Part shown: piece after piece, positions 1 through 64,000 of the stretch
How the letters are laid out: each line of letters opens with the position of its first letter
Position numbering within the stretch: position 1 is the first letter of the stretch
Position numbers and translations under genes: made by a program
Notes under the pieces: model-generated
Databases searched by the model: none
What the model was told of the DNA's origin: nothing
What the model saw: only the letters and a program-made list of their open reading frames with translations
DNA from: Pararhizobium gei
GTDB lineage: Bacteria > Pseudomonadota > Alphaproteobacteria > Rhizobiales > Rhizobiaceae
Assembly: GCF_029223885.1 (NCBI RefSeq)
Contig: NZ_CP119409.1
Location: 1,638,001-1,702,000 of the forward strand
Direction of reading: 5' to 3'
DNA: 64,000 nt

Positions 1-2907
1 CCGATGAGCCAGGTCGACGGAAAAGCCGTTATCTCCGCACTCAGGGACATGGCGAAGGTTCATCACGAGATTGCCGCCCTGCTGTCGGCCGAGACGCCGA
101 TCAAGAATTTCATCATCGGCGCCCTTTCCCTTTCGCCCTACCTGCGCGATACCGCCGTGTCGCAACCCGACGTGCTCGTTCGGGCGCTTTCAGGGCCGAT
201 CCGCCCTTACCTCGAAACATGCGTTCGTGCCGCGCGTGACGCATGGCAAAGCGAAGACGCTGGCAAGCCGCTGTCCGATGGCGAGATCATGGCGCGGTTG
301 CGCAAGGCCAAGCGCGACATCGCCTTTGCCATCGCGCTCGCCGATCTTGCCCGCATATTCGATGGACGCGAAACGACGCGCTGGCTGAGCGAGTTTGCCG
401 GCGCTGCGGTCTCCGCTACGGTCGATCATCTGCTGTTAAGCGCGCATGATGCGGCTAAGTTGCATGTGGCCGATCTCGCCTATCCCAGCCAGGCATCCGG
501 GATTGTGGTTCTTGGCATGGGTAAGCTCGGAGCGTTCGAGCTGAACTACTCCTCCGACATCGACCTTGTCGTGTTCTACGATCCGCAAGCGCCGCTGATC
601 GCCGATCCCGAGGCGGCGCCGGAGATCTTTGCAAGGCTTTTGCGCCGCCTGATCCGCATTCTTCAGGAGCGCACCGGCGACGGCTATGTCTTCCGCACCG
701 ATCTCAGGCTGAGGCCGGATCCAGGCGCGACGCCGCTGGCAATCCCTATCGAGGCGGCCATGCTCTATTACGAGAGCAGGGGGCAGAACTGGGAGCGCGC
801 CGCCTTTATAAAGGCACGGCCGCTGGCTGGCGATGTGCAGGCGGGCGAGGCTTTCCTGCGGGAACTCACGCCCTTCATCTTCAGGAAATATCTCGACTAT
901 GCCGCTATCGCCGACATCCATTCGATCAAGCGGCAGATCCATGCGCACAAGGGCCACGGGGAGATCGCCGTCAAGGGTCACAATATCAAGCTCGGCCGTG
1001 GCGGTATCCGCGAAATCGAGTTTTTCGTACAGACGCAGCAACTAATCGCGGGCGGGCGGGTGCCCGAACTCAGGCTGCGGGCGACCGAGCCTATGCTCAA
1101 GGCTCTGGCACAGGCCAGATGGATAGACGCGACGACGGCGAAAGACCTCGTTTCGGCCTACTGGTTCCTGAGGGATGTCGAGCATCGGGTGCAGATGGTT
1201 CGCGACGAGCAGACGCATGTCCTGCCGACGACCGATGCCGAGTTGAAGCGCATAGCCTATTTGGCCGGCTTCGCCGATACCGCGACCTTCTCCGTCGCCC
1301 TGTCGCGTGTCCTGAGAACGGTGGAGCACAGCTATATGCAGCTCTTCGAACAGGAAACCAAGCTTTCGGGAGAGACCGGAAACCTTGTCTTCACGGGGCA
1401 GCGGGACGATCCCGATACACTCGAGACCTTGAAAAGGCTCGGTTTCGAGAGGCCGCAGGATATTTCCAGAACGATTCGAACCTGGCACTACGGCCGATAT
1501 CGTGCGACGCAATCGGCCGAGGCCCGGGAAAGGCTGACGGAAATGACGCCGGAACTCCTCAAGGTGTTCGGGCAGAACAAGCGGGCCGATGAGGCCCTGC
1601 TGCGGTTCGACCATTTCCTTGCGGGGCTGCCCGCCGGCATTCAGTTGTTCTCGCTGCTCGGAAACAATCCCGGCTTGCTGTCGCTGATCGTCAACATCAT
1701 GTCGTCAGCCCCCCGGCTGGCTGAGATCATCGCTCGCAAGCCGCATGTCTTCGACGGCATGCTCGACCCGAACCTGCTGGCCGAGTTGCCGACACGGTCC
1801 TATCTGGAAGAGCGGCTTAGCGGGTTTCTTGCCGGCCCACTGCATTATGAAGGTATTCTCGATCGCCTCCGCATCACCGCGTCCGAACAGCGCTTCCTGA
1901 TCGGCATCCGCCTCCTGACCGGGGTTATCACCGGCGCGCAGGCAGGGCAGGCGCTGACCGATCTTGCCGATCTGATCATCTCGGCAGCGCTCGATGCCGT
2001 CCGGACGGAAATCGAGGCGGCGCATGGCCGCTTCCCGGGCGGCGCCGTCGCTGTCATGGGAATGGGCAAGCTCGGGAGCCATGAGCTGACAGCAGGTTCG
2101 GACGTGGATATCATTCTTCTCTATGACTACGACGAGACTGCCGGTGAGTCCGATGGCGGCAAACCGCTCGATGCGGTTCGGTATTTTACCCGAATCACGC
2201 AGCGTTTGATTTCAGCCTTGTCGGCACCGACGGCCGAAGGCGTCCTGTACGAGGTGGACATGCGGCTGCGACCTTCCGGCAACAAGGGTCCGGTCGCGAC
2301 GCGCATCAGTGCCTTTGCAAAATATCAGCGCGAAGAGGCATGGACCTGGGAGCATATGGCGTTGACGCGTGCCCGGATCGTCTGCGGCGATGCAGCGCTG
2401 ACGGAGCATGCAAATAAAATCGTCCAGGACATTCTGGCGCAGGAGCGTGATGCGGCGAAGATCGCCGCAGATGTCGCGGAAATGCGCGAGCTGATCGATA
2501 TCGAAAAGCCGCCGAGCGACGTCTGGGATTTGAAGCTCATACCGGGCGGCCTGGTCGATATGGAGTTCATCGCCCAATATCTCATGCTTGTCGCGCCGGT
2601 CATGGCTAGCAGTGCGGCGGTGCCGGCCGGCATGCCGACCACAGACGTCCTTCAGAGGCTTGGGCCAGCGCTGATAGCCCCCGGCGATATTGACTGCATC
2701 CACGAGGCGCTGACGCTTTTTACCGATCTCTCCCAGATCATCCGGCTTTGCCTGGACGGCGATTTCGAAATGAAGGACGCCCCTGCAGGGCTGATCGATC
2801 TTCTCTGCCGCGCAGCGGACGCGCCCGATGCAAAAGTGCTGGAGGCCGATGTAAAGCGTCTTTCAAAGGCAGTCAGGCGTATTTTTCAGAGTGTCGTCAA
2901 ACCATAG
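1..2907 (+). CDS. glnE: Bifunctional glutamine synthetase adenylyltransferase/deadenylylase, 5' partial
   Basis: GlnE adds and removes AMP on glutamine synthetase in response to PII and so couples GS activity to nitrogen status. Two nucleotidyltransferase halves are visible. The N-terminal adenylyl-removing half has a G-(S)-D-x-D type motif (SSDIDLVVFYD, near residue 185). The C-terminal adenylylating half has AGSDVDIILLYD near residue 700. The frame is still open at base 1, and an ATG at base 4 gives 967 aa, slightly short of the roughly 980 aa I expect for rhizobia, so the true start may lie upstream of the window. The 3' end overlaps the convergent kinase gene by 11 bp. Confidence 0.95.
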   Translation, partial: PMSQVDGKAVISALRDMAKVHHEIAALLSAETPIKNFIIGALSLSPYLRDTAVSQPDVLVRALSGPIRPYLETCVRAARDAWQSEDAGKPLSDGEIMARLRKAKRDIAFAIALADLARIFDGRETTRWLSEFAGAAVSATVDHLLLSAHDAAKLHVADLAYPSQASGIVVLGMGKLGAFELNYSSDIDLVVFYDPQAPLIADPEAAPEIFARLLRRLIRILQERTGDGYVFRTDLRLRPDPGATPLAIPIEAAMLYYESRGQNWERAAFIKARPLAGDVQAGEAFLRELTPFIFRKYLDYAAIADIHSIKRQIHAHKGHGEIAVKGHNIKLGRGGIREIEFFVQTQQLIAGGRVPELRLRATEPMLKALAQARWIDATTAKDLVSAYWFLRDVEHRVQMVRDEQTHVLPTTDAELKRIAYLAGFADTATFSVALSRVLRTVEHSYMQLFEQETKLSGETGNLVFTGQRDDPDTLETLKRLGFERPQDISRTIRTWHYGRYRATQSAEARERLTEMTPELLKVFGQNKRADEALLRFDHFLAGLPAGIQLFSLLGNNPGLLSLIVNIMSSAPRLAEIIARKPHVFDGMLDPNLLAELPTRSYLEERLSGFLAGPLHYEGILDRLRITASEQRFLIGIRLLTGVITGAQAGQALTDLADLIISAALDAVRTEIEAAHGRFPGGAVAVMGMGKLGSHELTAGSDVDIILLYDYDETAGESDGGKPLDAVRYFTRITQRLISALSAPTAEGVLYEVDMRLRPSGNKGPVATRISAFAKYQREEAWTWEHMALTRARIVCGDAALTEHANKIVQDILAQERDAAKIAADVAEMRELIDIEKPPSDVWDLKLIPGGLVDMEFIAQYLMLVAPVMASSAAVPAGMPTTDVLQRLGPALIAPGDIDCIHEALTLFTDLSQIIRLCLDGDFEMKDAPAGLIDLLCRAADAPDAKVLEADVKRLSKAVRRIFQSVVKP

Positions 2908-5242
2908 CCGCTGAAGCGTCGATTCGTGGATCCGCGTCGGGAATACGCAGCGAGATAATCGTTCCGACGTTTTCAACAGACCGGATTTTCATGCTGCCGC
3001 CATGGAGGGTGGTCAGCGATCGCGAGATGGCAAGCCCAAGGCCCGAGCCGCCCTTGCTCTTGGCATACTGGCTCTGCACCTGTTCGAACGGTTGACCGAT
3101 CTTCTGCAGGGCAGAGCGTGGGATGCCGATGCCTGTATCGGCAATGGTCAGCGTCACGGCACCGGCCACTTTGCGGGCGCGTAACGAAATTCCGCCGCCC
3201 TCATTGGTGAACTTGACGGCGTTGGACAGGAGATTGAGCAGGATCTGCTTCATCGCCCGCCTGTCGGCAACCAAGGTCAGGCCGGACGACACCTGCTGCT
3301 CGACGCGGATGTTCTTCTGTTGGGCGGGAATGGTGGTGAAACGGAATGTTTCCTCGATCAGCGGCGCGAGATCGATCGTTTCGCGATTGATCTTCATCTG
3401 GCCCGCCTCGATCTTCGACATGTCGAGAATATCGTTGATGACGTTCAGCAGGTGTTTGCCGCTGTCATGAATGTCATGCGAGTATTCGTCGTATTTCTCG
3501 GACCCGAGCGGACCGAACATCTTTGTCTGCAGGATTTCGGAAAAGCCGAGAATGGCATTGAGCGGCGTCCTCAACTCATGCGACATGTTCGCAAGGAATT
3601 CGGACTTGGCACGGTTGGCGGCTTCGGCCCTTTCCTTTTCCGCCTGATAATTGGCATTGGCTACGGAAAGCTCAGCCTTCTGGCGTTCAAGCGTGATCCG
3701 CGATGTCGAGAGGTCGCCGATCGTTGCCATCAGACGGCGTTCCGATTCGCGCAGCCGCACCTGATGTCGCTTCAAGAGGGTGATGTCGGTGCCGACCGAA
3801 ACCAGGCCGCCGTCGCGAGTGCGCCTCTCATTGATCTGCAGCCAGCGTTGGTCGGAGAGCTGGACTTCGGTCGTCTGCGATTGATTGGACCGGTCGGGGT
3901 CGGCAATGCGACGTTCGATAATCGGGCGTGATGCCGCAGTCGCTACCACGGAGCGTTCGGTGCCCGGTGCAAGCACATGGTCGGGCAGATCATAGGCTTG
4001 CTGGTAATGGGTATTGCACATGACCAGCCGGTCGTTCTTGTCCCACAGAACGAAGGCCTCGGAGGTGCACTCGATGGCGTCGGCCAGCCGTTGATCGGCT
4101 TCAGCATAGCGCTGGGCCAGACGATGCTGTTCCGTCACATCCATGGCGATGCCGATCAGGTGAACGCGGCCGGATGCCGTGCGGATCACCTGGGCGCGGG
4201 CGCGCATCCAGACATAGTGCCCGTCGGCATGCCGCATCCGGAAAATCTGGTCGATCTGGCGTGCGTCGCCCTTGGCGATGGTGCGGGCGACCTTGTAGAT
4301 GCTGCCGTCGTCCGGATGCATCAGCCGCGCGGCATCGCCGAAAGAGAGAACGCTGGATTTCGGCGACATGCCGAGCATTTCGTACATGGACCGCGACCAG
4401 AAGAGCCTGCGGTTCGGCATGTCGAAATCCCACAGGCCGCAGCGGCCGCGCGACAAGGCAGTTTCAACCCGCAGGTTCGATTCGGCAAAGATGTGGTCGG
4501 CATCGCGCGCGCGTTTGGCCTGGATATAATAGGCGTAGAGAACGACGAGCAGGATTGCCGAGATTCCGGCAAACAGAGTCACGTTCAATGACACTTCGTC
4601 GCGCCAAAGCTTCTCGATCCGCGAAAGTGGCGTCGCAACCAGCAGTGTACCGGCCGCCGCCGGCGCCTGAGACAGCGCGATGACGTGCTCCGTGCCGCCG
4701 ACGAAGGTGGTCAGCACCGTCGATTGCTCGCCGAAATATTGGAGTGCGGCAAGTTCCGGAGCCACGGCCGCCAAAGTGCGACCGATATAGCTGGCGCCCT
4801 CATGATTGCTGGCAAAAACGCGCCCGTCATTGCGAACAGCCAGAACGAAAGTTCCGGGTTCAAGCATAGCGGCGGGCAGAAACGTGTTCAGTTGCTGCTC
4901 GACGACGAGTTTGTCAGTCTTGCTGAACAGCGCGGCGGTATTTTCCTGCAAGGCCGCGCTCGCGGTGGCTGCAGCAAGCACGGTCGCCTGGCGGAAGCTT
5001 TCCTCCATGCGCGTATGTTCCTGCATGATGCCGCTGAACCGCGAGATGGCGACGACGAGGAGAAAGGCGGTGATCAGCACCGGTATGGATCGCTTCAAGA
5101 GCGGCTCGGCCCGCGCCAGACGCAAGGCCGGCCCACTGAAAATCCGCGCGTGCTGGATGACACCCTTTTCCAGACCTGAAAACTCTGGAAATCTTGGACG
5201 CAGCCGTTCGCCGGCTGCGCGCCCGTGCTGCGCTTCCGCCAT
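2897..5242 (-). CDS. pleC: Membrane PAS sensor histidine kinase, probable PleC/PdhS family
   Basis: An inner-membrane hybrid of sensor and kinase. Two hydrophobic segments (SIPVLITAFLLVVAISRF near residue 50; LFAGISAILLVVLYAYY near 215) flank a periplasmic region of about 150 aa. PAS domains follow, then a HisKA box with HELRTPLNAILGFSEIL and an HATPase domain with N (NAVKFTNEGG), G1 (DTGIGIP) and G2 (GGSGLGL) motifs. The HisKA signature is the one shared by PleC/DivJ/PdhS kinases that act on DivK in alphaproteobacterial cell-cycle control; the specific name PleC rests on this and on the position beside glnE, so it is an inference. I chose the internal ATG at 5242 (781 aa); the frame extends upstream to 5311. 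No receiver domain is present. Confidence 0.85.
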   Translation of the reverse strand: MAEAQHGRAAGERLRPRFPEFSGLEKGVIQHARIFSGPALRLARAEPLLKRSIPVLITAFLLVVAISRFSGIMQEHTRMEESFRQATVLAAATASAALQENTAALFSKTDKLVVEQQLNTFLPAAMLEPGTFVLAVRNDGRVFASNHEGASYIGRTLAAVAPELAALQYFGEQSTVLTTFVGGTEHVIALSQAPAAAGTLLVATPLSRIEKLWRDEVSLNVTLFAGISAILLVVLYAYYIQAKRARDADHIFAESNLRVETALSRGRCGLWDFDMPNRRLFWSRSMYEMLGMSPKSSVLSFGDAARLMHPDDGSIYKVARTIAKGDARQIDQIFRMRHADGHYVWMRARAQVIRTASGRVHLIGIAMDVTEQHRLAQRYAEADQRLADAIECTSEAFVLWDKNDRLVMCNTHYQQAYDLPDHVLAPGTERSVVATAASRPIIERRIADPDRSNQSQTTEVQLSDQRWLQINERRTRDGGLVSVGTDITLLKRHQVRLRESERRLMATIGDLSTSRITLERQKAELSVANANYQAEKERAEAANRAKSEFLANMSHELRTPLNAILGFSEILQTKMFGPLGSEKYDEYSHDIHDSGKHLLNVINDILDMSKIEAGQMKINRETIDLAPLIEETFRFTTIPAQQKNIRVEQQVSSGLTLVADRRAMKQILLNLLSNAVKFTNEGGGISLRARKVAGAVTLTIADTGIGIPRSALQKIGQPFEQVQSQYAKSKGGSGLGLAISRSLTTLHGGSMKIRSVENVGTIISLRIPDADPRIDASAAMV

Positions 5243-5410
5243 CTTCGTCAATTGTGTAGACCCTCGTGCGATTCGACGCGCCGCTCGCTCGAACCTGCCC
5301 CAATGAATCAATTGTGATTCGGCTTGTCCAGCGGAAAACGTAAAGCGTCGTTAACCATTTTTTGCCCGTGGAAATTTGCACTCGGGTGCTCGTCCGGCTC
5401 GGAAGCCGCA

Positions 5411-5430
5411 AACCCCGCAGGTGCGGGGTT
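5411..5430 (-). terminator. Probable pepN terminator
   Basis: Perfect 9-bp inverted repeat (aaccccgca / tgcggggtt) with a 2-nt centre, lying just past the pepN stop and before the kinase gene on the same strand. On the minus strand it is followed by only three T, so it is a weak intrinsic terminator at best. Confidence 0.5.
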
Positions 5431-5455
5431 CTGAGCCTCTACAGCCGTGACGGGA

Positions 5456-8104
5456 CTATGCCTTCAACATGCGATCGACGATGTCGCTGATATCGGTCGA
5501 TAGCTTCGTGCCGTTGGCGATCTCCCGCAAAGCGGCGCGGGCGTGTTCGGCGCGTGTTGTCTCCAGCGACCGCCAGGACCGCATTGACGTGAGGATGCGG
5601 GCTGCGAGCTGGGGATTGCGGGGATCGATATCGAGAATCTGCTGCGCAAGGAAGCGATAGCCCTCGCCATCTGCCCGGTTGAAGCCGGTGGGATTGGCAA
5701 AGGCAAATGTCCCGACGAGCGCGCGAACGCGGTTGGGATTGCTGGTGGTAAACAGCGGATCGGCCATCAGCGACTTGACCCGGTCGAGTGCGGCGGCGCC
5801 CGGGATGGCTGCCTGGATGCTGAACCATTTGTCGATGACCAGAGCGTTGTCGGCAAACCGCTCTTTGAAGTCGGCCAGAGCCTCCTTGGTCTCCGGCGCG
5901 TCCGCGAAGCGGTGTGCAAGAACGGACAGCGCCTGGCTCAGATCGGTCATGTTATTGGCTGCCTTGAACGCATCGACCGCCCGGGCAGGGTGGTTTTCGG
6001 CATAGACAAGGTAGGAGAGTGCGCTGTTGCGCAAAGCCCTGCGCCCGGCGCTTGCTGCATCCGGGCTGAACGAACCCGTGGCGACCATTGTCTCGACAAG
6101 TGTCGAGAATAGGTCGCGGCCGGCTTCTGCGATGGCCGCCATGATCTGCTGGCGGCCGGTATGGATCGCATCGGGGTCATTGTTGGTGCCGATCTCGCGG
6201 GCGACATCCGCTTCGCCGGGCAGGGCAAGTACCTGAGCCCGAAAGGCCGGTTCAAGTGTGTCGTCGGCCGCAGCGGTCAAAAGCGCGTCGATAACCGTCA
6301 GATCGCAGTCGATCCGGTCGCCGGCCCTTGCGCTCTTTGCAGCAGCAACGAGTTCCTGCATTGCCAACTCGTTGAGTGCCTGCCAGCGCGCGAACAAATC
6401 GGTTTCGTGGCGGGCAATCAATGCGCGATCGGCCGCGCTCTGTTCGAATTGCAGATTGATCGGCGCGGAGAAACTACGGTTGAAGGAAACGACAGGCCGC
6501 GAGGCGATGTTGTCGAAGGTCACGGTCTGTGCGCGTTCGACGAGGTGAAGGACATCGCCGGTCATCTCGGCGCCGTTTGCCGCAGCGACCGGGACTTCGC
6601 TGCCATCTTCCAGCAGAAGCCCGATGCGCAGGGGAATGTGCATCGGCTCCTTTGCGGTCTGTCCGGGCGTCGGTGGAACCATCTGCTCCAGCGACAGCGT
6701 CAAAACCTGTCGTGCAGCATCATAGGCCGCAGCAGCCGTGACAAGCGGCGTGCCGGCCTGATGGTACCAAAGCGAAAACTGAGCAAGATCCCGGCCGCTT
6801 GTCTCGGCAAAGCAGGCAACGAAGTCCTCGATCGTCACGGCCTGTCCGTCATGGCGGTCGAAATAGAGATCCATACCCCGCTTGAACAGGTCGGCGCCGA
6901 GCACGGTCGCTATCATGCGCGTGACTTCACTGCCTTTTTCATAAACGGTGGTCGTATAGAAATTGTTGATCTCACGGTATTTCGTCGGCCGCACCGGGTG
7001 CGCCAGGGGACCGGCATCCTCGGGAAACTGTTCCGCCTTGAGATGGCGGACCTCGGCGATACGCTTGACGGCGCGCGACCGCTGATCGGCCGAAAATTCA
7101 TGGTCGCGGTAAACCGTCAGGCCTTCCTTGAGGCAGAGCTGGAACCAGTCTCGGCAGGTGATGCGGTTGCCGGTCCAGTTGTGGAAATATTCATGCGCAA
7201 TAATTGCCTCGATATTGGCGTAGTCCGCGTCGGTCGCGGTTTCCGGGTCTGCGAGGACGTATTTGTCGTTGAAGACGTTCAGTCCCTTGTTTTCCATTGC
7301 GCCCATGTTGAAGTCCGAGACAGCGACGATCATGAAGATGTCGAGATCATATTCCCGTCCGAACCGTTCTTCGTCCCATTTCATGGAGCGCTTCAGGGCG
7401 TCCATGGCATAGGTCGCGCGTGCCTCCTTGCCGTGCTCGACATAAATTTTAAGCGTCACCTCCCGGCCTGACAGGGTGGCGAACGTGTCTTCGATCACGC
7501 CGAGATCGCCTGCAACGAGGGCGAAAAGATAGCTTGGCTTTGGATGCGGATCGAACCAGGCGGCAAAATGCCGGCCGTCGCCCATCGAGGCGCCCCCCAG
7601 ATAGTTACCGTTCGAGAGCAGCAGCGGCGCCGTTTCCTTGTCTGCAATGATGTTCACCGTGTAGACGGCAAGAACGTCCGGACGATCCGGGAAGTAGGTG
7701 ATGCGGCGGAAGCCTTCTGCCTCGCACTGCGTGCAATAAACATTGTTGGTGCGGTAAAGCCCCATCAGTTGGGTGTTGGCTTGGGGATTGATCTCGGTGG
7801 TGATGGTGATCTCGAACGGGGCGGTCGCCGGCAGATCGCGGATCGTCAGGCCGTGTTTGGCGACGTCAAAATCTGCCGCAGCGATCTCCTCCTGGTCGAG
7901 CATCAGGCCCGTCATCTTCAAGTCGTCGCCGTTCAGAAAAAGCGGCACGTCGCTCGCCACGTCCTCCCGGCGATGAAAGATCAACCGCGCCTCGACCTTG
8001 GTTTCCGTCGGGTCGAGTTCGAAGGTGAGATCTACCCGTTCAAGGACGAAATCGGTCTGCCTGTAATCTTCCAGATGAATGATTTCGCCGGTGTCTGTCC
8101 GCAT
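5456..8104 (-). CDS. pepN: Aminopeptidase N (M1 zinc metallopeptidase)
   Basis: Cytoplasmic broad-specificity aminopeptidase that completes protein turnover. The substrate-binding GAMEN motif and the zinc motif HEYFHNW (HExxH), with the third ligand Glu in LKEGLTVY downstream, are all intact. At 882 aa it is close to the E. coli length of about 870. I selected the ATG at 8104 (MRTDTGEIIHLEDYR), which matches the usual rhizobial N-terminus; the frame is open to 8188, but those 28 residues look like leader sequence. It is a single-gene unit, divergent from the EamA transporter. Confidence 0.95.
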   Translation of the reverse strand: MRTDTGEIIHLEDYRQTDFVLERVDLTFELDPTETKVEARLIFHRREDVASDVPLFLNGDDLKMTGLMLDQEEIAAADFDVAKHGLTIRDLPATAPFEITITTEINPQANTQLMGLYRTNNVYCTQCEAEGFRRITYFPDRPDVLAVYTVNIIADKETAPLLLSNGNYLGGASMGDGRHFAAWFDPHPKPSYLFALVAGDLGVIEDTFATLSGREVTLKIYVEHGKEARATYAMDALKRSMKWDEERFGREYDLDIFMIVAVSDFNMGAMENKGLNVFNDKYVLADPETATDADYANIEAIIAHEYFHNWTGNRITCRDWFQLCLKEGLTVYRDHEFSADQRSRAVKRIAEVRHLKAEQFPEDAGPLAHPVRPTKYREINNFYTTTVYEKGSEVTRMIATVLGADLFKRGMDLYFDRHDGQAVTIEDFVACFAETSGRDLAQFSLWYHQAGTPLVTAAAAYDAARQVLTLSLEQMVPPTPGQTAKEPMHIPLRIGLLLEDGSEVPVAAANGAEMTGDVLHLVERAQTVTFDNIASRPVVSFNRSFSAPINLQFEQSAADRALIARHETDLFARWQALNELAMQELVAAAKSARAGDRIDCDLTVIDALLTAAADDTLEPAFRAQVLALPGEADVAREIGTNNDPDAIHTGRQQIMAAIAEAGRDLFSTLVETMVATGSFSPDAASAGRRALRNSALSYLVYAENHPARAVDAFKAANNMTDLSQALSVLAHRFADAPETKEALADFKERFADNALVIDKWFSIQAAIPGAAALDRVKSLMADPLFTTSNPNRVRALVGTFAFANPTGFNRADGEGYRFLAQQILDIDPRNPQLAARILTSMRSWRSLETTRAEHARAALREIANGTKLSTDISDIVDRMLKA

Positions 8105-8539
8105 GTTTTGTCTCGCTGGTTCGTCCGCTGCATCGTTTTCAATTAGAGGCCTGGTCGTCGCCAGGAGGCCGTGCATCCTGCGAAGCACTGGATTTGGAAA
8201 ATCGCCCGCTGAACATCGTCATACTGATCTGCCGCCGCAGCTTTTCACACATCAGAGACTTACGAAATTCGCCCTAACAAGAGCTAAACCAAACGTATCT
8301 TTTTGATACGCTTCAGGCAAATCTTCTGCGACACTCCGATTATCCAATAACGGATGCCGACGTGACGATATAGATATCACGGTCTGGAATAATTTCAGGC
8401 TCCGATCAAAAAATTGCGTTTCAACGCCTGCGTGGCGGATTTAAGGTGACCTCCAGGTCGAAAGATTTTGCTTTCAATTTTTAAAACGGCTTGCCGATGA
8501 TCGTCCGGCTGCTGATGCCAGTTGCAGAGTGCATGCCAC
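8105..8539. other. Divergent intergenic region pepN / EamA gene
   Basis: About 435 bp without a convincing gene. It must hold both divergent promoters. A small inverted repeat, cgtatc-ttttt-gatacg (8294-8310), is the only structure I noticed; it could be an operator but nothing identifies the binding protein. Confidence 0.4.
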
Positions 8540-9478
8540 ATGGAAACAGAATTTTCCCATCCCATGAAGGGCATTTCGCTCAAGGTTGTGTCCGTTCTCG
8601 TCTTCGTTTGCATGGCAACGCTCATCAAGGCGGCTGGCAAGGACATCTCCACCGGCCAGATTACCTTCTATCGGTCCGCCTTCGCCATTGTCCCCATTCT
8701 CGGTTATTTGGCCTTCAAGGGGCAATTGCGCACAGCGTTTTACACCCAGGATATTTTCGGTCATCTGGCGCGTGGCTTCATTGGCATTCTTGCCATGAGC
8801 TGCGGCTTCTATGGTCTTGTGCATCTTCCGCTGCCGGAAGCCATCGCCATCGGTTACGCCATGCCGCTGCTTGCCGTGGTGTTTGCCGCGGTCTTCCTGA
8901 AGGAAACGGTGCGTGTCTACCGGTGGAGCGCTGTCCTTGTCGGTCTTGTCGGGGTGATGATCATCACCTGGCCGCGGCTGACGCTGCTTCGTGACGGCGG
9001 CTTTGGATCCGGTGAAGCGCTTGGTGCTCTGGCGGTTCTCCTGTCGGCAGCGCTTGGCGCCGTCGCCATGGTTCTCGTTCGGAAACTGGTCGTCAGGGAG
9101 CGCACGCCGACCATCGTACTCTATTTCTCGTTGTCAGCGTCCTGTTTCTCGCTGCTGACATTGCCGTTCGGCTGGGGGCCGCTGACCCTGGATGCGTTCC
9201 TCCTCCTGATGGCGGCAGGATTTTGTGGCGGGGTCGCACAGATCCTGCTGACGCAAAGTTACCGTTATGCCGACATGTCGACCATCGCGCCATTCGAATA
9301 CACGTCGATCATCCTCGGGCTGGTCATCGGATATTTCCTGTTCGGAGACGTACCGACAACGACGATGCTTGTCGGCACGGCGATCGTCGTCGGGGCAGGC
9401 ATCTTCATCATTTTTCGAGAGCATCGCCTGGGGCTGGAGCGCAAAGGCGCCCGCAAGCACGTCACGCCGCAGGGGTAG
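8540..9478 (+). CDS. EamA/DMT-family transporter
   Basis: A drug/metabolite-transporter-type permease of 312 aa with about ten hydrophobic segments arranged as two EamA repeats. The N-terminal repeat begins SLKVVSVLVFVCMATLIKA and the second starts near residue 150 (GALAVLLSAALGAVAMVLV). The substrate cannot be told from sequence; members export amino acids, nucleosides or other metabolites. The start is uncertain: ATGs at 8540 and 8564 are both usable and neither has a strong Shine-Dalgarno. It is convergent with the MFS gene downstream, 18 bp away. Confidence 0.85.
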   Translation: METEFSHPMKGISLKVVSVLVFVCMATLIKAAGKDISTGQITFYRSAFAIVPILGYLAFKGQLRTAFYTQDIFGHLARGFIGILAMSCGFYGLVHLPLPEAIAIGYAMPLLAVVFAAVFLKETVRVYRWSAVLVGLVGVMIITWPRLTLLRDGGFGSGEALGALAVLLSAALGAVAMVLVRKLVVRERTPTIVLYFSLSASCFSLLTLPFGWGPLTLDAFLLLMAAGFCGGVAQILLTQSYRYADMSTIAPFEYTSIILGLVIGYFLFGDVPTTTMLVGTAIVVGAGIFIIFREHRLGLERKGARKHVTPQG

Positions 9479-9496
9479 GGAGCGTTCCTGCGTCGC

Positions 9497-10777
9497 TCAG
9501 GGCAGCTTGACCGGAGCCGTGTCGTCCTCGATCCTGTCATCCGGCCGTATTGCCTGGTTCATCGCATTGACTGCTTCCGTTCCCGGCGTGGGCACGGTGT
9601 TCGCCTGGAAATCGCTTTTCCCGATCAGGCCATCCTCATGGCTGCGCCGTCCGATGCGCCAGGCGGCATAGGCTCCATAGAGCGCGAAATAGACCGCGAG
9701 AACGGCAAACAGGGATGGCGGACCAAAGTGATCCATGACAGGCCCGACCATCAGCGGGCCGGAGATCGTGCCGACACCGTAGGTGATCATCATGCCGGAG
9801 GAGACCTCGACATACTCGGTCGGCTCCGCAAGATCATTGGCGTGGGCCACGTTCAAGGCATAAATCGGAAACAGCACAGAGCCGACGCAGGCAGCCAGGA
9901 CATAGAGGACAAGCGGGTCCGCGCCGACGAACGCAACCATGGCAAGGCAGGAGATCACGCCGATTATGCCGCATGCGACCATGACGATGCGGCGGTCCAT
10001 CCTGTCGGATGCGCGGCCGATCGGGATCTGGGAAATGGCGCTGCCGGTCAGCAAAGCTGCAAGCAGGGTTGCCCCTTCGGCGGTGGAAAGGCCGATCTTC
10101 TGCGTGAAGACACCGCCGAGATTGAGCCAGGCGCCGGCCATTGCGCCCGCGAGAAACGCGCCGACCACGGCGACCGGGGAGCGGCGAAACAGGCTTTTGA
10201 CATTGAACACGGCCTGCGCCGGCGGCGCCGGCATGGCCGAGGAGGACAGCGCCGTCGGCAGAAGAGCGAGCGAGAAGACGACCCCGCAGAGAATGAACAG
10301 CGAGGTATTGGTCGGGTCGCCCAAGGGCACGAGATACTGACCTCCGATGGTGCCCACCATCGTGGTGATGAGGTAGATGGAAAACAGCATGCCGCGATTT
10401 TCGTTGGTGACGCGCTCGTTCAGCCAGCTTTCGATGACGAGGTAGCTTCCGGAAATCGCAAAGCCGGAAATGGCGCGAAAGAAGATCCAGGCCCGCCAGT
10501 CGACGACGAGGCCGCACAGAAGAATGGCGATGCTGAGCAGCGTAATCAACGCCGCGAAAACCCTGACATGTCCGACACGGGCAACGAATTTCGGCGTGAC
10601 GATACAGGAGATGGTGAAACCGATCGTATAGCCCGTCGCGATCAGCGAGAAGGTCATCGTCGACCAGCCCTCGGCAACGGAGCGAACCGGCAGGACATAA
10701 CTCGCCAGCCCGAAGCCGACCATCATCAGCAGCGTCGAGAGAATCAGACTGAACACGGATTTGAAGCTGGCCAGCAT
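9497..10777 (-). CDS. MFS transporter (YcaD-like)
   Basis: A major facilitator superfamily permease, 426 aa, with twelve predicted membrane helices. The loop between helices 2 and 3 (TPKFVARVGHVRVF) and the matching second-half loop (GRASDRMDRRIVM) carry MFS motif-A-like residues. The pattern resembles YcaD/UMF2-type uptake or efflux carriers; no substrate can be assigned. A hydrophilic C-terminal tail of about 45 aa follows helix 12. A 43-nt stem-loop sits in its leader, ending 16 nt before the ATG and just before a gggag Shine-Dalgarno. Confidence 0.85.
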   Translation of the reverse strand: MLASFKSVFSLILSTLLMMVGFGLASYVLPVRSVAEGWSTMTFSLIATGYTIGFTISCIVTPKFVARVGHVRVFAALITLLSIAILLCGLVVDWRAWIFFRAISGFAISGSYLVIESWLNERVTNENRGMLFSIYLITTMVGTIGGQYLVPLGDPTNTSLFILCGVVFSLALLPTALSSSAMPAPPAQAVFNVKSLFRRSPVAVVGAFLAGAMAGAWLNLGGVFTQKIGLSTAEGATLLAALLTGSAISQIPIGRASDRMDRRIVMVACGIIGVISCLAMVAFVGADPLVLYVLAACVGSVLFPIYALNVAHANDLAEPTEYVEVSSGMMITYGVGTISGPLMVGPVMDHFGPPSLFAVLAVYFALYGAYAAWRIGRRSHEDGLIGKSDFQANTVPTPGTEAVNAMNQAIRPDDRIEDDTAPVKLP

Positions 10778-10793
10778 GAAAGCTCCCGGTAAA

Positions 10794-10836
10794 CGTCAGC
10801 CTCGCTGCCCGATCGGATCGGGTGGCGAGGCTGACG
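10794..10836 (-). repeat. 21-bp stem-loop in the leader of the MFS gene
   Basis: Twelve perfect pairs (10794-10805 with 10825-10836), two G-U-capable positions, then seven more perfect pairs (10808-10814 with 10816-10822). It ends immediately before the MFS ribosome-binding site. It could be a palindromic repeat element, an attenuator or the terminator of the small genes upstream. Confidence 0.75.
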
Positions 10837-10979
10837 CTGAAACATGACGGAGCGGGCTTGAATGCTCTACGGCCGCCGCTCTTTGCAAAGACGAAAGAGT
10901 GTGGCTCTAACCGGATTCTTTGGCGCTGTCGATTGCGACAAGCCGTGCCGCAGAAGAGCGGCGTCTCAGTTGCTTACGC

Positions 10980-11126
10980 TTAATTCGGAAGGAAGGCGCA
11001 GATCGTGTTGCGGTCCGCAGACTTTTGCCCGCCGTCGGCGCTGAGACGGCTGAATTCCCGCGATGCCCGTACGGCTGTGCCAATATCTTCGAATGAAGCG
11101 ATCAGCAAACGGATGGAGTGCGCCAT
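10980..11126 (-). CDS. Small protein, 48 aa, weakly DUF1127-like
   Basis: A short ORF starting MAHSIRLLIASFEDIG, with an AGAGGT Shine-Dalgarno about 8 nt before the ATG. The stretch TAVRASREFSRLSA resembles the basic helical N-terminal part of rhizobial DUF1127-type peptides, which bind RNA and affect phosphate and carbon metabolism in Agrobacterium; the diagnostic C-terminal L-x-D-I-G-L segment is absent, so the assignment is tentative. It lies upstream of the MFS gene on the same strand, downstream of another small ORF. Confidence 0.45.
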   Translation of the reverse strand: MAHSIRLLIASFEDIGTAVRASREFSRLSADGGQKSADRNTICAFLPN

Positions 11127-11174
11127 AGTATAGACCTCTTGAGGTTCGCTCGGAACGGCTTTGCGAAGTCGCGC

Positions 11175-11351
11175 TTATCGCTGGATGAATTCGGAGAAAA
11201 TCTGGGCCGGACGCGTGACGCGACCGAAGCTTGCGGCCGTCATCTGTTCGTTCGCAGCCGAACCGAAGCTCATATAGGGGGTGCGAAGCGCGGGGCCGGT
11301 CTGGCGGAGCGTTTCAAAGCCGCTGTGAAGAGGGCGAAAACGGGCGGTCAT
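11175..11351 (-). CDS. Putative small protein, 58 aa
   Basis: An ORF beginning MTARFRPLHSGFETLRQTG, with AAGGA upstream (spacing a little long). Codon use is normal for the region (C/G-rich third positions, no rare codons). No family is recognised, there is no membrane segment and there are no cysteines. It is tandem with the 48-aa ORF and 151 bp downstream of the UDG-like gene. It may be a chance ORF. Confidence 0.35.
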   Translation of the reverse strand: MTARFRPLHSGFETLRQTGPALRTPYMSFGSAANEQMTAASFGRVTRPAQIFSEFIQR

Positions 11352-11502
11352 GCGTCAATTCCTTATTCATCCCTCCCGTAACTGTATATTGCGCCGCAGC
11401 ATAAAATCCGCAAGGCAGCATTTCGCGGTGCTGATATGCGCAAGCTGCATGGCTTTCTTCATCCAATGTTCATAATTCACGCAGTTACACGGGAAGGTTT
11501 GG

Positions 11503-12393
11503 TTAACCAAGCAGCCGGGCTTTAAAGGCGAGCAAATCCTGCCATGCCATGCGCTTGCTGGCCGGTGCCGACAGGAGGTCCTGCGGGTGTAGCGTCGCCA
11601 GAGCCGGGACAGTGGTGTCGCCGGTCTTGATGTCGCGCCAGGTACCACGCACCTGATGGATCGTCTCATTGCCGCCGAAGAAGAACCGGCCGGCAAAATT
11701 CCCCAAGATGAGCAGGTGCTTCGGTTGCGCCAGCGCGATCTGCCGTTCGATGAATGGCCGGCAGATATCGGTTTCGCGCGGCGAGGGGACGCGGTTGCCC
11801 GGCGGGCGCCAGGGGATGACGTTGCTGAGCAGCACCGTGGATCGGTCGAGCCCGATGGCAGCCAGCATCCGGTCGAGCATCTGCCCCTGTTTTCCGGAAA
11901 ACGGCGCGCCATCACGATCGTCATCGCCATTCGGCATCGGGCCGATGATCATGATGCCGGATGCGGGATCGCCGTCTGCAAAAACAGTGTTGCGGGCGCT
12001 GTTTCTGAGATTGCAGTGGGAAAAGGCCTCGATCGCGGCCTTCAATTCGCCAAGTGAGCCCGCTGACTGGGCAGCCTGCCGGGCTTCGGCGATGGCCTGC
12101 TCGTCCGGGATCGCCATCTGGGGGGCGATCGGAACGGCGGCGGCAGGGGTGCGGTTTCCAGCGGCATGGCCGGCATCGCGGCCCGTGCGTGCCCGAGGTG
12201 TATCACTTGCGGGCAGGTCTTGCGTTTTTTGCAAGGCTTGTCCCATGCCGTTTCCACGCGCTGCCTTCGCTGCCGAAAATTCGGCAAACCGATCGACCGG
12301 CGCCTCTTCCAGCAACCATTCGACCCCCGCTTCCGCATGAAAATGCAGAAGCGCGGCAAGCTCGGCCGGGCTCATGTCGTTGCTGGAGATCAT
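11503..12393 (-). CDS. Divergent uracil-DNA glycosylase (family 4/5-like)
   Basis: 296 aa with a poorly conserved N-terminal linker (1-120) and a UDG-superfamily domain (120-296). The conserved frame VFADGDP-IMIIG-PFSGKQGQMLDRMLAAIGLDR, NVIPWRPPGNR and HPQDLL is recognisable. The motif that usually reads GE(A/G)PG and carries the catalytic acid is GPMPN here, and only two cysteines exist in the whole protein, too few for the four-Cys [4Fe-4S] site of family 4. It may excise other lesions, bind DNA without catalysis, or belong to a distinct rhizobial subfamily. It follows the Hsp70-like gene by 61 bp on the same strand. Confidence 0.75.
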   Translation of the reverse strand: MISSNDMSPAELAALLHFHAEAGVEWLLEEAPVDRFAEFSAAKAARGNGMGQALQKTQDLPASDTPRARTGRDAGHAAGNRTPAAAVPIAPQMAIPDEQAIAEARQAAQSAGSLGELKAAIEAFSHCNLRNSARNTVFADGDPASGIMIIGPMPNGDDDRDGAPFSGKQGQMLDRMLAAIGLDRSTVLLSNVIPWRPPGNRVPSPRETDICRPFIERQIALAQPKHLLILGNFAGRFFFGGNETIHQVRGTWRDIKTGDTTVPALATLHPQDLLSAPASKRMAWQDLLAFKARLLG

Positions 12394-12454
12394 CGCTCTC
12401 TTCTACAGAAGCGCGTCCCACGGGGAAAGCGGAAAGTCGGCCTGCCCCGAATGG

Positions 12455-13753
12455 TCAAGCGGCCATCGCCGTCCAGCGTTCGATGTCGTCGCGTTCGCCG
12501 ATCAGCGCCAGGCCGTGGGCGATCGACAGCAGTTCGCCGCCGCTCTCGATGCGGTGCGCGTCGAAACGGCTTTCGAACAGGCGGCGAATGGCGGGAACGA
12601 AGGACGTGCCGCCTGTCAGAAACACCTTGTCGATGCCGGCGGCGGGCGTATTGGTCACCGTCAGCACCTCGTCCAGCGCCTGTTCGATGCGGGCAAGATC
12701 CGGCGCGATCCAGCTTTCGAAATCGCTGCGGCGCACCGTCTGGCGGCTTTTTTCGCCGAGCGGCGCGAAATGAAACTCGGTTTCTTCCTCCAGCGACAGC
12801 CGCATCTTGGTTGCCGATATCGCCTGATAGAGCGGGTATCCCTCGTCGTGATCGACAAGATCGACGAAGGCTTCGAGCTTCTCCGGCTCGACGGCAGAGC
12901 GCACCAACTGCTTGAGGTCGGCAAAATCCTTCAGCGTCTTGAAGATCGACAGCTGGTTCCAGCGGCCGAAATTGGCGTAGTAGCTGGAGGGCACGTCGAG
13001 GAGCTTGTCGAAGCTTCTGAACTGGCTGCCCTTGCCGATGAGCGGCGACACCACCGTGTCGATAATGCGGAAATCGAAATGGTCGCCGGCGACGCCGACG
13101 CCGGAATGTCCGACAGGCACGGCTGTCAGCTTGCCCGCATGGCTTTCGAAGCGGATGATCGAATAGTCCGTCGTGCCGCCGCCGAAATCGGCGACCAGCA
13201 CGGTCGCATCCGTCTTGAGCTGCTGGGCAAAGAAGAAGGCGGCCGCGACGGGCTCGTAGACATAGTGGACCTCGGGAAAGCCGAAGGAGGACAGGGCCTT
13301 GCCGTAGCGCTCCAACGCCAGCGCCTCGTCGGGATTGCTGCCGGCGAACTGCACGGGACGGCCAACGACGATGCGGCCGAACTCCTGCTTCCAGTCCTCG
13401 CCGGCATAGTCGGCGATGCGGGTGAGGAAGGCGCGCATCAGATCCTCGAACGTGTTGCGCCGGGCAAAGATCAGCGTTCCCTGAAACAGCGGGCTTGCCG
13501 CGAAGGTCTTGATCGACTGCAGGAAGCGGGCGTCGCCGGGATTATCGATGAATTCCCGGATCGCAGCCTGGCCGGCCTCGATCTTCACGGCAGCCGCGCC
13601 CATTTGCGGATGTTTCATGAAGGACAGCGCGGTGCGCATCGAATCGGTCGTGCCGGCGGAACTGGTAAAGCTCAGCGATTGCGTCATGTCGCCCGTCGAG
13701 GCGGCGAGCACGGAATTGGTCGTGCCGAAATCGAAGCCGAGTGCCTTGGCCAT
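12455..13753 (-). CDS. Hsp70-family chaperone-like ATPase (YegD-like)
   Basis: 432 aa, containing essentially only the actin/Hsp70 nucleotide-binding fold. The phosphate-1 loop GFDFGTTNS is at residues 5-13; a phosphate-2 loop VADFGGGTTDY is central; the adenosine motif FLTGGTSFVPAI is near the C-terminus. The substrate-binding domain of DnaK is missing, as in E. coli YegD. The true start is the ATG at 13753 (MAKALGFDFG); the frame is open further upstream to 13912 without conservation. Its client is unknown. Confidence 0.88.
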   Translation of the reverse strand: MAKALGFDFGTTNSVLAASTGDMTQSLSFTSSAGTTDSMRTALSFMKHPQMGAAAVKIEAGQAAIREFIDNPGDARFLQSIKTFAASPLFQGTLIFARRNTFEDLMRAFLTRIADYAGEDWKQEFGRIVVGRPVQFAGSNPDEALALERYGKALSSFGFPEVHYVYEPVAAAFFFAQQLKTDATVLVADFGGGTTDYSIIRFESHAGKLTAVPVGHSGVGVAGDHFDFRIIDTVVSPLIGKGSQFRSFDKLLDVPSSYYANFGRWNQLSIFKTLKDFADLKQLVRSAVEPEKLEAFVDLVDHDEGYPLYQAISATKMRLSLEEETEFHFAPLGEKSRQTVRRSDFESWIAPDLARIEQALDEVLTVTNTPAAGIDKVFLTGGTSFVPAIRRLFESRFDAHRIESGGELLSIAHGLALIGERDDIERWTAMAA

Positions 13754-14012
13754 GAAAGTCTCCGTCTTGGGTGTCCACCGGCAGGGCGGCGGATATCGTC
13801 TCGCCAGCGCGCACGCAGCCTCGGAATGCCGTGCGGCAGCCGGAATGCGGGGATAGCGGAGAGCCTGGTGCGTTGGAGGGCGCCTCTTCGCATGGGGCGG
13901 GGGCCAAAGCAAGGCGGGATGGAACTAGCGTCTCAGCTAATTTTTTTTGATGGCGACCCATCGCGCAACACCGGCCTTCCCTATATCTTTACGAGAAAGC
14001 ATTGGAGGCGCA

Positions 14013-14231
14013 ATGACGGTCAAGGAACAAGTCAGCAAGCTGATTAAGTCGAAATCTCCCGACGCAACGTGCGATGACTGCATCGCAGATGCCCTGAAGC
14101 TCTCCGTGCGCCAACATGCCAACCACAAGACCATTGAGCTTGGTAACGCCTTTGGCTTTTACCGAAAAACTGGCATCTGCTCGATGTGCAAGAATACCAA
14201 AAAGGTTATTTGGTACATCAATCGGATCTAA
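14013..14231 (+). CDS. Small CxxC/CxxC protein, 72 aa, unknown
   Basis: Starts MTVKEQVSKLIKSK with a good Shine-Dalgarno (ggagg, 14009 region). Two cysteine pairs, CDDC near residue 20 and CSMC near residue 57, suggest one zinc-ribbon-like site. Between them lies a basic helical segment (ADALKLSVRQHANHKT) with an HTH-like look. Such proteins are often DNA-binding and lie in mobile or defence regions; no family is certain. It is the first gene of the lower-GC island and is divergent from the Hsp70-like gene. Confidence 0.65.
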   Translation: MTVKEQVSKLIKSKSPDATCDDCIADALKLSVRQHANHKTIELGNAFGFYRKTGICSMCKNTKKVIWYINRI

Positions 14232-14481
14232 AGCACACTGCCGATGTGATCGACAACATCGTGAGTTTTGGGCAGGCAATCCAGATGACAAACGATTGAC
14301 GACGGGTGGAGATCCGACTGCCAAACGAGCTGAAAAATGCGGCCGAGAGGATGAAGCCCGAACGGCGCGTGAAGTTGCGCAGAAACCAGCACAAAAACAC
14401 TGCAGCGCCAAGGATAGTCTTGATGTTGTTAATTTTCTATGCCACATATGTGGCTCAGAAAATTAACAAGGCTGTTCCGCG
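14232..14481 (+). other. Intergenic region upstream of the 214-aa gene
   Basis: 250 bp without a supported gene. Its right end contains the 40-bp palindrome at 14428-14467; a TTGATG hexamer at 14420-14425 could be a -35 element overlapping it. Confidence 0.4.
14428..14467. promoter_or_regulatory. 40-bp near-perfect palindrome, probable XRE operator
   Basis: Outer arms gttaattttct / agaaaattaac (11 bp, perfect) enclose a perfect 14-bp palindrome gccacatatgtggc; only 2 nt on each side of the centre are unpaired. The palindrome ends 14 nt before the ATG of the 214-aa gene. An AT-rich perfect dyad at this position is typical of an autoregulatory operator; the XRE-ImmA protein encoded downstream is the obvious candidate to bind it (inference). 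Confidence 0.7.
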
Positions 14482-15126
14482 ATGCTTCCTGAATTTGTCG
14501 AGACCACTATCATCGATGGCCCAGATGAAGTTCGGGCGTTCTTGCAAACAATGAATTTGTCGGTGAACGGCGTTTTGGCGATTCGTGACATAGCTTATGT
14601 TCATCTCACTGACACGAGTCCACTCATGGCGCGAAATGCAGCGGGCACTCTGGCTTATCATTATGGCCTCGGAGAGATGCGTGTTCAGTTTCTCGGAAAG
14701 CACTGGGAAATATGTGTGGAAGGTGGAATTGAAGCCATTGAAGACCCATCGCGGAACGTGCGGCTCGTGTATCAAAATGTTGACGTTTCTTGCTCGCGGG
14801 TGACGGCGCCTAAGCCGCGTACCGATAAAGGCGCTGGAACTGAACGTGAGTGCGAATCCAGTTTGTTTGAGTATTACGGCGTCTCGGCACCTCAAAAAGT
14901 GAGGGCCGTCCATGGCGGGAAGTCGGTGTATTTTGTAATGGTGGACGATCGAGGCGCGGTGGAGATTTCCCGGCCCGTCATTGAGGATGGGAAGTTTACG
15001 AAGTTCATCACTCGCGTTTTTGTTTCTGATGGTTCGGACATTACCAAAGAAAAAGACTTGCCAGTTGTCAGTTTGAGCGAACCTGTTGACGATTTTGAAG
15101 TCACCGTACGCAGACGCAGCAAATAG
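14482..15126 (+). CDS. Unknown 214-aa protein coupled to XRE-ImmA
   Basis: I do not recognise the family. There is no signal peptide or membrane segment. The sequence alternates beta-prone blocks (MRVQFLGKHWEICVEGG, VRLVYQNVDVSC, KSVYFVMVDDRGAVEI, KFITRVFVSDG) with a polar linker around residues 110-130. Four cysteines are scattered and form no motif. It is followed after 2 nt by the XRE-ImmA gene, so the two are almost certainly co-translated, and it is preceded by a 40-bp palindrome. By analogy with ImmA/IrrE systems it may be a proteolytic substrate, effector or toxin of that partner; this is inference. Confidence 0.75.
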   Translation: MLPEFVETTIIDGPDEVRAFLQTMNLSVNGVLAIRDIAYVHLTDTSPLMARNAAGTLAYHYGLGEMRVQFLGKHWEICVEGGIEAIEDPSRNVRLVYQNVDVSCSRVTAPKPRTDKGAGTERECESSLFEYYGVSAPQKVRAVHGGKSVYFVMVDDRGAVEISRPVIEDGKFTKFITRVFVSDGSDITKEKDLPVVSLSEPVDDFEVTVRRRSK

Positions 15127-15128
15127 CC

Positions 15129-16211
15129 ATGTTTAGCGGGAAACGACTAACCCTCGCTAGAGATAGACGGGGGCTTACAGGGATTCAACTTTCGGAACTC
15201 AGCGGCATAACCGCTGTAACAATATCGCGACTGGAAAGTGGACAGACAAAGCAGCCCGACGACGAAACGATCGCCCGCCTTGCCGGCGCTCTTCGCTATC
15301 CCGGTGATTTCTTCTTTAAGGCGGCGCCGGAAGAGCTTGACGATAACACTGTTAGCTTCCGAAGCCTTAAGAAGATGAGCGCAAAACAGAAGAATGCGGC
15401 ACTTGGCGCTGGGAGCTTGGGTCTTGAACTTTATGACTTAGTTGAAAACGACTACCATCTGCCAGAGCCTAACGTGCCAGAGTTCAGCGGTGGCCATGAG
15501 CCCTATGTTGCGGCTAGACTTGTTAGGCAGCATTGGGGGCTTGGAGACCGCCCTATTGGCAACGTCCTCCGGCTTCTTGAATCAAGGGGTGTCCGTGTGC
15601 TCTCTTTGGAAGAAAGTAATAAAAATGTAGATGCTTTTTCTTTCTGGAGAAAAGGAAAACCGTTTGTCTTCCTTAACACGTTCAAGACCGCTGAACATAG
15701 TATTTTTGACTGCGGACATGAGCTAGGGCATCTGTGTTTGCATAAGCATGCAGGCCCAAGATCTATAAAATCTGCTGAGATGGAAGCAAATATGTTTGCT
15801 TCATCATTTTTAATGCCAGAACACGACGTAAAGGCGGCGATACCTCATCGTCTGATCAGCGTTAAGACGATCATTGCATCAAAGATTAGGTGGAAAGTCT
15901 CAGCTATGGCTCTTACTGTTCGGCTTCACCAGCTTGAGATGCTTTCGGATTGGCAATATCGGTCGATGTGCATTGATCTTGGTAAGCTCGGGTATCGTTC
16001 TTCTGAAAAGATTGGCGTCGTACGAGAGAAATCCGTCCTTTGGCAAAAAATTCTAGCTGATCTTTGGTCAAAGAAATTGACCAAGGAGGATCTGGGTAAG
16101 AAACTAGGCTTTCCATATGACGAAGTTGAGCGACTCATCTTCCAACTTGCAGGTGATGTGCCGGTCCCATCACCTCAAAAGGTTCAACTCAAAGAGGTGC
16201 CGAAGGCGTGA
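15129..16211 (+). CDS. XRE-family regulator fused to ImmA/IrrE (M78) metallopeptidase
   Basis: 360 aa. An N-terminal HTH_XRE domain (about 5-60; RRGLTGIQLSELSGI, TISRLESGQ) is followed by a COG2856-type zinc peptidase with HELGH at 197-201 and the third ligand Glu219 in EMEANMFASSFLMP. A C-terminal region (about 260-350) contains another helical, possibly DNA-binding, segment. Family members cleave partner repressors or act as antitoxin-like regulators (ImmA of ICEBs1, IrrE/PprI). It starts 2 nt after the unknown gene. Codon use is AT-richer than in neighbouring core genes, which suggests transfer. Confidence 0.9.
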   Translation: MFSGKRLTLARDRRGLTGIQLSELSGITAVTISRLESGQTKQPDDETIARLAGALRYPGDFFFKAAPEELDDNTVSFRSLKKMSAKQKNAALGAGSLGLELYDLVENDYHLPEPNVPEFSGGHEPYVAARLVRQHWGLGDRPIGNVLRLLESRGVRVLSLEESNKNVDAFSFWRKGKPFVFLNTFKTAEHSIFDCGHELGHLCLHKHAGPRSIKSAEMEANMFASSFLMPEHDVKAAIPHRLISVKTIIASKIRWKVSAMALTVRLHQLEMLSDWQYRSMCIDLGKLGYRSSEKIGVVREKSVLWQKILADLWSKKLTKEDLGKKLGFPYDEVERLIFQLAGDVPVPSPQKVQLKEVPKA

Positions 16212-16224
16212 GGGGCAATCCACT

Positions 16225-16332
16225 GCGCTGTGCATGTTTCGCTACCGCTACACCCCCGATGGCGAGCGGATCGACAATATCACCGACTGGGGCCTGAAGC
16301 AGTTTCAAAAGGCCTATGGCAAAGACGGGCGA
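16225..16332 (+). pseudogene. Remnant of a type ISP restriction-methylation/helicase gene
   Basis: In frame from about 16225 the DNA reads FRYRYTPDGERIDNITDWG followed by LKQFQKAYGKDG. This block is, from memory, the conserved region following the methyltransferase part of large Mrr-helicase-N6-methylase (type ISP) proteins. Nothing else of that roughly 1,500-residue family is present: the left side abuts the XRE-ImmA stop and the right side runs into a palindromic repeat. It is therefore a relic left by deletion. Confidence 0.6.
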
Positions 16333-16337
16333 GGGTC

Positions 16338-16450
16338 CGGGGCTGATCTCCCCCTTGTGGGGGAGATGTCACCTTTGGTGACAGAGCCTGTCCTCAGGAT
16401 TGCCGAAGACAAGACCCGTGGGGGCCACCCTCCCACAAGGAGAAAGGAAA
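16338..16450 (+). repeat. Rhizobial intergenic palindromic repeat
   Basis: Contains the perfect stem atctccccc-ttgt-gggggagat (16346-16367) and a second small stem gtcacc-ttt-ggtgac (16368-16382), followed by a degenerate gggtgg/ccaccc region. Sequences reading 'ctgatctcccccttgtgggggagatgtc' are a familiar dispersed intergenic element in Rhizobiales genomes (recalled, not searched). It marks the junction where the restriction gene was lost. Confidence 0.65.
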
Positions 16451-16472
16451 GCGCCCGGCGTTAGTTCGCGGC

Positions 16473-16492
16473 TTTTTACGTTTACGTACACG
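16473..16492. promoter_or_regulatory. Possible MerR-type (LiuR-like) operator upstream of ETF-QO
   Basis: The element ttttacgtttacgtacacg resembles the TTTACGTNNACG-type sites described for MerR-family LiuR regulators of branched-chain amino acid and fatty acid catabolism, of which ETF-QO is a logical target. A similar element occurs at 27861-27875. This is a pattern match by eye. Confidence 0.4.
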
Positions 16493-16638
16493 TCATATTT
16501 TTGTATCCTCGTTCATCACCTCATGCGCAATTCGCAGGCCTTGCGTCGCAGACCGGCTCGACAAGGTTTTGCGTATTTGTCATGAGGGGAGGTGCGAACC
16601 GCGCCGGTGCTGGCGGGGCAGGGACTGGAGACACGACG

Positions 16639-18303
16639 ATGAGCGACAGACAAGAACTGCCCGAACGCGAGTCCATGGAATTCGACGTGGTGATCGTTGG
16701 TGCGGGGCCGGCGGGTCTTTCTGCGGCCATCCGGCTGAAGCAGGTGAACCCGGAGCTTTCGGTCGTGGTCGTGGAAAAGGGCGCCGAAGTCGGCGCACAT
16801 ATCCTGTCGGGCGCGGTCGTCGATCCGCTGGGCATGGACCGTCTTCTGCCGGGTTGGCGCGAAGAGGAGGGGCATCCCTTCAAGACCAAGGTGATTGACG
16901 ACCAATTCCTGCTGCTCGGCCCGGCCGGATCGATCCGCCTGCCCAACTTCGCCATGCCGCCGCTGATGAACAATCACGGCAACTATATCGTCTCGCTCGG
17001 CAATGTCTGTCGGTGGCTGGCCGAAAAGGCGGAAGGCCTGGGTGTCGAGATCTATCCGGGTTTCGCCGCTACCGAGGTTCTCTACAATGAACAGGGTGCC
17101 GTGACCGGGATCGCCACCGGCGATATGGGCATTGAGAAGAACGGCGAGCCCGGCCAAAACTTTGCCCGCGGCATGGAACTGCTCGGCAAGTACACGCTGA
17201 TCGGCGAGGGCGTGCGCGGTTCGCTCGCCAAGCAACTGATCGCCAAATTCGATCTGTCGAAAGACCGCGAGCCGCAAAAATACGGGCTCGGCATCAAGGA
17301 GCTCTGGCAGGTCAAGCCGGAGAACCACAAGCAAGGCCTCGTCCAGCATTCCTTTGGCTGGCCGCTTGGCATGAAGACGGGCGGCGGCTCCTTCCTCTAC
17401 CATCTCGAGGACAACATGGTTGCCGTCGGCTTTGTCGTGCACCTGAATTACAAGAATCCCTATCTCTATCCGTTCGAGGAATTCCAGCGTTTCAAGACGC
17501 ATCCGGCGATCCGCGGCACTTTCGAGGACGGCAAGCGCCTGTCCTACGGCGCCCGCGCCATCACCGAGGGCGGCTACCAGTCGGTTCCGAAACTGTCTTT
17601 CCCCGGCGGCGCCCTCATCGGCTGTTCCGCCGGTCTGGTCAACGTGCCGCGCATCAAGGGCAGCCACAATGCCGTGCTCTCGGGCATGCTGGCGGCTGAA
17701 AAGATCGCCGATGCGATCGCGGCAGGCCGCGCCAATGACGAGGTCGTCGAGATCGAGAACGGCTGGCGCGACAGCGCCATCGGCTCCGACCTCAAGAAGG
17801 TGCGCAACGTCAAGCCGCTCTGGTCGAAGTTCGGCACCGCGCTCGGCGTGGCGCTGGGCGGGCTCGACATGTGGACCAATACGCTGCTCGGCTTCTCCTT
17901 CTTCGGCACGCTGAAGCATGGCAAGACGGATGCGCAGGCGCTGGAGCCGGCCGCAAAGCACAAGCCGATCGCCTATCCGAGGCCGGATGGCGTGCTGACC
18001 TTCGACCGCCTCTCCTCGGTGTTCCTGTCGAACACCAATCACGAGGAAGACCAGCCGGTGCATCTGAAGGTCAAGGACATGGAGCTGCAGAAGCGTTCCG
18101 AGCACGACAACTATGCCGGGCCTTCGACACGCTACTGTCCGGCCGGCGTCTACGAATGGGTGGAGAAGGACGGCGACGAGGTCTTCGTCATCAACGCCCA
18201 GAACTGCGTCCACTGCAAGACCTGCGACATCAAGGACCCCAACCAGAACATCACCTGGGTGCCGCCGCAGGGTGGTGAGGGGCCGGTCTATCCGAATATG
18301 TGA
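16639..18303 (+). CDS. Electron transfer flavoprotein-ubiquinone oxidoreductase
   Basis: 554 aa membrane-associated flavoprotein that passes electrons from ETF (acyl-CoA and amino acid dehydrogenases) to quinone. The FAD Rossmann motif VIVGAGPAGLSAAIRL lies at about 17-32. The C-terminal ferredoxin-like domain supplies the [4Fe-4S] ligands: RYCPAG and NCVHCKTCDIKDP. The ATG at 16639 was chosen for the ggag before it and because the conserved N-terminus (MSDRQELPERESMEFDVV) begins there; the frame is open to 16501. It ends 6 bp from the convergent vapC. Confidence 0.95.
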   Translation: MSDRQELPERESMEFDVVIVGAGPAGLSAAIRLKQVNPELSVVVVEKGAEVGAHILSGAVVDPLGMDRLLPGWREEEGHPFKTKVIDDQFLLLGPAGSIRLPNFAMPPLMNNHGNYIVSLGNVCRWLAEKAEGLGVEIYPGFAATEVLYNEQGAVTGIATGDMGIEKNGEPGQNFARGMELLGKYTLIGEGVRGSLAKQLIAKFDLSKDREPQKYGLGIKELWQVKPENHKQGLVQHSFGWPLGMKTGGGSFLYHLEDNMVAVGFVVHLNYKNPYLYPFEEFQRFKTHPAIRGTFEDGKRLSYGARAITEGGYQSVPKLSFPGGALIGCSAGLVNVPRIKGSHNAVLSGMLAAEKIADAIAAGRANDEVVEIENGWRDSAIGSDLKKVRNVKPLWSKFGTALGVALGGLDMWTNTLLGFSFFGTLKHGKTDAQALEPAAKHKPIAYPRPDGVLTFDRLSSVFLSNTNHEEDQPVHLKVKDMELQKRSEHDNYAGPSTRYCPAGVYEWVEKDGDEVFVINAQNCVHCKTCDIKDPNQNITWVPPQGGEGPVYPNM

Positions 18304-18309
18304 GTGATG

Positions 18310-18675
18310 TCAGCGGTTGTAGCCGACGCCGAAGGAGGCAGCGATTTCGGCCAGCCGTTTGTCGCGGGTCCAAAGGCATGCCTCCGGCGTCAAAAGAGTC
18401 GATGCCAGTAAATGGACATCAATATATCCGACGCCTCGTCCGTAGAGTCGATGTTCACGAACCAGATAGAGAACATCGTCGTCCCGTGCCTTTGTTGCCA
18501 AAGGAAATTTCGAAAGACCGCGCATCGTGAAATCGTAACGCGGGATACTGCCCAACCCGATCTCTCCGATCACAAAAGGGTGCATCAGGACGCTGCTGCT
18601 CTCCAAAAGAGCCTGCAATTCTTCGACGGGCGCGCGAAGATGGTCGATCCAGACAGAGGCATCGACAAGTATCAT
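18310..18675 (-). CDS. vapC: PIN-domain toxin VapC
   Basis: 121-aa PIN ribonuclease. The acidic active site is visible: Asp5 in MILVDASVWIDHLR, Glu in VIGEIGLGS, Asp in GYIDVHLLAS and WTRDKRL near the end. Type II toxins of this kind usually cleave tRNA or rRNA. Its ATG shares one base with the vapB stop (TAATG), so translation is coupled. It ends only 6 bp from the ETF-QO stop. Confidence 0.92.
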   Translation of the reverse strand: MILVDASVWIDHLRAPVEELQALLESSSVLMHPFVIGEIGLGSIPRYDFTMRGLSKFPLATKARDDDVLYLVREHRLYGRGVGYIDVHLLASTLLTPEACLWTRDKRLAEIAASFGVGYNR

Positions 18676-18869
18676 TATGCGCCAAATCGCCGACGCGGGG
18701 GTGCCTCGATGTCCGGCGCGCTGCCTCCCAGTCTCGATAGCCGCCGCGCTGCCTCTCTTTGGACAAGAGCGGTCAACGCCTCTTTTATGACGGCAGCCGT
18801 CTCCTCGATGCCTGAAAATTCCTTGGCATCGGCAAGCAACGCGTCGTCAATTGTCACGGTGGTTCGCAT
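18675..18869 (-). CDS. vapB: VapB-type antitoxin
   Basis: 64 aa, starting MRTTVTIDDALLADAKEF, a ribbon-helix-helix N-terminus that would bind the operator. The C-terminal tail rich in Arg and Pro (RLSRLGGSAPDIEAPPRRR) is the probable VapC-neutralising part. I chose the internal ATG at 18869 rather than the upstream alternative at 18899 because the RHH strand begins there. It overlaps vapC by one base. Confidence 0.9.
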   Translation of the reverse strand: MRTTVTIDDALLADAKEFSGIEETAAVIKEALTALVQREAARRLSRLGGSAPDIEAPPRRRFGA

Positions 18870-19032
18870 TTGCCTACTCCACAGCGTCAAAACCAGCATC
18901 AGTCTGCATCAATTTCAATTCGCAGGCCAACGAAAAATCATTGCGTGCAGAGTCCCAGGCGTCCCTTAACCCACCATTAACCATGTTTTCCTTAAGTTCG
19001 GTTGCGTCAACTCGATCTTAAGGAAACGCCTG

Positions 19033-19650
19033 ATGTCGCTTACCCGCCGTGGCCTGCTTCTCGGCATGTCCGCTCTCCTTGCCGGCTGCGTGACACGCGG
19101 GCCGGGTGCCGCGTTGAACTACGCGGCACTTCCGGGCGAAAAATTTCCGCTGCCGGCCATGCCGCTCGACAAGATCAAGCCGGAACTGCGCCGGCAGGAG
19201 GTCGCCTACGAGACTAAGCACGACGCGGGCACCATCGTCGTCGATACCCCGGCGCGCAGGCTCTATTATGTGCTGGGCGGCGGCAGGGCCATGCGTTACG
19301 GCATCGGCGTCGGCCGCAACGGCTACGCGCTGGCGGGCTCCGCCTATATCGGCCGCAAGGCCGAATGGCCAAGCTGGACGCCGACCGACAACATGATCCG
19401 CCGCGATCCCGGCCGCAACCGCAAATATGCCGGGGGTGTACCGGGCGGTCTCAGCAATCCGCTCGGCGCGCGCGCCATCTATCTCTATCGCGGCGGCAAC
19501 GACACCATGTTCCGCATTCACGGCACGACCCAGCCCTGGTCGATCGGCCAGGCCATGTCGAGCGGCTGCGTGCGCATGCTCAATCACGATGTCATCGACC
19601 TCTACGAGCGCGTCGAGCCCGGCGGCCGCGTCGTCGTCCTGCAGGCTTAA
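19033..19650 (+). CDS. L,D-transpeptidase (YkuD) lipoprotein
   Basis: 205 aa. A lipobox (LLAGC, Cys19) follows a short signal sequence, so it should be membrane-anchored in the periplasm. The YkuD catalytic motif is complete: HGTTQP (His163) and SSGCVRM (Cys179). These enzymes make 3-3 peptidoglycan cross-links or attach proteins to peptidoglycan; rhizobia carry many paralogues and are rich in 3-3 links. The convergent phosphatase gene ends 6 bp away. Confidence 0.92.
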   Translation: MSLTRRGLLLGMSALLAGCVTRGPGAALNYAALPGEKFPLPAMPLDKIKPELRRQEVAYETKHDAGTIVVDTPARRLYYVLGGGRAMRYGIGVGRNGYALAGSAYIGRKAEWPSWTPTDNMIRRDPGRNRKYAGGVPGGLSNPLGARAIYLYRGGNDTMFRIHGTTQPWSIGQAMSSGCVRMLNHDVIDLYERVEPGGRVVVLQA

Positions 19651-19656
19651 GCGTTC

Positions 19657-20226
19657 CTAGCCGCCAGGCTGGATGCGGCCCTCAACGGCGAGGGTGCCGT
19701 TTGGCGTCACGGAGACGAGGATGATCTCGCCGGATGAAACGCCGCCGCCGACGAGGGCGGTGATGTTGACCTGATGGGTGACGAGGATCGCCTTGTCCTG
19801 CGGCGACAAGGATGAAAGCAGCGTAACCACGTCGCGGGTCTGCTTCTGTCGGGTTGAGCTATCCTCGAAAAAGGAATTGAGGGCTGGCTCCTCGCGCGCC
19901 GTGCCGAGCCCGAGAAGACGCGCCGTGTCCCTCGTCCGGCACCACTGGCTGGTCAATACGCGGTTGACGGGGACACCGTGTGCACGGATCGCCGCGCCAA
20001 TGGCTTCGGCCTCGTCGCGGCCCCTTTGATCGAGATTGCGCTGTGTTGCGCAATCTCCGAGGCGGAAGTTAGCGGGATCACCTATTCCAGGGGCCGTTGC
20101 ATGGCGCATAAGAGCGTGCGTGCCCGGAAGCCGGAAGGTTGCCCAGGCATCGTTGTCCTGCGCACGTGCTGGGGATGTGCCCAGTGCGCAAAAGCACAAA
20201 GCCAGGATGATGCGCTGCCATGCCAT
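19657..20226 (-). CDS. Exported histidine phosphatase family protein
   Basis: About 189 aa with a signal peptide (MAWQRIILALCFCALGTSPARA) and a phosphoglycerate-mutase-like fold. The first catalytic block reads LMRHATAPG (RHA where most members have RHG); the second His is in LVTHQVNITAL. LTSQWCRTRDTA is the usual substrate-proximal block. The natural substrate is unknown. The start at 20226 begins the signal peptide directly; an alternative lies at 20256. Confidence 0.85.
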   Translation of the reverse strand: MAWQRIILALCFCALGTSPARAQDNDAWATFRLPGTHALMRHATAPGIGDPANFRLGDCATQRNLDQRGRDEAEAIGAAIRAHGVPVNRVLTSQWCRTRDTARLLGLGTAREEPALNSFFEDSSTRQKQTRDVVTLLSSLSPQDKAILVTHQVNITALVGGGVSSGEIILVSVTPNGTLAVEGRIQPGG

Positions 20227-20384
20227 GAGCCGTCTCCATGTTGATGAACGATACATGGCGCATCACTCTGCGCCGGCAAGCGGCGCGGCCTTTTGTCGGC
20301 ATTCATGGCACGAAGGACGGTGCTCCCAGCACCTGTAGAGAAGACCCTTGCGGAGAGGCGGCATCGACCGATCCAGTCGCGAAA

Positions 20385-20411
20385 GATCCGCAGGTGCTGC
20401 ACCTGCGGATC
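20385..20411 (-). terminator. Terminator of the DoxX gene
   Basis: Perfect 12-bp stem gatccgcaggtg / cacctgcggatc with a 3-nt loop, 12 bp beyond the doxX-type gene stop, followed on the minus strand by ctttc. Confidence 0.7.
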
Positions 20412-20422
20412 CTCGTATGCCA

Positions 20423-20860
20423 TCAGGCGTTCGCGTATTCGCGGCGGGCGGCCGCGGGAGCGTCCTGCGGCACCGACTTCCAGGAGACGACCATCAGCGC
20501 GCCGATCACGGTGATATGCTCCATGACCACATAGAATTCGATGGTTTTCATCGGTTCCTGCATGGTCCAGAACGTGTGGGCGATGGGAATGGTCAGCGCC
20601 GTGAAGACCGCAAGCGCGCCGGCGCCGAGCCATGTCCAGCGGTTTGCAATAATCAGCGCCGAACCGCCGAGCTGGGTCACGATGACGGCAACCGCGTAGA
20701 GTGGCGCGGGTTCAAGCCCGAAATGGGACATCTCCGCGACTGCGGCATCAAAATCGACGAGCTTGGCAATGCCGCTCGCCCAGAAAATATAGGTCAGCAC
20801 GATGCGTGCCAGAATGCCGAATATGCGGCTTTCAAGAAGAGTACGAATAAAGGATGGCAT
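20423..20860 (-). CDS. DoxX family membrane protein
   Basis: 145 aa with four hydrophobic helices, beginning MPSFIRTLLESRIFGILARI. DoxX-like proteins are small inner-membrane proteins associated with quinone or redox metabolism, with no agreed single function. The start at 20860 is set by a GGAG six bases upstream; a TTG at 20872 would lack a ribosome site. A GC-rich hairpin (20887-20929) lies in its leader and a strong terminator follows. Confidence 0.82.
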   Translation of the reverse strand: MPSFIRTLLESRIFGILARIVLTYIFWASGIAKLVDFDAAVAEMSHFGLEPAPLYAVAVIVTQLGGSALIIANRWTWLGAGALAVFTALTIPIAHTFWTMQEPMKTIEFYVVMEHITVIGALMVVSWKSVPQDAPAAARREYANA

Positions 20861-21169
20861 TTTTGTCTCCAATGGCTGAGTTTAATGCCGTCCGCACCGG
20901 CCCGCGGGGTTCGGACCGGTCCGGACGGCGCGTCGTTCCGGCTGGGCGGACAGTCCGGTTCGTCGCCGGGGGTGTATAGGATGGCAAGGCGGGTTGCGGG
21001 CGTCCCCGGGGGAACTGCAGTCTTCGCCAGACACTGCCGTTGCGGCAATTGCGGCCGGACGCACCTTCGAAGCAAAAACTAAATTGCTGCTCAACACGGC
21101 CCGCCCTCACAATTTCACCAATGCGTCCCATATCATGCCTGCGGCACGGCGCCGTCACAAGGACCAGGA
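20861..21169. other. Divergent intergenic region DoxX gene / lipid kinase
   Basis: About 309 bp with no supported gene. It contains a 13-of-14-pair GC-rich hairpin (20887-20900 with 20916-20929; loop of 15 nt) close upstream of the DoxX start, and must carry the promoters of both flanking genes. Confidence 0.5.
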
Positions 21170-22066
21170 ATGAAGATCAAGGCCATTTTCAATCGCGACG
21201 GGGGCACGTTTCGCACCACGGATATGCAGGCCTACGGCCAGAAAGCCGAGGACGTTTTCCGCGAAGCCGGGCACCAGCTTGAAATTGCCGTCGTTTCCGG
21301 ATCGGACATGGGGGATGTGCTTGAGCAAACCGCGCGGCGCGACGATCTGGATGCGATGATCGCTGGAGGCGGGGACGGCACGATCTCGTCTGCTGCGGCG
21401 GTTGCCTGGAAAAACGGAATGCCGCTGGGCATCGTCCCGGCTGGAACCATGAATCTTTTTGCGCGGGCGCTGAAGCTGCCGCTCGATATCTGGAAGGTGC
21501 TGGATGTTCTGGCTGACAGTAAGATTATAGACGCCGATATCGGCAGCGCCAACGGTCGCGCCTTCGTGCATCAGTTTTCGATGGGCCTGCATGCGCGGAT
21601 GGTGCGCTACCGCGAATCCTACAGCTTTGCATCCCGCATCGGCAAGATCAGGGCCAGCACCCGGGCTGCCGTCGGGGTGATCTTCAATCCTCCGGAGTTT
21701 ATGATCGACTTCGACATGGACGGCAAGCGCGAGAGGCGCAAGGTTTCCGCCCTGTCTGTCGCCAACAATCATTTCGGAGCCAATAGCCTGATGTATGCCG
21801 ATGACGTGACGGGCGGCCATCTGGGCATCTATACCGCCCCGCCTCTGAAGCCGGCAGGCGTCGCCAAGCTGACGCTCGATATCCTGCGCGGAAAATTCCG
21901 GGAAAGCCCGCTGATCACCGAAATGAGCGGGGTCGCGATCGACCTGCATTTCCCGCATGCGCGCCGGGATACGAACTGCGTGATCGATGGCGAATTGCTG
22001 CCCGTCGGCCGTGATGTTGCGTTGCGCATCCATCCCGGCGAGCTGAAGGTTCTCGTGCCGAAATAG
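21170..22066 (+). CDS. Diacylglycerol-kinase-family lipid kinase
   Basis: 298 aa with the DAGK catalytic domain: ATP-binding GGGDGT at 66-71 and the PAGTMNLFARAL block near 85-96. Soluble or peripherally membrane-bound enzymes of this family (YegS/DgkB-like) phosphorylate diacylglycerol, ceramide-like lipids or phosphatidylglycerol. An aaggaccagga stretch before the ATG supplies the ribosome site. The convergent glycosyltransferase and the flippase-like protein beyond it suggest a small membrane-lipid cluster. Confidence 0.88.
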   Translation: MKIKAIFNRDGGTFRTTDMQAYGQKAEDVFREAGHQLEIAVVSGSDMGDVLEQTARRDDLDAMIAGGGDGTISSAAAVAWKNGMPLGIVPAGTMNLFARALKLPLDIWKVLDVLADSKIIDADIGSANGRAFVHQFSMGLHARMVRYRESYSFASRIGKIRASTRAAVGVIFNPPEFMIDFDMDGKRERRKVSALSVANNHFGANSLMYADDVTGGHLGIYTAPPLKPAGVAKLTLDILRGKFRESPLITEMSGVAIDLHFPHARRDTNCVIDGELLPVGRDVALRIHPGELKVLVPK

Positions 22067-22082
22067 GCCACTGCCCCTGCGA

Positions 22083-23102
22083 TCAGGCGCCCCTGTCGGT
22101 GCTGTCGAAAACCTTGCGCACGATATAGGGCGGCGTGTCGTTCTCGCCGGAATAGACACGGGCCATCATTTCCGCCAGGATTCCCGTCGTAATAAGCTGG
22201 ACCGAGGCGAGAAACAGCATGACCCCGACGATGAGCATTGGCCGCGCGCCGATATCGTTCCCCAGCACAAATTTGTCCGTGAACAGATAAATCAAAACGA
22301 GACCGCTCAACGCCCCGGCGGCGAGGCCGATCGAGCCGAAGAAGTGGCCGGGCCGCGCCTTGTAGCGCATGAAGAATAGCACGGACAGGAGATCGAGAAT
22401 GACCCGGAAGGTGCGGGAAATCCCGTATTTCGACGATCCGTGCTCGCGTGCGTGATGCGTCACCGGCATTTCGCCGATCCGGCTGCTCGGAACGACGCCC
22501 GCGACCCAGGCCGGAATGAAGCGGTGCATCTCGCCCATCAGCTTGACCTGCTTGATGATCGAGGCCTTGTAGATCTTCAGGCTGCAGCCGTAGTCGTGCA
22601 GCTTGACGCCGGTGATCTTGCCGATCAGGTGATTGGCGCACCAGGACGGAATCTTGCGCAGGAAAAGCCCGTCCTGCCGGTTCTTGCGCCATCCGACAAG
22701 CAGATCGAGTTCGCGTTCCTCGATGGCTGCGACCATGGCGGGAATGTCGCGCGGATCGTTCTGGAGGTCGCCGTCGAGGGTTGCGATCAGCCGTCCGGTC
22801 GCCGCGTCTATCCCGGCCTGCATGGCCGCGGTCTGACCGAAGTTGCGCTGGAGTTCAACAATCCGCAGATGAAGCAGCGGGTCGGCCAGTTCCTTGCGGG
22901 CATTTGCCAGCGTCGCATCGCTGCTGCCGTCATCGACGAGAATCAGTTCCCAACTGCCGGCAAACCCGCCCATTGCATCGCGAATCCGCGATACAAGCGG
23001 CCCGATGCTGTCCTCTTCGTTGAAAATCGGCACCACGATGGACAACTCGACCTGCTCGGCTGCGACTGCCTCGTCTTTATTCGCTTCCAGAATGGTATCC
23101 AC
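22083..23102 (-). CDS. GT2 glycosyltransferase, DPM1/ArnC-like, membrane-anchored
   Basis: 339 aa. The GT-A domain (about 20-235) has SIVVPIFNEEDSI, LVDDGSSD and the metal-binding LDGDLQNDP. Two C-terminal membrane helices follow (IGLAAGALSGLVLIYLF; MLIVGVMLFLASVQLI). The layout matches enzymes that load a sugar onto polyprenyl phosphate or modify envelope lipids. I prefer the GTG at 23102, which has AAGG at proper distance, over a TTG at 23108. It is divergent from the flippase-like gene, with 91 bp between them. Confidence 0.88.
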   Translation of the reverse strand: MDTILEANKDEAVAAEQVELSIVVPIFNEEDSIGPLVSRIRDAMGGFAGSWELILVDDGSSDATLANARKELADPLLHLRIVELQRNFGQTAAMQAGIDAATGRLIATLDGDLQNDPRDIPAMVAAIEERELDLLVGWRKNRQDGLFLRKIPSWCANHLIGKITGVKLHDYGCSLKIYKASIIKQVKLMGEMHRFIPAWVAGVVPSSRIGEMPVTHHAREHGSSKYGISRTFRVILDLLSVLFFMRYKARPGHFFGSIGLAAGALSGLVLIYLFTDKFVLGNDIGARPMLIVGVMLFLASVQLITTGILAEMMARVYSGENDTPPYIVRKVFDSTDRGA

Positions 23103-23193
23103 TGACAAAGCCTTTCAAATCCGCAGGTTCTCTCGCCCGAGTTCTCGTGATAACAGCCCTTTGCCATAGCATCGGACAGGAAAGTAGCAAGAG

Positions 23194-24150
23194 ATGAATG
23201 CAGGAGAGCATGCCGGACGCGGCTCCTGGCTTGTCCGCAACCGAATGACGGTGCTCTCTGTCATGGTCATCCTTGCCTATGCCGCCTTCGTGCAATGGAT
23301 CTGGGGCTGGCCGCAGCTTGCGGCGCAATGGCGAGAAATCGGTTATGCTCCCGTCTTCGGCGCTCTCATGCTGCTGGTCGCCACCTATTTCATCCGTTGC
23401 TACCGCATCTACGATTATTTCCATGACGGCGTCCGTGGCCGTTTCCTGTCTTTGTTTCGCGTCACGCAGATCCACAACCTGATGAACATCATGCTGCCTT
23501 TCCGGGCGGGGGAAACCAGTTTTCCGCTCCTGATGCGGACAGAATTCGCGATATCCCTGACCCGCAGCACCTCGGCGCTGCTGTTGATGCGCCTCTTGGA
23601 TCTCCACGCCCTGTGTGCCGCCGCGGGGATAGGCTTCGTCATGGAAAGCGGCAGGGGAGCCTATGCCTGGCTGCTGTGGGGCATCTTCCTTGTCGCACCG
23701 CTGCTGTTGTTTTGCCTGAAGGGCAGAGCCCTGGCCATCGCCGACCGGCATTTGCCGGAAAAGCTATCGAAATTTCTGGTCGAGATCGAAGCCGGACTTC
23801 CCGCGGACGCGGCCGGCTTTTTACGGGCCTGGTTGCTGACGATTCTCAACTGGGCCGCCAAGGTCGCCGTGCTCGTCTGGGCGCTGTTTTCGATCGGTGT
23901 CAGTCCGCTTGGTGCCTGCTTTGGCGGCGCGCTCGGCGGCGAACTGTCCTCGGTGCTGCCTGTTCATGCACCGGCCGGGGTCGGCACCTATCCGGCCGGT
24001 ATCACCGCCGGCGCGATCTCGTTCGGCGCTCCGGCCCACGGCGCGGGTCTCGATCTGCTTGCCGGTGCCGCCATCAATGTGCATGTACTGATCCTCGTAT
24101 CGGCGATTGCCGGCACGATCCTTTCGGTGCTTTTGTCGCCGCGGCGCTGA
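23194..24150 (+). CDS. Lysylphosphatidylglycerol-synthase-TM/flippase-like membrane protein
   Basis: 318 aa integral membrane protein of the UPF0104/AglD family (seven or eight helices). The conserved central block LPFRAGETSFPLL and the later GGELSSVLPVHAPAGVGTYPAG are diagnostic. Related domains move lipids (the N-terminal flippase part of MprF). No synthase domain is attached. Divergent pairing with a polyprenyl-type GT2 suggests that the two act on one glycolipid (inference). Confidence 0.82.
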   Translation: MNAGEHAGRGSWLVRNRMTVLSVMVILAYAAFVQWIWGWPQLAAQWREIGYAPVFGALMLLVATYFIRCYRIYDYFHDGVRGRFLSLFRVTQIHNLMNIMLPFRAGETSFPLLMRTEFAISLTRSTSALLLMRLLDLHALCAAAGIGFVMESGRGAYAWLLWGIFLVAPLLLFCLKGRALAIADRHLPEKLSKFLVEIEAGLPADAAGFLRAWLLTILNWAAKVAVLVWALFSIGVSPLGACFGGALGGELSSVLPVHAPAGVGTYPAGITAGAISFGAPAHGAGLDLLAGAAINVHVLILVSAIAGTILSVLLSPRR

Positions 24151-24152
24151 GT

Positions 24153-25655
24153 TTACTGGAAGGCGGTCTCGAAGAAGCTTCGCAGTTTTCGGGAATGCAG
24201 CTTTTCGGGCGGCATGGCAGCCAGTTTCTCGAGGGCAAGGATGCCGATCTGGAGGTGCTGGCTGACCTGCGTCTTGTAAAACGCTGTTGCCATGCCGGGC
24301 AGCTTCAATTCGCCGTGCAGCGGCTTGTCCGAGACGCACAGCAGCGTGCCGTAGGGAACACGGAAGCGAAAACCGTTGGCCGCGATCGTCGCCGATTCCA
24401 TATCGAGTGCGATGGCGCGCGATTGGGACAGGCGCTTCACCGGCCCGCGCTGGTCGCGCAGTTCCCAGTTGCGGTTGTCGATGGTGGCGACGGTTCCCGT
24501 CCGCATGATCCGCTTGAGGTCGTAGCCTTCATAGCCCGTCACTTCCGCGACGGCGTCCTGCATGGCCACCTGAACCTCGGCCAGGGCCGGGATCGGGATC
24601 CAGACGGGCAGGTCATCGTCAAGAACGTGGTCTTCGCGCACATAGGCATGCGCCAGCACATAGTCGCCCAGCCTCTGGCTGTTGCGCAAGCCCGCGCAGT
24701 GACCGAGCATCAGCCAGGCATGCGGACGAAGCACGGCGATATGGTCGGTAATCGTCTTGGCGTTGGACGGGCCGACGCCGATATTGACGACGGTGATGCC
24801 GCCATGGCCCTTCTTCTTCAGGTGGTAGGCAGGCATCTGCGGCATCCGGGCAAGCTGCAGGTCCGAATCGGGTTGGTCGGACCCTGCCTGCGTCCGGATA
24901 TTTCCCGGCTCCACGAAGCAGGTGTAGCCATTGCCGCCCTCGGCCATCTGCTGGCGTGCCCAGGCGGCGAACTCGTCGATATAAAACTGGTAGTTGGTGA
25001 ACAGCACGAAATTCTGGAAATGCGTGGCGCTGGTTGCCGTGTAATGGCTGAGCCTTGCCAGCGAATAATCGATCCGCTGGGCGGTAAAGGGCGCCAGGGG
25101 CGAAGGTTCGCCGGGTCCGGGCTCATAGGCGCCATTGGCGATCTCGTCGTCCGTTGTCGTCAGGTCCGGCGTATCGAAGAGGTCGCGCAGCGGCACCTCG
25201 ATGTTTTCGGCCATCGACGCCTCGACATAGGCCCCTTCTTCAAAGGCGAAGTGCAAGGGGATGGGCGTTGCCGATTCAGAGACTGTGATGCCGACGCCAT
25301 GGCTGCGGATCAACAGGCCGAGTTGCTCCTTGAGGTAATGGCGAAAGAGTTTCGGCCGTGTCACCGTGGTGGTGTAGACGCCGGGCGCGCTGACATAGCC
25401 GTAGGACAGCCGCGAATCGACATGGCTGAAGCTGCTGGTCTCGATGCTGACCTGCGGATAGCAGGCCCGAAAGCGAGAGGTCGGCGTACCCGTTCGCCCA
25501 AGTTCGGTGAAGGCATCGACGAGGAATTTCGTGTTGCGCTCATAAAGTTCCGTGAGTGCATCGACGGCTGCCGTCGCATCGTCAAAACTCTTCGGCGCAA
25601 AGGCCTCCGGTGTGGCCAGGGAGAGGGCGGATAAAGATGAGATTCGTGTGTTCAT
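24153..25655 (-). CDS. amn: AMP nucleosidase
   Basis: 500 aa cytoplasmic enzyme that hydrolyses AMP to adenine and ribose-5-phosphate, adjusting the adenylate pool. An N-terminal AMN-specific domain (about 1-190) precedes a purine-nucleoside-phosphorylase-like catalytic domain with NIGVGPSNAKTITDH and LDMESATIAANGF. Length is near the E. coli protein (484). It lies 2 bp from the convergent flippase-like gene. A long open frame on the opposite strand is a codon-bias shadow. Confidence 0.93.
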   Translation of the reverse strand: MNTRISSLSALSLATPEAFAPKSFDDATAAVDALTELYERNTKFLVDAFTELGRTGTPTSRFRACYPQVSIETSSFSHVDSRLSYGYVSAPGVYTTTVTRPKLFRHYLKEQLGLLIRSHGVGITVSESATPIPLHFAFEEGAYVEASMAENIEVPLRDLFDTPDLTTTDDEIANGAYEPGPGEPSPLAPFTAQRIDYSLARLSHYTATSATHFQNFVLFTNYQFYIDEFAAWARQQMAEGGNGYTCFVEPGNIRTQAGSDQPDSDLQLARMPQMPAYHLKKKGHGGITVVNIGVGPSNAKTITDHIAVLRPHAWLMLGHCAGLRNSQRLGDYVLAHAYVREDHVLDDDLPVWIPIPALAEVQVAMQDAVAEVTGYEGYDLKRIMRTGTVATIDNRNWELRDQRGPVKRLSQSRAIALDMESATIAANGFRFRVPYGTLLCVSDKPLHGELKLPGMATAFYKTQVSQHLQIGILALEKLAAMPPEKLHSRKLRSFFETAFQ

Positions 25656-25735
25656 GAGGCATTATAGAATGCCGCTTTTTACAAGCAAACGACAAGATGA
25701 CGTTCCGGGAAGACGGCGCGTCTAAAAAACCCCGG

Positions 25736-26062
25736 TCAGCGCGGCGCCGCCAGGATAACCGCGCTGCCGATCAGCGCCAGGGCGACACCGGTAAGATCAA
25801 AACGGTCGGGACGCACGCCTTCGACAAGCCAGAGCCAGAGGAGCGAGGCCGCGATATAGATCCCGCCATAGGCCGCATAGGTACGGCCGGCCGCCGCCGA
25901 ATCGACAAGCGTCAGGAGCCAGGCAAAGAGTCCAAGGCTTGCCATGCCCGGAACAAGCAGCCAAATCGGCTTGTCGAGCTTGAACCAGGCCCAGAAGGCA
26001 AAGCAGCCGGCGATTTCCGCCGCTGCAGCAAGGCTGTAGATGAAAAAGGAGTAAAGCGGCAT
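25736..26062 (-). CDS. YnfA/UPF0060 family small multidrug-like membrane protein
   Basis: 108 aa with four hydrophobic helices and the family signature [15 protein letters not shown] at the start and [18 protein letters not shown] in the middle. YnfA proteins resemble SMR-type transporters; function in rhizobia is unproven. AAGGA precedes the ATG. Confidence 0.88.
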
Positions 26063-26129
26063 GAGATCCTTCCCGATATCTTATAGGAAGGCAGTCTTCA
26101 GAAATGTGCAAGAGTCGACGCCTCTCCGC

Positions 26130-26303
26130 TCAACTCATGGACTGGCGTTGAAGCGTCACGAACAGGACGAGACCGGCACCCTGCTTGCCGATGCCCAGCC
26201 CGCTCGCCTTGCTGTAGGCGACGGCGCCGATCGGCCCCATCAACACGGCTGCGAGCATCATCATGCGCAAGGCAGTCTTTGCAGGTTGAAGGATGCCGGC
26301 CAT
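26130..26303 (-). CDS. Small membrane protein, 57 aa
   Basis: Begins MAGILQPAKTALRMMMLAAV, with one hydrophobic segment (about residues 13-30) followed by a Gly-rich tail with a second weak hydrophobic stretch (QGAGLVLFVTL). No family is recognised. It lies 26 bp downstream of another 57-aa small gene on the same strand, and the two are probably co-transcribed. The Shine-Dalgarno is weak (caagg). Confidence 0.5.
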   Translation of the reverse strand: MAGILQPAKTALRMMMLAAVLMGPIGAVAYSKASGLGIGKQGAGLVLFVTLQRQSMS

Positions 26304-26329
26304 CGGAATAAGCCTTGGTTGGGTTGGCG

Positions 26330-26503
26330 TCAGAGCTTTGCCTGTTCGCAGAACTGTGCGGTGTGAACGGTGCAGTCGGCAAGCGCGCCTGCATAGTTAT
26401 GGCGACGGCGCTGTGTGTCGGCGCTGACGGCTGCGGCAACTGTCATTGCAAAAACCACCATGAGCAAGCTGATGATCGTGAGGCGGCGGGCGAGGATGTC
26501 CAT
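26330..26503 (-). CDS. Small exported or membrane protein, 57 aa
   Basis: Begins MDILARRLTIISLLMVVFAM: a positively charged N-terminus and a hydrophobic core that ends TVAAAVSA, resembling a signal peptide. The mature tail is short, with two cysteines (ALADCTVHTAQFC). No family is recognised. It forms a tandem with the following 57-aa ORF and is divergent from the GST gene, 172 bp away. Confidence 0.5.
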   Translation of the reverse strand: MDILARRLTIISLLMVVFAMTVAAAVSADTQRRRHNYAGALADCTVHTAQFCEQAKL

Positions 26504-26675
26504 GGCTGTGTCCGTTGGCTTGTATGTCGGGGTTCAATGTGATGGACTGGTTTTCGCACAGCCAAACTGAACTGTTGCTGATATGCCGGTTCATCTCCCG
26601 TTCATCTTCGCGCTGCGCCTTGAATCCCCTTGGCTCGCCCTTTAGATCTCGTGCATCGCCAACCGGAGACAGCCA

Positions 26676-27377
26676 ATGACCGCACCGATCGAACTCTACT
26701 ACTGGCCGACGCCGAACGGCTGGAAGATCACCATCCTGCTTGAGGAACTCGGCATTCCTTATGCGGTGAAGTACATCAACATCAGCAAGGGCGAGCAATT
26801 CGCGCCGGATTTCCTGAAGATCGCCCCGAACAACCGCATGCCGGCGATTATCGATCCGGACGGACCGGGCGGCGCGCCGATTTCCGTCTTCGAATCCGGC
26901 GCTATCCTTCAATATCTCGGGCGCAAGTTCGGCAAGTTCTATCCGTCGGACGAACGGGCAAGGGTGGATGTCGATCAGTGGCTGTTCTGGCAGATGGGCG
27001 GGCTTGGGCCGATGGCGGGCCAGGCCAATCATTTTCGGCACTACGCGCCTGAAAAGATCGAATATGGCATCCAGCGTTACACCAACGAGGTCAACCGCCT
27101 CTACGGCGTCATGAACAGGCGGCTGGCCGACCGTCCCTTCCTGGCCGGTGAATACTCGATTGCCGACATGGCCTGCCTTGGCTGGGTGCGCCAGTATGAA
27201 AGCAATGGACAGAATCTCGACGATTTTGCCAATCTGAAGCAATGGTTCGAGACGCTGAGCGCCCGCCCGGCTGTCCAGGCGGGCTTCGATATTGGTCGCG
27301 AAGAGCGGGAGCGCCAGAAACATCTGTCCGAAGACAAGGAAGCCCAGAAAATTCTGTTCGGCCAGACCGCACGCTGA
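26676..27377 (+). CDS. Glutathione S-transferase, YfcG/YghU-like
   Basis: 233 aa. The thioredoxin-like N-terminal domain (IELYYWPTPNGWKITILLEELG) has the TPNGWK active-site pattern of the Nu-class enzymes YfcG and YghU, which reduce disulfides with glutathione. The ESGAILQYL motif binds the gamma-glutamyl moiety. The C-terminal helical domain carries FLAGEYSIADMA. It is cytoplasmic and transcribed alone. Confidence 0.92.
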   Translation: MTAPIELYYWPTPNGWKITILLEELGIPYAVKYINISKGEQFAPDFLKIAPNNRMPAIIDPDGPGGAPISVFESGAILQYLGRKFGKFYPSDERARVDVDQWLFWQMGGLGPMAGQANHFRHYAPEKIEYGIQRYTNEVNRLYGVMNRRLADRPFLAGEYSIADMACLGWVRQYESNGQNLDDFANLKQWFETLSARPAVQAGFDIGREERERQKHLSEDKEAQKILFGQTAR

Positions 27378-27417
27378 ATGGCAGCCCGGTTCCGGCGAGC
27401 TTTTCCGCCGGAACCAT

Positions 27418-27759
27418 CTACAGGCGCGTCCAGGTCTGGGACTTGCAGAGCACCTTCAGGACGCATCCTTTCATTTTCAGGGAATTTCCCGCGATCGATG
27501 CCGAGCCGCTATAGGTTTTGTCATTGGCCGGATCGGTGATCTCGCCGCTATAGCTGTCGCCATTGCCGCTCATGCTGCCGATGCGCTTGCCGGCAAACTT
27601 CCCCGTCTTCAGTGTAATGCAGTAGCCGCCGCCGCAGGAGGCGATGGCCGCTGTTTCGCCGCTTGCCGTTTTCCAGTTGCCGACAATGGGTTCAGCCGAA
27701 AGCGCGGCTGTCGCCATCAACACCGAAGTTGTCGCCGCAAAAATGAATGTTCGAATCAT
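27418..27759 (-). CDS. DUF2147 family exported protein
   Basis: 113 aa with a signal peptide (MIRTFIFAATTSVLMATAALSA). The mature part is a small beta-rich domain with GNWKTASGETAAIA, EITDPANDKTYSGSA and a closing CKSQTWTR, the DUF2147 hallmarks; four cysteines in the mature region could form disulfides in the periplasm. A ggagg Shine-Dalgarno places the start at 27759. Function unknown. A TTTACGTTTACG-like element lies about 100 bp upstream. Confidence 0.82.
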   Translation of the reverse strand: MIRTFIFAATTSVLMATAALSAEPIVGNWKTASGETAAIASCGGGYCITLKTGKFAGKRIGSMSGNGDSYSGEITDPANDKTYSGSASIAGNSLKMKGCVLKVLCKSQTWTRL

Positions 27760-28291
27760 GGTCGTTCCTCCCAAGGGTCGCGACAGTTGCTCCTGAAGCC
27801 TGCCGATCCGTTGCTGCGGCCAGTCTCCTCACCAGCCATTGCGCGAAAATAACTTACGCAGACGTAAACGTAAACACTCGAAGATGCTGTTTTTGGCGAT
27901 ACGGCTGGTCGCCGGGGGATTGATGAAGATCATGACGCGAACGCACAGCCGGGCAAGTCTTCGATATGGTTACCAGCCGGTTTAAATGACCCTGTGAATT
28001 TTTCGTAAAAAACGAGGCAAAAGCCAGCTTTGACCGGCAGTGCGATGTTTAATGAAAACCCAATTTTACCAATCGTTTGAACTTTGTTTGTCTCACATTA
28101 ATCATGCATTTTAAGCGTGTATTGAAACCAGTGCGGCATAGTCGGATTCAGAAGACGAGCAGGGGGAAAACCCCGCCGGAAAACCTTGAGGGACCGAACG
28201 CCGCACAAGACGGCAAGGACCTTGAGGGCCTGAAAGGGCAAAGAAAACAGGGACTGCAGCACAAGAAACAAAGTTAAACAGGGACAAGACG
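27760..28291. other. Intergenic region, regulatory
   Basis: 532 bp without a supported gene. The left part has the palindromic-looking gacgtaaacgtaaac (27861-27875); the middle is AT-rich; the last 150 bp before the Sel1-like gene is an unusually purine-rich untranslated leader with two aaccttgagggacc-like repeats. I could not identify a known RNA family. Confidence 0.45.
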
Positions 28292-28558
28292 ATGGCACGC
28301 TTCGATTTTCAGAACATTTCCGATGCCGAGATGGGCGGACAGAACCGCGCAGATCTCTTCTGTGTGATGGGCTTGATGTATGCAACCGGGCGTGGGCGAG
28401 ACATCGACTTCGTCACAGCCCACAAATGGCTTAACATAGCGGCCATTAAAGGCTCCGAGCGTGCAGCGACGCTGCGCGCGGAGCTCACGAAAACCATGAG
28501 CAAGGCCGATCTCGCAGCGGCATTGCGCGCCGCCCGGGAGTGGATGACCATGCATTGA
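28292..28558 (+). CDS. Small Sel1-like repeat protein
   Basis: 88 aa. The stretch LFCVMGLMYATGRGRDIDFVT followed by AHKWLNIAAIKGSERA is one Sel1/TPR-like repeat; the rest is helical. Such single-repeat peptides are common in rhizobia; role unknown, perhaps protein binding. No signal peptide is seen, so it is probably cytoplasmic. The leader is long and purine-rich; the ATG is preceded by ggacaagacg. Confidence 0.8.
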   Translation: MARFDFQNISDAEMGGQNRADLFCVMGLMYATGRGRDIDFVTAHKWLNIAAIKGSERAATLRAELTKTMSKADLAAALRAAREWMTMH

Positions 28559-28607
28559 GCGGTTACCACGGCTAGCAAGGCCGAATCCTCCCGAAGAGAA
28601 GGACGGT

Positions 28608-29738
28608 CTATTGCCGATTGTTGGTATCAAGCGCTGCCAGAACCTTCGGCAGGGCATTTTCCAACAGATCCATGTCTGCCTGCGGACCCGTGCTGATGCG
28701 AATGCAGCGGTTGAGCGGCGCTACGCCCGGCATGCGGATGAAGACCCCGTGATCGGCCATGAGCCGGTCGACGATGGAGCGGGCAAATGCCGCATCCCTG
28801 CCGCAGTCGATGGCGACGAAATTGGTGGCGGAGGGCAGGGCGCGCAGACCGTTCCTGTCGGCGATGGCAGCAATCCGGCTCCGGGACGCCGCGATCTGCT
28901 TGAGCACATCCTTCAGATAGGCTGTATCGGCCAGAGCCGCGAGTGCCGCCGCAGTGGCGAGCCGGTTCATGCCGAAATGATTGCGGATCTTGTCGAAGGC
29001 GCGGGCATTGTCCGGCGTCCCCAGCGCATACCCGACCCGCGCCCCGGCGAGGCCGTAGGCTTTTGAAAAAGTCCGGGTGCGCAGTACGTTCGGCATGTCG
29101 CCGAGCGACTCGATTGACGGTATGGAACCTGTCGGCGCCGTCTCGCCATAAGCTTCGTCCAGAATGAGCAGACATGTCTCCGGCAGAGCCTTTGCAAAGG
29201 CGACGACGCTGCCGGCATCCCACCAGCTTCCCATCGGATTGTCCGGATTGGCGAGGTAGACCAGCGGCGCATCCTCGCGCCGCACAGCTTGCAGCAGCCC
29301 GTCGAGATCCTCCCGGTCATCGACATAGGGCACTGTGACAAGTCGTCCCCCATGGCCTGCAACATGGAAATTGAAGGTCGGGTAGCCACCCAGCGACGTG
29401 ACGACCGGCTTGCCGGGCTCGATCACCATCCGCACGATCTGGCCGAGAAGGCCGTCTATGCCCTCGCCAATTGCTATAGTGTCCGAAGCGGTGCCGAAAT
29501 TCGCTGCGAGCGCCTGCTTCAACTCGAAATTTTCGGGATCATTGTACTTCCAGATCCCGGCCGAAGCCTTGGCGATGGCGTCAAGCACCGAGGGCGCCGG
29601 CCCGAATCCGCTTTCGTTAGCGCCGATACGCGCCGAAATCTCCCGGCCGCGCTGCCGCTCGATCGCCTCGGGGCCGACGAAAGGGACTGTGGATGGCAGG
29701 GATGTGATGAGGGGGGTGAAGCGGGAAAAAGCGGACAT
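28608..29738 (-). CDS. PLP-dependent aminotransferase (HisC-like)
   Basis: 376 aa fold-type I aminotransferase. The Schiff-base lysine is in TRTFSKAYGLAGARVGYAL; the cofactor-contact blocks NPDNPMGSWW and LILDEAYGE are intact, and the substrate-carboxylate Arg is in CIRISTGP. It resembles histidinol-phosphate aminotransferases, though the dedicated hisC is usually elsewhere in rhizobia, so it may use another amino acid. The ATG at 29738 was chosen; upstream residues (to 29903) overlap the PilZ gene and look non-coding. Confidence 0.85.
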   Translation of the reverse strand: MSAFSRFTPLITSLPSTVPFVGPEAIERQRGREISARIGANESGFGPAPSVLDAIAKASAGIWKYNDPENFELKQALAANFGTASDTIAIGEGIDGLLGQIVRMVIEPGKPVVTSLGGYPTFNFHVAGHGGRLVTVPYVDDREDLDGLLQAVRREDAPLVYLANPDNPMGSWWDAGSVVAFAKALPETCLLILDEAYGETAPTGSIPSIESLGDMPNVLRTRTFSKAYGLAGARVGYALGTPDNARAFDKIRNHFGMNRLATAAALAALADTAYLKDVLKQIAASRSRIAAIADRNGLRALPSATNFVAIDCGRDAAFARSIVDRLMADHGVFIRMPGVAPLNRCIRISTGPQADMDLLENALPKVLAALDTNNRQ

Positions 29739-29838
29739 GCGGATATCGAGCCTGACGATGAATGGAACCGCCGGGACACTATCCATATTCGACGCGTCTG
29801 CAAGCCGTCGCTTCGAGGCTTCCGGCAGTTCTGCCGCT

Positions 29839-30207
29839 TCAGTGACTTTGACCCACCTGGCCTGTGAAGAAGTCCAAGCGGACGATCTGATGCAGGAACT
29901 CATCGTCGATGGGCTTGATGAAATGCACCTGGATGCGGTTGTCCCGGCGGTAGACTTCCGCGCAACCGATGCGCTTTTTCGTGCCGACGATGGTGAGATA
30001 GTAATGCTCCGGCAGGCCGATTGACGTGTTGACGGTAAAGGCGGCTCCGCCCCGCGAGATCTCCATCATCTTGCAGCTCCGTGTCGTAACCCCACCCAAC
30101 GCAGGCCGCACGGCCATCAGCGTTCCGGCTTGTCCTATGATGAAACGCTCGAAGCGCTCCTCGTAGAGCTTTGAACTGACCGCCGAATACATTGTCGAGT
30201 TCTGCAA
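29839..30207 (-). CDS. PilZ-domain protein, divergent, 122 aa
   Basis: A single PilZ-like beta-barrel. The usual RxxxR is replaced by ERFERF near residue 17, and the D/NxSxxG motif reads EISRGGAAF. Because the D/N is Glu, c-di-GMP binding is doubtful. The start appears to be a TTG at 30207 with a ggag eight bases upstream; the ATG at 30192 has none. It lies between the aminotransferase and a DUF2177 gene on the same strand and 743 bp from a second PilZ gene. Confidence 0.75.
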   Translation of the reverse strand: MQNSTMYSAVSSKLYEERFERFIIGQAGTLMAVRPALGGVTTRSCKMMEISRGGAAFTVNTSIGLPEHYYLTIVGTKKRIGCAEVYRRDNRIQVHFIKPIDDEFLHQIVRLDFFTGQVGQSH

Positions 30208-30389
30208 TGAACACTCCGTGGGTTGCGCGGCACCCGGAGCGCCGCGTGCTTGCCGCCTGGTCCTCAGGTCTGTCCCTCAGGGCGGCATGGGCGGTCTGGC
30301 GATCCTTGCGAATGGACATTGAGATCGGTTGAAAACATTCGCTAGAACTTTAACGAAGAGCCAATTTTTTTAACCTGAACCTCGGTGTC

Positions 30390-30803
30390 TTACGCTGCGG
30401 CATCCGAAAAATAGCGGGCGACAAGGAAGCCGCAGCCGGCAGACATCGCCGTGACGAAAGTGCCCCATGCCATGTCGACGAGGCTCATGGTCACCGGCCA
30501 TCCCTTGAGAGTGGAAAGATTGGTGATGTCGTAGGTTCCGTAAGCGGCAAGTCCGAGCACGGCGCCATAGCCGATGGCGGTAGCCAGCGATCCGGCCTTC
30601 AGTCCCGGCATCACCGCAAGCAGGACCACGGCAACGGCAAAGAAAATATAGAAGATGGCAGCGATGGCGAGGTTCGGCGATGGCAGCATCAGGTCGCCCA
30701 ACTGGTTGCGGTAAAAGGTGCGGGCCACCAGTCCCAGCCAGATGGCATCGGCTATGAAGAGAGAAACGGCGGTCCCGGCATAGGCGAAAAGCATGGTTTT
30801 CAT
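30390..30803 (-). CDS. DUF2177 membrane protein
   Basis: 137 aa, four hydrophobic helices. DUF2177 signature residues are visible: SLFIADAIWLGLVARTFYR near the N-terminus, YDITNLSTLKGWP in the centre and DMAWGTFVTA near the end. Function unknown. AAGGAA precedes the ATG. Confidence 0.85.
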   Translation of the reverse strand: MKTMLFAYAGTAVSLFIADAIWLGLVARTFYRNQLGDLMLPSPNLAIAAIFYIFFAVAVVLLAVMPGLKAGSLATAIGYGAVLGLAAYGTYDITNLSTLKGWPVTMSLVDMAWGTFVTAMSAGCGFLVARYFSDAAA

Positions 30804-30949
30804 AAGCAGTTCCTTTATGGCGATGCGTGTGACATGACCATATAGCGCGCTGTTTCCTGAAGACGATCCAGTGTCGCGCCGGACGTGCGTTTAGGGTCAC
30901 AGACGAGCCGGTGTAACCCGCAGCTTAGCCGTTTCGGCAACGCGGATCC

Positions 30950-31306
30950 TCAGAGAAGACCGCTCTTGAAGTCGAGGCGGATCAGGCGGCTGAGGAACTC
31001 GGATGCCAGTTGCATGTTGAAGCGTACGCCCAGTTCCGAACCGTACCGGTGAACCTGCGAGCATCCGATCTCTTCGCGAAATCCCTCGATCTCCAGGAAA
31101 AAATTCTTCGGGAGCATGACAGCCGCATTGATATCAAGCATGGCACCGCCGATCGAGATATGCCGCAAAAGGCAACGATAGGTGGTCTTCGTCTTCAGAT
31201 GTTCGCCGATGACCAGAATGCGGCAAGGACGCTCGATGTAATAGTGCTTGTAGCGGGTGGTCAGTTGACCAGGCTTTGCCTCGGCCAGATGCATCACCAT
31301 CGACAT
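30950..31306 (-). CDS. PilZ-domain protein, divergent, 118 aa
   Basis: A second PilZ-like protein, similar in size to the one at 29839-30207 and with a matching C-terminus (…RLIRLDFKSG versus …QIVRLDFFTG). The R-motif is shortened to ERPCRILV and the D/NxSxxG motif is HISIGGAML, with His in the acidic/amide position. A GGAG lies at good distance from the ATG. The paralogy with the other gene suggests an old local duplication. Confidence 0.75.
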   Translation of the reverse strand: MSMVMHLAEAKPGQLTTRYKHYYIERPCRILVIGEHLKTKTTYRCLLRHISIGGAMLDINAAVMLPKNFFLEIEGFREEIGCSQVHRYGSELGVRFNMQLASEFLSRLIRLDFKSGLL

Positions 31307-31607
31307 TGGAAACTCCGGAAAACCTTGCTAACCCCGACATGCAGACGCCGCCCGATTGGTTGATCCGCAGGAGGCAGCGATGCTTCTGTCGCATCGCGGC
31401 GATCCTCACGACCGCGCGGTTTTTCGTTCATCGACAAGTGACAACCATCATTCGATAAAAAACCGTAAACGCGGACATTGAAACCTTCCGGCTCATACGT
31501 AATACTTCGATGAAAAGCGCAGATGGCGATGCGCGATAAAGGGGCGATGCCGCGTGGTGTCCGAAGCGTTTTCCGCTGAGGATAATCAAGTGGGCGCGGA
31601 GGAAATG
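31307..31607. other. Intergenic region PilZ gene / metacaspase
   Basis: 301 bp between divergent genes; I see no further gene or structure. The metacaspase ribosome site ggagg is at 31598-31602. Confidence 0.4.
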
Positions 31608-33833
31608 ATGTTCAAGACTTTTTCCAGAAACTGGATGCCGGTTCTGTTTGTCTGCCTGGCAGCGCTGCTCTTGCATGTGGACGGCGCCGCCGCCGCCAAA
31701 CGCGTCGCGCTGCTGATCGGCAATGAAAAATATGAGGCGACATCGCCGCTAAACAATCCGGCAAACGATGTGCAACTGATGAAATCCTCCTTCGAGGATG
31801 CCGGTTTCGATGACGTCACCACGGTTCACGACGTCGACCGCGCCTCCATGGTGCGGGCTCTCAGGGACTTCGAGGACAAGGCGGCCGGTGCCGAGGTCGC
31901 TATCATCTATTATTCCGGCCACGGCATGGAAATGAACGGCCAGAATTATCTCCTGCCCGTCGATGTCAGCCTGAAGACCGACAAGGATGTGGAGGATGAG
32001 GCGATCCCGCTCGATCGCGTGCAGCGATCGCTGGAAGGTGCGACACGGCTGAAGCTGGTCATTCTCGACGCCTGCCGCAACAATCCCTTCGAGCAATCGA
32101 TGACGCGCTCGATCTCCACCCGCGCGGTCAGCCGCGGTCTGGCGCGTGTCGAGCCGGAATCGGCCGATCTCCTCGTTGCTTTCGCCTCGAAGGCCGGAAC
32201 TGTGGCGCTGGACGGCGAGGGAAAGAACAGCCCCTTTGCCGAAGCCCTGTCGAAATACCTGACCGAGCCCGGCGTCGATGTCCGTATCGCGCTCGGCAAG
32301 GTCCGTGACGAAGTGGTTGCCGCCACCAACCGGGGCCAGGAGCCTTTCGTCTACGGGTCGCTGGGGGGCGCCCAGATTTTTCTGAATATCCGGGAAATCA
32401 ATATCAACGTCACCTCGGGCGGTGACACGCAACAGGTCTCGCCGACCGGCCAATCGGAGGCGGCCGCCGACTGGCAGAACATCCGCGATCTCGCCGACAA
32501 GGACCTGATCGAGGTTTTTCTTGCGAAGCATGGTTCCGACCCGGTCTACAAGATGCTGGCGGAAAAGAAACTGAAGCTTCTTGCCGAGGCAGAGCAGACC
32601 TCTGCGGCCACGCCGGACGAGATCGCCTGGGATGCGCTCAAACAGTCCACGGACGCCGCCGCCTTGACCCGCTTTCTCGAGCGCTATCCCGACAGCAAGC
32701 ACAAGGCCGAGGCGGAAACGCAGATCGCGGCGCTCGAGCCGAAGAAGGGATTGAATATTTCGCTGACCGGCAAAGACACGCAGGCTTCGCGTGATTGCTA
32801 CCTTCTGGCCGGCGAGCCGCAGTCCATGCCCGGCTTTCTTGGAGTGAACTTCCTGAAGATCGATTCGAGCCGGGCAATGACGGCCTGCGCCCAGGCGGTC
32901 AACGAAAATCCTGACGACATGATGCTCGTCAATATGCTCGGCCGCGCCCATGATGCCGGTCGCAACTATGTCGAGGCGCGCCGCAACTACCAGAAGGCCG
33001 CCGATGGCGGCAACATGTACGCCCTGACCAATCTGGCCTGGTTCTCCGTCTACGGCACGGACGGGCCTGTCGATGTGGAAAAAGGCCGCCAGATGTTCGA
33101 ACAGGCGGCCAATGCGGGCAATTCCTATGCCCAGGCCTCGCTGGGCTGGCTCTACCGCGAAGGCTATGGCGGCGTTCGCCAGGATTTTGCCGAAGCGCTG
33201 AAATGGTACCAGGTTTCGGCCGATCAGGGCTATGCCAATGCCATGGCGACGATCGGCTGGTTCTACCGCGAAGGGAACGGGGTCGCCAAGGACTTCAACC
33301 ACTCGCTTGCCTGGTACCGGAAGGCGGCGGAAGCCGGCGATGCCAACGCCATGTCGTCGCTCGGCTGGGCCTACCAGAACGGGCTGGGTACGACCCAGGA
33401 CTATCTGGAAGCCAAGAAATGGTACGAAAACGCGGCCAATGTCGGCGATTCCTATTCGATGGCGCTGCTCGGCTGGTTCTACGATGTCGGCAACGGCGTG
33501 CCGCAGGACTACGGTCAGGCGCGCAACTGGTACGAGATGGCGGCCAATGCCGGCAGCGCCTATGCGATGGGCAATCTGAGCCGCCTCTACGACTTCGGTC
33601 TCGGCACCAAGGCGGATGCGAAGGAAGCGGCGCGCTGGGCAGCCGCCAGCGTCGAGGGCGGAGATCCGGCGAAACTGCAGGAAATGAAGGCGTCTCCGAA
33701 CAATTTCACGCCGGCCTTTCGCAAGGAAATCCAGGCCTTGCTCAAGGATCGCGGGTTTTACAGCGGCCCGCTCGATGGCGAGTTTGGCGCGGCCACCCAG
33801 AATGCGATGGAGCGTTTGGCAAAGAAGAGCTGA
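31608..33833 (+). CDS. Exported metacaspase with Sel1 repeats and C-terminal peptidoglycan-binding-like domain
   Basis: 741 aa. A signal peptide (about 1-30) leads to a caspase/C14 domain with the His105 (YYSGHGME) and Cys156 (LDACRNNPF) dyad. A linker of about 130 aa with some coiled-coil character follows. Five or six Sel1 repeats run from roughly 455 to 690 (e.g. SYAQASLGWLYREGYG, NAMSSLGWAYQNG), then a short peptidoglycan-binding-1-like tail (EIQALLKDRGFYSGPLDGEFG). The start at 31608 is fixed by ggagg. The order suggests a periplasmic protease that senses or docks on the cell wall; the substrate is unknown. Confidence 0.88.
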   Translation: MFKTFSRNWMPVLFVCLAALLLHVDGAAAAKRVALLIGNEKYEATSPLNNPANDVQLMKSSFEDAGFDDVTTVHDVDRASMVRALRDFEDKAAGAEVAIIYYSGHGMEMNGQNYLLPVDVSLKTDKDVEDEAIPLDRVQRSLEGATRLKLVILDACRNNPFEQSMTRSISTRAVSRGLARVEPESADLLVAFASKAGTVALDGEGKNSPFAEALSKYLTEPGVDVRIALGKVRDEVVAATNRGQEPFVYGSLGGAQIFLNIREININVTSGGDTQQVSPTGQSEAAADWQNIRDLADKDLIEVFLAKHGSDPVYKMLAEKKLKLLAEAEQTSAATPDEIAWDALKQSTDAAALTRFLERYPDSKHKAEAETQIAALEPKKGLNISLTGKDTQASRDCYLLAGEPQSMPGFLGVNFLKIDSSRAMTACAQAVNENPDDMMLVNMLGRAHDAGRNYVEARRNYQKAADGGNMYALTNLAWFSVYGTDGPVDVEKGRQMFEQAANAGNSYAQASLGWLYREGYGGVRQDFAEALKWYQVSADQGYANAMATIGWFYREGNGVAKDFNHSLAWYRKAAEAGDANAMSSLGWAYQNGLGTTQDYLEAKKWYENAANVGDSYSMALLGWFYDVGNGVPQDYGQARNWYEMAANAGSAYAMGNLSRLYDFGLGTKADAKEAARWAAASVEGGDPAKLQEMKASPNNFTPAFRKEIQALLKDRGFYSGPLDGEFGAATQNAMERLAKKS

Positions 33834-33848
33834 TGAAGAGCATGTTTG

Positions 33849-33882
33849 AAAAGGCCGGCTTGTCGATGCAGTCCGGCCTTTT
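33849..33882. terminator. Bidirectional terminator
   Basis: Perfect 10-bp stem aaaaggccgg / ccggcctttt with a 14-nt loop and U-tracts in both directions. It sits between the metacaspase stop and the convergent 59-aa gene and can serve both. Confidence 0.85.
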
Positions 33883-33901
33883 CAGCTCCGAAGCGGTGAC
33901 C

Positions 33902-34081
33902 TCAGCCTTTGCTGACGATCGCCTTGAGGGCCTGCTGCCCGGCGGAAACAGCCTGCAACTGGCTGCTATATTGCCCCGTGGCAGGGTAGACGACAGTACC
34001 CCGCCGCAGGACGAACGCCCACCGGCCGTTGCGCAGCTTTTCAACCGTCACCTGCGTTTCCAGCTTGCCATCCTGTGTCAC
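33902..34081 (-). CDS. Small protein, 59 aa, GTG start
   Basis: Begins with GTG (VTQDGKLETQVTVEKLRNGR), preceded by AAGGAG at ideal spacing. It is a compact, soluble protein with one Trp (GRWAFVLRRGTVVYPATG) followed by an amphipathic helix (LQAVSAGQQALKAIVSKG). Coding is supported by the Shine-Dalgarno, codon use and the convergent terminator immediately after its stop. No family is recognised. Confidence 0.65.
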   Translation of the reverse strand: MTQDGKLETQVTVEKLRNGRWAFVLRRGTVVYPATGQYSSQLQAVSAGQQALKAIVSKG

Positions 34082-34312
34082 GATCGCTCCTTTCGAAAGT
34101 CCCGCCGCCCTTCAGGGTGCGGCCTCATGCCGAAGGATTATTCAAAAGCACCGGTCTGGGCAATCGCCATCGACAGCAAAGCCGCGACATCCACCTGTAG
34201 AGCCCGACCTCCGCCGCCGCACACGACGCCGAAGCCACAAACGAAACTTTGTCGGAGCCGACTGCAAAATTTCCTTGCAATGAAAGGCGCGCGCCTCTAG
34301 TCAGGCGCTAAC

Positions 34313-34402
34313 GGAGAGGTGGCCGAGTGGTCGAAGGCGCTCCCCTGCTAAGGGAGTATACCCGGAAGGGTATCGTGGGTTCGAATCCCATCTTCTCCGC
34401 CA
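34313..34402 (+). tRNA. tRNA-Ser (GCU)
   Basis: Ninety-nt class II tRNA with CCA encoded. The acceptor stem ggagagg pairs with cttctcc (one G-U). The anticodon loop ccctgctaagg shows GCT, read for AGC/AGU serine codons. The long variable arm (tacccggaagggta) and the T loop ggttcgaatcc are present. Confidence 0.97.
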
Positions 34403-35225
34403 TTCTGCCTTTCCGACCATCTCTCATGCACCGGCGGACGATCGCCCGGCCTGACATCAGCTATCGCGCTCCTTCATTCTTTCCCAGGTTCGGCCCATAG
34501 CGGATGTCGATGAAAATATGGGATTCCGGTATGTCTGTAGCCAATGGAGAGTGCTTCTCCGCCGCCTTCACCACGTCGCGGGACTTTCTCCATCAATCGC
34601 GATCGGTCGCTCGGCTATCCGAGACAGGCAAATCCGCATGGCGCAATCTGTTTTGCTCTGAATGCTGTAGTTGCCGGTAGTCCGGGCCCTTGACGCCGTT
34701 TGGCTACGAATGCCGGCTCCTGGGCTACGGTGCCTTACGGAATCACCTGCACGACGACCCGGCCATTCGCTTGATTCCCTTCCGCATCATCCCGCGCCTG
34801 CTGATTCTGACCCTCGCCGGTCGCCGATGCAGCAGAAGACCCGTCCTGAAATCTCCTTCGGTCTTCGACCGAATCTCCTACTGCGACACCATTTTGCCCC
34901 TTTTATGCGCCGTTTCGGCACGGAACAGGCTTGTAACGGTGACGCTAAGCCCTGATGAACAAACGATTTTCTTAACTTCCTGTTAAGATATGGACGGGCT
35001 TGGGGCGCTTTTGTGTCGTTTCAGCAACAGCGCAATGGGAAGGGGCGGGCGAACAGGAGGAACTCGTCAGTTGGTGATTGCGCAGACCGTCCCTTCTTGT
35101 ATTTTCAATCCCGGAAGCAAGGGCGGTTGATCGTCCGACTTCTTAAATGTTGGGGATGGGGCAGGGAACGCTGTCCTTCAGCAAAATACCCAGACCCGTT
35201 TGAAACTTTTGACTGGAGGTCAGAA
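34403..35225. other. Long intergenic region tRNA-Ser / porin
   Basis: 823 bp with no supported gene. A minus-strand frame at 34735-34902 ends with a protein-like QANGRVVVQVIP but has no start codon and may be a gene fragment. The right 250 bp should contain the strong porin promoter and a long untranslated leader. Confidence 0.45.
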
Positions 35226-36287
35226 ATGAACATTAAGAGCCTTCTTCTCGGCTCCGCTGCGGCTCTCGCAGCAGTATCCGGCGCCCAGGCAGCTGACGCT
35301 ATCGTAGCTGCTGAGCCGGAAGCCATGGAATATGTACGCGTTTGCGACGCTTTCGGCACTGGCTACTTCTACATCCCGGGCACGGAAACCTGCCTCAAGA
35401 TCGGCGGTTATGTCCGTACTCAGGTTGAGTTCGGTGATACGAATGCCGGCTTCGAGGGTAGCATCGGAAATCTGAGCGGCAACAACAACTGGGGTAGCTA
35501 CACACGTGCCTACCTGACGGTTTCGGCCAAGAACGACACCGAGTATGGCGCACTCAGCAGCTATATCAACCTGCAGGCTGATAGCTCCCACACGGGCAAT
35601 AACAACAGCGACGGCGGCGTTATCCTTGACGGTGCCTGGATCAACATTGCTGGCTTCGACGTTGGTTACTTCTACAACTGGTGGGACGATTTCGCTCTTT
35701 CCGGCGAAACTGAAGAAGCTGGTGGTAACCTTTTCAACGCCATCCGTTACACCTATGACGGTGGTTCCTTCCAGGCTGGTATCGCAGTCGAAGATCTCGG
35801 CAGCGATGCTCGTGAGCAGCCAAGCCATGACGATGATGTCGGCGTATCCGGGTTGCTTCGCGGCACTGTTGGCGGCATCGATGCTCTCTTGATCGGTTCT
35901 TACGACTTTGACGTCGAAGAAGCTGCCTTCAAGGCGCGTTTGACAGCTGAAGTTGGCCCGGGCACCTTCGGTATTATGGGTATCTACGCAACGGATCCGA
36001 CTGCTTACTGGTCGCTGTCCGAATGGTCGGTTGCTGCTGAATACAAGATCCAGGCTACTGAAAAGCTCTTCATCACCCCTGCTGCTCAGTACTTTGGCGA
36101 TGTTGGCTTCGACAACGGCAACATCGACGCATGGCGCGTTGGCGTAACAGCTGGCTACCAGATCACGGAAGGCCTGCGTTCGCTCGCTACCGTCAACTAC
36201 ACCGATGCTGATGAAGCTGGTACGAGCCTGACTGGCAATGACGATGACGCTTGGAGCGGTTTCCTCCGCCTGCAGCGCGACTTCTAA
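35226..36287 (+). CDS. Outer-membrane porin (RopA/Omp2b family)
   Basis: 353 aa. Signal peptide MNIKSLLLGSAAALAAVSGAQA, then a mature barrel starting with ADAIVAAEPEAMEYVRVCDAFG, the typical rhizobial porin N-terminus with paired Cys (VCDAFG, TCLKIGGYVR). It ends in LQRDF, with the C-terminal Phe needed for outer-membrane assembly. Codon use is strongly biased (GCT, GGT, AAC), as expected for a very abundant protein. The ATG at 35226 follows tggagg; a strong terminator follows the gene. Confidence 0.95.
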   Translation: MNIKSLLLGSAAALAAVSGAQAADAIVAAEPEAMEYVRVCDAFGTGYFYIPGTETCLKIGGYVRTQVEFGDTNAGFEGSIGNLSGNNNWGSYTRAYLTVSAKNDTEYGALSSYINLQADSSHTGNNNSDGGVILDGAWINIAGFDVGYFYNWWDDFALSGETEEAGGNLFNAIRYTYDGGSFQAGIAVEDLGSDAREQPSHDDDVGVSGLLRGTVGGIDALLIGSYDFDVEEAAFKARLTAEVGPGTFGIMGIYATDPTAYWSLSEWSVAAEYKIQATEKLFITPAAQYFGDVGFDNGNIDAWRVGVTAGYQITEGLRSLATVNYTDADEAGTSLTGNDDDAWSGFLRLQRDF

Positions 36288-36316
36288 TCTGATCTGACCT
36301 CGGTCAATTGGAGAGA

Positions 36317-36342
36317 AGCCCGGCTTTCGAGCCGGGCTTTTT
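36317..36342 (+). terminator. Porin gene terminator
   Basis: Perfect stem agcccggct-ttcg-agccgggct followed by ttttt, 30 bp after the porin stop: a strong intrinsic terminator. Confidence 0.93.
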
Positions 36343-36420
36343 CGTTTTTGAAGATTGTTTGGGAAGATTGCGAACGGTTCGATCCTGTCGTCAGAAAAAT
36401 AATTGTCCTATCGCTGGTGT

Positions 36421-37305
36421 TCAAACCGCGTCGAGAAACGATCGAAGCTCGCTGTAAATGTCAGGGCGATGCAAGAGGGGAGCATGTCCCTGGCCATGCG
36501 CGGTAGTGGAGCGCATATCGTAATGCCGGCGTGCCATCTCCTCCAAGGTCGCTTCTGATAGAATAGTCGAATACTCGCCGCGGATTGTCATAAGGGGCAA
36601 ATGCGCAAATCCCTTATAGAGGTCCCATAAATCGGGAACGTCACTTTCCGCATGGAGGTGACGAAGCGGCTCGATCAGGGCCGGATCGAAGTCGGGCACG
36701 ATCATGCCCGCGCTCTCGCAAAAGATGGCGTGAGCCATATCGTCCCAATCCGCATCGTCGAGGACGGGAAAAGTGGCACCATGAACGGACCTGAGATGAT
36801 CGATCGCCTCTGGCCATGTGCCAAAGGCCCGTTCCGCGGTGAGATAATCCCGGATCTGGAGCAGCCCGGCAATCTCGATAACAGGACCGATATCGTTGAG
36901 AACGACAGCGCGCAGCAGGCGAGGGGCGGTTGCTGCAAGAACATGAAGAATAAGCCCGCCTCTGGACGTGCCGACGAAGACTGCCTCCTGCACGCCGAAT
37001 AAGGCGCAGGCGGCGATGACGTCGTCCGCTTCGACAGCAATCTGGTATTGGCTTTTATCCATATCCCAGGCCGAGCGCCCCCGTCCGCGGTAATCGATGG
37101 CAATGACACGGCGTGGCGTTTCAAGGTCGCTTGAAAGCAGGCCCGCGACGCGGTGAAAGTCGCGGCTGTTGCGGCTCAGTCCCGGCAGGCAGACGACGGG
37201 CAGAGACCCCGTGATGTCCGCACCATACACTCTGGCGCAAAGCTGCAAACCATCCCTGGCAGGAAAGAAATGCTCGGTGAAAGCGGCTCCAATTTCGTCG
37301 CTCAT
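36421..37305 (-). CDS. Alpha/beta-hydrolase
   Basis: 294 aa. Nucleophile elbow GTSRGG, oxyanion-side block LPGLSRNSRDF, acid and C-terminal His in GQGHAPLL; the fold is complete. The family covers lactonases, esterases and C-C hydrolases; no specific substrate can be given. No signal peptide. The start at 37305 (MSDEIGAAF) has GGAG upstream; an upstream alternative at 37326 lacks conservation. It is followed at a distance by nothing on its strand; the porin gene is convergent. Confidence 0.85.
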   Translation of the reverse strand: MSDEIGAAFTEHFFPARDGLQLCARVYGADITGSLPVVCLPGLSRNSRDFHRVAGLLSSDLETPRRVIAIDYRGRGRSAWDMDKSQYQIAVEADDVIAACALFGVQEAVFVGTSRGGLILHVLAATAPRLLRAVVLNDIGPVIEIAGLLQIRDYLTAERAFGTWPEAIDHLRSVHGATFPVLDDADWDDMAHAIFCESAGMIVPDFDPALIEPLRHLHAESDVPDLWDLYKGFAHLPLMTIRGEYSTILSEATLEEMARRHYDMRSTTAHGQGHAPLLHRPDIYSELRSFLDAV

Positions 37306-37379
37306 CCTGTCCGCTCCTTGTGGCAATGTGGCAGGATAACGAGCTGGAGCGGAATGGAAAGGCGTTTCGTCGGGGCCGT

Positions 37380-39452
37380 CTACCGGCCGGCCGTCAGATC
37401 GTGAACGATATCCGATGTTTGCCCCAGCCGCGACTTGTAGATCTGATAATTTTCCATGACGCGCTGAACGTAACCGCGGGTTTCGGCAAAGGGGATGCGC
37501 TCGATCCAGTCGACGACGTCGTCGATCGGTTTTCCGCGGGGGTCGCCATATCGATCGATCCAGTCCGGAACGCGGCGCGGTCCTGCGTTGTAGGCAATGA
37601 AGGTGAGGATGTAGGAGCCGCCGAAATCGCTGATCTGCTCGCCGAGATAATGTGCGCCGAGTGTTGCATTATATGCGATGTCGGTCGTCAGCCTGTCCTG
37701 TGAATAGGACATTCCGTGGCGGCCGGCGACGCGCTTTGCGGTGCCGGGAAGAATTTGCAGCAAGCCGCGGGCATTGGCCGGTGAGATGGCGGCCGGATTG
37801 AAAGCACTCTCCTGCCGGGCAATGGCATAGGCAAGCGCCTTGCCCGAACCGCCGATATCAGCCGTTTCCGGTATGATGCCGATCGGGAAGGCGAGCGCCG
37901 CCACATCGATACCGCGACCGAACGCGATCTTGCCGATCTGCAGTGACAATTGGTGTCCCCGCGTTCTTTCCGCGCGGGCAGCCAGCAGCGCCAGTTCGCC
38001 GGGCTTGTCCAGTTCTTCGGCCAGGGCACGATAGAGACTGTCGGCGCGCCAGCCATGTCCGGCAGCCTCCAATCGAGAAATCGCCTGTACCGCCTCGCGC
38101 CCCTCGAATTGTGCCATGTCGGCGGTAGACGGCGACGGATAGGCGACGGTCAGGGACTTACGGCCGAGCTTTGCGCCTGCCAGTTGCCCGTAGAATGTGG
38201 CCGGTAAGGATGCTGCCTTCGCGTAATAGTCGGCGGCACGCCCCGGTCCCCCGGCCTCCGCAGCGCGGCCCAGCCAGTACCATCCGCGCGAGACTGAAAT
38301 CGGCCGGTTCGAGGCTTTCAGGATGCGCTCGAAATGTTGGGCAGCCTTTATCGCATCCTTGCTGCCGCGCAGGGCGTACCAGCCAGCGTGAAATTCGGCA
38401 TCGACGATATCGGTGGAACTGGTGGCCGAGTGGTTGGCGGCGACGTCATATGCAGCATCGGCATCGCCGGCGTCGAAAAGACCGCGGCTGATGATTCGCT
38501 GTTCCACCCACCATTCCGATGGTGCGACGAGATCTTCGCTGTCCCTTGGCAGCGCGGTCAGCAGTTTGGCCGCCTCCTGGTACCTTTCCTGCTTGCGCAA
38601 ATATTCGATGCGAATGAAAAGACTGGCGGGATCGTTCTGAAGGGATGGGTCGATGGCCGCGATCAAGGCCGCTGCCGTGCTCGCCTTCTTTGAAACCGCG
38701 ACCCAGGCGCGATGCAGGGATTGCGCGTTTCCGAGATCGCTGAACCGGCTGGCCTGTTCCAGACGGCCTCGAAAAAGCAGCAGTTTCAACCGGCGCCGGT
38801 GATCGGCGGTTGTTAGCAGCGACGGAAACTCCTCAAGGATCTTCGTTTCCGTCGCGGTATCCATCGTCTCCTTCGCCCAGAGGGTCGCCAGCAACCCGGC
38901 GACTTTCCCGGTCTCTCCGGTGGCAACCAGCCCCCGCGCGAGAATGATGGTGCCCTCTGCGGTTTCTGGCCGCGTTGCACCGAAGGCCGAGATGATGTCG
39001 GCGGCCGGCGGGTTCTCGCGGTAAAGCGCCCGTTCGGAATAAGCCCGCAGCGCCGTCAGGCCGGGCCAGCCCTGCAGTTCCCGCTGCGCATCCGCGATTT
39101 CGTAGGAAGGGACGCCTCTTCGACCGGACACGGCAATCGCCCATGTGAGGATATGGCGATCGAGCGTGCCCTTGGTCATGGCGTCGCGGGCTGCAATTGC
39201 GCCGGCCGCGTCCTTGTTGGAAAGGGCGTCCAATCCGGCTTTAAGTCTGGAATTGACTGGGCGGGCAGGGTTTATCGCGGCAATGGAACTCGTGATGTCG
39301 GCAGACAACAGGCTGCTGACACCGGTCTGAAGCTTCGGCTTGCTCACTGGCGTGGGAATCCGGTTTTCAGCGCCATGGCTGCTGGCTGCACACAGCGCAA
39401 TGACTGCCCCGCCCAACATCGCGACTATCCGGCAAGACCTATGCCTCAGCAT
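37380..39452 (-). CDS. Soluble lytic murein transglycosylase (Slt-like)
   Basis: 690 aa with an N-terminal signal sequence (VAMLGGAVIALCAASSHG). A long alpha-superhelical region with TPR-like repeats (about 60-500) surrounds the C-terminal SLT domain: catalytic Glu in ARQESAFNPAAISPANARG, with the GLLQILPGTA and YILTFIAYNAGPRRV blocks. It cleaves peptidoglycan glycan strands to 1,6-anhydro products in the periplasm. It is divergent from dapA. Confidence 0.92.
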   Translation of the reverse strand: MLRHRSCRIVAMLGGAVIALCAASSHGAENRIPTPVSKPKLQTGVSSLLSADITSSIAAINPARPVNSRLKAGLDALSNKDAAGAIAARDAMTKGTLDRHILTWAIAVSGRRGVPSYEIADAQRELQGWPGLTALRAYSERALYRENPPAADIISAFGATRPETAEGTIILARGLVATGETGKVAGLLATLWAKETMDTATETKILEEFPSLLTTADHRRRLKLLLFRGRLEQASRFSDLGNAQSLHRAWVAVSKKASTAAALIAAIDPSLQNDPASLFIRIEYLRKQERYQEAAKLLTALPRDSEDLVAPSEWWVEQRIISRGLFDAGDADAAYDVAANHSATSSTDIVDAEFHAGWYALRGSKDAIKAAQHFERILKASNRPISVSRGWYWLGRAAEAGGPGRAADYYAKAASLPATFYGQLAGAKLGRKSLTVAYPSPSTADMAQFEGREAVQAISRLEAAGHGWRADSLYRALAEELDKPGELALLAARAERTRGHQLSLQIGKIAFGRGIDVAALAFPIGIIPETADIGGSGKALAYAIARQESAFNPAAISPANARGLLQILPGTAKRVAGRHGMSYSQDRLTTDIAYNATLGAHYLGEQISDFGGSYILTFIAYNAGPRRVPDWIDRYGDPRGKPIDDVVDWIERIPFAETRGYVQRVMENYQIYKSRLGQTSDIVHDLTAGR

Positions 39453-39730
39453 CCAAAACCCCAGGCTGTCCGTGACCGAACCCTATATCGCAACACTTAC
39501 CGCAGCTTATACTGTTTCCATCGATCCATAAATATCGCGGACAATGCTGATAGATGAAACTTGCGCCCCATGTCCGAACGAGTCATGCCGCAGCGTTGAA
39601 TGGTCTTGGCGTGATACAGTGCTTGCCGCAGCCACGTCACATGACTATGGTGCGCCAGTTTTCTAGCTATGAAATGCGGCCGAAGCGTGGGTTGGTTTTC
39701 GAGCTTCCCGGGCGCCGTCAGGAGTCGTGC

Positions 39731-40615
39731 ATGTTTAAGGGGTCAATTCCCGCTCTGGTCACTCCGTTCACCGCCTCCGGCGCGGTGGATACGGACAGTT
39801 TTGCAGCCCATGTCGAATGGCAGATCGCAGAAGGCAGCCACGGCCTCGTGCCGGTTGGCACGACCGGCGAATCGCCGACACTGTCGCATGCGGAGCATAA
39901 ACAGGTCGTGGAACTTTGTATCGAAACGGCAGCTCGGCGCGTGCCCGTTATCGCTGGCGCCGGCTCCAACAATACCACGGAGGCCATCGAGCTTGCCCAG
40001 CATGCCGAAAAGGCCGGCGCCGACGCGGTTCTGGTGGTCACGCCCTATTACAACAAGCCGACGCAGAAAGGGCTTTTCGCTCATTATGCGGCGATCGCGG
40101 AAAGCGTGAAACTGCCCATCGTCATCTATAATATTCCCGGTCGCTCGGTTGTCGACATGAGCGTCGAAACCATGGCGGCGCTGCACAAGGCCTATCCCTT
40201 GATTGTCGGTGTCAAGGATGCGACCGGCAAGATCGAGCGCGTCTCCGAACAGCGCATGGCCTGCGGTGCCGGGTTCGTCCAGCTTTCGGGCGAGGATGCC
40301 ACCGCGCTCGGCTTCAATGCCCATGGCGGTGTTGGCTGCATTTCGGTCACGGCAAATGTTGCGCCGCGGCTTTGCGCGGAATTTCAGGAAGCGACGCTCG
40401 CAGGCGATTATGCAACGGCGCTCGATTATCAGGACAAGCTGATGCCGCTGCATAAGGCGATCTTCCTGGAGCCGGGGCTCTGTGGCGCCAAATTTGCGCT
40501 CGCCCGCTTGCGTCAGATGAGCCGGACGGTCCGTTCGCCTTTGCTGTCCACACTGGAACCGGCAACGGAAGCGGCGATCGATGCCGCTCTTCTTCATGCG
40601 GGGCTCATGAACTGA
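39731..40615 (+). CDS. dapA: 4-hydroxy-tetrahydrodipicolinate synthase
   Basis: 294 aa. First committed step of lysine/diaminopimelate synthesis from pyruvate and aspartate semialdehyde. Conserved [11 protein letters not shown], catalytic Tyr133 in VIYNIPGRS and Schiff-base Lys162 in IVGVKDATG. The ATG at 39731 is preceded by aggag at six bases; the frame is open upstream to 39554 but unconserved. Its stop overlaps the smpB start by one base (TGATG). Confidence 0.96.
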
Positions 40616-41091
40616 TGGCACCCAAAGGCAGCCAGCGCGTCGTCAACAAGATCGTCGCGGAAAATCGCAAGGCCCGCTTCAATTACGAGATTCTCGACAC
40701 ATACGAGGCCGGCCTTGTGCTGACTGGCACGGAGGTCAAGTCCTTGCGCGAAGGAAAGGCCAATATTGCCGAATCCTACGCCACCGACGAAGGTGGGGAA
40801 ATGTGGCTGATCAATTCCTATGTGCCGGAATATCTCCAGGCAAACCGCTTCAATCACGAGCCGCGCCGCCGTCGAAAGCTCCTTTTGTCAAAACGCGAGG
40901 CCCATCGGCTGCAAAGCGCGATCAACCGTGACGGCATGACGCTCATTCCGCTGAAGGTCTATTTTAACGATCAGGGCAGGGCAAAGCTCGAACTGGCGCT
41001 TGGAAAAGGCAAAAAATTGCATGACAAGCGCGAGACGGAGAAGGAGCGCGACTGGAACCGCCAGAAAAGCCGTCTGATGAAAGAGCATTGA
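40615..41091 (+). CDS. smpB: SsrA-binding protein
   Basis: 158 aa. SmpB brings tmRNA to stalled ribosomes for trans-translation. Typical blocks [37 protein letters not shown] and the basic tail [17 protein letters not shown] are all seen. It is translationally coupled to dapA through a one-base overlap. Confidence 0.97.
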
Positions 41092-41116
41092 GCCTTTGTC
41101 GCATGAGACAAAGGCT
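41091..41116. terminator. Hairpin after smpB
   Basis: Perfect 10-bp stem agcctttgtc / gacaaaggct with a 6-nt loop, starting at the smpB stop codon; no U-tract follows. It lies between convergent smpB and the NYN gene and may terminate both. Confidence 0.6.
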
Positions 41117-41146
41117 GCTTCCGGATCTCGTTGTGATCCTTATGCT

Positions 41147-41725
41147 TCAGTTGCCGACGTCGTCATGCACAGGCTCCGTCACACGGACGGGGCGTTCGGC
41201 GGGGTCGCGGCCGACTTCGGATTTCAAGGTTGCCAATTCGATGAAATGATCGGCCTGGCGACGCAGATCGTCGGCGATCATCGGTGGCTGGGTGGACATG
41301 GTCGAAACAACGGAGACTTTTCGGCCCTTGCGCTGCAGGGCTTCCACCAGCGTTGTGAAGTCGCCGTCGCCGGAAAAGATCACCAGGTGATCGACGGTTT
41401 CTGACTGCTCCATGGCGTCGATCGCCAGTTCGATATCCATATTGCCCTTGATCTTGCGGCGGCCAAGAGAATCCGTGAACTCCTTTGCCGGCTTTGTCAC
41501 GACCTTGTAACCGTTATAGTCTAGCCAGTCGATGAGTGGCCGGATCGACGAATATTCCTGATCCTCAATCAGAGCCGTGTAATAATAGGCCCGCAACAGA
41601 TAGCCACGCTTCTGAAATGCCTTGAGCAGTTTGCGATAATCGATGTCGAAACCGAGGCTTTTCGATGCGGCATAAAGATTGGCGCCATCGATGAAAAGAG
41701 CGATTTTTTCCCGTGGGTCGAACAT
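41147..41725 (-). CDS. NYN-domain (LabA/DUF88-like) RNase-like protein
   Basis: 192 aa. The PIN-like NYN fold is marked by ALFIDGANLYAASKSLG, a central acid in KGNMDIELAIDAM and FSGDGDFTTLVEALQ, the three-acid metal site. Family members are probable RNases, also implicated in tRNA and rRNA metabolism. The start at 41725 is supported by aaagga. The gene sits between smpB and rpoZ, an arrangement I recall in other rhizobia. Confidence 0.88.
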   Translation of the reverse strand: MFDPREKIALFIDGANLYAASKSLGFDIDYRKLLKAFQKRGYLLRAYYYTALIEDQEYSSIRPLIDWLDYNGYKVVTKPAKEFTDSLGRRKIKGNMDIELAIDAMEQSETVDHLVIFSGDGDFTTLVEALQRKGRKVSVVSTMSTQPPMIADDLRRQADHFIELATLKSEVGRDPAERPVRVTEPVHDDVGN

Positions 41726-42267
41726 CTTATTTCCTTTTTTTATCTTAATGTTCAGATATTCAACCAAAACATGTGTTTTTACCGGCTTTGGAAGGAGGTT
41801 ATCTTACATTAAGATTGTCTCATATTCCAGTCATCTGGCCCACGACTTTGCTGTAGTCCAAGAAAATGACCATTGGAATACCTAATTTTCGCAGTTTCCT
41901 GCAAAAACATCCGTTGTCAGGTCTGAAATTTGAGAAATTCGCGGGTAAATAGCTCAGCGTTCCAGCTGTGAGCTTATATAGGATGCTTTGCGTTGGCGGC
42001 AAGGTAACCGGTCAATGATCTCACCGAAAGCATGTCGGGCGAATACCAAAAGTGCCCCCTTTGCGGTTTAGACCGTGATATCTTCGGCTGCGCGCAGGAA
42101 AAACTTGAATTTCCGCCATTTTGATTGTATCGGGCAGTTCAACTCCTGAAATCGGATGCATGTACCCCGTCACGCCGACGGCAGGGCGGGCTCCGATAGC
42201 GTTAATCTGTGCAGGTGTGGAAGTTTCCCTCCGCTCCATCGCACTTTCGAGATCCAAAGGACAGGCA
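41726..42267. other. Intergenic region upstream of rpoZ
   Basis: 542 bp with no supported gene on either strand. It is AT-richer than the flanks, with a tatatagg element near 41975 that could be a -10 sequence for rpoZ. I found no riboswitch or repeat I could name. Confidence 0.4.
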
Positions 42268-42672
42268 ATGGCCCGCGTCACCGTTGAAGATTGCATCGAC
42301 AAAGTCGATAACCGTTTCGAGCTCGTCCTTCTGGCAAGTCACCGCGCACGCTTGATCTCGCAGGGCGCGTCGATCACGATCGATCGTGACAACGACAAGA
42401 ACCCGGTCGTTGCGCTGCGCGAGATTGCCGACGAGACACTGTCGCCGGGCGATCTGAAGGAAGACCTGATCCATTCGCTGCAGAAGCATGTCGAGGTCGA
42501 TGAGCCTGAGCCCGACCGGTCGACGCTGGTTGCGGGTGAGGCCAATGTTTTCGCTGCAAACGCCGAAGACGAGGATCAGCCGGAGCCCGTGACATTCGAT
42601 AGCATGTCGGAAGAGGAACTTCTGGCCGGCATCGAAGGGCTCGTTCCGCCGGAAAAAAGCGACGATTATTAA
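42268..42672 (+). CDS. rpoZ: RNA polymerase omega subunit
   Basis: 134 aa. Omega assists core assembly and forms part of the (p)ppGpp site. The conserved N-terminus [20 protein letters not shown] and the helix RARLISQGA are followed by an acidic C-terminal tail longer than in E. coli, usual in Rhizobiales. The ATG at 42268 follows aaaggacaggca. relA follows 151 bp downstream. Confidence 0.96.
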
Positions 42673-42823
42673 AAGATGAAGTGACGGTCTTTGGCGGGCA
42701 TACTGCTCGACGCAAGGCTGCATTCTCACATGCAAGCCGCTTCGCGTTAGCGGTTGCAAACAAATGCGCCGGTCCTATGATCGGCGCACTTTCTTTTCGG
42801 CATATGCCTGGAGCCGCCAGCGG

Positions 42824-45043
42824 ATGATGCGCCAATACGAGCTCGTTGAGCGCGTTCAAAAATACAAGCCCGATGTAAACGAAGCCCTTTTGAACAAGGC
42901 CTATGTTTATGCCATGCAGAAGCATGGCCAGCAGAAGCGGGCAAGCGGCGATCCCTACATTTCCCATCCGCTTGAAGTTGCCGCCATCCTCACGGAGATG
43001 CATCTCGACGAGTCGACCATTGCGGTCGCCCTGCTCCACGATACGATAGAAGATACCACTGCGACCCGCGCTGAAATCGATGAACTCTTCGGAGAGGATA
43101 TCGGTGCGCTGGTGGAGGGGCTGACCAAGATCAAGAAGCTTGATCTTGTGACGAAAAAGGCCAAGCAGGCCGAGAATCTGCGCAAGCTTCTGCTGGCGAT
43201 CTCGGACGATGTTCGCGTGCTGCTCGTAAAGCTTGCCGATCGTCTGCACAACATGCGCACGCTCGACCACATGCCCGCGGAAAAGCGCGCGCGCATTTCT
43301 GAAGAGACCATGGAAATCTATGCGCCGCTTGCCGGTCGCATGGGCATGCAGGATATGCGCGAGGAACTGGAAAACCTTTCCTTCCAGCATATAAACCCCG
43401 AGGCCTTCGAAACCGTGACGCGGCGGCTCGATGAACTGTCGACACGCAATCAAGGCCTGATCAAGAAGATCGAGGACGAACTGAGCGAACTGATTCAGGC
43501 GCGGGGCCTGGCGGATACGGTCGTCAAGGGCCGGCAGAAGAAGCCCTATTCCGTCTTCAAGAAGATGCAGTCCAAATCGCTATCCTTCGAGCAGCTTTCG
43601 GATGTCTGGGGTTTCCGCATCGTCGTTGCCGATGTTCCCGACTGTTATCGCGCCCTGGGTATCGTCCACACACGCTGGCGCGTCGTGCCCGGCCGGTTCA
43701 AGGACTATATTTCGACACCCAAGCAGAACGACTACCAGTCGATCCACACCACGATTGTCGGCCCTTCGCGCCAGCGCATCGAACTGCAGATTCGCACACG
43801 GCAAATGCATGAGATTGCCGAATATGGCATCGCCGCCCACACCCTTTACAAGGACGGTTCGGAACCTGCCGGCGATGTAAGGCTGTCGCCGAAATCCAAC
43901 GCCTATTCCTGGCTGCGGCGGACGATCGAATCGCTGGCGGAAGGAGACAACCCCGAGGAATTCCTTGAGCACACCAAGCTCGAACTTTTCCAGGATCAGG
44001 TTTTCTGCTTCACGCCGAAGGGTCAGCTGATTGCGCTGCCTCGTGGCGCGACGCCGATCGATTTCGCCTACGCCGTCCATACCAATATCGGCGACACCTG
44101 CGTCGGCGCGAAGATCAACGGGCGCATCATGCCGCTCGTCACGCGGCTGAACAATGGCGACGAGGTGGAGATCGTGCGCTCCGGCATTCAGGTGCCGCCG
44201 CCAGCCTGGGAAGAGATCGTCGTGACGGGAAAGGCCCGCGCCGCCATCCGCCGGGCAACGCGCGCCGCCATTCGCAAGCAATATTCCGGTCTCGGATACC
44301 GTATTCTTGAGCGCACGTTCGAGCGTGCCGGAAAAAGCTTTACCCGCGAAGCAATGAAACCGGTCCTGCACCGCCTTGGACAGAAGGATATAGAGGACGC
44401 GATCGCCGCGGTCGGTAGGGGCGAGTCGTCATCGCTCGACGTGCTGCGCGCGGTTTTTCCGGATCATCAGGACGAGCGCGTCACCATCAAGCCATCCGAC
44501 GAGGGCTGGTTCAACATGCGCAGCGCCTCCGGCATGGTGTTCAAATTGCCCGGCCGGCCGAAGGACATGTTCGATCTGCAGGAGGAGGGGCCGGACGCCT
44601 TGCCCATCCGCGGTCTGTCCGGCAATGCCGAAGTGCATTTCAGCGCATCGGGCGCCGTGCCGGGAGACCGCATCGTCGGCATCATGGACAAGGACCGGGG
44701 CATTACCATCTATCCGATCCAGTCGCCCAGCCTGCAGAAATTCGACGACGAATCGGAACGCTGGATCGATGTGCGCTGGGATCTCGACGAGGCGAACAAT
44801 ACCCGTTTCATGGCCCGCATCCAGATCAACGCCCTGAATGAGCCGGGAACGCTGGCCGAAATCGCCCAGTCGATCGCGACCAGCGACATCAACATCAAGA
44901 CGATGCTGATGGGCCAGGTGGCGGCGGATTTTAGTGAATTCCAGCTCGACATCGAGGTCTGGGACCTGCGTCAACTCAACAATCTGATTACGCAGATTCG
45001 CGAGCTGCCAAGCGTATCGACGGTCAAACGGGTATTCGAATAG
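42824..45043 (+). CDS. relA: Bifunctional (p)ppGpp synthetase/hydrolase
   Basis: 739 aa RSH enzyme controlling the stringent response. HD hydrolase domain with HDTIEDT and ADRLHNMRT; synthetase domain with FKDYISTPKQNDYQSIHT and the EQLSDVWGFRIVV block; a TGS domain (FTPKGQLIALPRGATPIDFAY) and a C-terminal ACT domain follow. With HD and synthetase motifs both intact it should be bifunctional, the only long RSH in most alphaproteobacteria. ATG at 42824 or 42827. Confidence 0.96.
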   Translation: MMRQYELVERVQKYKPDVNEALLNKAYVYAMQKHGQQKRASGDPYISHPLEVAAILTEMHLDESTIAVALLHDTIEDTTATRAEIDELFGEDIGALVEGLTKIKKLDLVTKKAKQAENLRKLLLAISDDVRVLLVKLADRLHNMRTLDHMPAEKRARISEETMEIYAPLAGRMGMQDMREELENLSFQHINPEAFETVTRRLDELSTRNQGLIKKIEDELSELIQARGLADTVVKGRQKKPYSVFKKMQSKSLSFEQLSDVWGFRIVVADVPDCYRALGIVHTRWRVVPGRFKDYISTPKQNDYQSIHTTIVGPSRQRIELQIRTRQMHEIAEYGIAAHTLYKDGSEPAGDVRLSPKSNAYSWLRRTIESLAEGDNPEEFLEHTKLELFQDQVFCFTPKGQLIALPRGATPIDFAYAVHTNIGDTCVGAKINGRIMPLVTRLNNGDEVEIVRSGIQVPPPAWEEIVVTGKARAAIRRATRAAIRKQYSGLGYRILERTFERAGKSFTREAMKPVLHRLGQKDIEDAIAAVGRGESSSLDVLRAVFPDHQDERVTIKPSDEGWFNMRSASGMVFKLPGRPKDMFDLQEEGPDALPIRGLSGNAEVHFSASGAVPGDRIVGIMDKDRGITIYPIQSPSLQKFDDESERWIDVRWDLDEANNTRFMARIQINALNEPGTLAEIAQSIATSDINIKTMLMGQVAADFSEFQLDIEVWDLRQLNNLITQIRELPSVSTVKRVFE

Positions 45044-45160
45044 CGCGCTGCTTGGACGCCGTGAATAGACCGTCGATCTGCCGCGTCTCCTGCAAAGACC
45101 TGTTGAGCACTTCGGTGCTTCATGGGAGCATGCTCCGTGGTTGGCGAAGGGAAATACGGT

Positions 45161-45748
45161 ATGCGTGGATGGCTATTGATACTGATGTTCGGATCGTCGA
45201 TGCTGCTGCCTGCCGGTCTGGCCGCTGCGGCAGACACGGACTTTGAGCTTTTCGGACGGGATCCCGGCCAGGGAAAAGCCTATGCCTGCTATTCCCGCAG
45301 CTACACCAGGGAACATCTCGCTGCCCATCCGGATCAGAATGTTCGCGACATGACGGTCTTCGTCAACAGCTATGACGATCAGGAGGGGCTTGGCCGGCAA
45401 TATTCGCTCACGATGTCGGTCAATTTTCGCCAGTTGAAACAGCCGTTCAATGCCTATGGTGGCTGCAGGCCAGGCGAGGGCGGGAAACAGGCGCTCAATT
45501 GCGGCATTGATTGCGACGGCGGCTCGATCGGGCTGCGCGTCAAGGATCACACGTCGATCCTGCTCGATATTCCCTATGGCGCCCGTGTCAGCGACGATGC
45601 CGCCGAAGAGGAGGAGCCCGGCGATCTGCCCAAGGGGGCAAAATTCGGCGCGGACGACAAGCTCTTCCGTCTCGACCGGGCGGCAATGTCCGCCTGCCTT
45701 GCGCTTGCCGACGACGAAACGAAGGCCGCGCTTGCGGCAACGCCGTGA
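45161..45748 (+). CDS. Exported hypothetical protein
   Basis: 195 aa with signal peptide (MRGWLLILMFGSSMLLPAGLAAA). Four or five cysteines in the mature protein (KAYACYSRS, YGGCRPGEGG, NCGIDCDGG) suggest disulfides. A short acidic segment (DAAEEEEPGD) is near residue 150. No family is recognised. It is 7 nt upstream of the DsrE gene and probably co-transcribed with it, so both may act in the periplasm on one process. Confidence 0.75.
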   Translation: MRGWLLILMFGSSMLLPAGLAAAADTDFELFGRDPGQGKAYACYSRSYTREHLAAHPDQNVRDMTVFVNSYDDQEGLGRQYSLTMSVNFRQLKQPFNAYGGCRPGEGGKQALNCGIDCDGGSIGLRVKDHTSILLDIPYGARVSDDAAEEEEPGDLPKGAKFGADDKLFRLDRAAMSACLALADDETKAALAATP

Positions 45749-45755
45749 GGGCGCA

Positions 45756-46208
45756 ATGACGATCAAGCGACGCTCCATTTTCACACGCCTTGCTGCCGCT
45801 CCCATCGCGGCCCTTTTCTCGGCCGGCGTTGCGGGTACTGCAACGGCAGGGTCGGGACGCCAGAAGGTCGTCTATCATCTGGCCGATACGGACAAGGTCA
45901 TGTTCGTGCTTGGGAACATCCGCAACCATCTCGAGGGTATGGGCGGTGCGCAGGCGGTCGATATCGTTCTGGTGGTGCACGGCCCGGCATTGACGCTTTT
46001 CAAGACGTCGAGCGCCAATCCGAAACTGTCCGCGCAAGTCGAAGCGATCGTGAGCGACGGCGTACGGCTGGCGGCCTGTGGCAATACAATGACCGCCCAG
46101 AACCTCGAACTACGCGATTTGCCCAGGGGCTTCGTCAGAGTTGAGGAGGGCGGCGTCGTCCGAATAGCCAGACTGCAGGAGCAGGGATACCTCTACCTGC
46201 GCCCATGA
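45756..46208 (+). CDS. Exported DsrE-family protein
   Basis: 150 aa. N-terminus MTIKRRSIFTRLAAAPIAAL is a possible twin-arginine or Sec signal. The mature DsrE/TusD-like domain (KVVYHLADTDKVMFVLGNI … IVLVVHGPALTLF) keeps the single conserved Cys in RLAACGNTM, the sulfur-carrying position in relatives. A periplasmic persulfide carrier is possible but unproven. The start at 45756 is chosen because longer frames overlap the upstream gene. Confidence 0.82.
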   Translation: MTIKRRSIFTRLAAAPIAALFSAGVAGTATAGSGRQKVVYHLADTDKVMFVLGNIRNHLEGMGGAQAVDIVLVVHGPALTLFKTSSANPKLSAQVEAIVSDGVRLAACGNTMTAQNLELRDLPRGFVRVEEGGVVRIARLQEQGYLYLRP

Positions 46209-46368
46209 CGCGCCTCGGGTGGCAGTTGCCGGATAAATATGCAGTATCGACATCGCAAATAGGCGGGGCATGCGCCAACTGCATGGCTGCCGCCCCTTTG
46301 TATCTCTGGTGCACAAGCCGTCGCTCAACTATGTTCTGCCTCGGGAGGCTAGTGAAACGAGGTTTACC

Positions 46369-46521
46369 ATGTTTAATCAACTGAAGAAAATCACCCGCGC
46401 CCTGCGCAGCCCCTCGGCCGAAGAGCGTGAATTGAACTATCTCAACGGCTCGATCGATCGCATCGATCTGGAATACCGCCAGCGTCAGATCGACCGCGGC
46501 CTGTTCCGCAGATCCTTCTGA
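46369..46521 (+). CDS. DUF3563 small protein
   Basis: 50 aa (MFNQLKKITRALRSPSAEER …). The core SAEERELNYLNGSIDRIDLE and YRQRQIDRGLFR is the DUF3563 signature, frequent in rhizobia and Burkholderia. A highly charged helical peptide of unknown function. Confidence 0.88.
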   Translation: MFNQLKKITRALRSPSAEERELNYLNGSIDRIDLEYRQRQIDRGLFRRSF

Positions 46522-46697
46522 AATAAACCTATCGTCCGGCCGCCCCGACTGGGGCAGCCGGGACTTATGGGTCGGGACGTATGATCTCGGCGCATAGCAG
46601 CTATGTTAATTCCTGGAATGGGCCACTGGCTTATCGCGTCGCCGCAGGCCGCAGCCGTCATTGGACAGCCGCATCGGCTTCGTCTATCACAGGGACC

Positions 46698-47270
46698 ATG
46701 TTGTTCAGACGCAGGCAGCCGGCCACCTGGTCAGGAAAGTTTCGGGAATTCCTCTGGCCGCGGAAGGGCTTTTCGCGGGGAATCCGCTATCTCTCCATGC
46801 GCGTCATGAGGCTCAGCGCATCGCCGCATGCGATTGCGACCGGAGTAGCAGCCGGCGCCGCTTCCTCGGCTACGCCGTTCATCGGCTTCCACATCGTCAT
46901 CGCGCTTGCGCTCGCCTATCTCCTGTCCGGCAATCTCGTGGCAGCCGGGATCGCCACGGCTCTTGCCAATCCTTTGACAATCCCTCTCATTCTCACCGCC
47001 ATCTACGAGGTCGGCACGGCAATTCTCGGCGTGCATGACAGCGCCGGTCTGTCCGGCGACAAAATTCTTGGCATGCTGCGTCATCTTGAGCTGGCGGAAC
47101 TCTGGCAGCCTCTGCTCAAGCCGATGTTGATCGGCGCGCTGCCGGTTTCGCTGGCAAGCGCGGTAATCTTCTATATTGCCGCCTTCTGGGCCGCCCGTCT
47201 GTTCCAGTCCCGCCGCCGCAGCTTGGTCAGAGAGAGCCGGGCCGGGCATATATCGACGGAGCGCAAATGA
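46698..47270 (+). CDS. DUF2062 membrane protein
   Basis: 190 aa. A basic N-terminus is followed by SPHAIATGVAAGAASSATPFIGFHI, the DUF2062 signature, then two or three membrane helices; ANPLTIPLILTAIYEVG is also conserved. The ATG at 46698 was preferred over the longer frame (46581) because conserved sequence begins there. Function unknown; the family is sometimes linked to envelope synthesis. Confidence 0.85.
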   Translation: MLFRRRQPATWSGKFREFLWPRKGFSRGIRYLSMRVMRLSASPHAIATGVAAGAASSATPFIGFHIVIALALAYLLSGNLVAAGIATALANPLTIPLILTAIYEVGTAILGVHDSAGLSGDKILGMLRHLELAELWQPLLKPMLIGALPVSLASAVIFYIAAFWAARLFQSRRRSLVRESRAGHISTERK

Positions 47271-47297
47271 CAAAGCGCATGCTGTAGTGGAGTTTCG

Positions 47298-47717
47298 ATG
47301 ATCATCGGTATCGGCAGTGATTTGATCGACATCAGGCGCATCCAGAATTCGCTCGACCGCTTCGGAGAGCGGTTCACGCAGCGTTGTTTCACGGAAATCG
47401 AGATCGCCAAGTCCGAAGGGCGCAAGAATAGAGCGGAATCCTACGCGAAACGTTTCGCAGCCAAGGAAGCCTGTTCGAAGGCGCTGGGCACGGGCATGGC
47501 GCAAGGCATCTTCTGGAAGGACATGGGCGTCGTCAATCTGCCTGGCGGCAAGCCGACGATGCATCTGTCTGGGGCCGCCGCCGAAAAGCTCGCCCAGATG
47601 CTGCCGGCCAATCATCGCGGCATCCTCCATCTGACGATTACCGACGATTTTCCGCTCGCTCAAGCCTTCGTGATAATCGAAGCTCTGCCCGTTGCTCCGG
47701 AATACGGAAAAGTTTAG
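47298..47717 (+). CDS. acpS: Holo-[acyl-carrier-protein] synthase
   Basis: 139 aa. Transfers phosphopantetheine from CoA to ACP. Metal-binding Asp8 ([12 protein letters not shown]) and Glu in [15 protein letters not shown] are intact. It leads the acpS-lepB-rnc-era cluster. A ggag six bases before the ATG supports the start. Confidence 0.96.
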
Positions 47718-47838
47718 AGCATTGCGGAATAAACCAGTTCAAGAACATCCGCAGCGCATGCGCCGTTCAGTCGGCCTATAGCCAGCGGCGCTCGCACGGC
47801 TTGATCGGGCGTGCGCAACGAGATCGAGGATAGACGGC

Positions 47839-48582
47839 GTGGCAGAAAAAATCGAGACGAAGCAAAGCGGCCTCTGGGAGAACGTCAAGGTCATCATCCA
47901 GGCGCTGCTGCTGGCCGTTGTCATCCGCACCGTCTTCTTCCAGCCTTTCACCATCCCGTCCGGATCGATGATGCCGACGCTGCTTGTCGGGGACTATATC
48001 TTCGTCAACAAGTTCGCCTATGGCTATTCCAAATACTCCTTGCCCTTCGCACCCGATCTTTTCGAGGGCCGAATTTTTGCGAGCGAGCCAGAGCGCGGCG
48101 ATGTGATCGTCTTCCGGTTTCCACCAAATCCGGATCTGGACTACATCAAGCGTCTGATCGGCTTGCCCGGCGACAAGGTTCAGGTTCGCGACAGCATTCT
48201 CTATGTCAACAACAAGGCCGTCCAGCGTGTACCGGACGGCGTTTTCCGTGCAGACGGCCAGTACAACACCGGGGATGACGTCCCTGTTTTTCGTGAAACG
48301 CTCGACAATGGCGTGAATTTTGACACGTTGGATCAGTTTCCCGACTCGAGCACCGACAACACTCGCGAATTCATCGTTCCAGCCGGTCATTATTTCATGA
48401 TGGGCGACAATCGCGACAATTCCGCTGACAGCCGCTTGGACGTCGGTTTCGTGCCCGCCCAGAATCTTGTCGGCCGGGCCAGCCTGATCTTCTTCTCGCT
48501 TGGCAACAGCACGTCGTTCCTCGAAGTCTGGAAGTGGCCGGCCAATCTGCGTTACGACCGTATCTTCAAGGGCGTCGAATGA
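47839..48582 (+). CDS. lepB: Signal peptidase I
   Basis: 247 aa inner-membrane protease that removes Sec signal peptides. One membrane anchor (VIIQALLLAVVIRTVFF), nucleophile Ser43 in PSGSMMPTL, catalytic Lys in YIKRLIGLPGD and the box MGDNRDNSADSR. GTG start at 47839. It overlaps rnc by 4 bp (ATGA). Confidence 0.96.
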   Translation: MAEKIETKQSGLWENVKVIIQALLLAVVIRTVFFQPFTIPSGSMMPTLLVGDYIFVNKFAYGYSKYSLPFAPDLFEGRIFASEPERGDVIVFRFPPNPDLDYIKRLIGLPGDKVQVRDSILYVNNKAVQRVPDGVFRADGQYNTGDDVPVFRETLDNGVNFDTLDQFPDSSTDNTREFIVPAGHYFMMGDNRDNSADSRLDVGFVPAQNLVGRASLIFFSLGNSTSFLEVWKWPANLRYDRIFKGVE

Positions 48583-49298
48583 GCAAGGCGGGCCGTTCTC
48601 TGGATACCGAGAGCCGGCAACGGCTTGAGGCTGCCATCGGCTACAGCTTCGTTCAGAAGGAACGGCTCGACCGGGCGCTGACCCATGCCAGTGCCCGCGA
48701 TGCCAAAGGCTCGAATTACGAACGGCTGGAGTTTCTGGGAGACCGGGTGCTCGGGCTTTGTGTTGCCGAACTCCTGTTCCAGACCTTCAAGGATGCGACG
48801 GAAGGCGAGCTTTCGGTTCGCCTGAACCAACTGGTGAGCGCCGAAAGCTGCGCTGTGGTGGCGGACGGCCTGTCGTTGCATTTGTATATACGCACCGGCG
48901 CCGACGTGAAGAAGCTGACCGGCAAGTCCATGCTCAACGTGCGGGCGGATGTGGTGGAATCGCTGATTGCCGGGATCTATCTCGATGGTGGCCTGGAGGC
49001 GGCACGCGGCTTCATCCTCAGGCATTGGGGTGCCCGTGCCAGCCGGGTCGATGGCGCCCGGCGTGATGCCAAGACGGAATTGCAGGAATGGGCGCATGCC
49101 AAGTTTGGCGTCACGCCCAATTACCGGATCGACGAGCGGTCCGGTCCGGACCACGATCCCCGCTTTACGGTGACCGTGGATATTGCCGGCATCGCGCCGG
49201 AAACCGGCGTCGATCGCTCGAAGCGCGCCGCCGAACAGGTGGCCGCGACGAAGATGCTCGAGCGCGAAGGCATCTGGAAAGCGGCCCCGGCGGACTGA
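48579..49298 (+). CDS. rnc: Ribonuclease III
   Basis: 239 aa. Endonuclease domain with NYERLEFLGDRVLGL and the acidic DVVESLIAGIYLDGG, and a C-terminal dsRNA-binding domain (KTELQEWAHAKFGVTPNY … KRAAEQVAATKMLE). Processes rRNA and structured mRNA. Its ATG overlaps the lepB stop. Confidence 0.96.
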   Translation: MSKAGRSLDTESRQRLEAAIGYSFVQKERLDRALTHASARDAKGSNYERLEFLGDRVLGLCVAELLFQTFKDATEGELSVRLNQLVSAESCAVVADGLSLHLYIRTGADVKKLTGKSMLNVRADVVESLIAGIYLDGGLEAARGFILRHWGARASRVDGARRDAKTELQEWAHAKFGVTPNYRIDERSGPDHDPRFTVTVDIAGIAPETGVDRSKRAAEQVAATKMLEREGIWKAAPAD

Positions 49299-49412
49299 CC
49301 GGGAAACCGCTCCGCGTTAAAGACAGTCGATCTTTTGACAGAGCTATGCGATCCTGCACAGCATCGGCGTCCCGGGCTGACACTATGGGCGCACAACACG
49401 AATGACGGTATG

Positions 49413-50345
49413 ATGAACGAAATCACCAATGACACCTTGGCACCGCAAGCTGCCCCCACGCGATCGGGCTTTGTGGCCCTGATCGGCGCTACCAATGCCG
49501 GCAAATCGACGCTGGTCAACAAGCTGGTCGGCGCCAAGGTGTCGATCGTCAGCCACAAGGTCCAGACGACCCGCGCCATCGTGCGCGGCATCGCGATCCA
49601 CAAGCAGGCCCAGATCGTGTTCATGGACACGCCCGGCATCTTCAAGCCGCGCCGCCGCCTCGATCGCGCCATGGTCACCACCGCCTGGGGCGGCGCCAAG
49701 GATGCCGACGCCATCATGATGCTGATCGACAGCGAACGCGGGCTGAAGGGCGACGCCGAGACGATTCTCGAAGGGCTGAAGGATGTCGAGCAGCCCAAGA
49801 TGCTGGTGCTGAACAAGATCGACCAGGTCGAGCGCGAGGATCTGCTGAAGCTCGCCACCGCCGCCAATGAATTTGTCGATTTCGAACGCACTTTCATGAT
49901 TTCGGCGCTCACCGGCTCCGGTTGCGACGACGTGCTCGACTATCTCGCCATGAAGCTGCCCGAAGGTCCCTGGTACTATCCGGAAGACCAGATCTCGGAT
50001 CTTCCCATGCGCCAGCTTGCTGCCGAGATCACCCGCGAAAAACTGTTCCTGCGCCTGCATCAGGAGCTTCCCTATTCGTCGCATGTCGAGACCGAGAAGT
50101 GGGAAGAACGCAAGGACGGCTCTGTGCGCATCGAGCAGGTGATCTATGTCGAGCGCGACAGCCAGAAGAAGATCGCGCTTGGCAAGAACGGCGACGCGAT
50201 CAAGGCGATCTCCATGGCCTCGCGCAAGGAACTGTCTGAAATCCTCGAACAGCCGGTGCACCTCTTCCTTTTCGTCAAGGTGCGCGAAAACTGGGGCGAC
50301 GACCCCGAGCGGTTCCGCGAGATGGGGCTCGAGTTTCCGAAGTAG
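49413..50345 (+). CDS. era: GTPase Era
   Basis: 310 aa. GTPase required for 16S rRNA maturation and 30S assembly. G1 GATNAGKST, G3 DTPGIF, G4 NKID and a C-terminal KH domain (GKNGDAIKAISMASRKEL). Two adjacent ATGs (49410, 49413); I took the second, MNEITNDTL. It ends at a strong terminator instead of continuing into recO, which is found 6.4 kb downstream. Confidence 0.95.
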   Translation: MNEITNDTLAPQAAPTRSGFVALIGATNAGKSTLVNKLVGAKVSIVSHKVQTTRAIVRGIAIHKQAQIVFMDTPGIFKPRRRLDRAMVTTAWGGAKDADAIMMLIDSERGLKGDAETILEGLKDVEQPKMLVLNKIDQVEREDLLKLATAANEFVDFERTFMISALTGSGCDDVLDYLAMKLPEGPWYYPEDQISDLPMRQLAAEITREKLFLRLHQELPYSSHVETEKWEERKDGSVRIEQVIYVERDSQKKIALGKNGDAIKAISMASRKELSEILEQPVHLFLFVKVRENWGDDPERFREMGLEFPK

Positions 50346-50348
50346 ATC

Positions 50349-50373
50349 AAAGGCGCCGCAAGGGCGCCTTTTT
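50349..50373. terminator. era terminator
   Basis: Stem aaaggcgcc / ggcgccttt with a 5-nt loop followed by ttttt, just after the era stop and before the convergent arsH stop. Confidence 0.9.
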
Positions 50374-50378
50374 CCTCT

Positions 50379-51104
50379 CTACAGATTTCTCAGCGCGACA
50401 CGCTGCTCCAGCTTCTCGGCGTCCTCCTTACGCTCGCTATAGCGGTCGGTGAGATAGCCGGAGATATCGCGGGTCAGCAGCGTGAACTTCACCAGTTCCT
50501 CCATGACATCGACGACACGGTCGTAATAGGAAGACGGTTTCATCCGGCCGTCCGCGTCGAATTCCTGGAAGGCTTTGGCGACCGAGGACTGGTTCGGGAT
50601 GGTGATCATCCGCATCCAGCGCCCGAGAATGCGCATCTGGTTGACCGCGTTGAAGCTCTGCGAGCCCCCGGAAACCTGCATGACCGCCAGCGTGCGACCC
50701 TGTGTCGGGCGCACGGAACCGACGGACAGCGGTATCCAGTCGATCTGCGCCTTCATGATGCCGCTCATGGCGCCGTGCCGTTCCGGACTGACCCAGACCT
50801 GGCCTTCCGACCATAAGGACAGCTCGCGCAATTCCTGCACCTTCGGATGACTGGCGGGAGCGGCATCCGGCAGCGGCAGGTCCCGTGGATCGAAGAAGCG
50901 GACGTCTGCACCGAAATGCGTCAGCAACCGGCCCGCTTCCTCGGCAAGAAGCCGGCTGTAGGATACTGTGCGCAACGAGCCGTAGAGAAGAAGAATGCGG
51001 GGCGGATGGGCGGAAACGGCCGGCCGGAGCGCATTCGGATCGGGCTGGCGCAGATGGGCGAAATCGGCTGCGGGAAGGTCAGACAATGCGCTTGCCTCCT
51101 TCAT
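50379..51104 (-). CDS. arsH: ArsH NADPH-dependent FMN reductase
   Basis: 241 aa flavodoxin-fold oxidoreductase of the ars operon; it oxidises trivalent methylated or aromatic arsenicals and reduces various acceptors with [21 protein letters not shown] (FMN phosphate loop) and [21 protein letters not shown] are diagnostic. The start at 51104 has AAGG at proper distance and overlaps the arsC end by 26 bp; an upstream ATG (51122) is worse placed. Last gene of the operon. Confidence 0.92.
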
Positions 51105-51501
51105 CGAGTACCTTTTCGCCATCTTCCTTGGTGAAGGCGCCCTGGTGCGTCTCCGGCAGGATGTTGAGCACGACTTCCGAGGGACGGCAAAGCCGCGTGC
51201 CGAGTGGCGTGACCACGAAGGGACGGTTGATCAGGATCGGATGCGCGAGCATCGCATCCAGAAGCTGGTCGTCGGTTAGAGCCGGATCGGCCAACCCTAG
51301 ATCGTCATAGGGTGTGCCCTTTTCGCGGATGGCGCCGCGCACGCTGAGGCCGGCATCCGCAATCATCGTTTTCAGCATGCTGAGCGAGGGGGGCGCCTGA
51401 AGATATTCGATAACGACCGGCTCGATCCCGGCGTTGCGGATCATCGACAGGGTGTTGCGGGACGTGCCGCACTCCGGATTGTGATAGATGGTGATGTTCA
51501 T
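51079..51501 (-). CDS. arsC: Arsenate reductase, glutaredoxin-dependent
   Basis: 140 aa, E. coli-plasmid-type ArsC. Catalytic Cys11 in [13 protein letters not shown], conserved arginines in [30 protein letters not shown]. Reduces arsenate to arsenite with glutathione and glutaredoxin. It partly overlaps both neighbours: the aqpS stop shares its first bases and arsH starts within its end. Confidence 0.94.
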
Positions 51502-52196
51502 GGCTGGGTCCGATGGCTTGGGTTTTCGGGAGAAGGCGGCGAAAGCAGCCAGTTCATAAGGACGAGCGCAAGCAGGGCACCCGCTGTTTCGGCGATGACG
51601 AAACCCGGAAGGTCGAGCGGACGGATGCCGGCAAAACTGTCGGTGAGGGAGCGGGCGAGCGCGACGGCCGGGTTTGCGAAGGATGTCGAGGCGGTAAACC
51701 AATAGGCGGCGGTGATGTAAAGGCCGACCAGCCACGGCACGCCCTGCCGGTTGAAGCGGATGCCGGCAAGGATGATCGCCACGAGGCCGAACGCCGCGAC
51801 GCCCTCGGAAAGCCATTGCGCCGTCCCTGTCCTGACCTTCAGCGACGGACTGATGATCGCCATACCGAACATCAGATGGGCCACCACCGTCCCGGCTATG
51901 CCGCCGGCGCATTGGGCAAGCATATAGAGGGCGAGTGCCCGCCGCGACAATTCGCGCTTCAGCGCGAAGACAAGCGATACCGCCGGATTGAAATGCGCCC
52001 CGGATATCGGCCCGAGGATGGTGATCAGCACGACGAGAATGGCGCCGGTCGCGATCGTATTGCAAAGCAGCGCCAGCGCCGTGTCGTCCGACAGGCTGTC
52101 GGCCATGATGCCGGAGCCGACGACAGTCGCCACAAGAAGGGCAGTGCCAAGCGCCTCGGCAACCAACCGACGACTGAGGTCGAATGTCTCGGTCAC
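51498..52196 (-). CDS. aqpS: Aquaglyceroporin AqpS, arsenite channel
   Basis: 232 aa MIP-family channel with both NPA boxes intact (SGAHFNPAVSL, TSFANPAVALAR) and six helices. In S. meliloti AqpS replaces the ArsB pump and lets arsenite produced inside the cell leave down its gradient. The GTG start at 52196 overlaps the stop of the upstream arsC by four bases (GTGA). No arsB or acr3 is present in the window. Confidence 0.93.
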   Translation of the reverse strand: MTETFDLSRRLVAEALGTALLVATVVGSGIMADSLSDDTALALLCNTIATGAILVVLITILGPISGAHFNPAVSLVFALKRELSRRALALYMLAQCAGGIAGTVVAHLMFGMAIISPSLKVRTGTAQWLSEGVAAFGLVAIILAGIRFNRQGVPWLVGLYITAAYWFTASTSFANPAVALARSLTDSFAGIRPLDLPGFVIAETAGALLALVLMNWLLSPPSPENPSHRTQP

Positions 52197-52717
52197 GCCT
52201 TTGGTCCGGCGATCGAGGCACCTTCCATGGAGCCGATAGTGCGCAGATGCGTCTGCATCGCCAGCCTGTCGAGCGAACTGTGCGGCAGGGAGAGAAAGGC
52301 CATGATGCGGTTTTTCAGGAAGCGGGCCGCTTGCGAAAAGGCGCGTTCCTTTTCGAAATCGCTCCCCTCGACGGCCGCGGGATCCTCGACACCCCAGTGT
52401 GCGGTCATCGGATGGCCAATCCAGACGGGACAGGATTCGCCAGCCGCGTTGTCGCAAACCGTGAAAATGAAATCCATCTGCGGTGCGCCGTCGATGGCAA
52501 AGACATCCCAGCTTTTGGAGTTGAAGCCGGTCGAGGGATAACCCAGAGCGCCCAGAACCTTGAGGGCCAGGGGATGGACGGTCCCCTTGGGATAGCTGCC
52601 GGCGGAATAGGCGGCAAAACTGCCCTTCCCTTCGGCGTTCAGAATGGATTCGGCAAGTATTGAGCGGGCCGAATTTCCGGTGCACAAAAACAGCACATTG
52701 TAGATGCGGTCAGGCAT
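52193..52717 (-). CDS. arsC: Arsenate reductase, LMW-phosphatase-type
   Basis: 174 aa, low-molecular-weight tyrosine phosphatase fold with P-loop FLCTGNSARS (Cys12) and the additional cysteines CDNAAGESCP that relay the disulfide to thioredoxin. It is a second, mechanistically different arsenate reductase in the same operon. It extends some 35 residues past the usual 140, with a short helical tail. ATG at 52717 follows aaagga; overlaps arsR by 8 bp. Confidence 0.92.
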   Translation of the reverse strand: MPDRIYNVLFLCTGNSARSILAESILNAEGKGSFAAYSAGSYPKGTVHPLALKVLGALGYPSTGFNSKSWDVFAIDGAPQMDFIFTVCDNAAGESCPVWIGHPMTAHWGVEDPAAVEGSDFEKERAFSQAARFLKNRIMAFLSLPHSSLDRLAMQTHLRTIGSMEGASIAGPKA

Positions 52718-53066
52718 TGGCTTTTTCCTTTGGAGTGCAACAGGGAACAAGAGCGGCGACGAGCGGCGTGCACAGATCCGGATGACCGGCACAGCAGTCT
52801 TTCAGCAGGAATGTGATGACATCGCGCAGGCTGTCGAGGCTGGCGCGGTAGACGATGGACCGGCTGTGACGCTCGGCCGTCACGAGACCGGCGCGCTGCA
52901 GAACCGCCAGATGCGTCGACAGGGTATTGTGGGGAACGCCGAGCAGCCGGGCGATCTCGCCGGCCGGCAGACCGTCCGGTTCGTGCATGACGAGCAGCCG
53001 GAATGCATCCAGGCGCGTGGTCTGGGCGAGGGCAGCGAAAGCGTTGACGGTCGTTGAATTGTCCAT
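52710..53066 (-). CDS. arsR: ArsR-family arsenic repressor
   Basis: 118 aa winged-helix repressor (GEIARLLGVPHNTLSTHLAVLQRAGLV). The metalloid site appears to be C-terminal, with Cys91, Cys92 and Cys99 (DCCAGHPDLC), like the Acidithiobacillus-type ArsR rather than the CVC type of E. coli; a second pair Cys109/110 follows. It leads the operon and represses it until As(III) binds. Confidence 0.92.
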   Translation of the reverse strand: MDNSTTVNAFAALAQTTRLDAFRLLVMHEPDGLPAGEIARLLGVPHNTLSTHLAVLQRAGLVTAERHSRSIVYRASLDSLRDVITFLLKDCCAGHPDLCTPLVAALVPCCTPKEKANA

Positions 53067-53071
53067 ATTTC

Positions 53072-53092
53072 GAGACTTATCGATATAATGAC
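53072..53092. promoter_or_regulatory. Probable ars operator/promoter
   Basis: The perfect 8-bp palindrome tatcgata (53078-53085) lies 12 bp before the arsR ATG, with tataat-like sequence beside it. An ArsR dimer bound here would block the operon promoter and possibly the divergent reductase. Confidence 0.55.
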
Positions 53093-53236
53093 TTTCCGTC
53101 AAGATGGATGCGTCGTGCATGCGCGGATCGCCGAACAGTCTGTCGCGCAGCAACCGGCTTGCCGTTTCCTTCCGCGCGTGGGAATTCAGAGATCTCGAAT
53201 GCCCGACGATTTCGGGCTTGCGCAAGGACAGTCCCG

Positions 53237-54247
53237 ATGCCGCAGCTGGTCGATGGAAAATGGGAAAAGGGCGACGTGGCCGCCAGCGAAATGAAGGGCG
53301 GCGCCTTTTATCGAGAGCCGACGGGGTTTCGCAGCTGGATTACGGCCCATGGCGAGCCCGGCCCGGAAGGGCAGGCCGCATTGCCGGCGGAGGTGGATCG
53401 CTACCGACTCTTCGTCGCCTATATCTGTCCCTGGGCATCCCGCACGCTGATGATGCGCAACCTGAAAGGCCTGCAGGACGTCATTTCCGTGTCGGTTTCG
53501 GAGCCGGAGCTTGCTGAAAACGGCTGGACCTATGCCGAGCCGCAGGACGCGGGGCCACGCGTCAGCAACATCCGCTACCAGTACGAACTCTATGCGGCGA
53601 CCGACCCGCATTTTACGGGAAAAGTGTCCGTTCCGGTTCTGTGGGACATGAAAGAGGGACGGATCGTCAACAACGAATCCGCCGACATTATCCGAATTCT
53701 CAACACGGCTTTCGATCACATCACCGGCAACAACCTCGATTTCTATCCGGTTTTGCTGAGAGACAAAATCGATCGCTGGAATGTCCCGGTTTACGACTCG
53801 CTCAACAACGGCGTCTACCGCGCCGGCTTCGCCAAGACCCAATCCGCATACGAGGAAGCGGTTGCCGGCGTTTTCGCCATGCTCGACAGGCTGGAATCGC
53901 ATCTGTCCGCTAATCGCTACCTGGCGGGCACATTTTTCACCGAAGCCGATATCCGCCTCTTCGTCACCCTGATCCGGTTCGACGCCGCCTATCATGGCGC
54001 CTTCAAATGCAATCTGCGGCGGCTGGCGGATTACCCGAACCTTTCCGGCTATCTCCGGGAAATCCATCAGTGGCCCGGCATTGCCGAGACCGTGCGGATC
54101 GATCACATAAAACGCGGATACTACTCGATCGCGCATATCAATCCGACAGGGATCGTGCCCCTCGGGCCCGTGCTGGACCTTGATCAACCGCATGGCCGCA
54201 CGTGGCTGACGGGGCAGGGCATCATGGGGGAGGCGCCAATCGCGTGA
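53237..54247 (+). CDS. Glutathionyl-hydroquinone reductase (YqjG-like, xi-class GST)
   Basis: 336 aa. The active site is ICPWASRT (Cys-Pro-Trp-Ala), typical of xi-class GSTs that reduce glutathionyl-hydroquinones with glutathione. The GST N-domain includes SVPVLWDMKEGRIVNNESADI; the C-domain is long and helical. The start at 53237 (MPQLVDGKWEKGD) has aaggaca at good distance. Divergent from the ars operon; both handle thiol-reactive toxicants. Confidence 0.93.
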   Translation: MPQLVDGKWEKGDVAASEMKGGAFYREPTGFRSWITAHGEPGPEGQAALPAEVDRYRLFVAYICPWASRTLMMRNLKGLQDVISVSVSEPELAENGWTYAEPQDAGPRVSNIRYQYELYAATDPHFTGKVSVPVLWDMKEGRIVNNESADIIRILNTAFDHITGNNLDFYPVLLRDKIDRWNVPVYDSLNNGVYRAGFAKTQSAYEEAVAGVFAMLDRLESHLSANRYLAGTFFTEADIRLFVTLIRFDAAYHGAFKCNLRRLADYPNLSGYLREIHQWPGIAETVRIDHIKRGYYSIAHINPTGIVPLGPVLDLDQPHGRTWLTGQGIMGEAPIA

Positions 54248-54347
54248 TCCTTCTGTGGATGCTGGCTGACGGACATGCGCCTTTACTTGGCCTTGATGGC
54301 CTGCGCATCTATGGTCCGGCCAGATCACCAGAAAATTACGGAATGCC

Positions 54348-56690
54348 ATGTCTCCCCAACCTCAGTCGTCCAAGCCTCAGCCGTCCAAGTCTATCGCCGT
54401 CCTCATCGCCCAGGAAATAAAGGCGACACCTGCCCAGGCGATCGCCGCCATCGAGCTGCTGGACGAAGGGGCAACCGTTCCCTTCATTGCGCGCTACCGC
54501 AAGGAAGTGACGGGCGGTCTCGACGATACGCAACTGCGCAATCTGGCCGAACGGCTGGTCTACCTGCGGGAACTGGAGGCCCGCAGGGTGTCGATTCTGG
54601 AGTCCATCCGCAGCCAGGACAAATTGACGGCGGAACTGGAAGGCAAGATCGCAGCGGTGACGACCAAGGCGGAGCTTGAGGATATCTATCTCCCCTACAA
54701 GCCGAAGCGCCGGACCAAGGCAGAGATCGCCCGCGAGCGGGGCCTCGGTCCCCTTGCCGAAGCGATCCTCGCAGATCGCCGCATAGCGCCGGCCGAGCGC
54801 GCCGTGGGATTCGTCACTGCCGACGTTCCCGACGTGAAGGCGGCTCTGGACGGCGCACGCGACATCATTGCCGAAGGCATCACCGAAAATGCCGACCTGC
54901 TCGGCCGCCTGCGCGCCCATATGCGGCAAAACGCCGTCCTGCGGTCGCGCGTGGTGGAGGGCAAGCAGGAGCCGGGCGCAAAATTCTCCGACTATTTCGA
55001 TCACTCCGAGCGCTGGGCAACGGTCGCCGGCCACAGGGCACTGGCCATGCTGCGCGGCTGGAACGAGGAATTCCTGTCCGTCGATATCGTCGTCGATCTC
55101 GACGACACGTCCCCGGTCAAACCGGTGGAGCGCAGCATTGCAGCCGCCTACGGCGTCGGCGGGACCTTGCCCGGCGACAAATGGCTGATGGAGGCGATCG
55201 GCTGGACATGGCGGATCAAGCTGTCCATGTCGCTGTCGCTGGACCTGATGCGCGAACTGCGCGAGCGGGCCGAAGAGGAGGCGATCCACGTCTTTGCCCG
55301 CAATCTCAAGGATCTGCTTCTGGCGGCGCCCGCTGGTTCGCGCCCGACCATGGGCCTCGATCCCGGCATCCGCACGGGCGTCAAGGTGGCGGTGATCGAC
55401 GGCACCGGCAAACTGCTTGAAACCACCACCGTCTACCCCTTTCCGCCGAAGAACGATGTGCGCGGCGCCCAGGCGGAACTGGCAGGCCTCGTGCGCAAGC
55501 ACAAGATCGAATTGATCTCCATCGGCAATGGCACCGGCAGCCGCGAAACCGAGCGGCTGGTTGCCGACATGCTGACGCAGCTGCCGGCCCCAAAGCCCAC
55601 CAAAGTCATCGTCTCCGAGGCGGGCGCTTCGATCTATTCGGCCTCGCAGGCTGCGGCGGATGAGTTTCCAGGCCTTGACGTGTCCTTGCGCGGCGCCGTC
55701 TCCATCGCCCGGCGCCTGCAGGATCCGCTGGCTGAACTCGTCAAGATCGAGCCGAAATCCATCGGGGTCGGCCAGTATCAGCACGATGTCGATCAGGGAC
55801 GGCTCAACCGTTCGCTCGAAGCCGTTGTCGAAGATGCGGTGAACGCCGTCGGCGTCGATCTCAACACTGCATCCGCGCCGCTTCTGGCGCGGGTATCCGG
55901 GCTCGGCAAATCCTCGGCGGAAGCGATAGTGTCCCATCGCGACGCGACAGGGCCTTTTGCAAGCCGCAAGGAGTTGATGAAGGTGCCGCGCCTCGGCGCC
56001 CGCACCTTCGAACAGGCTGCCGGTTTTCTGCGTATCCGCGACGGCAAGGAGCCGCTCGACGCATCGTCTGTGCATCCGGAAGCCTACGGCGTGGCCAAGA
56101 AGATCGTCGCGGCCTGCGGCCGCGATCTTCGCTCCATCATGGGCGACAGCGCTGCGCTGAAGCAGCTCGATCCGAAGACGTTCGTCGATGAACGATTCGG
56201 CCTGCCGACCGTCAAGGACATCTTCGCGGAACTGGAGAAGCCCGGACGGGATCCGCGCCCGAGCTTCAGGACGGCAACCTTCGCCGATGGCGTCGATGAC
56301 ATCAAGGATCTGAAGCCCGGCATGCTCCTCGAAGGCACGGTCACCAATGTTGCCGCCTTCGGCGCCTTCGTCGATATCGGCGTTCATCAGGACGGGCTTG
56401 TGCATGTCTCGCAACTGGCCGATCGCTTCGTCAAGGATCCGCATGAGGTGGTGAAGGCCGGCGACGTCGTGCAGGTGCGCGTGACGGAAGTCGATATCCC
56501 CCGCAAGCGCATCGCTCTTTCCATGCGCAAGGACGGAGCCGCCGAGCAAGACGCGCGCGAGGCGAGAGGCGACGCAAAGAGTGCGCAGCAGAGCCGGCAG
56601 AATCAGAACCGTGCACCTCAGCCAAAACCACAGGCTCCATCGCAGGGCGCTTTCGGCGCTGCTCTTGCTGAAGCGATGAAGCGAAAATAG
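54348..56690 (+). CDS. tex: Tex, RNA-binding transcription accessory protein
   Basis: 780 aa. N-terminal helical Tex domain ([19 protein letters not shown]), a YqgF/RuvC-like fold ([18 protein letters not shown]), helix-hairpin-helix modules ([15 protein letters not shown]) and a C-terminal S1 domain ([20 protein letters not shown]) followed by a Gln/Pro-rich tail. Homologue of eukaryotic Spt6; affects transcription and RNA handling. The long open frame on the opposite strand is a shadow. Confidence 0.96.
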
Positions 56691-56776
56691 CGCTGCCGTC
56701 GGAAGAATGATGGTGAGGCACGACCGCCGCTGTCGCCGCATTGTCTTCGGCGGCGTCGGAAGGTAATCATCGCAGC

Positions 56777-57547
56777 ATGCAATGGACGGATCAGGCCATC
56801 ATCATCGGCGTCAGGCGGCACGGGGAAACCTCCGTTGTCGCGGAAGCGATGACGCGGAGCCACGGGCGCCATCTCGGTCTCGTCCGCGGCGGTCGTTCGC
56901 GCACGATGCAGCCGGTGCTGCAGCCGGGAAACGAAGTGGAGGTGACCTGGCGCGCGCGTCTCGACGAGCATCTCGGCGAATTCCGCATCGAGCCCGTGCG
57001 TTTGCGGGCGGCGCGCCTGATGGAGGCTGCAACCTCGGTTTATGGGGTTCAGGCGATGGGCGCCCTGCTGCGGCTGCTGCCCGAGCGCGATCCGCATCCA
57101 CATCTGTTCGAGGCACTCGACGTCATCCTTGAGAACCTTCACGATCCCCGCGATGCCGGCGAACTGTTCGTGCGCTTCGAGATTGCCGTGCTGAACGATC
57201 TCGGCTTCGGTCTCGATCTCCTGGAATGCGCCGCGACGGGCGCGCGCTCCGATCTGATCTATGTCTCGCCGAAATCCGGTCGCGCCGTAAGCCGGCAGGC
57301 GGGTGCTCCCTATGCCGACAAGATGCTGTCGCTGCCGGCCTTTCTGTCGAAGGAGGGCCGCGCGCATGCCGCCGACTACGACAGCCTGTCGGCGGCGTTC
57401 AGGATGACCGCCTTCTTTCTTCATCGTCACGTCTACGAGCCCCGCGGCCTTGGGTTGTCCACGGCCCGCGACGGCTTTGTCCAGGCGGCGTTGAAGGCGT
57501 TGAAACCCCGCGCCACCACCCCCCAGGAAGCAGACCATGACGACTGA
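56777..57547 (+). CDS. recO: DNA repair protein RecO
   Basis: 256 aa. N-terminal OB fold ([20 protein letters not shown]) and helical C-domain with no zinc-finger cysteines, as usual in alphaproteobacteria. Acts with RecR to load RecA at gaps. It overlaps the following thioesterase gene by 11 bp. A longer frame from a TTG at 56741 is unlikely. Confidence 0.92.
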
Positions 57548-58046
57548 ACTTTACCCCGGAATGACGGTCTCGGGCATCGGCACCATTCCCTTCGAGGCAC
57601 TCGCCCGCGATGGTGGCCTGAAAACGATCCTTGACATGCTGGTTGGCATCCATCCCGCACCTTCCATGGCGGCAACGCTTAAATTCGGTATGAAGGAGGC
57701 CGAGGAAGGACGGGTTTTGTTTACGGGCCTGCCGTCCGCCGAACATCTCAATCCGCTTGGCACCGTGCATGGCGGCTGGGCGGCGACCATCATGGATTCG
57801 GCGCTCGGCTGTGCCGTCATGACGACGCTGAAGCCGGGCGAGGCCTATACGACCGTCGAGTTCAAGGTCAATCTGGTGCGTCCCCTTTTGCCGGGCATGG
57901 GCGAAGTGTCCTGCGAAGGCAAGATCGTCCACCGCGGTCGCTCATTGGCGACGTCGGAAGCCTGGCTGAAGGACAAGAACGGCAAACTGCTGGCCCATGG
58001 TACGGAGACCTGCGCCATCTTTCCGCTCGAAAACCTGATGCGCTGA
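57537..58046 (+). CDS. PaaI-type hotdog thioesterase
   Basis: 169 aa. Hotdog fold with [22 protein letters not shown], the PaaI/YbgC HGG…D motif, and the closing [22 protein letters not shown]. Hydrolyses acyl- or aryl-CoA; the substrate is unknown. Start overlaps recO, suggesting coupled translation. Confidence 0.9.
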
Positions 58047-58243
58047 GCCCGGCGGACGAAAATGAAGGCATCGGCGATGAGCATCACCGCCGCACGCCTT
58101 GCCCGCCGCCATATTTCGCGACTTCGTGACAGGTTTGCGACAAAGTGCCGAAGAGATCGCCATGCTGAACCGTCCTGCATTTGGTGCGGCGGTAAAAACC
58201 TGTATGGTTGCGCCGGCGCGCCACATCCGGCCCGGGGGAAAAC

Positions 58244-61096
58244 ATGGAAGTCCTTGCTTTCGTTGCCTTTATACTTGCTTTCGTGGCATGGCGGAACGGC
58301 CGCAAGGCGGTGAGCCGGCTGGAGGTGGAGATCGAGGCGGTGAAGACCGAACTGGCGCGGCTGGAGGCCCGCTACCCGGTTTCGGCGGTTGAAGCGGCAC
58401 CAGCCCTGCCGGCACACGGAGCCATCGACGAGCGAGGGGCTCCGGTTCCGGAATCAGCGCCCCAAAATGACGGGCCTCTGACGGAGGTGCAGAAAAACGC
58501 CGGCGTCTTCGGGCGTCTGCCGCTCACCCAGGATGCGGTCGAAAAGGCCTCGCGTGGGGAGCCCGTCGCGGCAAGGCTCGCTGGATTGACGGTGACGGAT
58601 GCCGTGGAGCCCCGGCCGAAGGAAAGCCTCGAAAGCCGCCTCGGTGCACGCTGGGCCGTCTGGGTCGGCGGCATCGCGCTGGCGCTCGGCGGCATTTTCA
58701 TGGTCAAATATTCGATCGAAGCCGGCCTGCTCAGCCCTGCGGTGCGGCTTTTCATGGCGGCGACCTTCGGCCTGCTGCTTCTTGGTCTCGGAGAATTCAT
58801 CCGCCGCCGCGCCGTGCCTTTGGTGGCAGACGCTTTCCAGAATGCCATGGTTCCGGGCATCCTGACGGCTGCCGGCGCGGTGACGCTGTTCGGTGTCTGC
58901 TATGCGGCGCACGGCGTCTACGGTTTTATCGGACCGGGTGCTGCTTTCCTGCTTCTGGCGCTCGTGTCCTTTGCGACCGTTGGCCTGTCGTTGCTGCATG
59001 GACAAGCCCTGGCGGGGCTCGGGCTGGTTGCCTCGCTGCTGACGCCGGCGCTGATATCCACCGAAAGTCCAAGCCCGTGGAGCCTGTTCGGCTTTCTCGG
59101 CATCGCCTGGACTGCCACTCTGCTTGCCGCCCGCATCCGCCGATGGGCCGTGGTTCCTTCGATTGCCAATATCGGGCTTTGCCTTTGGGCGCTCGTCTAT
59201 ATCGCCGCCGCCACGCCCTTCCAGACGCTGCCGGTGACACTCGTCATGCTGGTTATGGTTGCCGGAACAGGTTTGGTCTGGCCGGGTAGCGAACCGGCGG
59301 ACGCTCCATCCGAGGTCTTCGCGGCAGGCCCCTGGGGGCCAGAGCGTCCCCAAGCCGAAGCCCTGTCCACGCCGTTTCGGCGACTGATGGCGCCGCCTTG
59401 TGTGGCAATCACGGTCACGGCAAGCATCGCGGTGCTGCTCACGGCCCTGACCATGATCAGTCCGCTTGCCACCGCTTCGGGCTATCCTGTCGCCGGCTTC
59501 TGCGTTCTCACCGCAGCCCTCGGCATGCTTGGCGCCACCCGGCGCTATGCCGTCTACGCTGCCCTTCTCGCGGCAGTTGCCGCTGTGCTTGGGACATGGA
59601 GCGTGCTGTCGCTGAGCGACCTGCTTTTGCGCATCGACCCGGCATTGCCTGGCGCTGTCGCCCACGCCATAGTGCCCGGCGGCACCGCCATGCGCGCCGG
59701 CATGACGCTTTCCGCGATCTTCATTCTGCTTGCCGCCGTAGCAGGCCACCTGCATCTGGCGCGCCAACCGGCTCTCGTTGCAGTCTGGGCGGCAATCGCG
59801 GCCGCAGTTCCCGTGACCGTGACCGGCATGTCCCTGCTGATGACGGGCAATCTTGCCTTTGATTTGCCGCACGGCCTGTTTTCCCTCCTGACCGGCGCCG
59901 TGCTTCTCGGCCTGGCCGAGGGGCTGGCACGCAGAAGCGCGGCGGATAACGACATCCGCGTGCCCCAGGCCTTTCTGGTTGCCGGATCCTTCGGTCTCTT
60001 TCTCATTGCGCTGCTTGCTGTCACGGACGGCGTTGCAACGACGATCCTGATCGCGCTGCTCGGCGCGGCCTATGTCGCCGCCACAAGACTGCGAGCTTGG
60101 AAGGCACTGCCCTGGATGATGGTGGGTGCCGCAATCGCCGTGCTTGGCCGCATCGCCTGGGAGCCGACGATCGTCGGCCCGGCCAACCTTTCCACGACGC
60201 CGGTCTTCAACGCATTGCTGGCCGGCTACGGCATTCCCTCGCTGCTGCTCGTTGCCTCCGCCTTCGAACTCAGACATTGGCCAGACGTGAAGCTGCGCAA
60301 CCTGTTGCAGGCGCTTGCCAGCCTGTTCACGCTGCTGACGGTCGCCATCCTCGTGCGGCATGCCATGAACGGCGGGGTTCTCGACAGCGCGACGCCGACG
60401 CTGGGCGAACAATCGATCTACACGCTGCTGGCCATCGGCGCCTCCGCCATCCTGATGACGCTGGACCGGAAAACACCGAGCCCGGTGTTCCACTATGGCA
60501 GCATGGCCGTCGGCGTCCTGTCGATGCTGTCCATTCTCGGCGCGCATCTCATCGGTCTGAACCCCTATTTCAGCGGCGAGTCCCTCGGGTCCATCCCGTT
60601 CTTCGATCTGCTGCTGATCGGCTATTTGCTGCCGGGCCTGGGTTATGCCGGCCTTGCCCGCTATGCCCGCGGCAAGCGGCCTGTCCCCTATGTCGTCGCA
60701 CTGGCAGTAACCGGCGCAATCCTCGCCTTTGCCTGGGCGACACTTTCGGTTCGACGCTTCTGGCAGGGCGCAAGCATCGCCGACTGGAAGGGGTTCCTGC
60801 AAAGCGAAACCTATACCTATTCCGTCATCTGGCTGTTGCTCGGCGTGCTGCTGTTGGCGCTCGGATCGCGCTTCAACGCCAAGAGCATCCGCATCGCCTC
60901 GGCTGTGCTGGTTTTCGTCGCCGTGCTGAAAGTCTTCCTGATCGACATGGCCAACCTCGAAGGCTTCCTGCGGGCCTTGTCCTTCATCGGGCTTGGCGCC
61001 GTCCTCATCGGCATCGGCCTGTTCTATCAGAAGATCCTGTCGGGCAAATCCGCGCCGCCCGCCGACCGGGCGACGGATACGGAAGGAGCGGCTTGA
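58244..61096 (+). CDS. Large DUF2339 polytopic membrane protein
   Basis: 950 aa. One N-terminal helix with a coiled-coil (SRLEVEIEAVKTELARLEAR), an acidic/Pro-rich linker to about residue 130 and then some twenty or more hydrophobic helices. DUF2339 proteins are conserved in Gram-negatives, function unknown. A gggga site precedes the ATG. Downstream HD gene begins 4 bp after its stop; the pair is probably an operon. Confidence 0.85.
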   Translation: MEVLAFVAFILAFVAWRNGRKAVSRLEVEIEAVKTELARLEARYPVSAVEAAPALPAHGAIDERGAPVPESAPQNDGPLTEVQKNAGVFGRLPLTQDAVEKASRGEPVAARLAGLTVTDAVEPRPKESLESRLGARWAVWVGGIALALGGIFMVKYSIEAGLLSPAVRLFMAATFGLLLLGLGEFIRRRAVPLVADAFQNAMVPGILTAAGAVTLFGVCYAAHGVYGFIGPGAAFLLLALVSFATVGLSLLHGQALAGLGLVASLLTPALISTESPSPWSLFGFLGIAWTATLLAARIRRWAVVPSIANIGLCLWALVYIAAATPFQTLPVTLVMLVMVAGTGLVWPGSEPADAPSEVFAAGPWGPERPQAEALSTPFRRLMAPPCVAITVTASIAVLLTALTMISPLATASGYPVAGFCVLTAALGMLGATRRYAVYAALLAAVAAVLGTWSVLSLSDLLLRIDPALPGAVAHAIVPGGTAMRAGMTLSAIFILLAAVAGHLHLARQPALVAVWAAIAAAVPVTVTGMSLLMTGNLAFDLPHGLFSLLTGAVLLGLAEGLARRSAADNDIRVPQAFLVAGSFGLFLIALLAVTDGVATTILIALLGAAYVAATRLRAWKALPWMMVGAAIAVLGRIAWEPTIVGPANLSTTPVFNALLAGYGIPSLLLVASAFELRHWPDVKLRNLLQALASLFTLLTVAILVRHAMNGGVLDSATPTLGEQSIYTLLAIGASAILMTLDRKTPSPVFHYGSMAVGVLSMLSILGAHLIGLNPYFSGESLGSIPFFDLLLIGYLLPGLGYAGLARYARGKRPVPYVVALAVTGAILAFAWATLSVRRFWQGASIADWKGFLQSETYTYSVIWLLLGVLLLALGSRFNAKSIRIASAVLVFVAVLKVFLIDMANLEGFLRALSFIGLGAVLIGIGLFYQKILSGKSAPPADRATDTEGAA

Positions 61097-61100
61097 GCCA

Positions 61101-61757
61101 ATGACCCCCGTTCGTTCCATCGCAGCAGCATTTACGCCCTATGAAGCGCTCGCCGAGCGACTTCTGCCCCATGCTGTCTCCGGCAATGACGGGTCGCATG
61201 ATGCGGCCCATCTCATCCGCGTCTGGAAAAATGCGAAGCGCATTCATGGAGCCGAAGGCGGCGACCTCAGGCTTTTGACGGCAGCAGTGCTTCTGCACGA
61301 TTGCGTGGCGGTGGAGAAGAATTCGCCGTTGCGCGCCGAGGCGTCGCGACTTGCTGCCGAAAAGGCCTACGCGCTTCTCGATGAGCTCGGCTGGCGCACG
61401 GTTGACATCGCTGCCGTTGCCCATGCGATCTTGACGCACAGCTTCTCGGCCAATCTTGCGCCGGAAAGTCTGGAAGCCAGGATCCTCCAGGATGCAGACC
61501 GGCTGGATGCCATCGGCATGATCGGCGCCGCCCGCTGTTTTTATGTCGCCGGGCGCATGGGCAGCGGCCTCTACGATCCGCTCGATCCGCTGGGCGAAAA
61601 CCGCCCGCTGGACGATAAAGCCTATGCCATCGATCATTTCGAGACGAAACTGTTCAAGCTGACCGGCGGATTTCAGACTGCGGCCGGCCGCGCCCTTGCC
61701 CGACAGCGGCAAGAACGGCTGCGCGCCGTGCTCGCCATGCTGATCGAAGAAATATAA
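61101..61757 (+). CDS. HD-domain phosphohydrolase (YedJ-like)
   Basis: 218 aa. Metal ligands: His in GSHDAAHLIRVW, HD in VLLHDCVAV and Asp in ILQDADRLDAIG. YedJ/YpgQ-like enzymes hydrolyse nucleotides or related phosphates. The start at 61101 is 4 bp after the DUF2339 stop, with ggagcgg as ribosome site. Confidence 0.9.
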   Translation: MTPVRSIAAAFTPYEALAERLLPHAVSGNDGSHDAAHLIRVWKNAKRIHGAEGGDLRLLTAAVLLHDCVAVEKNSPLRAEASRLAAEKAYALLDELGWRTVDIAAVAHAILTHSFSANLAPESLEARILQDADRLDAIGMIGAARCFYVAGRMGSGLYDPLDPLGENRPLDDKAYAIDHFETKLFKLTGGFQTAAGRALARQRQERLRAVLAMLIEEI

Positions 61758-61834
61758 CCGGTTCAATTGCTTGCGAAGACCGGCGGAATCGGTTTGCAAT
61801 AATGTTGAATCAAAAGCTGAAGACGAGGCAGACG

Positions 61835-62680
61835 ATGAAAGTGACCGCACTCAACATCCACCCGCTGAAGAGCGGCCGTGCGATCCCGCAGACCTCCGTT
61901 TCCCTGCGCCTGGACGGCTTTGCAGGAGACCGGCGTTTCATGATCGTCGAACCGAACGGAAAGTTTATCACCCAGCGCGACCTGCAGGCGCTGGCGCAGG
62001 TCGAGGCCGTGCCTGTCGAGTGTGGCGTTCGCCTGAGCATGAACGGACAATCGCTGACGGCAATTTTCGACCCGGTTAGCCGTCTCGACGTGACGGTCTG
62101 GGGAAGCGCTGTCAGTGCCGCCGTGGCGGAGGAGAACGTCAACGATACACTCTCCGGATGGCTCGCCCGCCCGGTCAGGCTCGTCCATATGGATGATGAC
62201 GCAACGCGGCTGGTGGGCGAGGAATGGGCCGGGCGGCCGGTGCCGGTCGGCTTTGCCGATGGTTTCCCGATCCTGATCACGGCAACGGCATCCCTTGCCG
62301 ATCTGAATGCGACCCTCTCGTCGGCCGGCCAGCAACCCGTCGGCATGGACCGCTTCCGCACCAATATCCTTGTCGATACGGAGGAGCCCTGGGAGGAGGA
62401 TTTCTGGGAGAGCATCGACATCGGCGGCATCGTTTTCGATCTCGTCAAGCCCTGCGCGCGCTGCATCATGACCACCCAGGACCAGACGACCGGGGAGCGG
62501 ACCGGCGGCAACCCCATCCAGGGACTGGCTGTGAAACGCATGTCGGCCGACCGCCGCGCCTCAGGCGTCATGTTCGGCTGGAATGCCGTCCCACGGGGCG
62601 AGGGAACGGTGAGCCTTGGCGACGCGATGAGCATCGTGACGGTGCGGCAGGAGCGCTGGCCAATGAAAATCCGGGGGTGA
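61835..62680 (+). CDS. MOSC-domain protein (YcbX/mARC-like)
   Basis: 281 aa. N-terminal MOSC_N beta-barrel (MKVTALNIHPLKSGRAIPQT) and a C-terminal MOSC domain with the molybdenum-cofactor cysteine in KPCARCIMTTQD. YcbX-type enzymes reduce N-hydroxylated bases and related N-oxides with a redox partner; no ferredoxin domain is fused here, so it must use a separate one. The ATG at 61835 was chosen (alternative 61802). Confidence 0.9.
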   Translation: MKVTALNIHPLKSGRAIPQTSVSLRLDGFAGDRRFMIVEPNGKFITQRDLQALAQVEAVPVECGVRLSMNGQSLTAIFDPVSRLDVTVWGSAVSAAVAEENVNDTLSGWLARPVRLVHMDDDATRLVGEEWAGRPVPVGFADGFPILITATASLADLNATLSSAGQQPVGMDRFRTNILVDTEEPWEEDFWESIDIGGIVFDLVKPCARCIMTTQDQTTGERTGGNPIQGLAVKRMSADRRASGVMFGWNAVPRGEGTVSLGDAMSIVTVRQERWPMKIRG

Positions 62681-62860
62681 GGGGCGATCCCGGCGATTGG
62701 GGCGGCCAAGAAGCACAGCCAACCAAACCCGCATAAGGCGCTGCGGAGCGGTGATTACCTCCCGCATAGATCAATTCGCTTGATCGCCGCGTCATTTTAT
62801 TTGGCTTTTTTTGCGCAGTGTCGGAGCGTAAGGTCACGATCTCAGTATTCGGAGACCATC

Positions 62861-64000
62861 ATGTCTGCTGTTCCCCAATCCACACTTCGCGAGTCGGCTG
62901 TCAGCCCCGGTTTGCCCTGGCTGATCATTATCGCCGGCTCGCTGATTGCCGTGCTGACCTTCGGGCCACGTTCGGCCATGGGGTTCTTCCAGCTTCCGAT
63001 GCTGGCCGATACCGGCTGGGACCGCACGACCTTCGGGCTTGCCATGGCCTTCCAGAATCTGGCCTGGGGTGTCAGCCAGCCGTTCTTCGGGGCGATTGCC
63101 GATAAGTATGGCTCCTGGCGGGTGCTTGCCTTTTCCGGTCTTGTCTATTCTGGCGGCCTGATCCTCATGGCCCATGCCGATGCGCCGATCTGGCTGCATA
63201 TCGGCGGCGGCGTCATGGTCGGCCTTGGTGTCGGCGCCGGTTCCTTCGGTATTCTGCTGTCGGCCTTTGCCCGCAACGTGACGCCGCAACAGCGTTCCAT
63301 GGCCTTTGGCATCTGCACAGCCGCGGGTTCGGCCGGCATGTTCCTGTTCGCGCCGCTGAGCCAAGGACTGATCTCGGCGTATGGCTGGTCAGACAGCCTC
63401 GTCTATATGGGCATTCTGATGCTGCTGGTGCCGCTGTTCGCTATCCCGCTTCGGGGCAATTCGTCCTCCGGCAGCCAGAAGGAAGCGCTCTACAAGCAGT
63501 CTATCGGTGAAGCGCTGAAGGAGGCGCTCGGCCACAAGAGCTACCTGCTTCTGGTCACAGGCTTCTTTGTCTGCGGCTATCAGGTCGCCTTCATCACGGC
63601 GCATTTTCCGGCCTATATCGGCGATATCGGCATTGATGCGCGTTATGCGGTGATCGCGCTGGCGCTGATCGGTTTCTTTAACATCATCGGTTCGCTCGCG
63701 GCCGGCGTCATCGGCCAGCGATATTCGAAGCCCTATTTCCTGGCCTATATCTATATCGGCCGCTCGATCGTTGTTTCGGCCTTCCTGCTTCTGCCACAGT
63801 CGCCCACCTCGGTGATCATCTTTGCCGCTGTGATGGGTTTGCTCTGGCTGTCCACGGTGCCGCCGACCAATGCCCTGGTCGCCATCATGTTCGGCACCCG
63901 GCATCTCGGCCTTCTGGGTGGCGTCGTCTTCCTGTCGCACCAGGTCGGGTCGTTCCTGGGCGTCTGGATGGGCGGCTATCTGTACGACCGTTTCGGCTCC
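62861..64000 (+). CDS. MFS transporter, 3' partial
   Basis: 380 codons visible, still open at the window end. MFS signature GAIADKYGSWRVLAFS (motif A, loop 2-3), twelve helices expected, ten or eleven visible. It resembles YbfB/OFA-type carriers for organic acids; substrate not assignable. ggag lies six bases before the ATG. Confidence 0.9.
   Translation, partial: MSAVPQSTLRESAVSPGLPWLIIIAGSLIAVLTFGPRSAMGFFQLPMLADTGWDRTTFGLAMAFQNLAWGVSQPFFGAIADKYGSWRVLAFSGLVYSGGLILMAHADAPIWLHIGGGVMVGLGVGAGSFGILLSAFARNVTPQQRSMAFGICTAAGSAGMFLFAPLSQGLISAYGWSDSLVYMGILMLLVPLFAIPLRGNSSSGSQKEALYKQSIGEALKEALGHKSYLLLVTGFFVCGYQVAFITAHFPAYIGDIGIDARYAVIALALIGFFNIIGSLAAGVIGQRYSKPYFLAYIYIGRSIVVSAFLLLPQSPTSVIIFAAVMGLLWLSTVPPTNALVAIMFGTRHLGLLGGVVFLSHQVGSFLGVWMGGYLYDRFGS

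What the first reader, a model, noticed from the sequence alone, without database searches (positions are those of the whole stretch)
14428..16211. Two-gene module: unknown 214-aa protein + XRE-ImmA protease behind a 40-bp palindrome
Seen: a 40-bp near-perfect dyad, then an unrecognised ORF, then after 2 nt an XRE domain fused to an intact HELGH metallopeptidase. Known: XRE/ImmA proteins regulate mobile elements by cleaving partner repressors, and COG2856 proteins are found in toxin-antitoxin-like pairs. Inference: this is an autoregulated effector/protease pair, possibly a toxin-antitoxin or phage-defence module in which the 214-aa protein is either effector or substrate.
Basis: partly seen in the sequence, partly recalled or inferred. 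Interest (0 to 1): 0.75.

Follow-up and report, generated by a model that had tools for sequence, protein, structure and literature searches.

The report
RosmerTA toxin–antitoxin pair with promoter operator
This is a small bacterial toxin–antitoxin gene pair of the known RosmerTA phage-defence type, with a long palindrome laid over its own promoter; relatives of the toxin share a short motif suggesting that they jam the ring (sliding clamp) that holds DNA polymerase on DNA.

Summary
In detail: a 44-bp dyad (14426-14469), a 214-aa ORF and, 2 nt later, an XRE-M78 (HELGH) protein. PADLOC models name them RmrT (E 4e-68) and RmrA (E 3.5e-160), a RosmerTA toxin-antitoxin/defence pair, so the kind is known. 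It sits in a 2.55-kb islet; 16 of 18 same-genus genomes sampled show the site without it. RmrA follows RmrT in 23 of 23 loci read; RmrT precedes RmrA in 77 of 80 viral contigs picked by RmrA. The dyad recurs before rmrT with compensated changes, and in 33 of 61 sites a TTG lies 26-29 nt before its centre: a promoter operator. New, untested: divergent RosmerTA toxins carry, around residues 115-146, matches to the bacterial sliding-clamp-binding motif (QLSLF, QIDMF, QLKLDL). This fits RipA of S. pneumoniae, a RosmerTA toxin whose suppressors lie in the DnaN pocket that binds such motifs. Against: the window's copy reads ESSLF (Glu weakens known peptides); RmrA controls show clustered chance matches too; homology to RipA is unproven; no structure could be predicted. 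Verdict: new member of a known kind, with a testable clamp-poison hypothesis.

The parts
14420..14425 (+). putative -35 element (TTGATG), first T about 28 nt before the dyad centre
   Evidence: read; TTG 26-29 nt before the dyad centre in 33 of 61 related sites; promoter role inferred
14426..14469 (.). operator: 44-bp dyad, inner box CCACAT/ATGTGG, outer box TTGTTAATTTT/AAAATTAACAA; putative -10 near its centre
   Evidence: conserved in place with compensated changes
14482..15126 (+). rmrT: predicted RosmerTA toxin, 214 aa
   Evidence: PADLOC PDLC03932 E 3.9e-68 and PDLC03935 E 2.1e-15; followed by rmrA in 23 of 23 loci read
14854..14868 (+). codons 125-129 of rmrT (ESSLF), aligned with the clamp-binding-motif-like pentapeptide of relatives
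   Evidence: degenerate here (E in place of Q)
15129..16211 (+). rmrA: predicted antitoxin/repressor, XRE HTH fused to M78 (ImmA/IrrE) metallopeptidase, 360 aa
   Evidence: PADLOC PDLC03946 E 3.5e-160; HTH_3 and Peptidase_M78; HExxH and E217 invariant in 19 of 19
13925..16472 (.). strain-specific islet that holds the pair and a 72-aa ORF
   Evidence: 16 of 18 same-genus genomes sampled have the two flanking genes adjacent, 28 to about 300 nt apart

Best explanation
A RosmerTA toxin-antitoxin module. RmrA (XRE-M78) is antitoxin and autorepressor: it binds the dyad that covers the rmrT promoter and, as a protein, keeps RmrT inactive. When an infecting phage or another stress removes RmrA or its repression, RmrT is made or freed and stops growth before the phage spreads. 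Proposed target of RmrT: the replication sliding clamp (DnaN), whose protein-binding pocket it would occupy with a clamp-binding-motif-like loop around residues 125-129. Shown here: family membership, two-way gene association, recurrent promoter-overlapping dyad, motif pattern in relatives. Inferred: RmrA as the DNA binder, its antitoxin action, the trigger, the clamp as target. My odds: RosmerTA-type toxin-antitoxin pair 0.93; autorepression through the dyad 0.8; defence as main selected role 0.6; clamp as target of the wider toxin family 0.5, of this copy 0.4.
For: PADLOC RmrT and RmrA models. RmrA follows RmrT in 23 of 23 loci read; RmrT precedes RmrA in 77 of 80 viral contigs selected by RmrA alone. 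Dyad at the same place in 41 of 54 viral loci (at most 1 of 100 shuffles as good) and 16 of 21 others (at most 1 of 200); score 10 or more in 36 of 54, against 3 of 54 inside rmrA; TTG 26-29 nt before the centre in 33 of 61 sites; paired offsets with changing bases, e.g. offset 20: 58 of 61 against 24.2 expected from the columns. Clamp: Q..[LM]F occurs 23 times in 80 non-redundant RmrT, all 23 at one aligned place (shuffled proteins: mean 2.2, maximum 6); other RosmerTA toxin clusters show it in the same stretch, 12 of 13 of one cluster with the Q. RipA, a RosmerTA toxin, has suppressors in the DnaN hydrophobic pocket and interacts with DnaN (PMC12795458: abstract, passages, sections 7 and 12). 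SocB shows that a toxin can act this way (PMC9690074, passages).
Against: Window motif is ESSLF; Glu for Gln in QLDLF 'greatly reduced the affinity' (PMC11139829, passages); 16 of 34 close relatives lack the Q. The published strict motif is present in only 18 of 80 RmrT (shuffled mean 4.6, maximum 11) and 15 of 55 other partners, against 10 of 50 RmrA controls; in RmrA controls such matches also cluster, 9 of 55 at residues 213-244. The [QN] pattern was framed after looking. The RipA-like partner in L182 has no such pentapeptide and reaches one other cluster only weakly (hhalign probability 66.6) and the window superfamily not at all (0.1). Another RosmerTA toxin, from phage Kita, depolarises membranes (PMC10440598, passages). 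18 of 61 operator sites have neither promoter pattern. No fold could be predicted.
Confidence: 0.6

Rival explanations
1. RosmerTA pair as above, but RmrT is an enzyme (nuclease or nucleotide/protein modifier) and the L/M-F stretch is only structural.
For: Charged and polar residues are nearly invariant over very divergent members: E161 and R178 99%, R67 95%, K116 88%, D101 84% of 80. The motif Q is variable.
Against: No match to any enzyme family in Pfam, NCBIfam, PHROGs or the PDB by sequence profile, which does not exclude a remote fold. Motif letters recur in pentapeptide and hexapeptide forms across families.
Confidence: 0.25
2. RosmerTA pair whose toxin acts on membranes, as the phage Kita toxin does.
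For: Kita RmrT depolarises the membrane of E. coli (PMC10440598, passages).
Against: No hydrophobic segment: Kyte-Doolittle maximum 0.94 over 19 residues in the window protein; 2 of 80 relatives exceed 1.6.
Confidence: 0.05
3. A mobile-element regulatory pair of the ImmA/ImmR kind: the protease cleaves a partner repressor and the 214-aa protein is that substrate.
For: RmrA has an M78 domain; XRE/COG2856 pairs work that way in ICEBs1 (recalled; also in passages of PMC2701414).
Against: The 214-aa protein has no HTH by Pfam; the HTH is fused to the protease; the family is filed as toxin in PADLOC.
Confidence: 0.06
4. The dyad is an RNA hairpin (attenuator or translation control) rather than a DNA operator.
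For: Compensated changes and perfect arms would also fit RNA pairing.
Against: In 33 of 61 sites the spacing of TTG to the centre puts the -10 at the centre, so the transcript would start inside the right arm; in 10 others a TTG and a TATAA-like box lie inside the dyad. Start sites are not mapped.
Confidence: 0.15

Closest known systems
RosmerTA (RmrT/RmrA; PADLOC, DefenseFinder)
   Same: Both genes match its models; toxin gene before an XRE-M78 antitoxin gene; occurs on chromosomes, plasmids and in prophage-like contigs.
   Different: This toxin subfamily (PDLC03932/03935) has, in the papers I searched, no assigned target; its promoter-overlapping dyad and the motif are not described in the passages seen.
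RipAB (Spr1630/Spr1629), S. pneumoniae
   Same: Toxin followed by XRE-ImmA antitoxin; filed by its authors as Rosmer; toxin linked to DnaN (PMC12795458).
   Different: Window RmrA scores 118 bits against the spr1629 model's cut-off of 335; toxin homology not shown: the RipA-like partner in L182 gives hhalign probability 0.1 with the window superfamily.
SocAB, Caulobacter
   Same: Toxin SocB binds the sliding clamp through a clamp-binding motif (PMC9690074, passages).
   Different: Its antitoxin is not an XRE-M78 protein (recalled); no sequence comparison was made here.
ImmA/ImmR of ICEBs1
   Same: M78 metalloprotease with XRE domain in one regulatory pair.
   Different: There the two are separate proteins; here they are fused and paired with a non-HTH protein.

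Membership tests
RosmerTA | toxin gene matches an RmrT model | tested here: met
   PDLC03932 E 3.9e-68
RosmerTA | antitoxin with XRE HTH and ImmA/M78 domain matching an RmrA model | tested here: met
   PDLC03946 E 3.5e-160; HTH_3 and Peptidase_M78
RosmerTA | two genes adjacent on one strand and constantly associated | tested here: met
   2 nt apart; 23 of 23 and 77 of 80 loci
RosmerTA | toxicity of RmrT neutralised by RmrA | not testable with these tools
   needs expression assays
RosmerTA | protection against phage | not testable with these tools
   needs phage challenge
autoregulated type II toxin-antitoxin operon | operator overlapping the promoter of the operon | tested here: inconclusive
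   comparative anatomy fits; binding and start site not measured; 18 of 61 sites show neither promoter pattern
clamp-binding toxin (works like RipA or SocB) | canonical motif Q-aliphatic-x-[L/M]-[F/L] (or with one more residue before the last) in the toxin family | tested here: inconclusive
   strict form in 18 of 80 relatives, 15 of these at residues 114-145; RmrA control shows clustered matches too
clamp-binding toxin (works like RipA or SocB) | canonical motif in the window protein itself | tested here: not met
   ESSLF at 125-129
RipAB (spr1629 equivalog) | antitoxin above the NF052239 cut-off | tested here: not met
   118.4 bits against 335
ImmA/ImmR | separate XRE repressor as substrate | tested here: not met
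   partner has no HTH by Pfam; HTH fused to protease; no other XRE gene seen by eye among the islet's ORFs

The most novel reading that the evidence does not exclude
RosmerTA toxins, though divergent enough to look unrelated, form one superfamily of sliding-clamp poisons. Each exposes a clamp-binding-motif loop that takes over the DnaN pocket used by polymerases and repair factors, and a single XRE-M78 antitoxin both represses the operon through a nested four-box operator and disarms the toxin. RipA would be the first tested case of a general mechanism.
Probability: 0.4. Interest if true: 0.7.

Novelty: new member of a known kind. Interest (0 to 1): 0.5.

Why it matters
RosmerTA is recorded in many defence surveys, yet in the papers I saw only two of its toxins have an assigned action (membrane for phage Kita, DnaN for RipA). 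If the motif pattern is functional, a large group of unnamed phage- and plasmid-borne toxins would share one target, the replication clamp, at a pocket also studied for antibacterial drugs. The hypothesis is cheap to test, and the recurrent operator gives a ready handle on how the modules are kept silent.

Tried and rejected
PDB sequence-profile searches with three alignments gave nothing credible (best E 1.2-1.4). RmrT had no match in 50,697 phage records (tblastn) and none confirmed in viral contigs by its own patterns; the RmrA route found them. Genome contigs gave only 2 loci.

One weak RmrT hit, G252 (E 5.5e-4, five stops inside), was dropped from the locus counts: no RmrT or RmrA was found in the 9 kb read around it. 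Four of 11 plasmid hits (H4, H5, H6, H9) were not fetched. Start codons in L057, L064 and L047 were reset downstream of the dyad by eye. L108's dyad is a CAGCTG repeat array and was left in the 61 sites.

Rejected: a transmembrane toxin (hydropathy); a shared upstream gene as a third component (the 72-aa ORF is not beside RmrTA in the other loci).

Results against my reading: presence of the strict motif in other clusters (15 of 55) is not far above RmrA controls (10 of 50), and those controls also cluster; the window superfamily does not reach clusters 1 and 2, or the RipA-like protein, by hhalign (probability 0.1 each).

Full report
Observation. The dyad, the 214-aa ORF and the XRE-HELGH ORF are present as described. 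The arms are 14426-14447 and 14448-14469, 91% complementary; no shuffle of 1500 matches the score and no other dyad in the 64 kb scores as high. The ORFs are 14482-15126 and 15129-16211.

Identity. Pfam and NCBIfam give nothing for the 214-aa protein, and PHROGs one match at E 0.26. PADLOC gives RmrT PDLC03932 (E 3.9e-68) for it and RmrA PDLC03946 (E 3.5e-160) for its neighbour: a RosmerTA pair. RosmerTA is known as a toxin-antitoxin/defence type: a Gordonia phage Kita pair was shown to be toxic and to protect against some coliphages (PMC10440598, passages), an S. thermophilus pair gave narrow protection (PMC12322248, passages), and RipAB of S. pneumoniae is a Rosmer pair whose toxin acts on DnaN (PMC12795458, abstract, passages and sections 7 and 12). 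The founding paper (Millman 2022) was not seen; it is cited in the last. The finding is therefore a new member of a known kind.

Association. Whole-genome searches with the RmrT model hit 7 of 289 genomes of the class, 7 of 398 of the phylum and 3 of 26 of the genus, and an alignment search hit 5 of 297 of the order; these samples overlap. One hit, G252, is a weak stretch with stops and no RmrA near and was set aside. In the class search the seven strongest RmrA hits (over 400 bits) comprise six with RmrT directly before them and one at a contig end. Reverse test: 80 viral contigs chosen by RmrA alone (the best 80 of 415) have an RmrT relative directly upstream in 77: 75, and L135 and the contig-cut L101. 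Of the other three, L175 starts at a contig end and L154/L155 have no RmrT. More distant RmrA lead to other partners: 72 of 80 loci of a second scan have a partner of at least 150 aa directly upstream.

Islet. Of 18 same-genus genomes sampled, 16 have the left gene (window 12627-13924) and the right gene (window 16473 onwards) adjacent, 28 to about 300 nt apart; two were uninformative in the loci fetched. The names Hsp70-like and ETF-QO for these neighbours are my reading of the sequence, not a family search. Eleven plasmid records carry relatives, 8 of them typed conjugative.

Operator. Near the rmrT start, 41 of 54 viral loci have a dyad matched by at most 1 of 100 shuffles, and 16 of the 21 other loci one matched by at most 1 of 200; scores of 10 or more occur in 36 of 54 there, against 3 of 54 in an equal stretch inside rmrA. 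Over 61 sites (those scoring 7.5 or more of 72 scanned, so chosen for symmetry) offsets 2-7 (offset 7 least) and 13-23 from the centre stay paired although the bases change, e.g. offset 17: 51 of 61 against 17.3 expected from the columns, offset 20: 58 against 24.2; offset 8 is not paired (11 of 61). This is a nested, four-box palindrome, core CCNCA-N2-TGNGG, outer boxes near TTNATTTT. A TTG lies 26-29 nt before the centre in 33 of 61; in 10 others a TTG and a TATAA-like box lie within the dyad; 18 have neither. The promoter reading, and RmrA as the binder, are inference.

RmrA. The HExxH residues and E217 are invariant in 19 of 19, so an active protease is likely. What it cuts is unknown.

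RmrT. No transmembrane segment, no known fold by sequence. Over 80 non-redundant members E161 and R178 are 99% conserved. At window position 129 F stands in 69 of 80, preceded by L or M in 56 of those 69 and, four before, by Q in 25. All 23 occurrences of Q..[LM]F in these proteins lie there (shuffled mean 2.2, maximum 6). Some members instead show hexapeptides such as QLKLDL, QIDLDF or QLSLPF. Published motif definitions are Q-aliphatic-x-[L/M]-[F/L] and the same with one residue before the last (PMC11139829, passages). Three other RosmerTA toxin clusters, found through divergent RmrA, show similar pentapeptides at 124-136 (QISLF, QFDLF, QMNLF, QLSLF); in one cluster 12 of 13 have the Q. The pattern [QN].[DSNT][LMIF]F falls 24 times at 115-146 and never elsewhere in the 80, and 17 times against 2 in the 55 others; it was framed after inspection. 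hhalign links the window superfamily to cluster 0 (probability 70.7, E 3.8e-5, motif stretches aligned), cluster 0 to cluster 1 (89.0) and to cluster 2 (93.9), but not the window superfamily to clusters 1 or 2. Five of six phage/plasmid partners scanned match other PADLOC RmrT models.

Limits. The window protein itself reads ESSLF, and among 34 close relatives the first letter is Q in 18 and E in 10; Glu there greatly weakens the consensus peptide. RmrA controls contain strict matches in 10 of 50, and 9 of 55 cluster at residues 213-244, so clustering alone is no proof. The toxin next to a true spr1629-family antitoxin (L182, 429 bits against 335) has no such pentapeptide and is only weakly linked to cluster 0 (66.6). 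Searches of the paper library for Rosmer with sliding clamp, and for toxin-antitoxin with clamp-binding motif, listed no paper that I recognised as describing this motif in RosmerTA toxins; I saw listings only, apart from the papers named here, and subscription journals are mostly not held.

Noticed in passing
window 14013-14228 (+): 72-aa cysteine-containing ORF in the same islet; ClpX-type C4 zinc finger below cut-off (16.8 bits, cut-off 27). Relatives in 5 of 150 genomes of the order, the window's own included, and not beside RmrTA in the other loci.
   Followed up: partly
window 10794-10835: Second-best dyad of the window (21-nt arms, score 16.0), 17 nt upstream of the start of a minus-strand ORF (9497-10777) that looks like a transporter by eye.
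   Followed up: no
window 18310-18675 (-): PIN-domain (VapC-like) protein just above the Pfam cut-off (24.6 against 23.6), about 2 kb beyond the islet.
   Followed up: no
window 16346-16368: Short palindrome (ATCTCCCCCTTGTGGGGGAGATG) at the right end of the islet; 3 places in the genome with up to 2 mismatches, so a low-copy repeat.
   Followed up: partly
L061 3872-4452: On plasmid pTiB230/85 rmrT is frame-broken while rmrA is intact and carries the same protein accession as in R. tropici CIAT 899: loss of toxin with antitoxin kept.
   Followed up: partly
L154 and L155, upstream of position 2668: RmrA relatives in viral contigs without any RmrT upstream, possibly orphan antitoxins or a phage repressor.
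   Followed up: no
L057 5776-8627; L062 5927-6814: RosmerTA beside a type ISP restriction/modification gene on a Paracoccus plasmid and beside a dprA gene on an Agrobacterium plasmid.
   Followed up: no
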